A stretch of 34,621 bases of DNA from assembly GCA_004299085.1 (NCBI GenBank), contig SCQV01000227.1, positions 1 to 34,621 of the forward strand, in the 5' to 3' direction. Positions 1-34,621 of the stretch are shown here, in pieces. Made by a program: the position numbers and the translations under genes. The stretch is from Chitinophagaceae bacterium. GTDB lineage: Bacteria > Bacteroidota > Bacteroidia > Chitinophagales > Chitinophagaceae. How positions within the stretch are numbered: the first letter of the stretch is position 1; the number at the start of each line of letters is the position of its first letter. Under the pieces are notes generated by a model, which was not told the origin of the DNA, did no database searches, and saw only the letters and a list, made by a program, of their open reading frames with translations.

Positions 1-3
1 ATC

Positions 4-486
4 TTAGTCTATCCAAAAGGTATCCTGCCAAATATCATTGAATACATCGTGCTTTTCAGTTAAAATTTTTGCAACCTCTTCCAGCTTTTGTTCCGGTAAT
101 CTGGCTTCTAAGTATGGAAATAACGCTCTCTCTTCATACCGTACATGCGCTTCCACTAAATCAGCCAATTGCCTGAATAAGCTGTTATCATAATTTTTCT
201 TATCACATATTTCCGTAATTAAGTAGCGGATTTGCTTATGTTCCTTTCTTGCATTGCCACACATTTTATCCTCTTCAGGCAGCAAATCAAACAATAATTT
301 TTCTTCATCATCGAAATGCTCATTTATTAAGTTCTCCTCTAAATATTTTACATAATCCGCCATTCGCTGATATTCCGCATGATTATTTAAGCCCTTCCGT
401 ATTTTCCACGCCAATAGTAAATCAACATGATGTTCACGTGAAAGAGGTAGCAATGCCCTGCTTCGCTTAATTGGTTCAGGTGGCAT
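4..486 (-). CDS. Hemerythrin-like (HHE) domain protein
   Basis: This is a small helical cytosolic protein predicted to bind a di-iron centre, and it is the last gene of the ric operon. Counting from the upstream TTG, the HHE pattern is visible as H27-H28, H65 followed by FDDEE, H91, H122, and E126-E127 in EERALFPYLE. These are the expected carboxylate and histidine ligands of a hemerythrin four-helix bundle. The frame is open back to a TTG at 510, but the ATG at 486 (protein MPPEPIKRS..., 160 residues) is the more likely start. It lies 92 bases beyond the DUF59 gene, and the gap holds a TTGAGTATTGAAC repeat motif. Such proteins bind O2, NO or iron. A role in NO sensing or scavenging, or as an iron donor beside Ric, is inferred from the operon only. 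Confidence 0.85.
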   Translation of the reverse strand: MPPEPIKRSRALLPLSREHHVDLLLAWKIRKGLNNHAEYQRMADYVKYLEENLINEHFDDEEKLLFDLLPEEDKMCGNARKEHKQIRYLITEICDKKNYDNSLFRQLADLVEAHVRYEERALFPYLEARLPEQKLEEVAKILTEKHDVFNDIWQDTFWID

Positions 487-578
487 GGTAATAAAGTTTA
501 AGGTTTGCAATTAAAGCTTAGTGATTGGTAGTTGAGTATTGAACTTTGAAACACAAAACATAGAATGCGAAACCGTTT

Positions 579-917
579 TCACATCCAACCCAACGCCTGC
601 CTGCCCTCTTCTGTAATGCTTTCTGCTGACCATGCCGGCTCCCACACCAGATGAATATGAATATCTTTATCCGGAAAAGCAGATTGCAAAACCTCGCTCG
701 CATTTTGTGTTATCATAGGCCCCATAGGACAGCCACGCGAGGTCAGTGTCATCACAATGCGAATCGTTTTTTCATCTTCTACATAATCTATATCATATAC
801 CAATCCCATGTTTATAATATCAAGTCCCACTTCAGGATCATACACCTGAAGCAACAACTCTCTCGCTTGTTGTTTAATAAAAGCATGGGGATCCGTAATA
901 TCAATTTCTAACGCCAT
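579..917 (-). CDS. SufT/MIP18-type metal-sulfur cluster assembly factor (DUF59)
   Basis: This 112-residue protein matches the MIP18/DUF59 family (SufT, PaaD-like). It shows the family pattern VYDPEVGLDIINMGLVYDI near residues 25-43 and the segment TLTSRGCPMGPMI, with the conserved cysteine near residue 64. Family members help load Fe-S clusters onto target proteins. The start overlaps the end of the upstream membrane-protein gene by 17 bases (901-917), which implies co-translation. Placement in a Ric operon fits maturation or repair of Fe-S proteins after oxidative or nitrosative damage. The family is clear; the client proteins cannot be known from sequence. It may act outside any SUF operon, since no suf genes lie in the window. 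Confidence 0.88.
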   Translation of the reverse strand: MALEIDITDPHAFIKQQARELLLQVYDPEVGLDIINMGLVYDIDYVEDEKTIRIVMTLTSRGCPMGPMITQNASEVLQSAFPDKDIHIHLVWEPAWSAESITEEGRQALGWM

Positions 918-2226
918 CTGCTGTCTTTTTTAGTTCAGGGATATTCCTGATTTTGTGAGTTACCGCAATAAAAACATTTACATTATAACATACTGCTGTA
1001 AATAACAATCCAATGCACCCAATTGTTATCATCCAGTGAGAGTGAGTTAAAACGCCTGCCAGCAGTAAAATATAGCCTGTGATATAGGCATAAAACTGAT
1101 AACGGACTAACTTTTCCTCATATAGATCCCGGGGAAGTGGAATTTTTGTTTTACCAATAAGCTTTTTGTAACGGTTCATCCAGACAATAAACGGCAGGGT
1201 CTTGAAAGTTTGTCCAAGAATGATGGCAGTAATAAAGCCTCCGATAATACTGATTCCATAAGCCAGGCTAAAAGTAACATCTGTACTGGCAGCACTATCC
1301 GGCAATAAAGCAATGACCAGTAATAAAATGAAGGGTATAAACATAATACCAATGGCCGTCAGGGTAACTTTCATGGGTACATCCATCTTCTTCGTCCGCA
1401 CACCTTTATCAAAAGTCCGTTTGACGAAAATGGCATACGAAATAACCCCCGCTAATATAGTTAATGCAAATACAGGCCAATACTTTTCCGTATTAAAAAG
1501 AAAAGCCATGATCAAAAAACCGATCAGGGCAATATTAATGCAATAATAAGCGACCCTTACGGCTTTTCCCGGTTCATGATGGGAGAGTAAAAACATGGGA
1601 ATTAATCTGGAAGCTACCCCCATAATCATCAGCAGAAACCAGCCCGCCATGCCTAAGTGGGCATGTATCTTTAAATAATATAAATGATCCTTCGGGAAAA
1701 AAGCATAGCGCAGATTAAATACTAATAACGTGCCAAGAATAGCGGTCAGCAACAGCCACCAGGAGGCGGTAACAATACATTCAGAAGTAATAGTCCATTT
1801 CTCATTTTGTTTAGCAGTTCTATACACATTAATCACATACAAAACAATAGAAGACAAAATTAACAACGCTCCTAATTCCAAAGTCCACCCAACTGCAAAA
1901 AACCAGAAGGAAGCCGTCAGAAAAACAACTCCTGGCAATAACAAGATATAACACCATTTAGCCAGCTTTTCGCTGAATAAATGAACTTCCATGACGACCG
2001 GCAGCAGTTGATGAGAAGCGCCGAAGATGATCATCGTTCCCCATCCCAGCGCAGCCAAATGAGTAATAGTGAGAATATGAGGCTGAAAATAGTGTCCTAA
2101 AAAAGAACCTGAAGACAGGAGCATCAGCAGTGTCAGTATAAAAAAGACGATGGACGCAGTAATATAATAAGGTAAAACAACCGAAGGAGACGGTGCCTTC
2201 TGTGTTCCAAGTGACATCATGGCCAT
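901..2226 (-). CDS. NnrS-like / heme-copper oxidase subunit I-like membrane protein
   Basis: This is a 441-residue polytopic inner-membrane protein with about 12 hydrophobic segments. Histidines sit in membrane-proximal motifs: H50 and H56 in ITHLAALGW, H72 in GASHQLLP, H188/H190 in KIHAHLGMAGW, and H216-H217. This resembles the stand-alone subunit-I-like proteins and NnrS family of Bacteroidota, related to CcoN/NorB folds that bind heme and sometimes copper. No subunit II, III or cytochrome c partner lies nearby, so it is unlikely to be a complete oxidase. It follows the DUF2249 gene by 15 bases and overlaps the DUF59 gene. NnrS-type proteins relieve NO stress, and the operon supports that role. 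Whether it reduces NO, binds heme or only senses is not decidable here. The start could also be Met3 or Met4. Confidence 0.75.
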   Translation of the reverse strand: MAMMSLGTQKAPSPSVVLPYYITASIVFFILTLLMLLSSGSFLGHYFQPHILTITHLAALGWGTMIIFGASHQLLPVVMEVHLFSEKLAKWCYILLLPGVVFLTASFWFFAVGWTLELGALLILSSIVLYVINVYRTAKQNEKWTITSECIVTASWWLLLTAILGTLLVFNLRYAFFPKDHLYYLKIHAHLGMAGWFLLMIMGVASRLIPMFLLSHHEPGKAVRVAYYCINIALIGFLIMAFLFNTEKYWPVFALTILAGVISYAIFVKRTFDKGVRTKKMDVPMKVTLTAIGIMFIPFILLLVIALLPDSAASTDVTFSLAYGISIIGGFITAIILGQTFKTLPFIVWMNRYKKLIGKTKIPLPRDLYEEKLVRYQFYAYITGYILLLAGVLTHSHWMITIGCIGLLFTAVCYNVNVFIAVTHKIRNIPELKKTADGVRN

Positions 2227-2241
2227 GGCTGTTATTGATAT

Positions 2242-3066
2242 TTAATTTTTCCAAATTAACAATCGCACGTCTGTTTCACCGGCCTTATAAACCAGGTATT
2301 CAGCTTTTCGCTCCTTCAATTCGTTAAAAAGAAATATGGGTATTCGTTTATGCGTCACAGACAAAATATGATTTTCCGGTAAAGAAGATAACGCTTCCAG
2401 AATAGTCACCATCGGCATCGGCATTTCCATCTCGCTCACATCAACAGACACTACCTTATCTCCGAAAGACTTTAACTTTTCAGTAAAATCCTTTTCATCG
2501 CACAAATCCGGTAATTCATTTTCGAGAGCATCAGCTTTTTCATCAGCACCTTCTTTCAATTTAAAAAAAGCATGCACTTCATTTTCTTTTTTCGTTTCCA
2601 CATAACTCTCATAACCTTTTTTATTTAACATGTTGACCAAAGGAGTCGGTTCAAAGGTATTGATGATTTCCAACACATTCCCTTTGGGAAGCTGCTTTAC
2701 CGCCGCCATTATCTTTTTTAGTGGATCCTGGCCGGAAGCCAAATCTTCCCTGACATCTAAGATTGTTCTCTGATATTTATCTATAGACAGCATAAATGCG
2801 GGAGTAAAAGCAAAAGCCTCTTGTTCATCCTTCGTCTCTTCATTCACCCAATCAAACCCAAGAGGCTTTAATGCTACTGCTAACTCATCTATACTACATC
2901 CTCCTATTTTGGCGGCTTGCGCGAGCGTCGTACGCCCTGCCAGCATCTTTTGCAATAACGGGTTCCTTAGTCTTTGTAAAGGCTTCGCTACTGCAGCAAT
3001 GGCATCCACACTGCGTTTATTTTCTTTTATGATGCTTAAAATCTTCGTGTTGTTATTAATAATCAT
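2242..3066 (-). CDS. DUF1858-DUF2249-DUF2249 protein
   Basis: This 274-residue soluble protein appears to be built of three modules. Residues about 5-72 resemble DUF1858 (TKILSIIKE followed by a helical region ending IDELAVALKPLGF). Residues about 97-160 form a DUF2249-like domain (TILDVREDLASGQDPLKKI, then LPKGNVLEI). Residues about 195-272 form a second one (VVSVDVSEMEMPMPMVTILEAL, shown in part). DUF2249 folds resemble TusA/SirA-type sulfur-carrier domains, but I see no conserved catalytic cysteine. It lies 3 bases from the cupin gene upstream and 15 bases from the oxidase-like gene downstream. The same domain type is fused to Ric in this operon, so the two proteins probably share a partner or ligand. 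Function is unknown; a role in NO or Fe-S stress is inferred. Confidence 0.75.
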   Translation of the reverse strand: MIINNNTKILSIIKENKRSVDAIAAVAKPLQRLRNPLLQKMLAGRTTLAQAAKIGGCSIDELAVALKPLGFDWVNEETKDEQEAFAFTPAFMLSIDKYQRTILDVREDLASGQDPLKKIMAAVKQLPKGNVLEIINTFEPTPLVNMLNKKGYESYVETKKENEVHAFFKLKEGADEKADALENELPDLCDEKDFTEKLKSFGDKVVSVDVSEMEMPMPMVTILEALSSLPENHILSVTHKRIPIFLFNELKERKAEYLVYKAGETDVRLLIWKN

Positions 3067-3069
3067 CCG

Positions 3070-3351
3070 TTATTTTGCCATTTCAATTTTAGCTTCGGGA
3101 CCTATGACTATAATAGCATCAAAATCCTTTACCACCTTCAGGTTATGTTGCTTGTCACCCGGTATTAAATAAGTAGTTCCTTCTTTAATGTTTACGGTAC
3201 TACCGTCAATAAAATTTATATTAGCCTCCCCTTTCCGAATGACGACGAATGCATCTGAGGTGGCATAATGTTCCGGCATTACTCCGCCTTCGGGAACCTG
3301 GGCATTTAAAATCTTATAATTTGTACCTGAATAAACTTGTTCTAATTTCAT
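3070..3351 (-). CDS. Small cupin protein B of a tandem pair
   Basis: This 93-residue single-domain cupin is paralogous to its upstream neighbour. Both share the segment EHYxTSDAFVV near residues 27-37. Histidine candidates for metal binding are H28 and H69 (in IPGDKQH). The usual HxH pair of cupin motif 1 is missing: one histidine is followed by Tyr, then a TSD triplet. The protein is cytosolic with no signal peptide. It starts 2 bases after the preceding cupin stops and ends 3 bases before the DUF1858/DUF2249 start, so translation is probably coupled. The fold call is fairly secure. The substrate or metal is unknown; a sensor or metal-handling role in the Ric operon is a guess. Confidence 0.8.
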   Translation of the reverse strand: MKLEQVYSGTNYKILNAQVPEGGVMPEHYATSDAFVVIRKGEANINFIDGSTVNIKEGTTYLIPGDKQHNLKVVKDFDAIIVIGPEAKIEMAK

Positions 3352-3353
3352 TT

Positions 3354-3647
3354 TTACTGCTTTGTATTTGTTTTTACCCCTTTAATTTTACCCATCGGCG
3401 CCAGCGTAAAAAATGCTTTTAAATCACTGGAAACAATCAGCGAATGCGGCTTCAAACCGGGAATCAGAAATGCCGATCCCGCACATAAGTCCACCTGTTT
3501 ATCCTTGAAGATAAGCTTTGCATTTCCATCAACCACTACCACAAAAGCATCGGAAGTAGTATAATGTTCTTCCATTTTCCCACCTGCAGGAATCTCAGCT
3601 TTCAAAACCTTGTGAAATCCGCCTTTGCATATTTCCTCTAATCCCAT
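3354..3647 (-). CDS. Small cupin protein A of a tandem pair
   Basis: This 97-residue cupin is the first of two tandem paralogues. It carries EHYTTSDAFVVVVDG near residues 27-41, with H28 as a candidate ligand, and IPGLKPH with H68 as the motif-2 histidine. As in its twin, the second histidine of the normal HxH motif is absent. Other residues are conserved between the two copies (GG, ..EH, LIPG.k.H), so this is an old duplication rather than a recent one. It lies 20 bases downstream of ric and 2 bases upstream of the second cupin. Hypothesis from context: an adaptor or metal-binding protein acting with Ric. No enzyme activity can be assigned. Confidence 0.8.
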   Translation of the reverse strand: MGLEEICKGGFHKVLKAEIPAGGKMEEHYTTSDAFVVVVDGNAKLIFKDKQVDLCAGSAFLIPGLKPHSLIVSSDLKAFFTLAPMGKIKGVKTNTKQ

Positions 3648-3667
3648 TATCCGGGTATTTTATATCT

Positions 3668-4624
3668 TTAGTTTGCCAGATTCTTTTCCATTTTTACTGC
3701 CTTGGGAAATAAAATATTATTTTCCAGATGGATATGCACATGCAGATCATCATCCATTTCTTGCAGCTTATGAAAATATAAAGCGTAGCTTTCACATCCG
3801 TCTGCAGGTACCAGGTAATTATCCGATAGCTTCTCCACGGCATGAAGGTGGGCAGCTACTTCATCATGATCATGCAGCATCATTTCCACAGGGCTTTCGA
3901 TGGTGCCGAAAGGCGGAAAAGAGAATGGACTGCCATCACGCTCACTTTGTGACATTTGCCGGATAAAAGGAAATAATATCTTTTCTTCCTTAATCTGATG
4001 ACTATGCATTTCTTTCAACAATCCCTCCACATGATGCTGTATCTCAAAAAGCTCGGGGTGATGAGGCCCGTGATGCTGTGCAATCTTTTGAGATAATCCG
4101 GCTAATAGCGGTGTGGATTCTCTTACATATTTGTGATGAACATTCACAATATAATCAGCCAGAAAATCGAGATCCCAACTGTCAAAATCCATTTGCCTTC
4201 CCTTAGCAGATTGTTCCGGGAGATGTTTCAATGCTTCCTTCACTTCTGTTTCGGATACGCCGGCTTCTTTGCAGGCTTCTTTCAGTGATTTTTTACCATC
4301 ACAGCAAAAATCTATTCCGAATTTTTTAAATACCTCTGCTTTACGCAAATCTTTAGCAGCAATTTCACCTACGGTTTCCTCCCCCCTGCCCAATTTCTTT
4401 TTAGCAATTTTAATTTCAAATATATCAGGGCCCTGCTTGAGATAATCCCAGTTAAAAATATCACCCCGTTCCGCTAATAGCTGATAATATAAAGGTTTGG
4501 GATCGTGGTCATTGTGAATGACAAATGCATCGCCTTCCTGTAAAGCATCGAAATGTTGAAAGATGGTAGGATGCTTGAATCTCGGTTCAATCTGTGTGAC
4601 ATCCAGCGTTTCTATTTCTGCCAT
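3668..4624 (-). CDS. ric: Iron-sulfur cluster repair di-iron protein Ric (YtfE/ScdA/DnrN) with N-terminal DUF2249
   Basis: Ric proteins repair Fe-S clusters damaged by NO or peroxide. From the ATG at 4624 the protein has 318 residues in three parts. A DUF2249-like domain covers about 1-76. A ScdA_N/DUF542 domain covers about 84-136, with the diagnostic FGIDFCCDG and vicinal Cys107-Cys108. A hemerythrin domain covers about 150-318, with HH near 163-164, HSHQIKEEKILFPF at 207-220, HDHDE at 251-255 and HIHLENNILFPKA near the end. The frame is open 138 bases further upstream, but that extension runs through the TACCTTTG promoter box and palindrome, so 4624 is the better start. It is the first gene of a seven-gene operon. 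The extra DUF2249 is unusual compared with E. coli YtfE (about 220 residues). Confidence 0.93.
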   Translation of the reverse strand: MAEIETLDVTQIEPRFKHPTIFQHFDALQEGDAFVIHNDHDPKPLYYQLLAERGDIFNWDYLKQGPDIFEIKIAKKKLGRGEETVGEIAAKDLRKAEVFKKFGIDFCCDGKKSLKEACKEAGVSETEVKEALKHLPEQSAKGRQMDFDSWDLDFLADYIVNVHHKYVRESTPLLAGLSQKIAQHHGPHHPELFEIQHHVEGLLKEMHSHQIKEEKILFPFIRQMSQSERDGSPFSFPPFGTIESPVEMMLHDHDEVAAHLHAVEKLSDNYLVPADGCESYALYFHKLQEMDDDLHVHIHLENNILFPKAVKMEKNLAN

Positions 4625-4661
4625 GGTATTTGATTTTATGTGAAATGATGAAATGACCGCA

Positions 4662-4669
4662 CAAAGGTA
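4662..4669 (-). promoter_or_regulatory. Bacteroidota -7 box of the ric operon
   Basis: On the minus strand this reads TACCTTTG, an exact match to the Bacteroidota -7 consensus TAnnTTTG. It lies 37 bases before the ric ATG, so transcription would start near 4655. I did not find a well-spaced TTG -33 element; a palindrome occupies that place. Confidence 0.65.
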
Positions 4670-4675
4670 GTTTAA

Positions 4676-4697
4676 AAAAGGATAAAAACATCCTTTT
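4676..4697. promoter_or_regulatory. Candidate operator palindrome upstream of ric
   Basis: This is a perfect inverted repeat, AAAAGGAT at 4676-4683 and ATCCTTTT at 4690-4697, with a six-base spacer. It lies directly upstream of the ric -7 box, about -21 to -42 from the predicted transcription start, where a dimeric repressor would block the -33 region. I saw no second copy in the window. It also lies about 90 bases before the divergent DUF4382 gene. It does not have the FNR/CRP-type TTGAC-N4-GTCAA form. The regulator is unknown; an Rrf2/NsrR-like dimer is a guess. Confidence 0.55.
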
Positions 4698-4786
4698 ATA
4701 ACAAAATTCCTAATCGGAACACAATGTTTCCAAAAAGAGTAAAAAAAGGTGCTACCTTGCAACTTTGTAACCTTAAACCTTTTAAA

Positions 4787-5635
4787 ATGAAACTTATAAA
4801 GCCTTATTATGTCAAGTCAGTTACGCTAATCTCCTTCGTTTTTATTTCAGCCATGTTTTGTTTGAGTTCCTGTCAGAAAAATGATCATAAACCGTCCGTT
4901 AAAAATACCGCTACTTTAAATTTATACCTCACTGATGATCCTGCCGACTATAAGGAAGTATGGGTTGATATTCAGCAGGCGAAAGTTCAGTTCGCAAATG
5001 ACAGCAGCCAAGGGAATTCCTGGCAGAATCTTGCGCTATCACATCCCGGAAAGTATGATTTGCTTAGTTTAAGAAACGGAGTTGATACGTTATTCGCTTC
5101 AGGAATAGTCCCGGCTGGCAAGGTCTCTGCCATCACGCTCACACTGGGAGATAATAATTCGCTCGTTTTTAAAGACGGGCAAACAGTGCCTTTGGTGATA
5201 GCCACCGGAAGCCAAAAGCAACTAACCCTTCAAATAGAAAATGTATATTTAAAGGCCGATACATCCCATGCATTGGTGCTCGATTTCGATGCTGCGCAAT
5301 CTGTTTTAAGCCCCGGTTCAAGGGATAGCGGTGATTTTGTGTTGAGTCCCATCATTCGTGTATTTGAAAAAGGCGCCGGCGCTTCTATTGATGGATGGGT
5401 ATATCCTGCTGCTGCTCAGGCACACGTGGAGGCAATCAGCCATTCAGGGGAAACGCTGGTTGCTATTCCTGATAATATTACAGGCTTCTATAAATTCTGG
5501 GGAATACCGGAGGATACTTACACACTCAATTTCATAGCAGATACAACTACAGGATATCAGCCTGCTGTGTTGAAAAACATCTATGCTATTGAAGGTAAAG
5601 ACATCCGGATGGATACGGTGGTATTGCATAAATAA
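4787..5635 (+). CDS. DUF4382 family lipoprotein
   Basis: This 282-residue exported lipoprotein has a positively charged start (MKLIKPYY), a hydrophobic stretch and a lipobox LSSC with the lipidated cysteine at residue 29. The region from about residue 40 (TLNLYLTDDPADYKEVWVDI) matches the start of the DUF4382 domain, which covers roughly residues 40-190. A carboxypeptidase-regulatory-like beta domain probably follows (about 195-280, with YKFWGIPEDTYTLNF). The ATG at 4787 was chosen over an in-frame ATG at 4724 because only the former places a signal peptide at the N terminus. A near-consensus -7 box CAACTTTG lies at 4760-4767. It is divergent from ric and convergent with metK. Its function is unknown; it is probably anchored in the outer or inner membrane. 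Confidence 0.85.
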   Translation: MKLIKPYYVKSVTLISFVFISAMFCLSSCQKNDHKPSVKNTATLNLYLTDDPADYKEVWVDIQQAKVQFANDSSQGNSWQNLALSHPGKYDLLSLRNGVDTLFASGIVPAGKVSAITLTLGDNNSLVFKDGQTVPLVIATGSQKQLTLQIENVYLKADTSHALVLDFDAAQSVLSPGSRDSGDFVLSPIIRVFEKGAGASIDGWVYPAAAQAHVEAISHSGETLVAIPDNITGFYKFWGIPEDTYTLNFIADTTTGYQPAVLKNIYAIEGKDIRMDTVVLHK

Positions 5636-5640
5636 CAAAA

Positions 5641-5671
5641 AAATGGCCACAACCTAAAATGGCGGCCATTT
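5641..5671. terminator. Bidirectional intrinsic terminator between the DUF4382 gene and metK
   Basis: AAATGGCC at 5641-5648 pairs with GGCCATTT at 5664-5671. A nested alternative, AAATGGC/GCCATTT at 5657-5671, also exists. An A-run precedes and a T-rich stretch follows, so the hairpin can terminate transcription of both convergent genes. Confidence 0.7.
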
Positions 5672-5674
5672 CTA

Positions 5675-6931
5675 TTATTTTAAGCCAAATGCTTTTTTGA
5701 TTTTATCTAAATAATCCAGTTTTTCCCAGGTAAACAGTTCTACCTTCAGTGTTTTCTTAGTGCCGTCAGGTGAAGAAAATGTTTTGGTCACTACTTCATT
5801 ATTCCGGCCCATGTGGCCGTAAGCTGCCGTTTCAGAATAGATAGGATTGCGAAGCTTTAATCTCGTTTCAATAGCGTAAGGGCGCATATCAAACATCTCT
5901 TCTATTTTTTTCGCAATTTCACTATCATTTGAATTAACTCTGGATGTGCCATAAGTAGTTACGTAAATACCCATTGGCTTAGCCACCCCTATGGCATAGG
6001 AAACCTGCACGAGCATTTCATCCGCTACGCCTGCGGCGACCATATTTTTAGCAATGTGGCGTGCAGCATAGGCAGCCGAACGATCTACCTTGGAAGGATC
6101 TTTTCCGCTGAATGCCCCCCCTCCGTGAGCGCCTTTTCCACCATAAGTATCCACGATGATCTTACGTCCTGTCAGCCCGGTATCTCCGTGTGGTCCGCCT
6201 ATAACGAATTTCCCTGTCGGGTTTACATGATATTTGGTTTTATCAGTAAACAATTTGCGAAGCTCCGGCTTAAGCTGCTTCTTTACACGCGGAATCAGGA
6301 TGTTAATCACATCTTCCTTAATCTTCTTTACCATGGGTGCATCGGCATCAAACTCATCATGCTGTGTAGAGATAACAATAGCCTCTATTGCCTTTGGTTT
6401 GTTATTATCGTCATATTCAATAGTCACTTGTGATTTAGCGTCAGGCCGTAGATATTTCATTTGCTTTCCTTCACGCCGAATGGCAGCCAATTCAATTAAT
6501 AATTTATGAGCAAGATCAAGCGCTAACGGCATATAATTGTCCGTCTCATTGGTAGCATAACCGAACATCATTCCCTGATCGCCCGCGCCCTGATTTTCTT
6601 TATCTTTTCTTTCCACTCCTCTGTTAATATCAGCAGACTGTTCATGGATAGCCGATATTACACCGCAGGAATGTGCTTCGAACATATACTCACTTTTCGT
6701 ATAACCTATTTTCCCGATTACATCCCGGGCAATTTTCTGAACATCTAAATAGGCAGAAGATTTCACTTCGCCCGCCAACACGACCTGTCCGGTAGTGACC
6801 AAAGTTTCGCATGCTACTTTGCTCTGCGGATCAAAAGCCAGAAAATTATCTATTAAAGCATCGGAAATCTGATCAGCCACTTTATCCGGATGGCCTTCAG
6901 AAACGGATTCAGAAGTGAAAAAGTAGGACAT
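5675..6931 (-). CDS. metK: S-adenosylmethionine synthetase
   Basis: MetK makes S-adenosylmethionine from methionine and ATP in the cytosol. The 418-residue protein has every hallmark: [12 protein letters not shown] at 13-24, [12 protein letters not shown] at 115-126, and the glycine-rich phosphate loop [15 protein letters not shown] at 270-284. It is slightly longer than the E. coli enzyme (384), as is usual in Bacteroidota. It is a single gene between the converging DUF4382 gene and the upstream DUF4270 gene. A TACTTTTG box at 7069-7076 predicts an untranslated leader of about 130 bases. I looked for SAM-riboswitch structure there and found only AT-rich repeats. Confidence 0.98.
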
Positions 6932-7015
6932 TGTTTTATGATTTAATGGTTATATTATTTTCTTGCTTTACTGTTAAACTGCTAAATTGTTATATTGTTG
7001 TGTGGCTTAAATAGG

Positions 7016-7056
7016 CAATACTCAATTCTCAATGTTCAATACTCAATGTTCAATTA
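7016..7056. repeat. Tandem AT-rich repeat in the metK leader
   Basis: Two near-identical units beginning CAATGTTCAAT follow a diverged copy (CAATACTCAATTCT), giving a period of about 14 bases. The stretch belongs to the TTGAATATTGAA-type motif that recurs in other intergenic gaps of the window. It is preceded on the metK side by AACAATTTAGCAGTTTAACAG-like phrases (minus strand), a second AT-rich repeat style. Confidence 0.6.
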
Positions 7057-7068
7057 TAAATAAGTCTG

Positions 7069-7076
7069 CAAAAGTA
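7069..7076 (-). promoter_or_regulatory. Bacteroidota -7 box, predicted metK promoter
   Basis: The minus strand reads TACTTTTG followed by CAG, matching TAnnTTTG. The same 11-mer TACTTTTGCAG precedes the glycogen synthase gene at 9411-9421. It would start a leader of about 130 bases for metK. Confidence 0.55.
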
Positions 7077-7083
7077 TTTCAAG

Positions 7084-8493
7084 TTATTGAATTTTGGTAT
7101 AAACCACATGCAGCTTAATACCATAATTAGCATGGCTGCCTCCGCCTAATACCACTCGTCCCGGATCCATAGTTTGTCCACTCGCATCCATTACCACTAA
7201 TCTGAATCCATAATTATATTCTGGATAATTAGGATTGTTGCTGATCAGATGTTGAAAATCCCTGGTAATATTGATCCTGTATTGCGCCACCTGCTGCCCC
7301 TGGGTATTTGTAATCATCTTTTTTGTACCGCCAAAATAAGACAAGTTGCTAAATTGAACTGCGTGAGTCGCCGGATTAGCGATGGCCCCGGCGTCGTAAA
7401 CATAACTTAATGAGTCTTGCGATGGACTTGCATATTTGTATAAAAATAAGAAATTCGGTGCCGTAAAAGCGGAAGCATTGGCATCACTAACCTGAGTGAT
7501 GATAAGTTCTGCTTTATTAATAACCGCATTAGGGAAATTTTGCAGATAAGGAATATTGATATTAGCAAACAATCCGGGGCTACTTTGAAGATAAATCAAA
7601 GAATCACCCTGTGTGGAGGTGGTATCACCGAAATGCATAGCCGCTTCCGAGCCTGTATAATTCCTGTGTACATATTCGGTAAAAGCGCATGTTTGTACAT
7701 TGAAAGGAAAAAATGCCTGGAGAGAATCAGTAGTGCTGTTATGATAAAAAACAGTAATGCCCGTATAAGCACTATTCAAAGCCAGGTAGAAGATAGACCT
7801 TCTGCCGGGCGTCGTGCTGTCCGGAACTAAAGCCAGTCCGTTCAAAAACTTATGAAATGCAGAATCATTGGTAAAAGCTCCCGTTGCGCTCTGTTGCATC
7901 AGCTCCTGTCCGAAAGCACTATTCAGCTTAATGCGCAGTTGAGGCGGTTCCATGGTACCATTCACATTGATTGAATCCTGCAACGAATATGGCGATACGG
8001 TCACAGTTCCCAAAGGTGTATTATCAATAGGTATTTGCTGATGCAGATAATAATAAACCGTGTCAGTGAATGTCGGATCATTAATAGGATAAACTGTAAA
8101 GGTTTGTTGGCTTAAGGAATCTCCATAATATCCCGCATATCTGTATGATAAAACAACAGAATCTAAGGTTGGATTCGTACCGGTATAGGTAAACGCGGGA
8201 GAATATAATCCAAACTGCGAATAAGTAATGGCGGTAGTTCTGCCGAATACGGGGTCACCGGTGATAGCTCCTGCCGACATCTGGGTTTGGAAATTGGATA
8301 TCAGAGAATCATCCGGACGATAAAAGGTCTGTGCTTTCACAGTAAATGTATCCGTTTCCAGCGTATTGGCGCGATCGGCCCCTGGTATCAGGTTTTGTCC
8401 TAAGATAGTAGATTCATTACACCCGGTTGCCACATATAGGGCGCTTGCAAGAAAAACAGCCGCAACCAGCCGCCCAAACATCTTATTCCTCAT
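7084..8493 (-). CDS. DUF4270 family lipoprotein
   Basis: This 469-residue exported lipoprotein has a signal peptide with a cysteine at about residue 25 (YVATGCNES) as the likely lipidation site. The mature start, with LGQNLIPGADRANTLETDTFTV, is typical of DUF4270, a Bacteroidota family of beta-rich surface or outer-membrane proteins. The gene follows the short glycogen synthase on the same strand with a 50-base gap, an arrangement I recall as common in this phylum. It may share that gene's promoter at 9414-9421. Biochemical function is unknown. The middle of the protein is rich in Ser, Thr, Asn, Gln and Tyr, as expected for a secreted beta protein. Confidence 0.85.
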   Translation of the reverse strand: MRNKMFGRLVAAVFLASALYVATGCNESTILGQNLIPGADRANTLETDTFTVKAQTFYRPDDSLISNFQTQMSAGAITGDPVFGRTTAITYSQFGLYSPAFTYTGTNPTLDSVVLSYRYAGYYGDSLSQQTFTVYPINDPTFTDTVYYYLHQQIPIDNTPLGTVTVSPYSLQDSINVNGTMEPPQLRIKLNSAFGQELMQQSATGAFTNDSAFHKFLNGLALVPDSTTPGRRSIFYLALNSAYTGITVFYHNSTTDSLQAFFPFNVQTCAFTEYVHRNYTGSEAAMHFGDTTSTQGDSLIYLQSSPGLFANINIPYLQNFPNAVINKAELIITQVSDANASAFTAPNFLFLYKYASPSQDSLSYVYDAGAIANPATHAVQFSNLSYFGGTKKMITNTQGQQVAQYRINITRDFQHLISNNPNYPEYNYGFRLVVMDASGQTMDPGRVVLGGGSHANYGIKLHVVYTKIQ

Positions 8494-8543
8494 AAATATA
8501 ACAGATGATTTTTTTAATTAAGCCTGCAATGTAAAAGGAATTT

Positions 8544-9374
8544 TTAACCGGCAGTGCCAATTCTTTCATAAAATTCGAGGTATTCTTCTATGTCCTCTGT
8601 GTGGTGTTTATTATAAGGAAGTAACGTAGCCCCATTTTCTTCCTTCGCCGCATCTACTAATTTTTTATCCGCTTTGGTATCTCCGATTGCGATGGCATCT
8701 GCAAAATGGCAAGCTCCTGCATTCAGCGCCGCATTGGTTCCGGGTGCATATAGTTCCAAATCTTTTTCTTTAATCTGATTGCTGATGCGGGCTTTTTTCA
8801 AAAATGTGGGTCCTAATTTTTCCTTAAAAGAGTTCCCCTGAAGGGTATAAAGACATTTCGCATTGCCAAAAACAGGGTCTTTCTTATAGGCTGTCTTCAA
8901 GTACATCGGGATTAAAGATGTCATCCAGCCGCTGCAATGGATAATATCGGGCGGCCAGCCGAATTTTTTTACGGTTTCCAAAGCGCCTTTACAGAAGAAC
9001 ACCATTCGCATGGCATTGTCCTCAAACCAGTTTCCTTCTGCATCCCGGAAAACAGCTTTGCGCTTGAAATATTCTTCATTGTCCATAAAGTAAACCTGCA
9101 GCCTTGCCGTTGGCAAAGAGGCTACTTTAATTAGCAATGGAATGTCGTCATTATCAACAATGACGTTGATGCCGGAAAGCCTGACTACTTCATGCAAACG
9201 ATGGCGTCTTTCATTAACGACCCCGAATCGCGGCATAATAACCCTAACTTCCATATTGGAATCATTGCATTTTACCACCAATTCGTTCAGCGTTTTTGCA
9301 TAATCGGTCAGTTCCATGTACGGAGACATTTCATGCGCAATAAACAGGATACGCTTCTTATTATTAATGATCAT
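8544..9374 (-). CDS. Short glycogen/starch synthase (GT5 N-terminal domain only)
   Basis: This 276-residue protein begins IINNKKRILFIAHEMSPYMELTDYAKTL, which is the GT5 glycogen-synthase N-terminal domain (shown here to place the start; the ADP-glucose loop KTGGL is replaced). Further GT5 landmarks are PDIIHCSGWMTSLIPMYLK and LYTLQGNSFKEK. The second Rossmann domain of full GlgA (about 480 residues) is absent, and a stop follows with no downstream remnant. The frame is open to a TTG at 9416, but ATG 9374 is better. Short GT5-only proteins of this size next to panC are known in Bacteroidota, so this is probably a lineage form and not a recent truncation. Catalysis of glycogen elongation is doubtful. 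Confidence 0.8.
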   Translation of the reverse strand: MIINNKKRILFIAHEMSPYMELTDYAKTLNELVVKCNDSNMEVRVIMPRFGVVNERRHRLHEVVRLSGINVIVDNDDIPLLIKVASLPTARLQVYFMDNEEYFKRKAVFRDAEGNWFEDNAMRMVFFCKGALETVKKFGWPPDIIHCSGWMTSLIPMYLKTAYKKDPVFGNAKCLYTLQGNSFKEKLGPTFLKKARISNQIKEKDLELYAPGTNAALNAGACHFADAIAIGDTKADKKLVDAAKEENGATLLPYNKHHTEDIEEYLEFYERIGTAG

Positions 9375-9413
9375 TGACAGATATTTGGAAGGTAAATTTT
9401 CGCTTACAGACTG

Positions 9414-9421
9414 CAAAAGTA
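9414..9421 (-). promoter_or_regulatory. Bacteroidota -7 box for the glycogen synthase gene
   Basis: The minus strand reads TACTTTTG followed by CAG, about 40 bases before the ATG at 9374. This supports the shorter start over the TTG at 9416, which lies inside the box. Confidence 0.6.
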
Positions 9422-9518
9422 CGAATATTTTAGCAAATTTTCTTTATTCGCCCCACTCTCATTGAATATTTTAGAAAGATTTAAGAATTTGCAAAAAAGA
9501 TTTCCATAAAAATACACC

Positions 9519-9526
9519 TACATTTG
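9519..9526 (+). promoter_or_regulatory. Bacteroidota -7 box for panC
   Basis: TACATTTG matches TAnnTTTG and lies 24 bases before the panC ATG. A purine-rich CAGGAG at 9540-9545 may act as a ribosome binding site. The box is divergent from the glycogen synthase promoter in the 175-base gap. Confidence 0.6.
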
Positions 9527-9549
9527 CCGCTTGCTATGACAGGAGTTTC

Positions 9550-10389
9550 ATGTTAATCTTTAAAGAAAAAAAAGGACTGGAAGCTTATCTGAAATCTTTG
9601 CGAACGCAGGGAAAAACAATAGGCTTTATTCCCACGATGGGTGCACTTCATGAAGGGCATCTTTCGTTGATAAAAGAGGCGTCAAAACACGCCGGAGTAA
9701 CCGTTTGCAGCATTTTTGTAAACCCGACCCAATTTAATAACCAGGAAGATTTTGAAAGATATCCCATCCGCCTCGAAGAGGATATTAAAATGCTGTTAGA
9801 TTCGACTACGGATATATTATTTCTGCCGTCAGTCGAAGAAATGTACGGAGCTACTATTGGAAATCTGGAAACATACTCTTTCGGCCCTCTCGAAAAAGTA
9901 TGGGAAGGCGCTTACCGCCCCGGCCATTTTCAGGGAGTGAGTCAGGTGATGAAAAGATTGCTGGAGATCGTCCATCCGGAGGTGCTCCTGATGGGGCAAA
10001 AAGATTATCAACAGACATTGATCGTCAGGATATTAATTAATTTACTTAAAATTAATACACAGTTAATAACCTGCCCTATCATACGTGAACCGGATGGACT
10101 GGCCATGAGCAGCCGAAACCTTCGATTATCAAAAGAAGCCAGAGAGAAAGCTGCCGGAATTCACCGTGCATTAATTTATGTAAAAGATAATTTTCAGAAA
10201 ACACCTTTTAACCTATTGTTGAAAAATGGTATACTCCTTCTCGAAAATGAAGGCTTCCGGGTAGAATACCTGGTTGTTGCGGATAGCACAGGTTTACAAA
10301 AGCTGGACAGTCCTGTCCCTTCTTCCATGATTTGCCTGGTGGCAGCATGGTTAGACAGCATCCGGCTGATTGATAATGTTTTTCTATAA
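9550..10389 (+). CDS. panC: Pantothenate synthetase
   Basis: PanC ligates pantoate and beta-alanine using ATP, the last step of pantothenate (vitamin B5) synthesis. The 279-residue protein shows PTMGALHEGH at 28-37, HFQGV at 126-130, GQKDYQQ at 149-155 and MSSRNLRLS at 186-194, which together form the ATP and pantoate site. The length is normal. It is followed 9 bases later by panD, which makes the beta-alanine substrate, so the two form an operon. panB is not in the window. Confidence 0.97.
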   Translation: MLIFKEKKGLEAYLKSLRTQGKTIGFIPTMGALHEGHLSLIKEASKHAGVTVCSIFVNPTQFNNQEDFERYPIRLEEDIKMLLDSTTDILFLPSVEEMYGATIGNLETYSFGPLEKVWEGAYRPGHFQGVSQVMKRLLEIVHPEVLLMGQKDYQQTLIVRILINLLKINTQLITCPIIREPDGLAMSSRNLRLSKEAREKAAGIHRALIYVKDNFQKTPFNLLLKNGILLLENEGFRVEYLVVADSTGLQKLDSPVPSSMICLVAAWLDSIRLIDNVFL

Positions 10390-10398
10390 TTTTGCACT

Positions 10399-10743
10399 AT
10401 GCAAATACAAGTTCTAAAATCAAAGATTCATCGGGCAACCGTCACAGAAGCTGATATTAATTATATCGGCAGCATTACTATTGATGAAGACCTGATGGAT
10501 GCTGCACAAATGATTGAATATGAGAAAGTCCAGGTGGTTAATGTAAATAATGGTTCAAGATTGGAGACCTATATTATTAAAGGTAAACGCGGCTCGGGAG
10601 TTATTTGCATGAACGGCCCCGCTGCCCGCCTTTGCGCAGTTAATGATACTATCATCATTATCTCTTATGCCTTAATGACTCCTGAAGAAGCAAAGAATTA
10701 TCATCCAATTGCTATTTTTCCTAAAGAAGGGAATAAATTGTAA
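10399..10743 (+). CDS. panD: Aspartate 1-decarboxylase (pyruvoyl enzyme precursor)
   Basis: PanD decarboxylates L-aspartate to beta-alanine for PanC. The 114-residue proenzyme contains the self-cleavage site Gly24-Ser25 (NYIGSITID), which yields the pyruvoyl group on Ser25. The family features [14 protein letters not shown] and NGPAARL are present, and Tyr58 (in LETYII) aligns with the catalytic tyrosine. It begins 9 bases after panC and is co-transcribed. No panZ-like maturation factor is seen nearby, in line with self-processing enzymes outside enterobacteria. Confidence 0.97.
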
Positions 10744-10769
10744 TTTAGACTCTTACCCTTCTCTTTGCC

Positions 10770-11798
10770 ATGAAAAAGGCTATCGGAAACGCAATCAAGC
10801 TCATCATTTTTCTCGGACTGGGAATTTTCCTTGTCTGGCTTATCACCCATCATTTAACACCTGAACAGTGGGATCGGATAAAGCAGGTTTTCCGGGATGC
10901 CAATTACTGGATATTGCTGCCGGTTTTTATAATAGGAACCATGAGCCATTTATTACGTGCCTTGCGCTGGCGTATGCTCATTGAGCCGATGGACTACCAT
11001 CCCCGTCTTTTTACTACTTTCAGCGCTGTCATGATCGGCTATATCGCCAACCTGGCTATTCCTCGTATGGGTGAAATCACACGATGCGGCGTGTTGTCCC
11101 GTCATGAAAACATTCCTTTTCAAAAAGTAATCGGCACCATGATTGTAGAGCGGGGGATTGATCTTCTTTGCCTCCTCGTCCTGATTGTAGCATCCATCTT
11201 GATACAAATGGATGTAGTGGGTGGCTTTTTCTATGATACAGTTATCAGCAGATTAACTCCCATATTCCGGCACGGCACATGGATTCGCTATCTCATCATG
11301 CTGGCCATGATAGCTGCACTCATCACAGGCATGGTGTTTCTTATGAAATTATTTCGTCATACCCGCTGGTATCGCAAGCTGGTTTTATTGTTCAGAGGAA
11401 TTAAGGAAGGGATGCTCGCCATAGGCAAAATGAAAAGGAAGGGATTGTTCTTCCTATATACCATTGCAATATGGCTCTGCTATTTTTTAATGGTATATGT
11501 AGGCTTTTTCTGCTTAAAGCCCACCTCAGTATTAGGATTAAAGGCTGGTTTATCCGTGTTGAGTTTCGGCAGCATCGGCATGATGATAACCCAAGGCGGC
11601 ATAGGTGCCTACCAACTTATTGTAGAAAAAACATTGGAGCTTTATGGCATTCTGGAAGCTTATGGATTTGCCTTCGGATGGCTGAGCTGGATAATGCAAA
11701 CCCTGCTGACCCTGGTGCTGGGTTTAATTTGTACGGTGACTTTACCCTTTGTAAAAAGAAAAACGCCAAAGGCCTTAGCAGGAAAAGTGACATCATAA
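10770..11798 (+). CDS. YbhN/UPF0104 lysylphosphatidylglycerol-synthase-type membrane protein
   Basis: This 342-residue integral membrane protein has about eight hydrophobic segments and belongs to the LPG synthetase TM family (UPF0104/YbhN). Family marks include LRALRWRMLIEPM near residues 63-75, a polar stretch with GEITRCGVLSRHE near 106-118, and the late QGGIGAYQLIVEKTL segment. Members include lipid flippase-like domains and multi-TM halves of MprF, but the soluble aminoacyl-transfer domain is missing. It lies 26 bases after panD and is probably in the same transcript. Substrate unknown; lipid or polyisoprenoid translocation is the usual inference. Confidence 0.85.
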   Translation: MKKAIGNAIKLIIFLGLGIFLVWLITHHLTPEQWDRIKQVFRDANYWILLPVFIIGTMSHLLRALRWRMLIEPMDYHPRLFTTFSAVMIGYIANLAIPRMGEITRCGVLSRHENIPFQKVIGTMIVERGIDLLCLLVLIVASILIQMDVVGGFFYDTVISRLTPIFRHGTWIRYLIMLAMIAALITGMVFLMKLFRHTRWYRKLVLLFRGIKEGMLAIGKMKRKGLFFLYTIAIWLCYFLMVYVGFFCLKPTSVLGLKAGLSVLSFGSIGMMITQGGIGAYQLIVEKTLELYGILEAYGFAFGWLSWIMQTLLTLVLGLICTVTLPFVKRKTPKALAGKVTS

Positions 11799-11806
11799 AC
11801 AATACC

Positions 11807-11814
11807 TATCTTTG
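11807..11814 (+). promoter_or_regulatory. Bacteroidota -7 box for purK
   Basis: TATCTTTG followed by CA matches the extended consensus TAnnTTTGCA. It lies 22 bases before the ATG at 11836 and overlaps the ATG at 11812, supporting the shorter PurK start. Confidence 0.65.
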
Positions 11815-11835
11815 CAATTCATCCAACAGGCAACA

Positions 11836-12990
11836 ATGAATTATTTCTCCTCCAACTTCACCCTCGGCATTCTTGGCGGTGGTCAGTTGGGGAAAATGCT
11901 TCTTCAGGAAACACGTAAATGGGATATCCAAACCCACGTTTTAGATCCCAACCCGGAGGCTCCGTGCAAAATTGGCTGTAATCGTTTTGAGACGGGAAAC
12001 TTAATGGATTTTGAGACGGTTTATAATTTCGGGAAAAAAGTGGACGTGCTTACTTTTGAAATCGAAAGCGTCAACGTGGAAGCGTTGGAAAAGCTGGAAA
12101 GTGAAGGGGTTAAAGTATATCCGGGCGCTTCCACACTGCGCAATATCCAGGACAAAGGGATACAAAAGCAATTTTACAAAAAACACGAGATTCCCACTGC
12201 ACCTTTCAGGATTTTCGAAACCCAAAGAGATTTGAAGGAGGCTATTGCCCGAAAAGAAATACACCTGCCATTTGTTTGGAAAAGCTGCAAAGGTGGATAT
12301 GATGGCAGAGGCGTAAGCATTATCCGGGACATAAAAGATTTGGCTTCCGTACCTGGCAGCGCCTGCATTGCGGAGAGCTTGATTCTTTTTAAAAACGAGC
12401 TGGCTGTCATTGTGGCCCGTAATCCTTCCGGAGAAACAAAAACTTATCCTGTGGTAGAGATGGAATTTCATCCTGAAGCCAATCAGGTTGAGTACGTCAT
12501 CTGTCCTGCCAGAATAGATGAAAATGTTGCAGGGAAAGCACGCGATGTAGCAACGAAAGTTTCTGAAGCCTTAAAGCATGTTGGACTATTAGCGGTGGAA
12601 ATGTTTCAGACTGAGAAGGACGAAATTCTTGTCAATGAAGTGGCGCCCAGACCTCATAATAGCGGCCATTATAGTATTGAAGCAAGTTATACCAGTCAGT
12701 TTGAGCAGCACCTGCGAGCCATTCTTGATTTGCCGCTGGGAAGAACCGACAGCAAAGTGGGAGGTGTGATGGTGAACCTGGTAGGAGCCGAAGGTTATAC
12801 CGGTCCGGTTATTTATAAAAACATGGATGAAATTCTGGTAATGGATGGCGTAACACCCCACATTTATGGAAAAAAAGAAACGCGCCCTTTCCGAAAGATG
12901 GGCCATGTGACCATTGTCAACAAGGATATTAAGGTGGCAAGGAAAACCGCCGAAGAGGTAAAAAGAAAGATAAAAGTTATTTCAGCATAA
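11836..12990 (+). CDS. purK: N5-carboxyaminoimidazole ribonucleotide synthase
   Basis: PurK uses ATP and bicarbonate to carboxylate AIR to N5-CAIR in purine synthesis. From ATG 11836 the protein has 384 residues. It starts with the nucleotide loop GILGGGQLG at 11-19, followed by an ATP-grasp domain with FVWKSCKGGYDGRGVS and the metal-binding NEVAPRPHNSGH. The ATG at 11812 adds eight residues but falls within the promoter box, so I did not use it. purE follows after 22 bases, completing the two-step PurK/PurE route. Confidence 0.97.
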   Translation: MNYFSSNFTLGILGGGQLGKMLLQETRKWDIQTHVLDPNPEAPCKIGCNRFETGNLMDFETVYNFGKKVDVLTFEIESVNVEALEKLESEGVKVYPGASTLRNIQDKGIQKQFYKKHEIPTAPFRIFETQRDLKEAIARKEIHLPFVWKSCKGGYDGRGVSIIRDIKDLASVPGSACIAESLILFKNELAVIVARNPSGETKTYPVVEMEFHPEANQVEYVICPARIDENVAGKARDVATKVSEALKHVGLLAVEMFQTEKDEILVNEVAPRPHNSGHYSIEASYTSQFEQHLRAILDLPLGRTDSKVGGVMVNLVGAEGYTGPVIYKNMDEILVMDGVTPHIYGKKETRPFRKMGHVTIVNKDIKVARKTAEEVKRKIKVISA

Positions 12991-13012
12991 ATCTTTGAAA
13001 TAATAAAAGCTT

Positions 13013-13501
13013 ATGAATAAAGTAGCCGTTATCATGGGAAGTATCAGCGATCTGCCGGTATTGCAGGATGCTGTGGACGTTTTAAAAGGATTTAATATTG
13101 AAGTAGAAGTGGACATCGTATCTGCCCATCGCACTCCTGAAAAAATGTTCGACTTTGGAAAAAATGCCCATACGCGGGGATTCTCTGTAATTATTGCAGG
13201 AGCAGGCGGGGCCGCCCACCTCCCTGGCATGATAGCTGCGCTGTCGCCATTGCCGGTCATTGGCGTTCCTGTTAAATCTTCCAATTCCATTGATGGATGG
13301 GATAGTATTCTTTCTATTCTTCAAATGCCGGGTGGTGTCCCTGTTGCGACAGTTGCACTTAACGGTGCAAAAAATGCCGGTATTCTTGCTGCGCAGATTA
13401 TTGGTACCTCAGACAAAGCTGTTTCGGATAAGATAATAGCTTACAAAGAAAGCCTTAAAAGCAAAGTGATCGAAGGTGCAAAGCAGTTGAAGAAAGAATG
13501 A
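13013..13501 (+). CDS. purE: N5-carboxyaminoimidazole ribonucleotide mutase
   Basis: PurE converts N5-CAIR to CAIR. The 162-residue protein carries MGSISDLP at 8-15, the catalytic SAHRTPE at 37-43 and GAGGAAHLPGM at 62-72. The presence of purK beside it identifies this as the class I mutase rather than the class II AIR carboxylase. It ends 11 bases before the convergent antiporter gene, with no clear terminator in the gap, so the transcripts may overlap. Confidence 0.97.
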   Translation: MNKVAVIMGSISDLPVLQDAVDVLKGFNIEVEVDIVSAHRTPEKMFDFGKNAHTRGFSVIIAGAGGAAHLPGMIAALSPLPVIGVPVKSSNSIDGWDSILSILQMPGGVPVATVALNGAKNAGILAAQIIGTSDKAVSDKIIAYKESLKSKVIEGAKQLKKE

Positions 13502-13512
13502 TAATATCCTCT

Positions 13513-15744
13513 TTACTTCACTCCTTCTTCCACATCGTCCTCCCATTCTTCGTCAGGTAATTTTTCTTCTTTATCCAGTTGTTTTTTATCACCGGCACGT
13601 TTTGCAAATAAATTTTTTACGACCCTTCCCAGCCGGGAAATATTTTCTAATTGTTCCTGAATCGGTGCCAGGGTTACATCCTGCGGCTGCAGTCCGGTTT
13701 CTTTCATCACCACCGCATGTTGTGCCGGATAAATAATCATGAAATTATTTTTCTGAAAATGCTTATTTATCTTTACCAATATATCTTCCATAACCGGATC
13801 AAAGGAGATAGTTCCTTTACGTGCATTTACCGCGACAAAAAGATCATCTTGAGTAACAAAAGACGCGAGCCTCAGCAGATTGCCCGGTTCCTCATTAACC
13901 AGATATTGGAGGCTGACGTTTGATTTCTGCCTTTCTACTTCTTTAGCAAATAATTCTTTCGTTTTGGCAGTGCAGGAAATGGTCATGCTCACACCCATTT
14001 CTTTTGCCAGCACCAGAATTTTCTGGACAATATGAGCAAATCCGATTTCATATTCTGCATACGGTGGAAATGCTATGAGCATTTTTTTATTGGTATTCAA
14101 AGGATTGATAAAATGACAAACGTATATGGTTTGCCAGACGTTCTCCAGAATATTATTCAACCTGGTTCCAAACAATCTTTCACCGGTTTGTTTTTTAGGA
14201 TTCCATCCGATGATGAGATCAGTCGCATTTTCTTCTTTCACTGCACGGGTGATTCCGCTTGCCACGCTCATATCCACTCTGGCGCCAATCTCCACTTCCG
14301 TGTCAGTGCCCGCAGCATGCTTTATGACTTTTTCCAGCATCTTCTTGCTCATCAGCACCTTTTGGGTTGCTTCTTCATCGTCCCTGACAATCGTTAAAGC
14401 GTATATGGGCTGCTTTAACCGTACATTCCTTATCATCACAGCGAAGTCCATCATTTGTTCTATGGTAGCCGGATTGGAAATGGGAACCAGAATACGCTCT
14501 TTTATTTCTTCCGTTTCAGGTAAGACTTCTGCTTCCTGCAAAACAATTTTTCTTCCTGCATTTTCTGTAATAAAAGAAGATACGAGGCAAGTGATTAAAA
14601 TCAGAATAACCGTACCGTTCAGCACGCTTTCATTGACCAACCCGATATTATATCCAACTAAAATAACTGCCAGTGTAGCGGCTGCATGCGAGCTGGTAAG
14701 CCCGAAAATCACATGGCGTTGCAACTTGGAAAATCTGAATATTTTTTGGGTAAAAAATGCAGCCAGCCATTTCCCTGTAAAAGCCACAATGGTAAGAGTA
14801 GCCGCCACAATGAGCGCTTCCGGACCTTTGGTCAATACCCGCAAATCCACTAACATACCTACTCCTATCAGAAAAAATGGAATAAATAATGCATTTCCTA
14901 CAAAATCAATCCTGTTCATAATAGGTGATGTATGTGGTATCAGCTTATTCAATGCCAGGCCGGCAAAGAATGCCCCGATAATAGCCTCCACGCCGGCAGC
15001 CTCTGCCAGAAATGCCGCCAGAAAAACCATCGCCAGCACGAAAATATATTCCAGCACGTTATCCCCCTTCATATTCTTAAAAAACCATCGTCCGATAATA
15101 GGAAACAGAAAAAATACAATGGATACAAATATGATTAATGAAATACCCAACCTGAACCAGAATGCATTGCTAAGTGTTCCTTTAGCTGCACCTGTAATGA
15201 CGGCTAAAATTAAAAGAACCACCGTATCGGTAATAATCGTTCCGCCAACCGCAATAGTAACTGCAGGATTTTTGGTAATACCCAGCTTGCTGGCCAACGG
15301 ATAAGACACCAGCGTATGGGTAGAAAACATGCTTGATATAAGAATAGAAGTTTCCAGGGAGAAATGCAGAAAATACATGCAGGCAACAATACCCAGACTA
15401 AAAGGTAAACTAAAAGTTAAAGCGCCGAAGAGTAAGCTATGACTACGATTACGCTTGAACTCATTCAAATCCAGCTCCAGCCCTGCCAGAAACATGATAT
15501 ACAATAATCCCACCGTGCCGAAAAGCTGAATGCTGCTGTCGCGAGCAATCAGATTGAATCCATAAGGGCCTATAATGACGCCTGCTATAATTAAGCCAAT
15601 GATGCTGGGAATCCGGATTTTTCTAAGAATAACAGGCGCTAATAAAATGATAAATAACACCAGAGAGAAAATCAATACGGGGTCTTTCAGCGGTAGGCTG
15701 AAATGCAACGTGAGCAAATTTTCTTTAAGCAAGCCTGCAATCAT
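13513..15744 (-). CDS. CPA2-type cation:proton antiporter with two C-terminal USP-like domains
   Basis: This 743-residue protein probably exchanges Na+ or K+ for protons at the inner membrane. Residues about 20-400 contain 12 or so hydrophobic segments typical of KefB/NapA antiporters (IPSIIGLIIAGVIIGPYGF; LAGLELDLNEFKRNR; AGVEAIIGAFFAGLALNKL). The soluble part after about residue 415 has two USP-like alpha/beta units: ERILVPISNPATIEQM through QTIYVCHF, and KKMLIAFPPYAEYEIG through MIIYPAQ. There is no TrkA-N domain, unlike E. coli KefB. The tail is acidic. The frame also opens at a TTG at 15753, but ATG 15744 is preferred. It is divergent from clpS. The ion is not determinable. Confidence 0.88.
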   Translation of the reverse strand: MIAGLLKENLLTLHFSLPLKDPVLIFSLVLFIILLAPVILRKIRIPSIIGLIIAGVIIGPYGFNLIARDSSIQLFGTVGLLYIMFLAGLELDLNEFKRNRSHSLLFGALTFSLPFSLGIVACMYFLHFSLETSILISSMFSTHTLVSYPLASKLGITKNPAVTIAVGGTIITDTVVLLILAVITGAAKGTLSNAFWFRLGISLIIFVSIVFFLFPIIGRWFFKNMKGDNVLEYIFVLAMVFLAAFLAEAAGVEAIIGAFFAGLALNKLIPHTSPIMNRIDFVGNALFIPFFLIGVGMLVDLRVLTKGPEALIVAATLTIVAFTGKWLAAFFTQKIFRFSKLQRHVIFGLTSSHAAATLAVILVGYNIGLVNESVLNGTVILILITCLVSSFITENAGRKIVLQEAEVLPETEEIKERILVPISNPATIEQMMDFAVMIRNVRLKQPIYALTIVRDDEEATQKVLMSKKMLEKVIKHAAGTDTEVEIGARVDMSVASGITRAVKEENATDLIIGWNPKKQTGERLFGTRLNNILENVWQTIYVCHFINPLNTNKKMLIAFPPYAEYEIGFAHIVQKILVLAKEMGVSMTISCTAKTKELFAKEVERQKSNVSLQYLVNEEPGNLLRLASFVTQDDLFVAVNARKGTISFDPVMEDILVKINKHFQKNNFMIIYPAQHAVVMKETGLQPQDVTLAPIQEQLENISRLGRVVKNLFAKRAGDKKQLDKEEKLPDEEWEDDVEEGVK

Positions 15745-15795
15745 ACAGCGCAATAATACAGGAAAACCCCGATTCGGGCAACAAATATTATTTCA

Positions 15796-15803
15796 TAACT
15801 TTG
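15796..15803 (+). promoter_or_regulatory. Bacteroidota -7 box for clpS
   Basis: TAACTTTG followed by CA lies 17 bases before the clpS ATG at 15821. A short palindrome CCCGATTCGGG at 15768-15778 sits between this box and the divergent antiporter gene. Confidence 0.65.
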
Positions 15804-15820
15804 CATTAAACTTTTTCATC

Positions 15821-16123
15821 ATGGATTCAAAAACTAAAAGGGGACATCAGGATGATCAGGATATATTAGTGTTAAATGAAGAATCCGCCGCATGGCAACT
15901 GATCGTGTGGAATGACGATGTGAATACATTTGATTGGGTTATTAAATCTTTAGTTGAAATTTGCCATCATACGGTTGAACAGGCAGAACAATGCGCCCTG
16001 TTTGTTCATTTTAAAGGAAAATGTGCAGTAAAGCACGGGGATTTTGATACGCTGCGGCCCATGTGTGAAGCTTTATTGGACAGAGGAATTACTGCTACAG
16101 TGGAAGAAATGGCAAAGGTGTAA
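15821..16123 (+). CDS. clpS: ATP-dependent Clp protease adaptor ClpS
   Basis: ClpS delivers N-degron substrates to ClpA/ClpC-ClpP. The protein has 100 residues, a normal length, with the core LIVWNDDVNTFDWVIKSL near residues 28-45 (the NDD substrate-pocket motif). The helix HHTVEQAEQCALFVHFKGK follows, then a final strand ITATVEE. The longer open frame beginning at 15575 is an overlap with the antiporter on the other strand and is not coding. The ATG at 15821 sits just after a TAACTTTGCA promoter box. clpA/clpC is not in the window. Confidence 0.95.
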   Translation: MDSKTKRGHQDDQDILVLNEESAAWQLIVWNDDVNTFDWVIKSLVEICHHTVEQAEQCALFVHFKGKCAVKHGDFDTLRPMCEALLDRGITATVEEMAKV

Positions 16124-16255
16124 AGCTTCTTAATAGTTAAATCGCCTATGGCTCTATTGCTTTAAGGTTAGAAATGGAGTGTGAAGTTTTTATCAATTCC
16201 AAGTTTGCTTCCTGAGAGCCGTATTTTGTCACTGTCTCCTGCCGCTGCTTCCGGG

Positions 16256-17227
16256 CTACTTTTTATGTGCTCCCGCCTTCCTCTTTTCTCGCTTCAATAA
16301 ATAGGTTCCATCGAAAAGACAATTTATGCCGCGATATGCGCCGCATCCGCCCACTTCTTCAATAGTAACTCTACCGGATGAAAATTTGAATCTTACTGAG
16401 CATGGCCCGTTCTGATCCTGAAATTCTCCCTCATCCTTTCTGATAAATTTACCTGTACCATTCAGCTCTCCGGTACAATCGCCATTGCTTTTATTCAAAT
16501 GAATAAAAAACAAGAAAGTATTTTTCGTTTTCCCATCTCTTATGGAAACCAGGTCATACTTGCTTGCATAATAATCTCCTGAAAAATGATTCTTACGGGG
16601 AAGCGTATCAATAGGATTTGAAAAGCTGTTTGGATTGGCAGGTTCATTGGTGTTTGTCATAATCAGCAACAAGGTGCCATCGGGATTAATACCATACACC
16701 TGTTCCCGCGTTATCAAGAATCCGGTGCCTAATTGCTTTCTTTCCTGAACTCGCAACAAGAATTTATTATCCAGGCTAAAGGAGAAAACCTGATTAGGAT
16801 TGGTTTTACTTGCCGAAGCAATTTCTTTAGCCCCAATAAGCCTGCCGTCTTTTCCGTATATTAATAGGTCCACTTTTTTACTGGCCGGCGACACCACTTT
16901 TACCATCAGCAAACGCAAATCATGATAACGCCTCTGACCAAGGGGATATATATCGGCTTTAGCATGATTTTTCCCTTCGGGATACCATAAAGAGTCGGGA
17001 ATAAATTCGCCGGTTCGTGTAGCGTCTAACTGAAGAGAATCCGGAATCGCTTTTCCAAGAGAATCTTCATTATACTTAATCGGCAAATTAAAAACTGGAA
17101 ATTGCAGTAATAAATCCGAATAGGTAAATGCCCCCCTCTCTTGTGACGATTTTCCCGTGTGATGGCAAGCGCTGATAATGATCAGTAATAGAAAAAACCA
17201 TAGAGAATAAGCATGTTTTTTATTCAT
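16256..17227 (-). CDS. Lipoprotein of unknown function
   Basis: This is a 323-residue exported lipoprotein. The signal peptide MNKKHAYSLWFFLLLIII ends in a lipobox ISAC with the cysteine at about residue 21. I do not recognise the family. The mature protein is mixed alpha/beta with short hydrophobic strands, and it has a Cys-rich glycine segment near the C terminus (VGGCGAYRGINCLFDG) that could form a disulfide. It stands alone. Its start is divergent from the Nramp gene, with a 190-base gap carrying a 10-base inverted repeat. Confidence 0.75.
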   Translation of the reverse strand: MNKKHAYSLWFFLLLIIISACHHTGKSSQERGAFTYSDLLLQFPVFNLPIKYNEDSLGKAIPDSLQLDATRTGEFIPDSLWYPEGKNHAKADIYPLGQRRYHDLRLLMVKVVSPASKKVDLLIYGKDGRLIGAKEIASASKTNPNQVFSFSLDNKFLLRVQERKQLGTGFLITREQVYGINPDGTLLLIMTNTNEPANPNSFSNPIDTLPRKNHFSGDYYASKYDLVSIRDGKTKNTFLFFIHLNKSNGDCTGELNGTGKFIRKDEGEFQDQNGPCSVRFKFSSGRVTIEEVGGCGAYRGINCLFDGTYLLKREKRKAGAHKK

Positions 17228-17296
17228 GTCCCGGAGATTTACTTTTCTGAGAATATTAGAACTTCAATAAGGCAGCTCTCAAAAATCAAGGGCAAA

Positions 17297-17336
17297 TTTC
17301 AGAAAAAAATAACAGCCTGCCATTTCTTTTCTGAAA
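17297..17336. repeat. Inverted repeat TTTCAGAAAA-N20-TTTTCTGAAA
   Basis: Perfect 10-base arms at 17297-17306 and 17327-17336 flank 20 bases. The repeat lies in the divergent gap between the unknown lipoprotein and the Nramp gene, 30 bases upstream of the Nramp -7 box. It could be an operator pair or a weak hairpin followed by a T-run. Confidence 0.5.
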
Positions 17337-17365
17337 GATTTTTTTCATATCGTTAAAAAAAAAAT

Positions 17366-17373
17366 TAGATTTG
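17366..17373 (+). promoter_or_regulatory. Bacteroidota -7 box for the Nramp transporter
   Basis: TAGATTTG matches TAnnTTTG and lies 45 bases before the ATG at 17418, leaving a leader of about 38 bases. Confidence 0.6.
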
Positions 17374-17417
17374 CCTAAAATTATGGAATAAAATTCCTCT
17401 AAAACAGCATAAATAAC

Positions 17418-19307
17418 ATGAGCAGGTCGCAGATGGCAGAACAGTCTTTGGGAGAGGTGCATGAATCGGTAGATACTACAGTCAAAAGCGGCTTTTGGCG
17501 GAAAATACTGGCGTTTACAGGCCCCGCCTATCTGGTAAGCGTAGGTTATATGGATCCGGGCAATTGGGCAACGGATCTGGCAGGTGGAAGTAAATACGGC
17601 TACACGTTGATATGGGTTTTACTCATGAGCAACTTAATGGCTATCTTATTGCAGGGAATGAGTTCACGGCTTGGCATTGTCCGCAGGCGTGATCTGGCAC
17701 AAGCAAACAGGGAAGCCTATCCTCCTTTTGTAAACTTTGTTTTATATGTTCTGGCGGAAATAGCCATTACAGCCACTGATTTGGCGGAAGTGCTGGGAAT
17801 GGCCATCGGCATACAATTACTCACCGGGCTCCCTCTCATGTTCGGTATTTGTGTTACCGTATTGGACACCTTTATCATCCTTTTTCTCCAACGATACGGC
17901 ATGCGTAAAATGGAGGCTTTTATTATCGGATTAATTGCGGTGATAGGCTTTTCCATGTTATGGGAACTTTTTTATGCCAAGCCGCATCTGGGTGCTGTCA
18001 TGACGGGATTTATACCCAGGCTGCCGGATAGCGAAGCACTTTATATCGCCATCGGGATTATCGGCGCCACCGTTATGCCGCATAATTTATACCTGCATTC
18101 TGCTTTAGTGCAAACACGGAAATTCAATCATGATGAAGCGGGCATTAAACAGGCATTAAAAATGAACAGGATTGATAATGCAGTAGCGCTTAATCTGGCT
18201 TTTTTGGTAAATGCCGCCATCCTGGTGCTGGCGGCCGCAGTTTTTTTCCTCCATGGACATACCGAGATTGCAGATATCCGCGATGCGTCCAATTTGCTGT
18301 CGCCATTGTTAGGATATACATTAGCTCCTATCATATTTGCAGTAGCGTTAATAGCCGCAGGGCAAAGCTCAACGGTGACGGGAACTATCGCAGGCCAAAT
18401 AGTGATGGAAGGTTATTTACGCTTGCGTATCAATCCATGGTTGCGAAGGCTTATCACGCGGTTATTAGCCATTATTCCGGCAGTTTTAGTTTTAGGGATT
18501 GCAGGGGAAAGTGAAATCGGGAATTTATTGGTATTCAGCCAGGTTCTACTAAGCCTTCAGTTAGGTTTCGCCATCATACCGCTGATACATTTTGTAAGCG
18601 ACAAAAAGAAGATGGGTAAGCATGCCATCAAACCTGGAACTAAAGTCCTGGCATGGGTGGTAGCAACAGTTTTGGTCTATTTGAATATTAAAATGGTTTA
18701 CAGTGAATTGATTGTCTTCTTTGATCAGCATTATCCATTATGGAGTCAATCATTGTTAATAGCTGTTACAATGGCATTGATTATTTTATTAGGGTATGTT
18801 TTGTTATTTCCTTTTATAAATAAGAAACAGGAGATACAATCTGCAAGGATACATGCTGTCCGTGCCGCCCTTCCGGATCTTTCACACATTGAAAAGCCGG
18901 TTTACCGGAAAATAGCGATGGCCCTGGATTTTGGGAAAAATGATAAGGGGATCATTGAAAACGCCTTAGCTCAGGGAGAACACGACACTGAATATCTGCT
19001 GATACATATTACGGAAAGCGCTTCCACGAGACTGATAGGAAATGAAAGCGATGATTACGAAACCCAGCAGGACAGAGAACAGTTAAAGGCCTATGTAAAA
19101 ATGCTACGTGAAAAAAATATTTTATCCACTTCCGTATTAGGGCATTCTAAACGCGCGAAAGAAATTGTTCGTATCGTGAATGAGCATGAAGCCGACCTGC
19201 TCGTCATTGGCGGCCATGGTCATACCGGATTAAAAGACTGGATATATGGCGAAACAGTCAACTATGTGAGGCATTATGTGAATATTCCGGTGTTGATAGT
19301 GAAATAA
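17418..19307 (+). CDS. Nramp-family divalent metal transporter fused to a universal stress domain
   Basis: This 629-residue inner-membrane protein probably imports Mn2+ or Fe2+ with protons. The Nramp part (about 28-470) has the metal-binding motif DPGNWATDLAGG at 46-57 (TM1) and MPHNLYLHS near residue 220 (TM6), both intact. After the last TM a cytosolic universal-stress domain covers about 490-629. It ends with the nucleotide-binding signature GGHGHTGLKDWIYGETV and NIPVLIVK. This makes it about 200 residues longer than E. coli MntH (412). Nramp-USP fusions occur in other Bacteroidota. Met6 at 17433 is a possible alternative start. Metal choice and the role of the USP domain (nucleotide or stress gating) are inference. 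Confidence 0.9.
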   Translation: MSRSQMAEQSLGEVHESVDTTVKSGFWRKILAFTGPAYLVSVGYMDPGNWATDLAGGSKYGYTLIWVLLMSNLMAILLQGMSSRLGIVRRRDLAQANREAYPPFVNFVLYVLAEIAITATDLAEVLGMAIGIQLLTGLPLMFGICVTVLDTFIILFLQRYGMRKMEAFIIGLIAVIGFSMLWELFYAKPHLGAVMTGFIPRLPDSEALYIAIGIIGATVMPHNLYLHSALVQTRKFNHDEAGIKQALKMNRIDNAVALNLAFLVNAAILVLAAAVFFLHGHTEIADIRDASNLLSPLLGYTLAPIIFAVALIAAGQSSTVTGTIAGQIVMEGYLRLRINPWLRRLITRLLAIIPAVLVLGIAGESEIGNLLVFSQVLLSLQLGFAIIPLIHFVSDKKKMGKHAIKPGTKVLAWVVATVLVYLNIKMVYSELIVFFDQHYPLWSQSLLIAVTMALIILLGYVLLFPFINKKQEIQSARIHAVRAALPDLSHIEKPVYRKIAMALDFGKNDKGIIENALAQGEHDTEYLLIHITESASTRLIGNESDDYETQQDREQLKAYVKMLREKNILSTSVLGHSKRAKEIVRIVNEHEADLLVIGGHGHTGLKDWIYGETVNYVRHYVNIPVLIVK

Positions 19308-19346
19308 ATTGATTGTACTTTTACCCTGACACAATGTATCTTACTC

Positions 19347-19895
19347 ATGGGAAAAATTGACCCTTCTATAAAACAGGCTATTGAACAGTTGCCAAAGAAG
19401 GAACTGGAAAAATTAGTATTAAAGGTTGCCCAGGCAGACAAGCAATTTCACGATTATCTAATTGTAAATTATGCAGACAAAGAATTTGGAGAACAAGATT
19501 TGTTCAAGCAGGCTCAATCAGATATAGATTCCCTGCTTTTAAAAAAATATAAAGGTTACTCTAATGAACTCCGAGGCGCCAAATATCTTGCGGCATGTAA
19601 TAAAAGAATCACCACTTTTGGAAATATTTGTAAGAAGAAGGAACTACAAATGGATTTAATCATGGGAGTCCTTGATGGAGTATTTTCTACATACTCAGAC
19701 CTTTTAGGAACCTGCTTTACCTCTTTTGATTACCAGACTTCTCTTTTGTTAAACAAGGCCATTAGCTTATTACAGAAAAAGCTGCATGAAGATTTCAGAA
19801 TTGAATATGAGCCAAAAATTAATAAGTTTCTTACCATTTTACATAGTAAATCCAATCATCTTGATTCCATATACAGAATGCCTGCCAACATTTAA
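19347..19895 (+). CDS. Hypothetical helical protein
   Basis: I do not recognise this 182-residue protein. It is predicted to be almost wholly helical and is rich in Lys, Leu, Asp and Gln, with no signal peptide or membrane segment. It begins KIDPSIKQAIEQLPKKELEK, a pattern seen in small Bacteroidota proteins of unknown role. A stretch with two cysteines near ITTFGNICKKKELQ could be structural. It starts 39 bases after the Nramp gene and may be co-transcribed, although a weak TACTTTTA lies at 19316-19323. The regular codon use and clean start support a real gene. Confidence 0.7.
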   Translation: MGKIDPSIKQAIEQLPKKELEKLVLKVAQADKQFHDYLIVNYADKEFGEQDLFKQAQSDIDSLLLKKYKGYSNELRGAKYLAACNKRITTFGNICKKKELQMDLIMGVLDGVFSTYSDLLGTCFTSFDYQTSLLLNKAISLLQKKLHEDFRIEYEPKINKFLTILHSKSNHLDSIYRMPANI

Positions 19896-20032
19896 TAATA
19901 AATTATGGAAACACTATAAAAGGGTTTAAAAAAATCTTTGAGCCTTCTATTTCTCTTAGGGCATAAATTTTCAGGAGAAATCAATCGCTAAAGATATCCT
20001 TTGGTTAAAAAAGTTTAAAGGCATTTTTTTGT

Positions 20033-20040
20033 TATCTTTG
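20033..20040 (+). promoter_or_regulatory. Bacteroidota -7 box for the Rnk-like gene
   Basis: TATCTTTG lies 32 bases before the ATG at 20073. The 177-base gap from 19896 to 20072 holds no other feature that I can support. Confidence 0.6.
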
Positions 20041-20072
20041 AATGTTTTTTACTTATTAAAAGTCATACTAAT

Positions 20073-20483
20073 ATGAGCAAGATCATTTTAAGCAAACTCG
20101 ATCATTCCAGAATAAAAGCATGCATCCATGATGCCAAGCAGTTCAAGTCCATTAACGCAAAAGACGCAGCTTCTCTAATGAATGAGCTGGATTCTGCGGA
20201 AATTGTTGACTCTCAAAAAATACCCGGTAATGTAGTCACCATGAACTCTATTGTAAAAATCAGCTTTCTGAATACTAATAAGCAAACTGAATTTCAGATT
20301 GTCTATCCGGGTAAGGCAAATCTGAAGGAAAAGAAAATATCTATCTTTTCACCGATAGCTACCGCACTTTTGGGATATAAAAAAGGAGATGAGATTGAAT
20401 GGATTATTCCTGCCGGCCCAACCAAAATCAGGATTGATGAAATTATCTATCAACCGGAGGCCGCGGGGGATTATGACCTTTAG
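20073..20483 (+). CDS. Rnk / GreA-GreB C-terminal-like regulator
   Basis: This 136-residue cytosolic protein has the Rnk layout: a short helical N-terminal region (about 1-45), then a GreA/GreB C-terminal FKBP-like domain with VVTMNSIVKISFLN, FQIVYPGKANLKEKKISIFSPIATALLG (in part) and KKGDEIEW. Rnk binds RNA polymerase in the secondary channel region. The long GreA coiled coil with its acidic tip is absent, so it cannot rescue backtracked polymerase as GreA does. nfeD follows 10 bases later, possibly in one transcript. Confidence 0.85.
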   Translation: MSKIILSKLDHSRIKACIHDAKQFKSINAKDAASLMNELDSAEIVDSQKIPGNVVTMNSIVKISFLNTNKQTEFQIVYPGKANLKEKKISIFSPIATALLGYKKGDEIEWIIPAGPTKIRIDEIIYQPEAAGDYDL

Positions 20484-20493
20484 AGAATGAAAC

Positions 20494-21771
20494 ATGAGAT
20501 TTTTTTATTACATCATTGCCATTTTGTTTGTTTTACCTTTTCAGTCAGAGGCACAGAAGGTTATTTCCATAACCGTTGATCAGGCTATTACTCCGGCGAC
20601 TGCTGAATTTATCCATCGCGGCATTAAAACAGCAGAGAATGAAAATGCGCAATGCGTGATTATTCACCTGAATACTCCAGGCGGGTTAGGCATTTCCATG
20701 AGAAATATAGTTGGCGATATCCTGGATGCAAGTGTACCGGTAGTGGTCTATGTTTCACCCGGAGGAGCACGTGCCGGTTCAGCCGGTGTATTTATCACTT
20801 TGGCGGCCAATATAGCCGCTATGGCTCCAGGCACTAATATCGGCGCTTCACATCCCGTCAGCATGGGCGGCGGCCAACTGGATAGTACGGAAAATGCTAA
20901 AGTAACCAACGATGCGGTTGCGTTGATGCGTTCCATTGCGCAAAGAAGAAATCGTAATGTTGAATGGGCTGCCGATGCCGTCACACACAGCGTTTCCATT
21001 ACGGATGAAGAAGCTTTGCAGAAAAATGTCATCAACCTGATTGCAGTGAATATCCATGATTTGCTTCAAAAAATAAACGGAGATACCGTTACCTTAAATT
21101 CAGGGAAAGTGGTCCTGCGTACTGCTAATGCCACCATAGAACCAGTGGAAATGGGGATGGGTGAAAAGTTATTGGTGGTCATCAGCAATCCGAACATTAT
21201 GTATATTCTTTTACTGATTGGGATATTCGGGATTATCTTTGAATTTCACGCACCGGGAACTATTTTGCCGGGTGTATTTGGCGTAATATGCCTGATACTT
21301 TCCTTTTATTCCATGAGCGTATTGCCCATTAATTATACCGGACTCGCATTGATTATTTTTGCAGTGATTTTATTTTTATTGGAAATAAAAATTGCCAGTC
21401 ATGGGATATTGGCGTTGGGTGGAGTTATATCTTTGCTGTTAGGTTCGTTGATACTGGTCCGTACCGGACCAACTTTTGAATATGCTAGAATCTCAAGAAG
21501 TATTATCTTCACTGCCGTTGCAATGACTACGGCCTTCTTTTTGTTTGTAATTGCGGCCGGATTAAATGCACAACGGGCAAAGCCAAGATCGGGTGCAGAA
21601 GGCATTTCCGAAGAAACAGGTGAGGCATTGGATGATCTGGCGCCGTTCGGTAAAGTGCAGATACATGGCGAAATATGGAATGCCGAATCAGTTTCAGGAA
21701 TAATAAAAAAAGGACAGAAAGTGAAAGTGAAAGAAATGAGAGATCTAAAATTATTTGTGGAGGGGATTTAA
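20494..21771 (+). CDS. NfeD-family membrane-bound serine protease (ClpP class)
   Basis: This 425-residue long NfeD protein starts with a signal peptide ending near residue 20 (QSEA). The ClpP-like protease domain (about 22-215) carries TPGG at 61-64 and GARAGSAGVF at 91-100, with Ser96 as the likely nucleophile. Lys136 in NAKVTNDA is the likely general base, as in the archaeal 1510-N protease. Four or five membrane segments follow (about 225-370), then a small OB-like NfeD C domain (FGKVQIHGEIWNAESV). The slipin gene follows downstream, the classic partner that is cleaved by or scaffolds NfeD. It acts at the inner membrane. The catalytic assignments are by family pattern. Confidence 0.9.
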   Translation: MRFFYYIIAILFVLPFQSEAQKVISITVDQAITPATAEFIHRGIKTAENENAQCVIIHLNTPGGLGISMRNIVGDILDASVPVVVYVSPGGARAGSAGVFITLAANIAAMAPGTNIGASHPVSMGGGQLDSTENAKVTNDAVALMRSIAQRRNRNVEWAADAVTHSVSITDEEALQKNVINLIAVNIHDLLQKINGDTVTLNSGKVVLRTANATIEPVEMGMGEKLLVVISNPNIMYILLLIGIFGIIFEFHAPGTILPGVFGVICLILSFYSMSVLPINYTGLALIIFAVILFLLEIKIASHGILALGGVISLLLGSLILVRTGPTFEYARISRSIIFTAVAMTTAFFLFVIAAGLNAQRAKPRSGAEGISEETGEALDDLAPFGKVQIHGEIWNAESVSGIIKKGQKVKVKEMRDLKLFVEGI

Positions 21772-21781
21772 CTATTGGATT

Positions 21782-21799
21782 AATATTCAATATTCAATG
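21782..21799. repeat. AATATTCAATATTCAATG motif
   Basis: A copy of the TTGAATATTGAA-type intergenic motif lies in the 104-base gap between nfeD and the slipin gene. Related copies lie at 532-550, 7016-7056, 24196-24233 and 32730-32757. Confidence 0.55.
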
Positions 21800-21875
21800 T
21801 TTATGGGATAAATAGAGGAAGTTTCAAATCTTACGGCTTTTCAGCAATAAATTATAAACATAAAAATATCATATC

Positions 21876-22664
21876 ATGAGCGCATCACCGTTTATCATTA
21901 TTATCATTGTCATTATCGCGATTATTATTCTGGCCAATGCCGTCAGGATATTGAAAGAATATGAACGCGGAGTCATCTTCCGTTTGGGAAGATTAACAGG
22001 GAAACAGGCTAGTGGGCCGGGACTAATATTGCTCGTTCCTATCGTGGATAAACTGGTCAAAGTCAGCCTGCGAACGGTGGTGCTGGACGTGCCTCCACAA
22101 GATATTATTACTTTGGATAACGTTTCCGTCAAAGTAAATGCAGTCGTTTATTTTCGGGTGGTAGATCCGCAGAAAGCCGTTATAGAAGTCGAAAATTATT
22201 TGTTTGCCACTTCTCAGATATCCCAGACCACTTTACGCAGTGTCTTAGGGCAAGTGGAATTGGATGATCTTTTATCCAAAAGAGATATCATCAACCATAA
22301 GCTGCAGGAGATTATAGATACTCATACAGCGCCCTGGGGAATTAAAGTTTCCAACGTGGAGGTAAAGCAGATAGATCTTCCTCAGGAAATGCAGCGCGCT
22401 ATGGCTCGTCAGGCGGAAGCCGAGCGTGAGCGCCGTTCAAAGATCATTACCGCTGAAGGTGAGTTCCAGGCTTCTCAAAAGCTGACCGATGCGGCTAAAA
22501 TATTGGCGGAACAGCCCAGTGCACTTACCCTGCGTTATTTACAAACATTACAGGTGATAGCCTCAGAAAATAACTCCACCACCATTTTCCCCGTACCTAT
22601 TGAGATGATGAAGCCTTTTTTAGAGAAAGCGAAAGATTTTGTAACAACTGAGAAGCCATCATAA
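21876..22664 (+). CDS. Slipin/stomatin-like SPFH (band 7) protein
   Basis: This 262-residue protein is anchored by one N-terminal membrane segment (about residues 5-25). The SPFH/band-7 domain follows with [36 protein letters not shown], and the coiled [20 protein letters not shown] region near 185-205. Slipins form ring-like membrane scaffolds and pair with NfeD proteases, the gene directly upstream. The length is normal. It may stabilise membrane microdomains or quality control. The 50-base gap to the convergent prpD holds a TCATTGAATATT motif. Confidence 0.93.
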
Positions 22665-22714
22665 TCTGATCATTGAATATTTGTGTTTATGAAATATTGT
22701 GGAAGCAATTCTCA

Positions 22715-24166
22715 TCATACAACCATCAGATCCACGAATTCATTAACCGGAGTATTCACCAGCGTATGATAGTCCATTGCTTTATTCAGAATAACGTGCT
22801 GTTGTTTTTCGGCAAACCGGTGTGCAAGATTAATTTTGAATTTTTTTATTAGTTCAGGGATACCTTCCTCTCTCCTGCGCTTGTGGCCTATGGGATATTC
22901 TACTTTCACTTCATCCATAACAGCACCGTCATTTAATTCAACGGTGAGTGCATTGGTGATGGATCGTTTTTCAGGGTCATGATAATCTTCGGTATATTGG
23001 GACACCTCCACGCATTCCATTTTATCACGGAGCAAATCAATTCGCGAGTCCGCCGCTATATTATCTTCGTAATCTGAAGCGGTCAGCCTTCCGTAAATGA
23101 GCGGGATAGCAATCATATATTGTATGCAATGGTCGCGATCGGCAGGATTATCCAATGGCCCTTTTTTATCAATAATACGGATGGCCGCTTCGTGTGTGCG
23201 GATGGTAATTTTCTTAATGTCTTGAAAAGTTTTACCCGAATCGTTTAGTTTTTTGTATAAAATCATCGCCGCTTCCACGGCAGTCTGGGCATGAAATTCG
23301 GCAGGGAATGATATTTTGAACAATACATTTTCCATCACATACGAACCATAACTGCGCTGAAATTTGAATGGATTTCCTTTAAAAGAAACATCATAAAATC
23401 CCCACGTCTTTGCCGTGAGCACAGACGGATAGCCCATTTCTCCAGTCTTAGCCATTAAAGCCAGGCGAACTGCCCTTGAGGTGGCATCGCCTGCAGCCCA
23501 CGATTTGCGGCTCCCCGTATTAGGCGCATGGCGATACGTTCTTAAAGACTGACCATCAACAAATGCCAGAGAAATGGCGTTGATCAATTCATCACGAGTT
23601 AAGCCTATCAATTTTCCCACAACTGCTGTGGACGCAACTTTTACCAGCAGAACATGATCAAGCCCCACTTTGTTGAACGAATTTTCCAATGCCAGCACGC
23701 CTTGTATTTCGTGTGCTTTTATCATAGCTTCTAGTACATCCTTTATCAGCAAAGCAGGTTTGCCGGAGGAAACAGACGTCCGCGAGAGCCAGTCAGCGGT
23801 GGATAGTATTCCACCTAAATTATCAGAAGGATGCCCCCATTCAGCGGCAAGCCAGGTATCATTAAAATCAAGCCAGCGAATAATAGCGCCAATATTAAAA
23901 GCGGCTTGTACAGGATCCAGTTGAAATGATGTACCCGGTACTTTGGCGCCATCCGGCACCATAGTTCCTTGAACTATTGGTCCTAATAATTTAGTACAAG
24001 CAGGGTAAGTCAACGCTTCCATACCACAGCCCAGCGTATCAAGAAAACAATAGTAAGCGGTGTCCCACGCGAGATCATTTTTTATTTCAAAATTTAATAC
24101 ATAATCTGCGATGTCGGCCAGAACTTTATCGGGTTGTGGGCGCTCATTAGAGATAGGTGAACTCAT
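22715..24166 (-). CDS. prpD: 2-methylcitrate dehydratase (MmgE/PrpD family)
   Basis: PrpD dehydrates 2-methylcitrate to 2-methyl-cis-aconitate in propionyl-CoA oxidation. The 483-residue protein has PrpD-family marks: [11 protein letters not shown] near the N terminus, [24 protein letters not shown] (in part), and the [15 protein letters not shown] segment mid-protein. The N and C halves give an MmgE/PrpD fold with no Fe-S cluster. It is the third gene of prpBCD and lies 251 bases after prpC; that gap is filled with repeats. No acnD or prpF is present, so a PrpD or aconitase-type path is likely. Confidence 0.93.
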
Positions 24167-24233
24167 CTTATTTTAAATTAATAGTTGTTAATTGGCATTG
24201 AATATTGTGTATTGACTATTGACCATTGAATAT

Positions 24234-24362
24234 CGTTTAGTTAGCAATATTTTTAGATTAATTGATCCCAGAACTCTGATTAATGATTGCAGATTTATGA
24301 TCTGGTGTTACTTCTAAAATCAAAAATCGTCAATCAGCAATCTTCAATTTTTTAACTAAACG
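24234..24362. repeat. Candidate MITE-like element with 10-base inverted ends
   Basis: CGTTTAGTTA at 24234-24243 is the exact reverse complement of TAACTAAACG at 24353-24362. They bound a 129-base AT-rich, non-coding stretch holding phrases such as TCAAAAATCGTCAATCAGC. The whole stretch lies between prpC and prpD. No target duplication is obvious, so a mobile origin is only possible. Confidence 0.35.
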
Positions 24363-24386
24363 GCACTGATTGATCATTGCCTAAAG

Positions 24387-24404
24387 AGCTCCTTCGGAGA
24401 ATAT
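24387..24404. repeat. Short hairpin motif AGCTCCTTCGGAGAATAT
   Basis: CTCC-TTC-GGAG forms a compact hairpin, followed by ATTGACAAT. A near copy with GGCTCCTTCGGAGAGCATTGA lies at 32806-32826, also between genes and beside TTGAATATT motifs, so this is a dispersed intergenic repeat. Confidence 0.5.
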
Positions 24405-24417
24405 TGACAATCCTTGA

Positions 24418-25569
24418 TCATCCTCTTTTTTCAATGGGAACAAATTCCCTGTTTTCAGGTCCGATATAATTGGCACTTGGACGAATGATTTTTCCATCCT
24501 GCCTTTGCTCCATGATATGCGCACTCCAACCTGTCACTCTTGAAACCACGAATAGCGGAGTAAACATCAAGGTCGGGACTCCCATCAAGTAATACGAGAC
24601 GGCAGAAAACCAATCCAGGTTTGGGAACATTCTCTTCTCATTCCACATGACCGTTTCAATTCTTTCAGCGACGTTGAACAACAACATATCCCCTGCTTCT
24701 TCAGAAAGCCTTTTCGCTGCTCTTTTGATGATTTCATTTCTTGGATCTGAGATAGTATATACCGGATGTCCGAAGCCAATGATGACTTCCTTATTGGCTA
24801 ATCTTTTACGAATATCTTCCCCGGCTTCATCAGGTGATTGATAACGGCTTTGTATTTCATAAGCCACTTCATTGGCGCCTCCATGTTTGGGCCCGCGCAG
24901 TGCGCCAATTGCGCCGGTCACTGCCGAATAAATGTCAGAACCTGTTCCTGCAATAACACGGCTCGTAAAAGTAGAAGCATTAAATTCATGCTCAGCATAC
25001 AAAATCAACGACACCTGCATGGCCTTTATCCATGAATCCGAAGGCTTTTTGCCATGAAGTAAATGGAGAAAGTGACCGCCCACAGAATCTTCATCCGTTT
25101 CAGTTTGAATCTCTTTTTTATTATGCGTATAGTGATACCAGTATAACAAGGCTGAACTCAACGAAGCTAATAGTTTGTCTGCAAGGTCTCTTGCTCCTTC
25201 GATGGGATGTGTGTCTTTTTCGGGTTGAACAGTGCCTAATGCTGATACATACGTCCGCAATACGTCCATGGGATGCGCCGTTGCAGGGATGTTCTGCAAA
25301 ATATTTTTAACAGGCTGAGGCAACCCCCTGAATGATTTTAATTTCGTTTTGTAATCGTTCAAATGATTAAGCGTGGGCAACTCACCATAAATTAATAAAT
25401 ACGCTATTTCCTCAAACTGTGCTTTCTCTGCCAGATCATGAATATTGTAACCTCGGTAATGCAAATCGTTTCCACTTCTTCCAACACTGCACAAAGCTGT
25501 GTTTCCTGCTGCAACCCCCGAGAGGGCTACGCTTTTCTTGGGCTTGAATATTTTTTCGTTAGTGTCCAT
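24418..25569 (-). CDS. prpC: 2-methylcitrate synthase / citrate synthase family
   Basis: PrpC condenses propionyl-CoA with oxaloacetate to 2-methylcitrate. The 383-residue protein matches the citrate-synthase fold of the short PrpC type. It starts [20 protein letters not shown] and carries the active-site motifs [13 protein letters not shown] and [17 protein letters not shown], with the catalytic histidines. Its start overlaps the end of prpB by 11 bases (25559-25569), a strong operon sign. The protein begins just beyond an internal lysine-rich start [13 protein letters not shown] housekeeping GltA is not in the window. Propionyl specificity is inferred from the operon. Confidence 0.93.
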
Positions 25570-26464
25570 CTTTATTCTTTTTAAATAAATGATCTAATCT
25601 TTTTTCATACTCATAGTAACCGATGCTTTGGTAAAGTTCTTCCCGCGTTTGCATCGTATTTAAAACATTCTTTTGAGTCCCCTCTTTGCGGATATGCTCA
25701 TACACATTCTGAGCTGCTTTATTGGCTGCACGAAAAGCCGATAATGGATATAGTATTAACCCCACTCCTGCTGCTTTCAACTCATCTACCGTGTACATTT
25801 TTATCATTCCGAATTCAGTGATATTTGCCAGTACGGGAATACCTGTGGCATCTACAAATTTCTGATAAAAGCCAAGTTCAGGAACTGCTTCAGCAAAAAT
25901 AAAATCTGCTCCCGCTTCTTTATAGGCGACCGCTCTTTCCAAAGTCTTTTCAACACCTTCCGTAGCAAAAGCATCTGTCCGGGCGCCAATCACAAAGTTT
26001 TCGTCTGTCCGGCTGTCGGTTGCGGCCTTAAGCCGGTCCACCATTTCCTCTTTACTGACTACTTCCTTACCCGGCCGGTGTCCACAACGTTTGGCGCCAG
26101 CCTGATCTTCGATATGCAAAGCGGCAGCTCCCGCTTTAATTAAAGATTTTACGGTACGTGCAATATTAAATGCCGAAGGTCCAAAGCCTGTATCCACATC
26201 TACCAGCAACGGCAAATCGCAAACATTTGTAATTCGCCGGATATCTGTCAGCACATCTTCCAACGTTATAATACCTAAATCAGGAACTCCCAGGGAGCCT
26301 GCGGATACACCGCCGCCCGAAAGATAGACGGCCTCGAAACCCGCCTGCTGTGCCAGCAAAGCATGATTGGCATTGATGGCGCCAACAATCTGCAATGGGT
26401 TTTCTTTTTGCATGGCTTCCCGAAAACGCATACCAGGTGAGGTTATGAATGATTCTTTTTGCAT
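25559..26464 (-). CDS. prpB: 2-methylisocitrate lyase
   Basis: PrpB cleaves 2-methylisocitrate to pyruvate and succinate. The 301-residue protein belongs to the ICL/PEP-mutase family. It has the PrpB signature [10 protein letters not shown] with the active-site cysteine, preceded by the metal-binding VDVDTGFG, and IEDQAGA and GARTDA. The length fits PrpB (about 295) and not isocitrate lyase (about 430). It is the first gene of prpBCD. Downstream overlap with prpC couples them. A TATCCTTTG box at 26541-26549 (minus strand), with TTG 21 bases upstream, may be the operon promoter. Confidence 0.95.
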
Positions 26465-26540
26465 TGTATGATTTATCTTCCGTTAACAAGAATTAAATAA
26501 TCCTTATTGTCACTTTTCAACTAAAATTTTTCAAAATAAA

Positions 26541-26549
26541 CAAAGGATA
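26541..26549 (-). promoter_or_regulatory. Likely prpBCD promoter box
   Basis: The minus strand reads TATCCTTTG, one base longer in its spacer than TAnnTTTG, with a TTGACA-like element about 21 bases upstream. It lies about 77 bases before the prpB ATG. Confidence 0.4.
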
Positions 26550-26644
26550 GCCAATATTAAGAAGGAATGTCAAGGTAAACAAATTTATTGGTTTTTATTG
26601 CCGGAATTTTGAATTGAAAGGAAGATTTCTTTTTATAAAAATCG

Positions 26645-27328
26645 CTAAAAGATTAGAGGGAGAAGACGATATTTTACCTTTTTGCAGTATGCCTCATAGC
26701 CTTCTAAATGCCGTTTCAAAACTTTCTCTTCATCAATTATCCTAAAGATGATAACCATCAATAAGACCGCCACAGGAATAAGTCCCCATAAGGACCCTAA
26801 CGCGAGCGGCGTAAAAAACATCAAAATCAATGCTCCTGAATACATGGGATGACGAATAACGCCATATAATCCATTTGAAATGACTTGTTGGTTTTCTTGT
26901 ACTTCAATGGTAGCACTTAGAAAAGTGTTTTGCTTATAAACAAAAAATAAAAAAATGAAGGCAAGCACACAAAATGCATCACCTGAATAAGACAGCCATA
27001 ATGGAACCTCTGACCATTTATCGCGATAATCAAGCGCTAATATAGCATAAATAGCTATAAATATCAATCCTGCAGCCGATTGAATCAGCTTCTGGCGCCA
27101 ACGTTGTTCCGCCACAGGCCCCGCATACAACCTGCTTGTTAATAATGGTTTGTTGAATAAAAACAAGTACACGGTAATTGCAAAAACCGGAATAAAAAAT
27201 GTTGCCAGATATAACCAGGCTAAAGGATAATCTAAACTACCATAGCATAAGCATGAGATTGCTCCAATGACAGTCAAGAGGAATAATATGCCAGCCATAC
27301 TTTTTATAAATAATCCGGAATTTTTCAT
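26645..27328 (-). CDS. ICMT/PEMT-type membrane methyltransferase
   Basis: This 227-residue membrane protein has about five hydrophobic segments. Near residue 160 it has the isoprenylcysteine methyltransferase family motif (NGLYGVIRHPMYSGALI, with RHPMY). At the C terminus it has DEEKVLKRHLEGYEAYCKKVKYRLLP. Together these form the SAM-binding site. Bacterial members methylate unknown lipid or small-molecule acceptors, not prenylated proteins. It is co-directional with the SDR and TetR genes upstream, with 80 bases separating it from the SDR stop; an inverted repeat lies in that gap. The acceptor is unknown. Confidence 0.85.
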   Translation of the reverse strand: MKNSGLFIKSMAGILFLLTVIGAISCLCYGSLDYPLAWLYLATFFIPVFAITVYLFLFNKPLLTSRLYAGPVAEQRWRQKLIQSAAGLIFIAIYAILALDYRDKWSEVPLWLSYSGDAFCVLAFIFLFFVYKQNTFLSATIEVQENQQVISNGLYGVIRHPMYSGALILMFFTPLALGSLWGLIPVAVLLMVIIFRIIDEEKVLKRHLEGYEAYCKKVKYRLLPLIF

Positions 27329-27348
27329 TTGTCAGTAAATAAATCCTA

Positions 27349-27374
27349 CTAATATTTTAGTTCTTAAATATTAG
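27349..27374. repeat. Inverted repeat CTAATATTT-N8-AAATATTAG
   Basis: Perfect nine-base arms at 27349-27357 and 27366-27374 sit in the 80-base gap between the SDR gene and the ICMT-like gene. It is AT-rich, so operator or attenuator use is more plausible than a stable terminator. Confidence 0.5.
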
Positions 27375-27408
27375 AAATCATTACAATAAGAAACGCGTGC
27401 TTTTTATT

Positions 27409-28257
27409 TCAGGGTTTTAAAGACTTGAAATGATTCTCAAGCTTGTCACTTCCAAAAGACGGGGCAACCATATTTTGCGATAAAATAGTGGCTACAAACT
27501 CGAATGGGCCGTAGGTTTTGCTGCTCATCAGCCATCTCATTATGTTAGCCGCACCTTTTACAATACCCATAGGCAGATGAATAATTTTCCTTGGTTTCCC
27601 CAAAACTTCGAAGGCCAGATTAGCAATTTGATTATGCGTAAAGGTTTCGGGACCCTCTACTTCAGGCTCCGTTCTTCCGGTATTGATTGCACTAATACAG
27701 AACTTAGCAAGGTCTTTTCCACTGATCGGATTAATTTGATTATTACCATTTCCAAAAATATAGACCTTTCCTTTCTGTGCCATCCCGAAATACTCGCTCA
27801 TATCAGAAAAATACCCGGTTGGGCGTATAACCCTATAATCCAACCCTGAACTTCTGAGCGCTTCTACAAACTTTTCTTTCGCTTCGCAGATTTTTAAATT
27901 CTTAAACTTCTCTCCATTATAAACGGAAACATACATAAATTTTTCAACACTTCTTTTTGATGCTTCATTTAAAAGATTAAGGTTACCCTGAAAATCCACA
28001 TCGTGATAAGTAAAACCGTCTTTCTGCCTCGTGATGCCAACAGAAGTAAAAACAATATCTACGTCATCACATATATTTATCAACGTTTCTGGCCGGGTAA
28101 TCTCTGCCTGAATAATTTCATCGGCGTTAATCCCCTTCTCTTTAAATTTTTCCAGATTCCTGACCATGACCTTGGTATAATAGTTCTCCTCTTTGAAGGC
28201 TTGTGCAACGTAATTTCCCAGGTAACCGGTTGCTCCTGCTATCAGAACTTTTTTCAT
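27409..28257 (-). CDS. NmrA-like atypical SDR protein
   Basis: This 282-residue Rossmann-fold protein starts MKKVLIAGATGYLGNYVAQAF, whose GATGYLG is the NAD(P)-binding loop near residues 8-14. Later there are VDIVFTSVGITRQKDG and VEKFMYVSVYNGE, and a substrate part RVIRPTGYFSDMSEYFG. The standard YxxxK catalytic pair is not obvious, so it belongs to the atypical NmrA/YwnB-like group that may bind NADP as sensor or quinone reductase. It lies 36 bases after the short methyltransferase-like gene, likely in the same transcript. Ligand and reaction unknown. Confidence 0.85.
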   Translation of the reverse strand: MKKVLIAGATGYLGNYVAQAFKEENYYTKVMVRNLEKFKEKGINADEIIQAEITRPETLINICDDVDIVFTSVGITRQKDGFTYHDVDFQGNLNLLNEASKRSVEKFMYVSVYNGEKFKNLKICEAKEKFVEALRSSGLDYRVIRPTGYFSDMSEYFGMAQKGKVYIFGNGNNQINPISGKDLAKFCISAINTGRTEPEVEGPETFTHNQIANLAFEVLGKPRKIIHLPMGIVKGAANIMRWLMSSKTYGPFEFVATILSQNMVAPSFGSDKLENHFKSLKP

Positions 28258-28293
28258 ATCAGTCTTAACATGTATATTTTATAAGCAACTTAC

Positions 28294-28605
28294 TCAGTGA
28301 ATAAATAGTACTAATCCATTAGTTTTATCTGCATATTCCTCATAGCCTTCCCCATATTTATTTTTAAGGTAATTATCACGTTTGGGCGCATTGTAAAAAG
28401 TAAAAAAGAGAAATATAGGAATGATGATCGCAAACCCATTCCGTGCAAGAATGGCAAAAGCAATTATCCACAAAATATTGCTGAAATAGTTGATGTATCC
28501 GGAATATTTTAAATGACCTTTCGTATATATTTTATCTTTGTTTCCGGGATAGTGAATAATAACTTTTTGAGGAATGCTTTCATCATTCTTTCCGTATAAA
28601 TCCAT
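28294..28605 (-). CDS. Short DUF1295/ICMT-like membrane protein, possibly a remnant
   Basis: This 103-residue protein with about two membrane segments resembles only the C-terminal half of DUF1295/ICMT-type methyltransferases. YTKGHLKYSGYINYFSNILW aligns with the usual G-LW-YSRHPNYFGE pattern, but the RHP triad is replaced by GYI, so the SAM-site residues are lost. The end, RDNYLKNKYGEGYEEYADKT, still matches the family. The N-terminal membrane half is missing and no fragment of it is seen upstream. It may be a small functional relic or a decaying gene. It sits between the TetR/DUF4288 pair and the SDR gene on the same strand. Confidence 0.55.
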   Translation of the reverse strand: MDLYGKNDESIPQKVIIHYPGNKDKIYTKGHLKYSGYINYFSNILWIIAFAILARNGFAIIIPIFLFFTFYNAPKRDNYLKNKYGEGYEEYADKTNGLVLFIH

Positions 28606-28721
28606 AGATTAACTGTTTCCAATAATGGGGAACATTACCGTCCCCAAGTAGCAAATTATTCAACGATATCTATGCAACTTTAACTGCCCTGTCAAGGCAA
28701 GTTTTGTGAAAAACTATCTTA

Positions 28722-29081
28722 TTAGAATATTGTTTCTATCGCGGAATACAATTCTTCGGAATATAATTTCAATTGCTTATCCCTTTGCAGGCTTATAAAT
28801 TCCCGGGCAGGCATTTCTGAAAGATGAGAATTAAGCTCTATGCCATCGGTTAGTTCCGGTAAATGGCTCATCTCTGAAATCGCAATAAATTCCCAGACAA
28901 TCCTTTGTCCGGAATCATTAATAAATTCAGAGGCATCTTTCTCACCCCATACGGCAGCATTTTGCAGTGCTTCCTGTAAATTTTTACCATTGATCAAGCG
29001 GAGCTTTTCCTCGAATAAGCCCATCTCACTTTCTTCCTCAGTGAGAATGCGGAATACAATTTTTGCAAGATACCAATTCAT
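28722..29081 (-). CDS. DUF4288 domain protein
   Basis: This is a 119-residue cytosolic protein. It starts MNWYLAKIVFRILTEEESEM, the start typical of DUF4288, and includes FEEKLRLINGKNLQEAL and WEFIAISEM. The function of the family is unknown. The ATG overlaps the TGA of the TetR gene by the four bases ATGA (29078-29081), so the two are translationally coupled and probably share regulation. Confidence 0.8.
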   Translation of the reverse strand: MNWYLAKIVFRILTEEESEMGLFEEKLRLINGKNLQEALQNAAVWGEKDASEFINDSGQRIVWEFIAISEMSHLPELTDGIELNSHLSEMPAREFISLQRDKQLKLYSEELYSAIETIF

Positions 29082-29653
29082 AATCCATATCTTTTTTCAA
29101 TCAGTTTTTTCATATTCTTAACCGGGTATTCTTCCCCTAACGTCAGATAGCCAACAGACATGCCGTCAAAGATTGCGCCAAATAAATACGCCTCCCCTTC
29201 CGGGTCTTCCATTTTTAATTTTTTAAATAAATCTGTCAATGCCGACATCCACACGATTCTCATCTTATCAAAATCTTTTTTAAGCCCTTTCATCACCTCC
29301 GGCTGTAAGACTAATGCCATCATCAGCCGGTTTATCTTCGGCTTTTGAACGATATAATTAACAGAAAAATCAATCATTCGCTGCATATATTCTTCCGGTG
29401 ACAATGATTCACTCCATTGCATCATAACAGCGGTTTCTTTCAGCAATAACCCAAACAGGTTTTTCAGGATATCCTGCTTGCTGCTGAAATAATGATAAAT
29501 CAGTCCTTTGGAAATCTTCGCTTTGGCGGCTATGCTATCTACAGAGGTTCGCGTATAGCCATGAATGGCAAATAATTCAAAGGCGGCCATTAAAATCTTT
29601 TTCCGGCTTATTTCCTGCATTTCCTTAAAATCTTCTTTCTTCCTGGGCGCCAT
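29078..29653 (-). CDS. TetR-family transcriptional regulator
   Basis: This 191-residue repressor has an N-terminal TetR DNA-binding domain (about 14-62): RKKILMAAFELFAIHGYTRT, then SVDSIAAKAKISKGLIYHYF, where the recognition helix ends in YHYF, the family hallmark. The C-terminal ligand domain is diverse and its inducer cannot be told. A near-palindrome at 29662-29681 overlaps its own -7 box, so autoregulation is likely. It heads a same-strand run of five genes ending at 26645. Targets beyond its own operon are unknown. Confidence 0.92.
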   Translation of the reverse strand: MAPRKKEDFKEMQEISRKKILMAAFELFAIHGYTRTSVDSIAAKAKISKGLIYHYFSSKQDILKNLFGLLLKETAVMMQWSESLSPEEYMQRMIDFSVNYIVQKPKINRLMMALVLQPEVMKGLKKDFDKMRIVWMSALTDLFKKLKMEDPEGEAYLFGAIFDGMSVGYLTLGEEYPVKNMKKLIEKRYGL

Positions 29654-29661
29654 AATCTTTA

Positions 29662-29681
29662 TTGACTGATTAGTCGGTCAA
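29662..29681. promoter_or_regulatory. TetR operator candidate
   Basis: TTGACTGATTAGTCGGTCAA is a 20-base near-palindrome: arms TTGAC/GTCAA, with centre GATTAGTC. It resembles GACTGACTAGTC-type operators of several TetR repressors. It begins 9 bases before the TetR ATG and overlaps the -7 box. Confidence 0.65.
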
Positions 29682-29686
29682 AGGTA
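29679..29686 (-). promoter_or_regulatory. Bacteroidota -7 box for the tetR gene
   Basis: The minus strand reads TACCTTTG, matching TAnnTTTG. Start of transcription would be near 29672, inside the operator. Confidence 0.65.
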
Positions 29687-29749
29687 GGAATGATTTTTAT
29701 ATTGGAAAATTTTTTTTATACGGAGTGTTGAAATATACCTATGAATAAT

Positions 29750-29777
29750 AAAAAAAGCCCCGCGTTAAACGAGGCCC
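29750..29777 (-). terminator. Intrinsic terminator after the Gln-rich protein gene
   Basis: On the minus strand GCCTCG pairs with CGGGGC (one G-T wobble) around a TTTAACG-type loop, followed by a run of seven T. It lies about 30 bases after the stop at 29808. Confidence 0.7.
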
Positions 29778-29807
29778 TATTCTCTGTTATCGGCAAATAT
29801 TCAGTCT

Positions 29808-30170
29808 TTATAATCTAAAGGGGTGTTGTATGGCTGAAGTATCCGCCTTGGTTGTTGTATCTATAGTGGAGGAATCTTTTTTCTTCGGATGTGTTGTATC
29901 CGAAGGTGTCGTTTGATACGGATTATCCTGAGACATTACCGGGTTATTTTTAGGCTGAGGGAATGTCTTTTGTTGTTGATTTTCCGGAAATGTAGATTCA
30001 TTATGCTGCTGCGGAAAATAGGTACTTTGCTGTTTTTGTGTCGGCGTCATGGATTGCTGCGGCTGCTGATAAGTATCTTGTTGTGGTGTTTGCTGAGGTT
30101 GCTGAACCTGGGCAAAGACGGTGGTGGATACGAATGCGCATGCCACGGACATTATAACTAACTTTTTCAT
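29808..30170 (-). CDS. Secreted Gln/Pro-rich low-complexity protein
   Basis: This is a 120-residue exported protein of unknown family. The signal peptide MKKLVIMSVACAFVSTTVFA is cleaved after AxA-like VFA, before QVQQPQQ. About a fifth of the mature part is Gln, with many Pro, Thr and Ser and short repeats such as PQQ and TYxQ. It carries no cysteine after the signal and no obvious fold, so it is likely disordered in the periplasm or outside the cell. The clean start, signal peptide and a strong terminator downstream support a real single-gene unit. Confidence 0.75.
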   Translation of the reverse strand: MKKLVIMSVACAFVSTTVFAQVQQPQQTPQQDTYQQPQQSMTPTQKQQSTYFPQQHNESTFPENQQQKTFPQPKNNPVMSQDNPYQTTPSDTTHPKKKDSSTIDTTTKADTSAIQHPFRL

Positions 30171-30283
30171 AGGACAAACTATTTTAAATTAGATGAATAT
30201 GATTTACAGATAGTGATCGTCCAAGAATTATACCGGAATGGAAGATTGGTATTAAAGTTTTGTTAAAGAGATGAGAATCACTT

Positions 30284-30775
30284 TTAGCTTTTCATATTGA
30301 TATACTGAAGAGGAAGTCCTAAATTATTCGTTTTACATAACTGTATGACCGCTTGTAAATCATCAATCTTTTTCCCGGTTATCCGGACAGTATCATCCAT
30401 GATTTGGGCTTGCACTTTCAGCCCGGAATCTTTGATAACCTTCGTTATTTTTTTAGCGTCTTCCCGCGAAATACCGTTTTTAACCGGTACCTCCTTTTTT
30501 AATATTTTCCCGGATGGACGTGCTTCTTTGCTTATATCAAGTGCATGCGCATCAATGCCCTGACGCATGGCACGGCTTAGCAACACTTCTTCCATCTGAT
30601 GTATCTTCATATCACCTTCCGCTTCAAGCGTGATAATCATATCCTTTTTATTCAATTCCACATTGACATGCGTTCCTTTGAAATCGAACCGGTTGGAAAG
30701 CTCTTTATTAACCACATTAATGGTATTATCTAAAGCCTGGGCATCTGTTTTGCTGACGATATCAAATGATGGCAT
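30284..30775 (-). CDS. yajQ: YajQ family nucleotide-binding protein
   Basis: This 163-residue cytosolic protein is of the YajQ/DUF520 family. It starts PSFDIVSKTDAQALDNTINVV and has FDFKGTHVNVELNKKDM, with the two ferredoxin-like domains, then RISGKKIDDLQAVIQLC-type C-terminal text (here VRITGKKIDD). Some relatives bind c-di-GMP and RNA. The length is normal. A TATTTTTG box at 30792-30799 (minus strand) lies 17 bases before the ATG, with a palindrome AATGAAT-A-ATTCATT at 30799-30813 next to it. The GH53 gene ends just upstream. Confidence 0.95.
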   Translation of the reverse strand: MPSFDIVSKTDAQALDNTINVVNKELSNRFDFKGTHVNVELNKKDMIITLEAEGDMKIHQMEEVLLSRAMRQGIDAHALDISKEARPSGKILKKEVPVKNGISREDAKKITKVIKDSGLKVQAQIMDDTVRITGKKIDDLQAVIQLCKTNNLGLPLQYINMKS

Positions 30776-30791
30776 AATTCATATTTTAAGA

Positions 30792-30799
30792 CAAAAATA
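30792..30799 (-). promoter_or_regulatory. Bacteroidota -7 box for yajQ
   Basis: The minus strand reads TATTTTTG. It lies 17 bases before the yajQ ATG. The palindrome AATGAATAATTCATT at 30799-30813 abuts it and covers the GH53 stop codon. Confidence 0.5.
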
Positions 30800-30808
30800 A
30801 TGAATAAT

Positions 30809-31876
30809 TCATTGTTCAAAAGCATTTAAGGCTGTAGTTGGCATTCCCTGATTATTAAAGGCCCCTTTTCCATAACCCTGCCAGTTATTATAACATTCAG
30901 GTTCCCAATAAAAAACGCCTAATCCCATTTGATTGGGAAGGGATTTTACTTTATTGATAATATCTGAAAGAAAGCTTCTGCTGGCTAATGAATCCGTCAT
31001 GCTCATCCACACTTCACAAATCATAATTTTTTTTCCATATCTTGAAACCATATCCTGCATATTACTAAGACATTCGTTATCTAAACTCTGCCAGGTATCT
31101 GCATCGGGGTAAAGCGACATGCCGATGATATCCCAGTGTGCACCATTAGATTGTAATCCGTCAAATACCCAGCGAAATAAGCTGTTATCATATCCGTTGG
31201 AAATATGCACAATTACCTGAATGGAGCTATCCACTGCTTTGGCAGCAGTATATCCTGCATTAATCATTTGTGCGAAAGTATCTATATGGGTGCTTGCCAT
31301 GCCGTCAGGCCACAGCATGCCGTTATTAGTTTCATTACCTATTTGCACCCATTGTGGAACAATGCCATTGGATTTCAAAAGGGTCAATACATTAAAAGTA
31401 TATTGATAAACGGAATCAATGAGTGCACTGGTGCTTGCATTCGCCCAGACTGCCGGCTTCGTTTGATGTGCCGGATCTGCCCACGTATCACTGTAATGAA
31501 AATCAATCATGATTTTAAACCCGGCTTGCTTTGCGCGGATGGCCTTGTTCAAAACATCTGCTGTTCCACACCAGCCGTTGACAGGATTTACCCAGGCACG
31601 AAGGCGGATAGCATTTATCCCTTTTTCTTTTAATATTTGCAGGCAATCTTTTTGCTGGCCGGTGGTATCGTAAAACTTGTATCCGGAAGCTTCCATTTGC
31701 GTAAGCCAGCTTACATCCGCCCCTTTGGCAAATAATGTATCTGTGGGCGAATGGGTCACCGGCGGCTTTTCCGGTGTTACAGTGTGGCCTTTACACCCGG
31801 CCATAACCAAAGAAAGAAGAAGAAACGATATCCGGATTTTGTTCCTGATATTACCTGAAATTGAAAGGTTATTCAT
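30809..31876 (-). CDS. Arabinogalactan endo-beta-1,4-galactanase (GH53) lipoprotein
   Basis: GH53 enzymes cut beta-1,4-galactan side chains of pectin. From ATG 31876 the protein has 355 residues. The lipobox VMAGC puts the lipidated cysteine at 28, so it is probably on the cell surface or periplasm. The TIM-barrel hallmarks are DFHYSDTWADP at 125-135, QIGNETNNGMLWP with acid/base Glu182, and ICEVWMS with nucleophile Glu288. The frame extends eight residues further (to 31900). No SusC/SusD, sugar transporter or other glycosidase lies nearby, so it is not in a polysaccharide locus. A TAAATTTG at 31880-31887 lies only three bases before the ATG, so a leaderless message or a longer transcript is possible. 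Confidence 0.92.
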   Translation of the reverse strand: MNNLSISGNIRNKIRISFLLLSLVMAGCKGHTVTPEKPPVTHSPTDTLFAKGADVSWLTQMEASGYKFYDTTGQQKDCLQILKEKGINAIRLRAWVNPVNGWCGTADVLNKAIRAKQAGFKIMIDFHYSDTWADPAHQTKPAVWANASTSALIDSVYQYTFNVLTLLKSNGIVPQWVQIGNETNNGMLWPDGMASTHIDTFAQMINAGYTAAKAVDSSIQVIVHISNGYDNSLFRWVFDGLQSNGAHWDIIGMSLYPDADTWQSLDNECLSNMQDMVSRYGKKIMICEVWMSMTDSLASRSFLSDIINKVKSLPNQMGLGVFYWEPECYNNWQGYGKGAFNNQGMPTTALNAFEQ

Positions 31877-31934
31877 ACCCAAATTTAGTATGAATAACAT
31901 TCAATGTTTAATATAAAGGAAAATTTTTTTAATG

Positions 31935-32660
31935 TTATTCCTTTATTATCTTTCCCATCCCGGAGATGGACTCATTGACAGCAGGATTCCCTTTGTACCA
32001 TACCTTTCCCATTCCTGAAACAGATACTGTTAATTCCTTTTGTGCATTGACATGTAGCTTACCCATACCGGAAATATGGGCTTCCGTATTATCGGTGGCA
32101 AGGTCATCCGCCGTCACATTACCGGATCCTGAAATAGAAAGTTTCGATGAAGAAGCTTTGCCCTGAAGGTTCATTTTGGCAGTCCCTGAAATACTCGTCG
32201 TTAATGAACCGGTGCTGAGCTTTAAGTCCATATCTGCAGTACCGCTGACATTAATTTTCAAATGATCGGATTGCAGTATATTCTGGCTTTGCACTTTACA
32301 TACACCGCTTACATTGAGCGCATCCAGTTCAGGCAGGGTAACATACACATTAATGGATTTAGAGGGATTTGGTGATACCTCTTTTTTAATTTTCAAATCA
32401 AGTGTGTTGCCATTTACTTCTGTGATGACATAAGGAAGCAGGTTTTCATCTGTCTCCACTTTTACCTGGGTTGAATTTCCCTGGGTAAGGAACACATGAA
32501 AAGTTCCAGAGCAGTCTATTTTATGGAAGCTGCCCGTTTCCCGCATTTGGGATTGTATGTTTCCATTCCCTGTAATTCTCTGGGCATCGCAAGATAACGA
32601 GAATACAGAAAGTAGTAAAAAAATGGCCCCTGTTCCAAGGATTAATGTAAGCTGTTTCAT
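31935..32660 (-). CDS. Head GIN-domain (DUF2807) exported protein
   Basis: This 241-residue exported protein begins with a signal peptide (MKQLTLILGTGAIFLLLSVF, with a likely AxA-type cleavage at CDA-QR). The mature part starts with RITGNGNI, then a DUF2807/GIN domain made of short beta-strands with repeated SG-type turns: NVSGTADMDL, SISGTAKMNL, SISGSGNV, HISGMGKL, VSVSGMGKV, SISGMGKI. These give a right-handed beta-solenoid. It lies 259 bases after the DUF4097-like gene (same strand) and 58 bases before GH53. Its exact role is unknown; the family is often annotated as putative adhesin. Confidence 0.88.
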   Translation of the reverse strand: MKQLTLILGTGAIFLLLSVFSLSCDAQRITGNGNIQSQMRETGSFHKIDCSGTFHVFLTQGNSTQVKVETDENLLPYVITEVNGNTLDLKIKKEVSPNPSKSINVYVTLPELDALNVSGVCKVQSQNILQSDHLKINVSGTADMDLKLSTGSLTTSISGTAKMNLQGKASSSKLSISGSGNVTADDLATDNTEAHISGMGKLHVNAQKELTVSVSGMGKVWYKGNPAVNESISGMGKIIKE

Positions 32661-32729
32661 GATGATAATAATTTTTTAGTTGTAATAATGGAAATTTGAA
32701 ATTTGTTTGATGGATAGTGCCTGGTTTTT

Positions 32730-32757
32730 AATATTGAACATTGAATATTGAATATTG
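32730..32757. repeat. TTGAATATTGAA-type tandem motif
   Basis: AATATTGAACATTGAATATTG continues with a further ATTG unit, giving tandem 7-base-like steps. The same style is found at 24196-24233, 21782-21799 and 7016-7056. Confidence 0.55.
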
Positions 32758-32792
32758 CCCAAAGGTTCAAAGAACTCTTTTGTCCATAAGGA

Positions 32793-32826
32793 CTCCTCTG
32801 GAGGAGGCTCCTTCGGAGAGCATTGA
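32793..32826. repeat. Double hairpin motif in the DUF4097-DUF2807 gap
   Basis: CTCCTC-TG-GAGGAG (32793-32806) is a perfect palindrome and is followed at once by GCTCC-TTC-GGAGA (32807-32819). The second part matches the hairpin at 24387-24404. The gap continues with GATTTATGATTTATGA (32866-32881), an AT-rich phrase, and no ORF. Confidence 0.5.
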
Positions 32827-32919
32827 TAACTGAACATTAAAAGTTGACATTCGCGATTATTTGTGATTTATGATTTATGAATGAGGATCAAGAATGTGGA
32901 ATCAGCCATATATGCCTGG

Positions 32920-34011
32920 TTATTGGGAACTTGACAGAGACACATCGGAATACGTTCCACTGATTATAATTTGCGGGGAAGAAGTACCGGCGCCCTGAAC
33001 AGTGGCTTTTAACACATTCTTTCCATGATCATTTATTTTTTCTTGTATCTGCAACGGAAGCGTATGAGTACTAATGTCGCCATGTGTCAGATCAATATTC
33101 AGCCGGACAGGAAGATTTTTCGGAATGCCTGCTTTTATATTGCCATAAGTGCTCCGGATATTCATAAGGGTGAATTGGTTACCTAAGGTACCAATGCGGA
33201 TGTCACCATAGGTGGTCTCCATTTTAGCCTGTTGCTGTAAAGTGCTTATTTTATAATCCGTATAATTGCTGCCGCTGGTAATTTTATTAATTTCACCTAT
33301 GGACAAGTTGCCATAATTGCCTTTGAAAACTATTTGTCCGGCATTGGATATTTTATAATCGGAATAATTGGAATTTATCGTCAGATTATTCACATTGTCA
33401 AGATTAAACTCTGTATAATTGGCTTGAATGATTCCTTCCAATATCCCGCTTAGTGAGCCGCTGCCATAATTGACATTCAGCTTAAAATTTCCTGATACAT
33501 TACTGATATGAAAATTACCGTAATTCATATCCAGGGAAAAATTACCGGGTATATTATCGCCCGCCACATCCCCATAGTTGTTGGCAACACGCATATCAGC
33601 AAGGGAATGAGGAATATATATTGTATAATCTATATGGATATAATTTTTCTGATTGCCCCCCCCGCCAAAGAATCTTTTCCAGAAAGAAGAAGCTGAATTC
33701 GCGTCATATTGCGTGGCAAGCGTCACATTATTCCCCGACTGGTTGCTTTGAATGGCCACCTTGTTAGCCAGGCTTTGGGCGTTATCGCTGTTGGAACCGT
33801 TGGCGGTGATAGTAATGACAGCCTGTATCTGGTTTTTGTCCCATGTATGCAGATTCACTCTTCCATATTTGTTATTGACAGTCAGTTGTGCTTCATTGCT
33901 TACGGTAAATGTCTTGGTAACTGTCCTTGTAAAAGGGACTATAGCAACAGGCGCTCCATAACTTTCCAATGGGAGCAGAAACAAAAATAATATCCAGTAA
34001 TACTTCTTCAT
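32920..34011 (-). CDS. DUF4097-like exported repeat protein
   Basis: This is a 363-residue exported protein with signal peptide MKKYYWILFLFLLPLESYGA. The mature part has repeated steps with the signature NYGxx/NYxDY (NNKYGRVNL, NNYGDVAG, MNYGNFHI, VNYGSGSL, ANYTEFNL, SNYSDYKI, GNYGNLSI, SNYTDYKI, TTYGDIRI, STYGNIKA) with a period of roughly 20 residues. This is a beta-solenoid seen in DUF4097-type proteins. It lies 28 bases after an anti-sigma-like gene and is probably co-transcribed with it. It is likely surface or periplasmic. Function unknown. Confidence 0.82.
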   Translation of the reverse strand: MKKYYWILFLFLLPLESYGAPVAIVPFTRTVTKTFTVSNEAQLTVNNKYGRVNLHTWDKNQIQAVITITANGSNSDNAQSLANKVAIQSNQSGNNVTLATQYDANSASSFWKRFFGGGGNQKNYIHIDYTIYIPHSLADMRVANNYGDVAGDNIPGNFSLDMNYGNFHISNVSGNFKLNVNYGSGSLSGILEGIIQANYTEFNLDNVNNLTINSNYSDYKISNAGQIVFKGNYGNLSIGEINKITSGSNYTDYKISTLQQQAKMETTYGDIRIGTLGNQFTLMNIRSTYGNIKAGIPKNLPVRLNIDLTHGDISTHTLPLQIQEKINDHGKNVLKATVQGAGTSSPQIIISGTYSDVSLSSSQ

Positions 34012-34039
34012 TTTTATGATTGTTTTAAATGTTTTGAAT

Positions 34040-34606
34040 TTATTTTATAACAGTTCGCTTTGCAGTGCTATCCTGTGTCCCAAGATGTTGCTCTATCTGA
34101 TTAAGCACGCTTAACCTGGAACGGTAATATTCTACAAAAGCGGATCTTACATGTGCATTTCCAGGATTTTCTTCCAATGCCCTTTTTATCCTCATGTATT
34201 CTTCATCGTGCTGGCCGAATAATTTCCATAATGATGTATCCGCATTATCTTTTCGGATAGACTCAATAGCTTTTATACGGTCTATTTTAGCAGTAATCCG
34301 GTTTTCATAATACGCCTGTGCCTCTTGCAGATCCCGCGGAATAGCTGCATTCATCATTTGTGTTTTCACCTGATAGGTACGGATGAAGGCTGCAAATGAA
34401 ATACACAATAAAAATATAGCTGCAGCCGACAACCATCTTTTCCCGGAACGGGAAAGGTGACGAATTTTGGTGCTATGTCCTTGCCTATCCTTTCCTTCTT
34501 CCTTTTGCAAATCTCTGCCTACCCTGTCCCACACTTTATTATCCGGAACCGCATCCTCAAATTCATCACGATGATTCCTGATATATTCTTCCAAACTGTC
34601 TTGCAT
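34040..34606 (-). CDS. Anti-sigma-like single-pass membrane protein
   Basis: This is a 188-residue protein with a charged cytosolic N-terminal part (about 1-56, beginning QDSLEEYIRNHRDEFEDAVP), a single membrane helix near 57-77, and a helical C-terminal part outside. This layout and length fit anti-sigma factors of Bacteroidota that control ECF sigma factors. No zinc motif (HxxxCxxC) is seen. The sigma gene would be upstream, beyond the end of the window at 34621; the last 15 bases hold only its possible stop region. The downstream DUF4097-like gene is probably its co-transcribed output. Assignment is by context. Confidence 0.6.
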   Translation of the reverse strand: MQDSLEEYIRNHRDEFEDAVPDNKVWDRVGRDLQKEEGKDRQGHSTKIRHLSRSGKRWLSAAAIFLLCISFAAFIRTYQVKTQMMNAAIPRDLQEAQAYYENRITAKIDRIKAIESIRKDNADTSLWKLFGQHDEEYMRIKRALEENPGNAHVRSAFVEYYRSRLSVLNQIEQHLGTQDSTAKRTVIK

Positions 34607-34621
34607 GATTTAAAGTCTTAA

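Follow-up and report, generated by a model that had tools for sequence, protein, structure and literature searches.

A conserved inverted repeat at the ric promoter as the predicted operator of an NsrR-like Rrf2 regulator in Bacteroidota

We analysed a 34,621-nucleotide stretch of a Chitinophagaceae genome (contig SCQV01000227.1; hereafter the window) and found that a perfect inverted repeat at the promoter of ric, which encodes an iron–sulfur cluster repair protein, judging from sequence comparisons, very probably serves a dimeric Rrf2-family regulator with an NsrR-like mode of action as its operator. The best reading of these comparisons is that this Rrf2 protein would repress the NO response in Bacteroidota and would resemble NsrR without being its orthologue. 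The first-pass annotation had taken the palindrome for a repressor site, and this view gains support from its conservation in 36 of 49 ric upstream regions, its promoter position and a linked Rrf2 gene.

The palindrome at the ric promoter and its conservation

The ric product scored 224.7 bits against the TIGR03652 FeS_repair_RIC model, above the model cut-off, and the gene opens a same-strand run that continues with two cupin genes and genes for a DUF1858/DUF2249/TusA-like protein, a membrane protein, an FeS_assembly_P protein and a hemerythrin-domain protein (Table 1). The membrane protein may be NnrS-like; a gene in a similar position in Pontibacter roseus (L036) gave a COX1 match below the cut-off. 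Upstream of ric, the arms AAAAGGAT and ATCCTTTT, separated by N6, form an exact repeat, as first described, with no other match in the window at fewer than three mismatches; allowing up to three mismatches gave four matches in the window against 0.66 expected. The exact palindrome occurs once in the 4.98 Mb genome, at the ric promoter only. Its centre lies 17 bp upstream of the −7 box, TACCTTTG (TANNTTTG type), and it therefore covers the −33 region, in agreement with the placement originally proposed. The box alone proves little, because three copies are present in the window against 1.0 expected. Taken alone, the palindrome is not significant: the window has a single pair of perfect 8-bp arms around a 6-bp spacer, where 20 shuffles averaged 1.25, and when the intergenic stretch was shuffled, 12% of the resulting sequences contained a perfect 8-bp palindrome with a spacer of 0–12. 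The divergent DUF4382 gene (4724–5635, plus strand) starts within approximately 100 bp of the palindrome.

Table 1. Features of the ric run and its promoter in the window
Feature	Position	Strand	Basis
Hemerythrin-domain protein, last gene before the contig end	4..510	−	Pfam
FeS_assembly_P (SufT/PaaD-like) protein	579..917	−	Pfam
Multi-pass membrane protein	901..2226	−	No family match in Pfam or NCBIfam
DUF1858/DUF2249/TusA-like protein	2242..3066	−	Pfam
Cupin gene	3070..3351	−	Pfam Cupin_2
Cupin gene, second of the presumed ric operon	3354..3647	−	Pfam Cupin_2
ric: DUF2249 + ScdA_N + hemerythrin, iron–sulfur cluster repair protein, 318 aa (start at 4624)	3668..4624	−	Pfam, TIGR03652
−7 promoter box of ric, TACCTTTG	4669–4662	−	Sequence
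Predicted Rrf2 operator, AAAAGGAT-N6-ATCCTTTT	4676..4697	−	Sequence + conservation

A search with one genome per species yielded 49 loci with a ric relative. For scoring, the 130 bp upstream of ric were taken from the window and 48 of these loci (49 regions), L072 being left out with only 57 bp upstream. Read by eye, most loci have an inverted repeat near the start codon, with the common form AAARGA-N8-TCYTTT, to which positions 4677–4696 of the window's palindrome are an exact fit in register. Within 130 bp of the ric ATG, this consensus was found without mismatch in 27 of the 49 regions (0.03 in dinucleotide shuffles), with at most one mismatch in 36 (0.68 in dinucleotide shuffles) and with at most two in 42 (6.6 in shuffles); since the consensus was derived from the same regions, the excess is a measure of conservation and not an independent prediction, and the independent test of the consensus is the genome-wide site search described below. 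Scoring of 300 bp gave 37/50 at one mismatch or fewer (0.87 expected) and 45/50 at two or fewer (9.6 expected), including matches at L058, L071 and L077 that are too distant for trust and are gone from the 130-bp count. The sites with at most one mismatch comprise 22 distinct 20-mers, one of them common to 12 entries, and thus do not represent a single copied promoter; many entries are close kin (Pontibacter).

L035 is the nearest relative, with 83% identity in ric; its palindrome matches that of the window down to the spacer, and the flanking bases differ. Loss of the palindrome with retention of the box, which the first-pass annotation had named as evidence against its proposal, is not the pattern found, given the 36 regions above and the identical repeat in L035. 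On this comparative evidence, conservation raises the palindrome far above chance. The best −7 box lies 17–29 bp downstream of the site centre in most relatives and upstream of the site in L062, L066, L069 and L083. Both layouts, with the site over −33 or downstream of the box, suit a repressor, and repression is therefore favoured. At the ric genes of L059, L071, L076 and L077 the operator is absent at up to two mismatches, despite an Rrf2 gene in the locus.

A second element, the CRP/FNR-like TGAYNNNNRTCA, is present in 10 of the 49 regions (130 bp; 0.28 expected), lying 55–91 bp before ric in L046, L049, L053, L057, L060, L062, L070, L073 and L083. It stands together with the palindrome in L049, L053, L060, L062, L070, L073 and L083, so that double control of the same ric gene is possible; in L046 it is present, with both Rrf2 and the palindrome absent. 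Its occurrence suggests that some members of the phylum probably have ric under regulators of both classes. The window has no TGAYNNNNRTCA in the 130 bp upstream of ric, and its promoter does not carry the TTGAC/TTGAT-N4-inverted site of CRP/FNR-type NO regulators (HcpR, DNR). The earlier suggestion of a regulator outside the CRP/FNR class is supported for the window's palindrome, with the refinement that ten of the regions carry TGAYNNNNRTCA too. BLAST with the window's TetR protein and one CRP-like protein gave no match in the ric loci, a weak test with two queries. A TetR-family gene in the window (29078–29653, minus strand) has a near-palindrome upstream, TGACTGATTAGTCGGTCA (29663–29680), abutting a TACCTTTG box (29686–29679); this is likely to be an autoregulatory operator, unlike the ric palindrome.

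Linked Rrf2 genes and the predicted regulon

The first-pass annotation had proposed a search for a co-conserved regulator of the Rrf2 or TetR type. With the Rrf2 protein encoded on contig C78 of the window's genome as BLAST query, 35 of the 49 ric loci proved to contain an Rrf2 gene. A match anywhere in the genome was obtained for 45 of the 49 genomes searched; among those without a match, L046 and L065 are also without the operator, and L041 and L051 have it. The window's genome contains three Rrf2 genes, two of which are paralogous candidates for the regulator of the window's site (C78 and C431), and neither candidate adjoins ric there. The C78 run consists of DUF2249, Rrf2, a COX1-family oxidase, FixO/cytochrome c and a globin. 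Its DUF2249–Rrf2 operon is preceded by a single clear operator arm, ATCCTTTTAT before TATCTTTG, without a full palindrome, as is also the case in G001, a congener. In L087 (2832–7356), the COX1-family protein encoded after this Rrf2 gene is far below the ccoN cut-off, and this gene set with its FixO/cytochrome c and globin is possibly an unusual NO reductase. In P. roseus the order is ric, hemerythrin, DUF2249, membrane protein, FeS_assembly_P and Rrf2, a run similar in content to that of the window with Rrf2 as a late gene.

All 66 collected Rrf2 proteins have the cysteine motif CX6CX5C. The C78 protein belongs to the Rrf2 superfamily by its scores against PF02082 (85.1 bits, cut-off 30) and TIGR00738 (81.8 bits, cut-off 73.3), and is below the cut-off of every NCBIfam equivalog, including those for NsrR (NF008240, 35.9 versus 182 bits) and IscR (TIGR02010, 53.4 versus 207.55 bits). 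Sequence matches of the Rrf2 proteins in the structure database were 6y45 (9.1e-11), 4hf2 (8.4e-10) and 5n07 (1.4e-7), and the nearest solved relatives by profile were, in order, a 6y45/6hsd-type Rrf2 family protein, IscR and NsrR. The 6y45/6hsd protein, entered as Rrf2 family, we take to be RsrR.

The genome-wide search used the strict pattern TAAARGA-N8-TCYTTTA in 25 genomes, with the reversed pattern as a control, and gave 28 and 16 sites respectively. Twenty of the 28 strict sites are directly upstream of nitrogen-oxide genes, compared with none of the 16 reversed sites, which are mostly intragenic. These 20 sites, from related genomes and thus non-independent, span seven gene kinds: ric (2), DUF2249 genes (2), Rrf2 (2), COX1-family genes (4), NorB-type NO reductase (2), cytochrome c (6) and cupin with or without globin (2). 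The COX1-type genes may be NO reductases or oxidases; for the cytochrome c sites, the next gene is nosZ at L112, the one site checked, and the others were recognized by likeness to L112. The sites at stand-alone Rrf2 genes, 36–39 bp upstream (L097 and L110), point to autoregulation. The uncounted strict sites are intragenic (L096, L099, L108 and L120), inside a 150-aa frame (L101), 175 bp from a PaaD-like gene (L121), 107 bp from UbiA (L118) and 22 bp from a gene of no recognized kind (L195).

The window's own genome has no match to the strict pattern, and AAARGA-N8-TCYTTT gave nine sites against eight reversed, mostly intragenic with only ric convincing; it therefore shows no regulon excess beyond ric. 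Its one-mismatch palindromes were rejected as a regulon, as they sit in coding genes or before a toxin–antitoxin-like pair and not at nitrogen-oxide genes. This pair (L003, 1190–1522; contig C165), which we take to be MazEF-like, is preceded by a one-mismatch palindrome that is probably the pair's own operator or chance. In G001 the looser pattern gave 20 sites against nine reversed, with convincing sites at ric, a second ric and a DUF2249–cupin operon. The second ric gene is at 2956–3681 of L090 (contig C156) in the window's genome, with its G001 counterpart near 5716 of L094; AAAAGACTTCCAGGTCTTTT is upstream of the G001 gene, and the copy in the window's genome has a related, weaker inverted repeat.

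A variant operator, AAAAGT...RCTTTT, is present at five ric loci (L061, L074, L075, L078 and L080), and at all five the linked Rrf2 protein has the recognition helix EHTVGK. The remaining linked Rrf2 proteins have PxxFxxK-like helices, except that of L077, where an EHTVGK protein is found with a ric gene carrying neither operator type. The EHTVGK proteins form one clade (tree support 100/98), indicating that the helix change was one event. Whole-genome searches found a single variant site at the ric promoter of each of the five genomes and none in the sixth EHTVGK genome (G098, that of L077); elsewhere there was one further site, in G077 (L200). G070 carries both Rrf2 types, each paired with its own operator type, the standard Rrf2 with a standard operator upstream of the gene that encodes it (L097) and the EHTVGK Rrf2 with the variant before ric.

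Proposed mode of action and rival explanations

By analogy with NsrR (PMC9338935, PMC9268430 and PMC5015018), an iron–sulfur Rrf2 dimer would block the promoter until NO damages its cluster. In unstressed cells the dimer, with a cluster held by the three cysteines of CX6CX5C, would occupy the 22-bp site and, lying over the −33 region, would deny RNA polymerase access to the ric promoter. Once NO or other damage had destroyed the cluster, the Rrf2 protein would leave the DNA, and ric and the downstream genes would then be made. For the window's site, we infer binding, repression rather than activation and the NO signal, and either C78 or C431 would be the acting paralogue.

The repeat could have arisen by chance in an AT-rich intergenic region, since taken alone it is about as frequent as in shuffled sequence (one versus 1.25); this is refuted by the conservation (36/49 versus 0.68 expected), and we regard it as practically out of the question. 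It is also improbable that the palindrome serves another regulator, of the CRP/FNR or TetR type or from an unknown family, with Rrf2 as an operon bystander. The presence of TGAYNNNNRTCA upstream of ric in ten relatives and the position of Rrf2 away from ric in the window's genome would fit such a view, but the CRP-like site and the palindrome are distinct elements that often occur together, the former is missing from the window's 130 bp, and the ric loci are without relatives of the TetR and CRP queries used. Moreover, the operator is also found before stand-alone Rrf2 genes, and the variant operator accompanies a changed Rrf2 recognition helix.

Somewhat less remote, though still unlikely, is that the site belongs to Rrf2 and the regulator activates ric, or senses the iron–sulfur or redox state in the manner of IscR or RsrR, and not NO. 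RsrR-type and IscR structures were matched as well as NsrR, the C78 protein is under all NCBIfam equivalog cut-offs and ric itself repairs iron–sulfur clusters. However, the site position, at −33 or downstream of the box, favours repression, and the targets are NO reductases, globins and nos genes, not isc or suf genes. An NsrR-like repressor is the preferred reading.

We further consider it likely, with rather less confidence than the operator assignment itself, that a Bacteroidota-wide Rrf2 regulator distinct from NsrR, HcpR and IscR runs the whole nitrogen-oxide response via one 22-bp operator, and that joint change of operator and recognition helix, as in the EHTVGK/AAAAGT clade, keeps duplicated Rrf2 copies insulated. 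If so, iron–sulfur repair would fall under this one control along with NO reductases of several kinds, globins, N2O reductase and the cupin/DUF2249 proteins. The operator and its linked regulator give a concrete prediction of NO-responsive genes in Bacteroidota, and the paired helix and operator change offers a basis for a specificity-swap test.

Comparison with known systems

The closest parallel is NsrR of Proteobacteria, Bacillus and Streptomyces. Both are Rrf2 winged-helix proteins with three cysteines, the predicted operator of approx. 22–23 bp lies over the promoter, and the targets include ric/dnrN, NO-detoxifying enzymes and the regulator itself; the likeness in NO-detoxification regulon comes from 20/28 strict sites in relatives, with ric only in the window's own genome. 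NsrR is described as repressing ric (PMC9268430), and ScNsrR as having a 23-bp site and Cys93, Cys99 and Cys105 (PMC9338935). The differences are that the operator here is AAARGA-N8-TCYTTT and not the gATGyAT-N5-ATrCATc given for NsrR (PMC1274295), that the cysteine motif is CX6CX5C rather than the CX5CX5C of ScNsrR (PMC9338935), and that the partner genes here are DUF2249, cupin and nos. HcpR, a CRP/FNR protein of Bacteroides and Porphyromonas, likewise serves nitrosative-stress control in Bacteroidota, where it is described as controlling nitrosative-stress genes, including Bacteroides fragilis dnrN (PMC1274295). It differs in its TTGACnnnnGTCAA-type site, to which a similar site occurs at ric in ten of 49 relatives and not in the window. 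RsrR and IscR share with the present proteins the best sequence matches in the structural database and inverted-repeat sites, that of RsrR being 11-3-11 bp (PMC5015018), but target genes and operator sequence differ and the present proteins are below the IscR equivalog cut-offs.

Bacteroidota are among the lineages with clade II N2O reductase, and a 2018 study reported Rrf2 genes adjoining nos clusters of Flavobacteriales and others, beside clade II nosZ in Bacteroidetes metagenome clones, and called the role of such Rrf2 genes "difficult to predict" (PMC6264515). The available text of that study gives no operator or targets for them, a gap that the operator proposed here would fill. The titles and abstract openings of the open-licence literature searched contained no description of an Rrf2 operator in Bacteroidota. 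Thus the kind of system is already known, and relative to that literature the operator, the regulon and the helix–operator pair are new.
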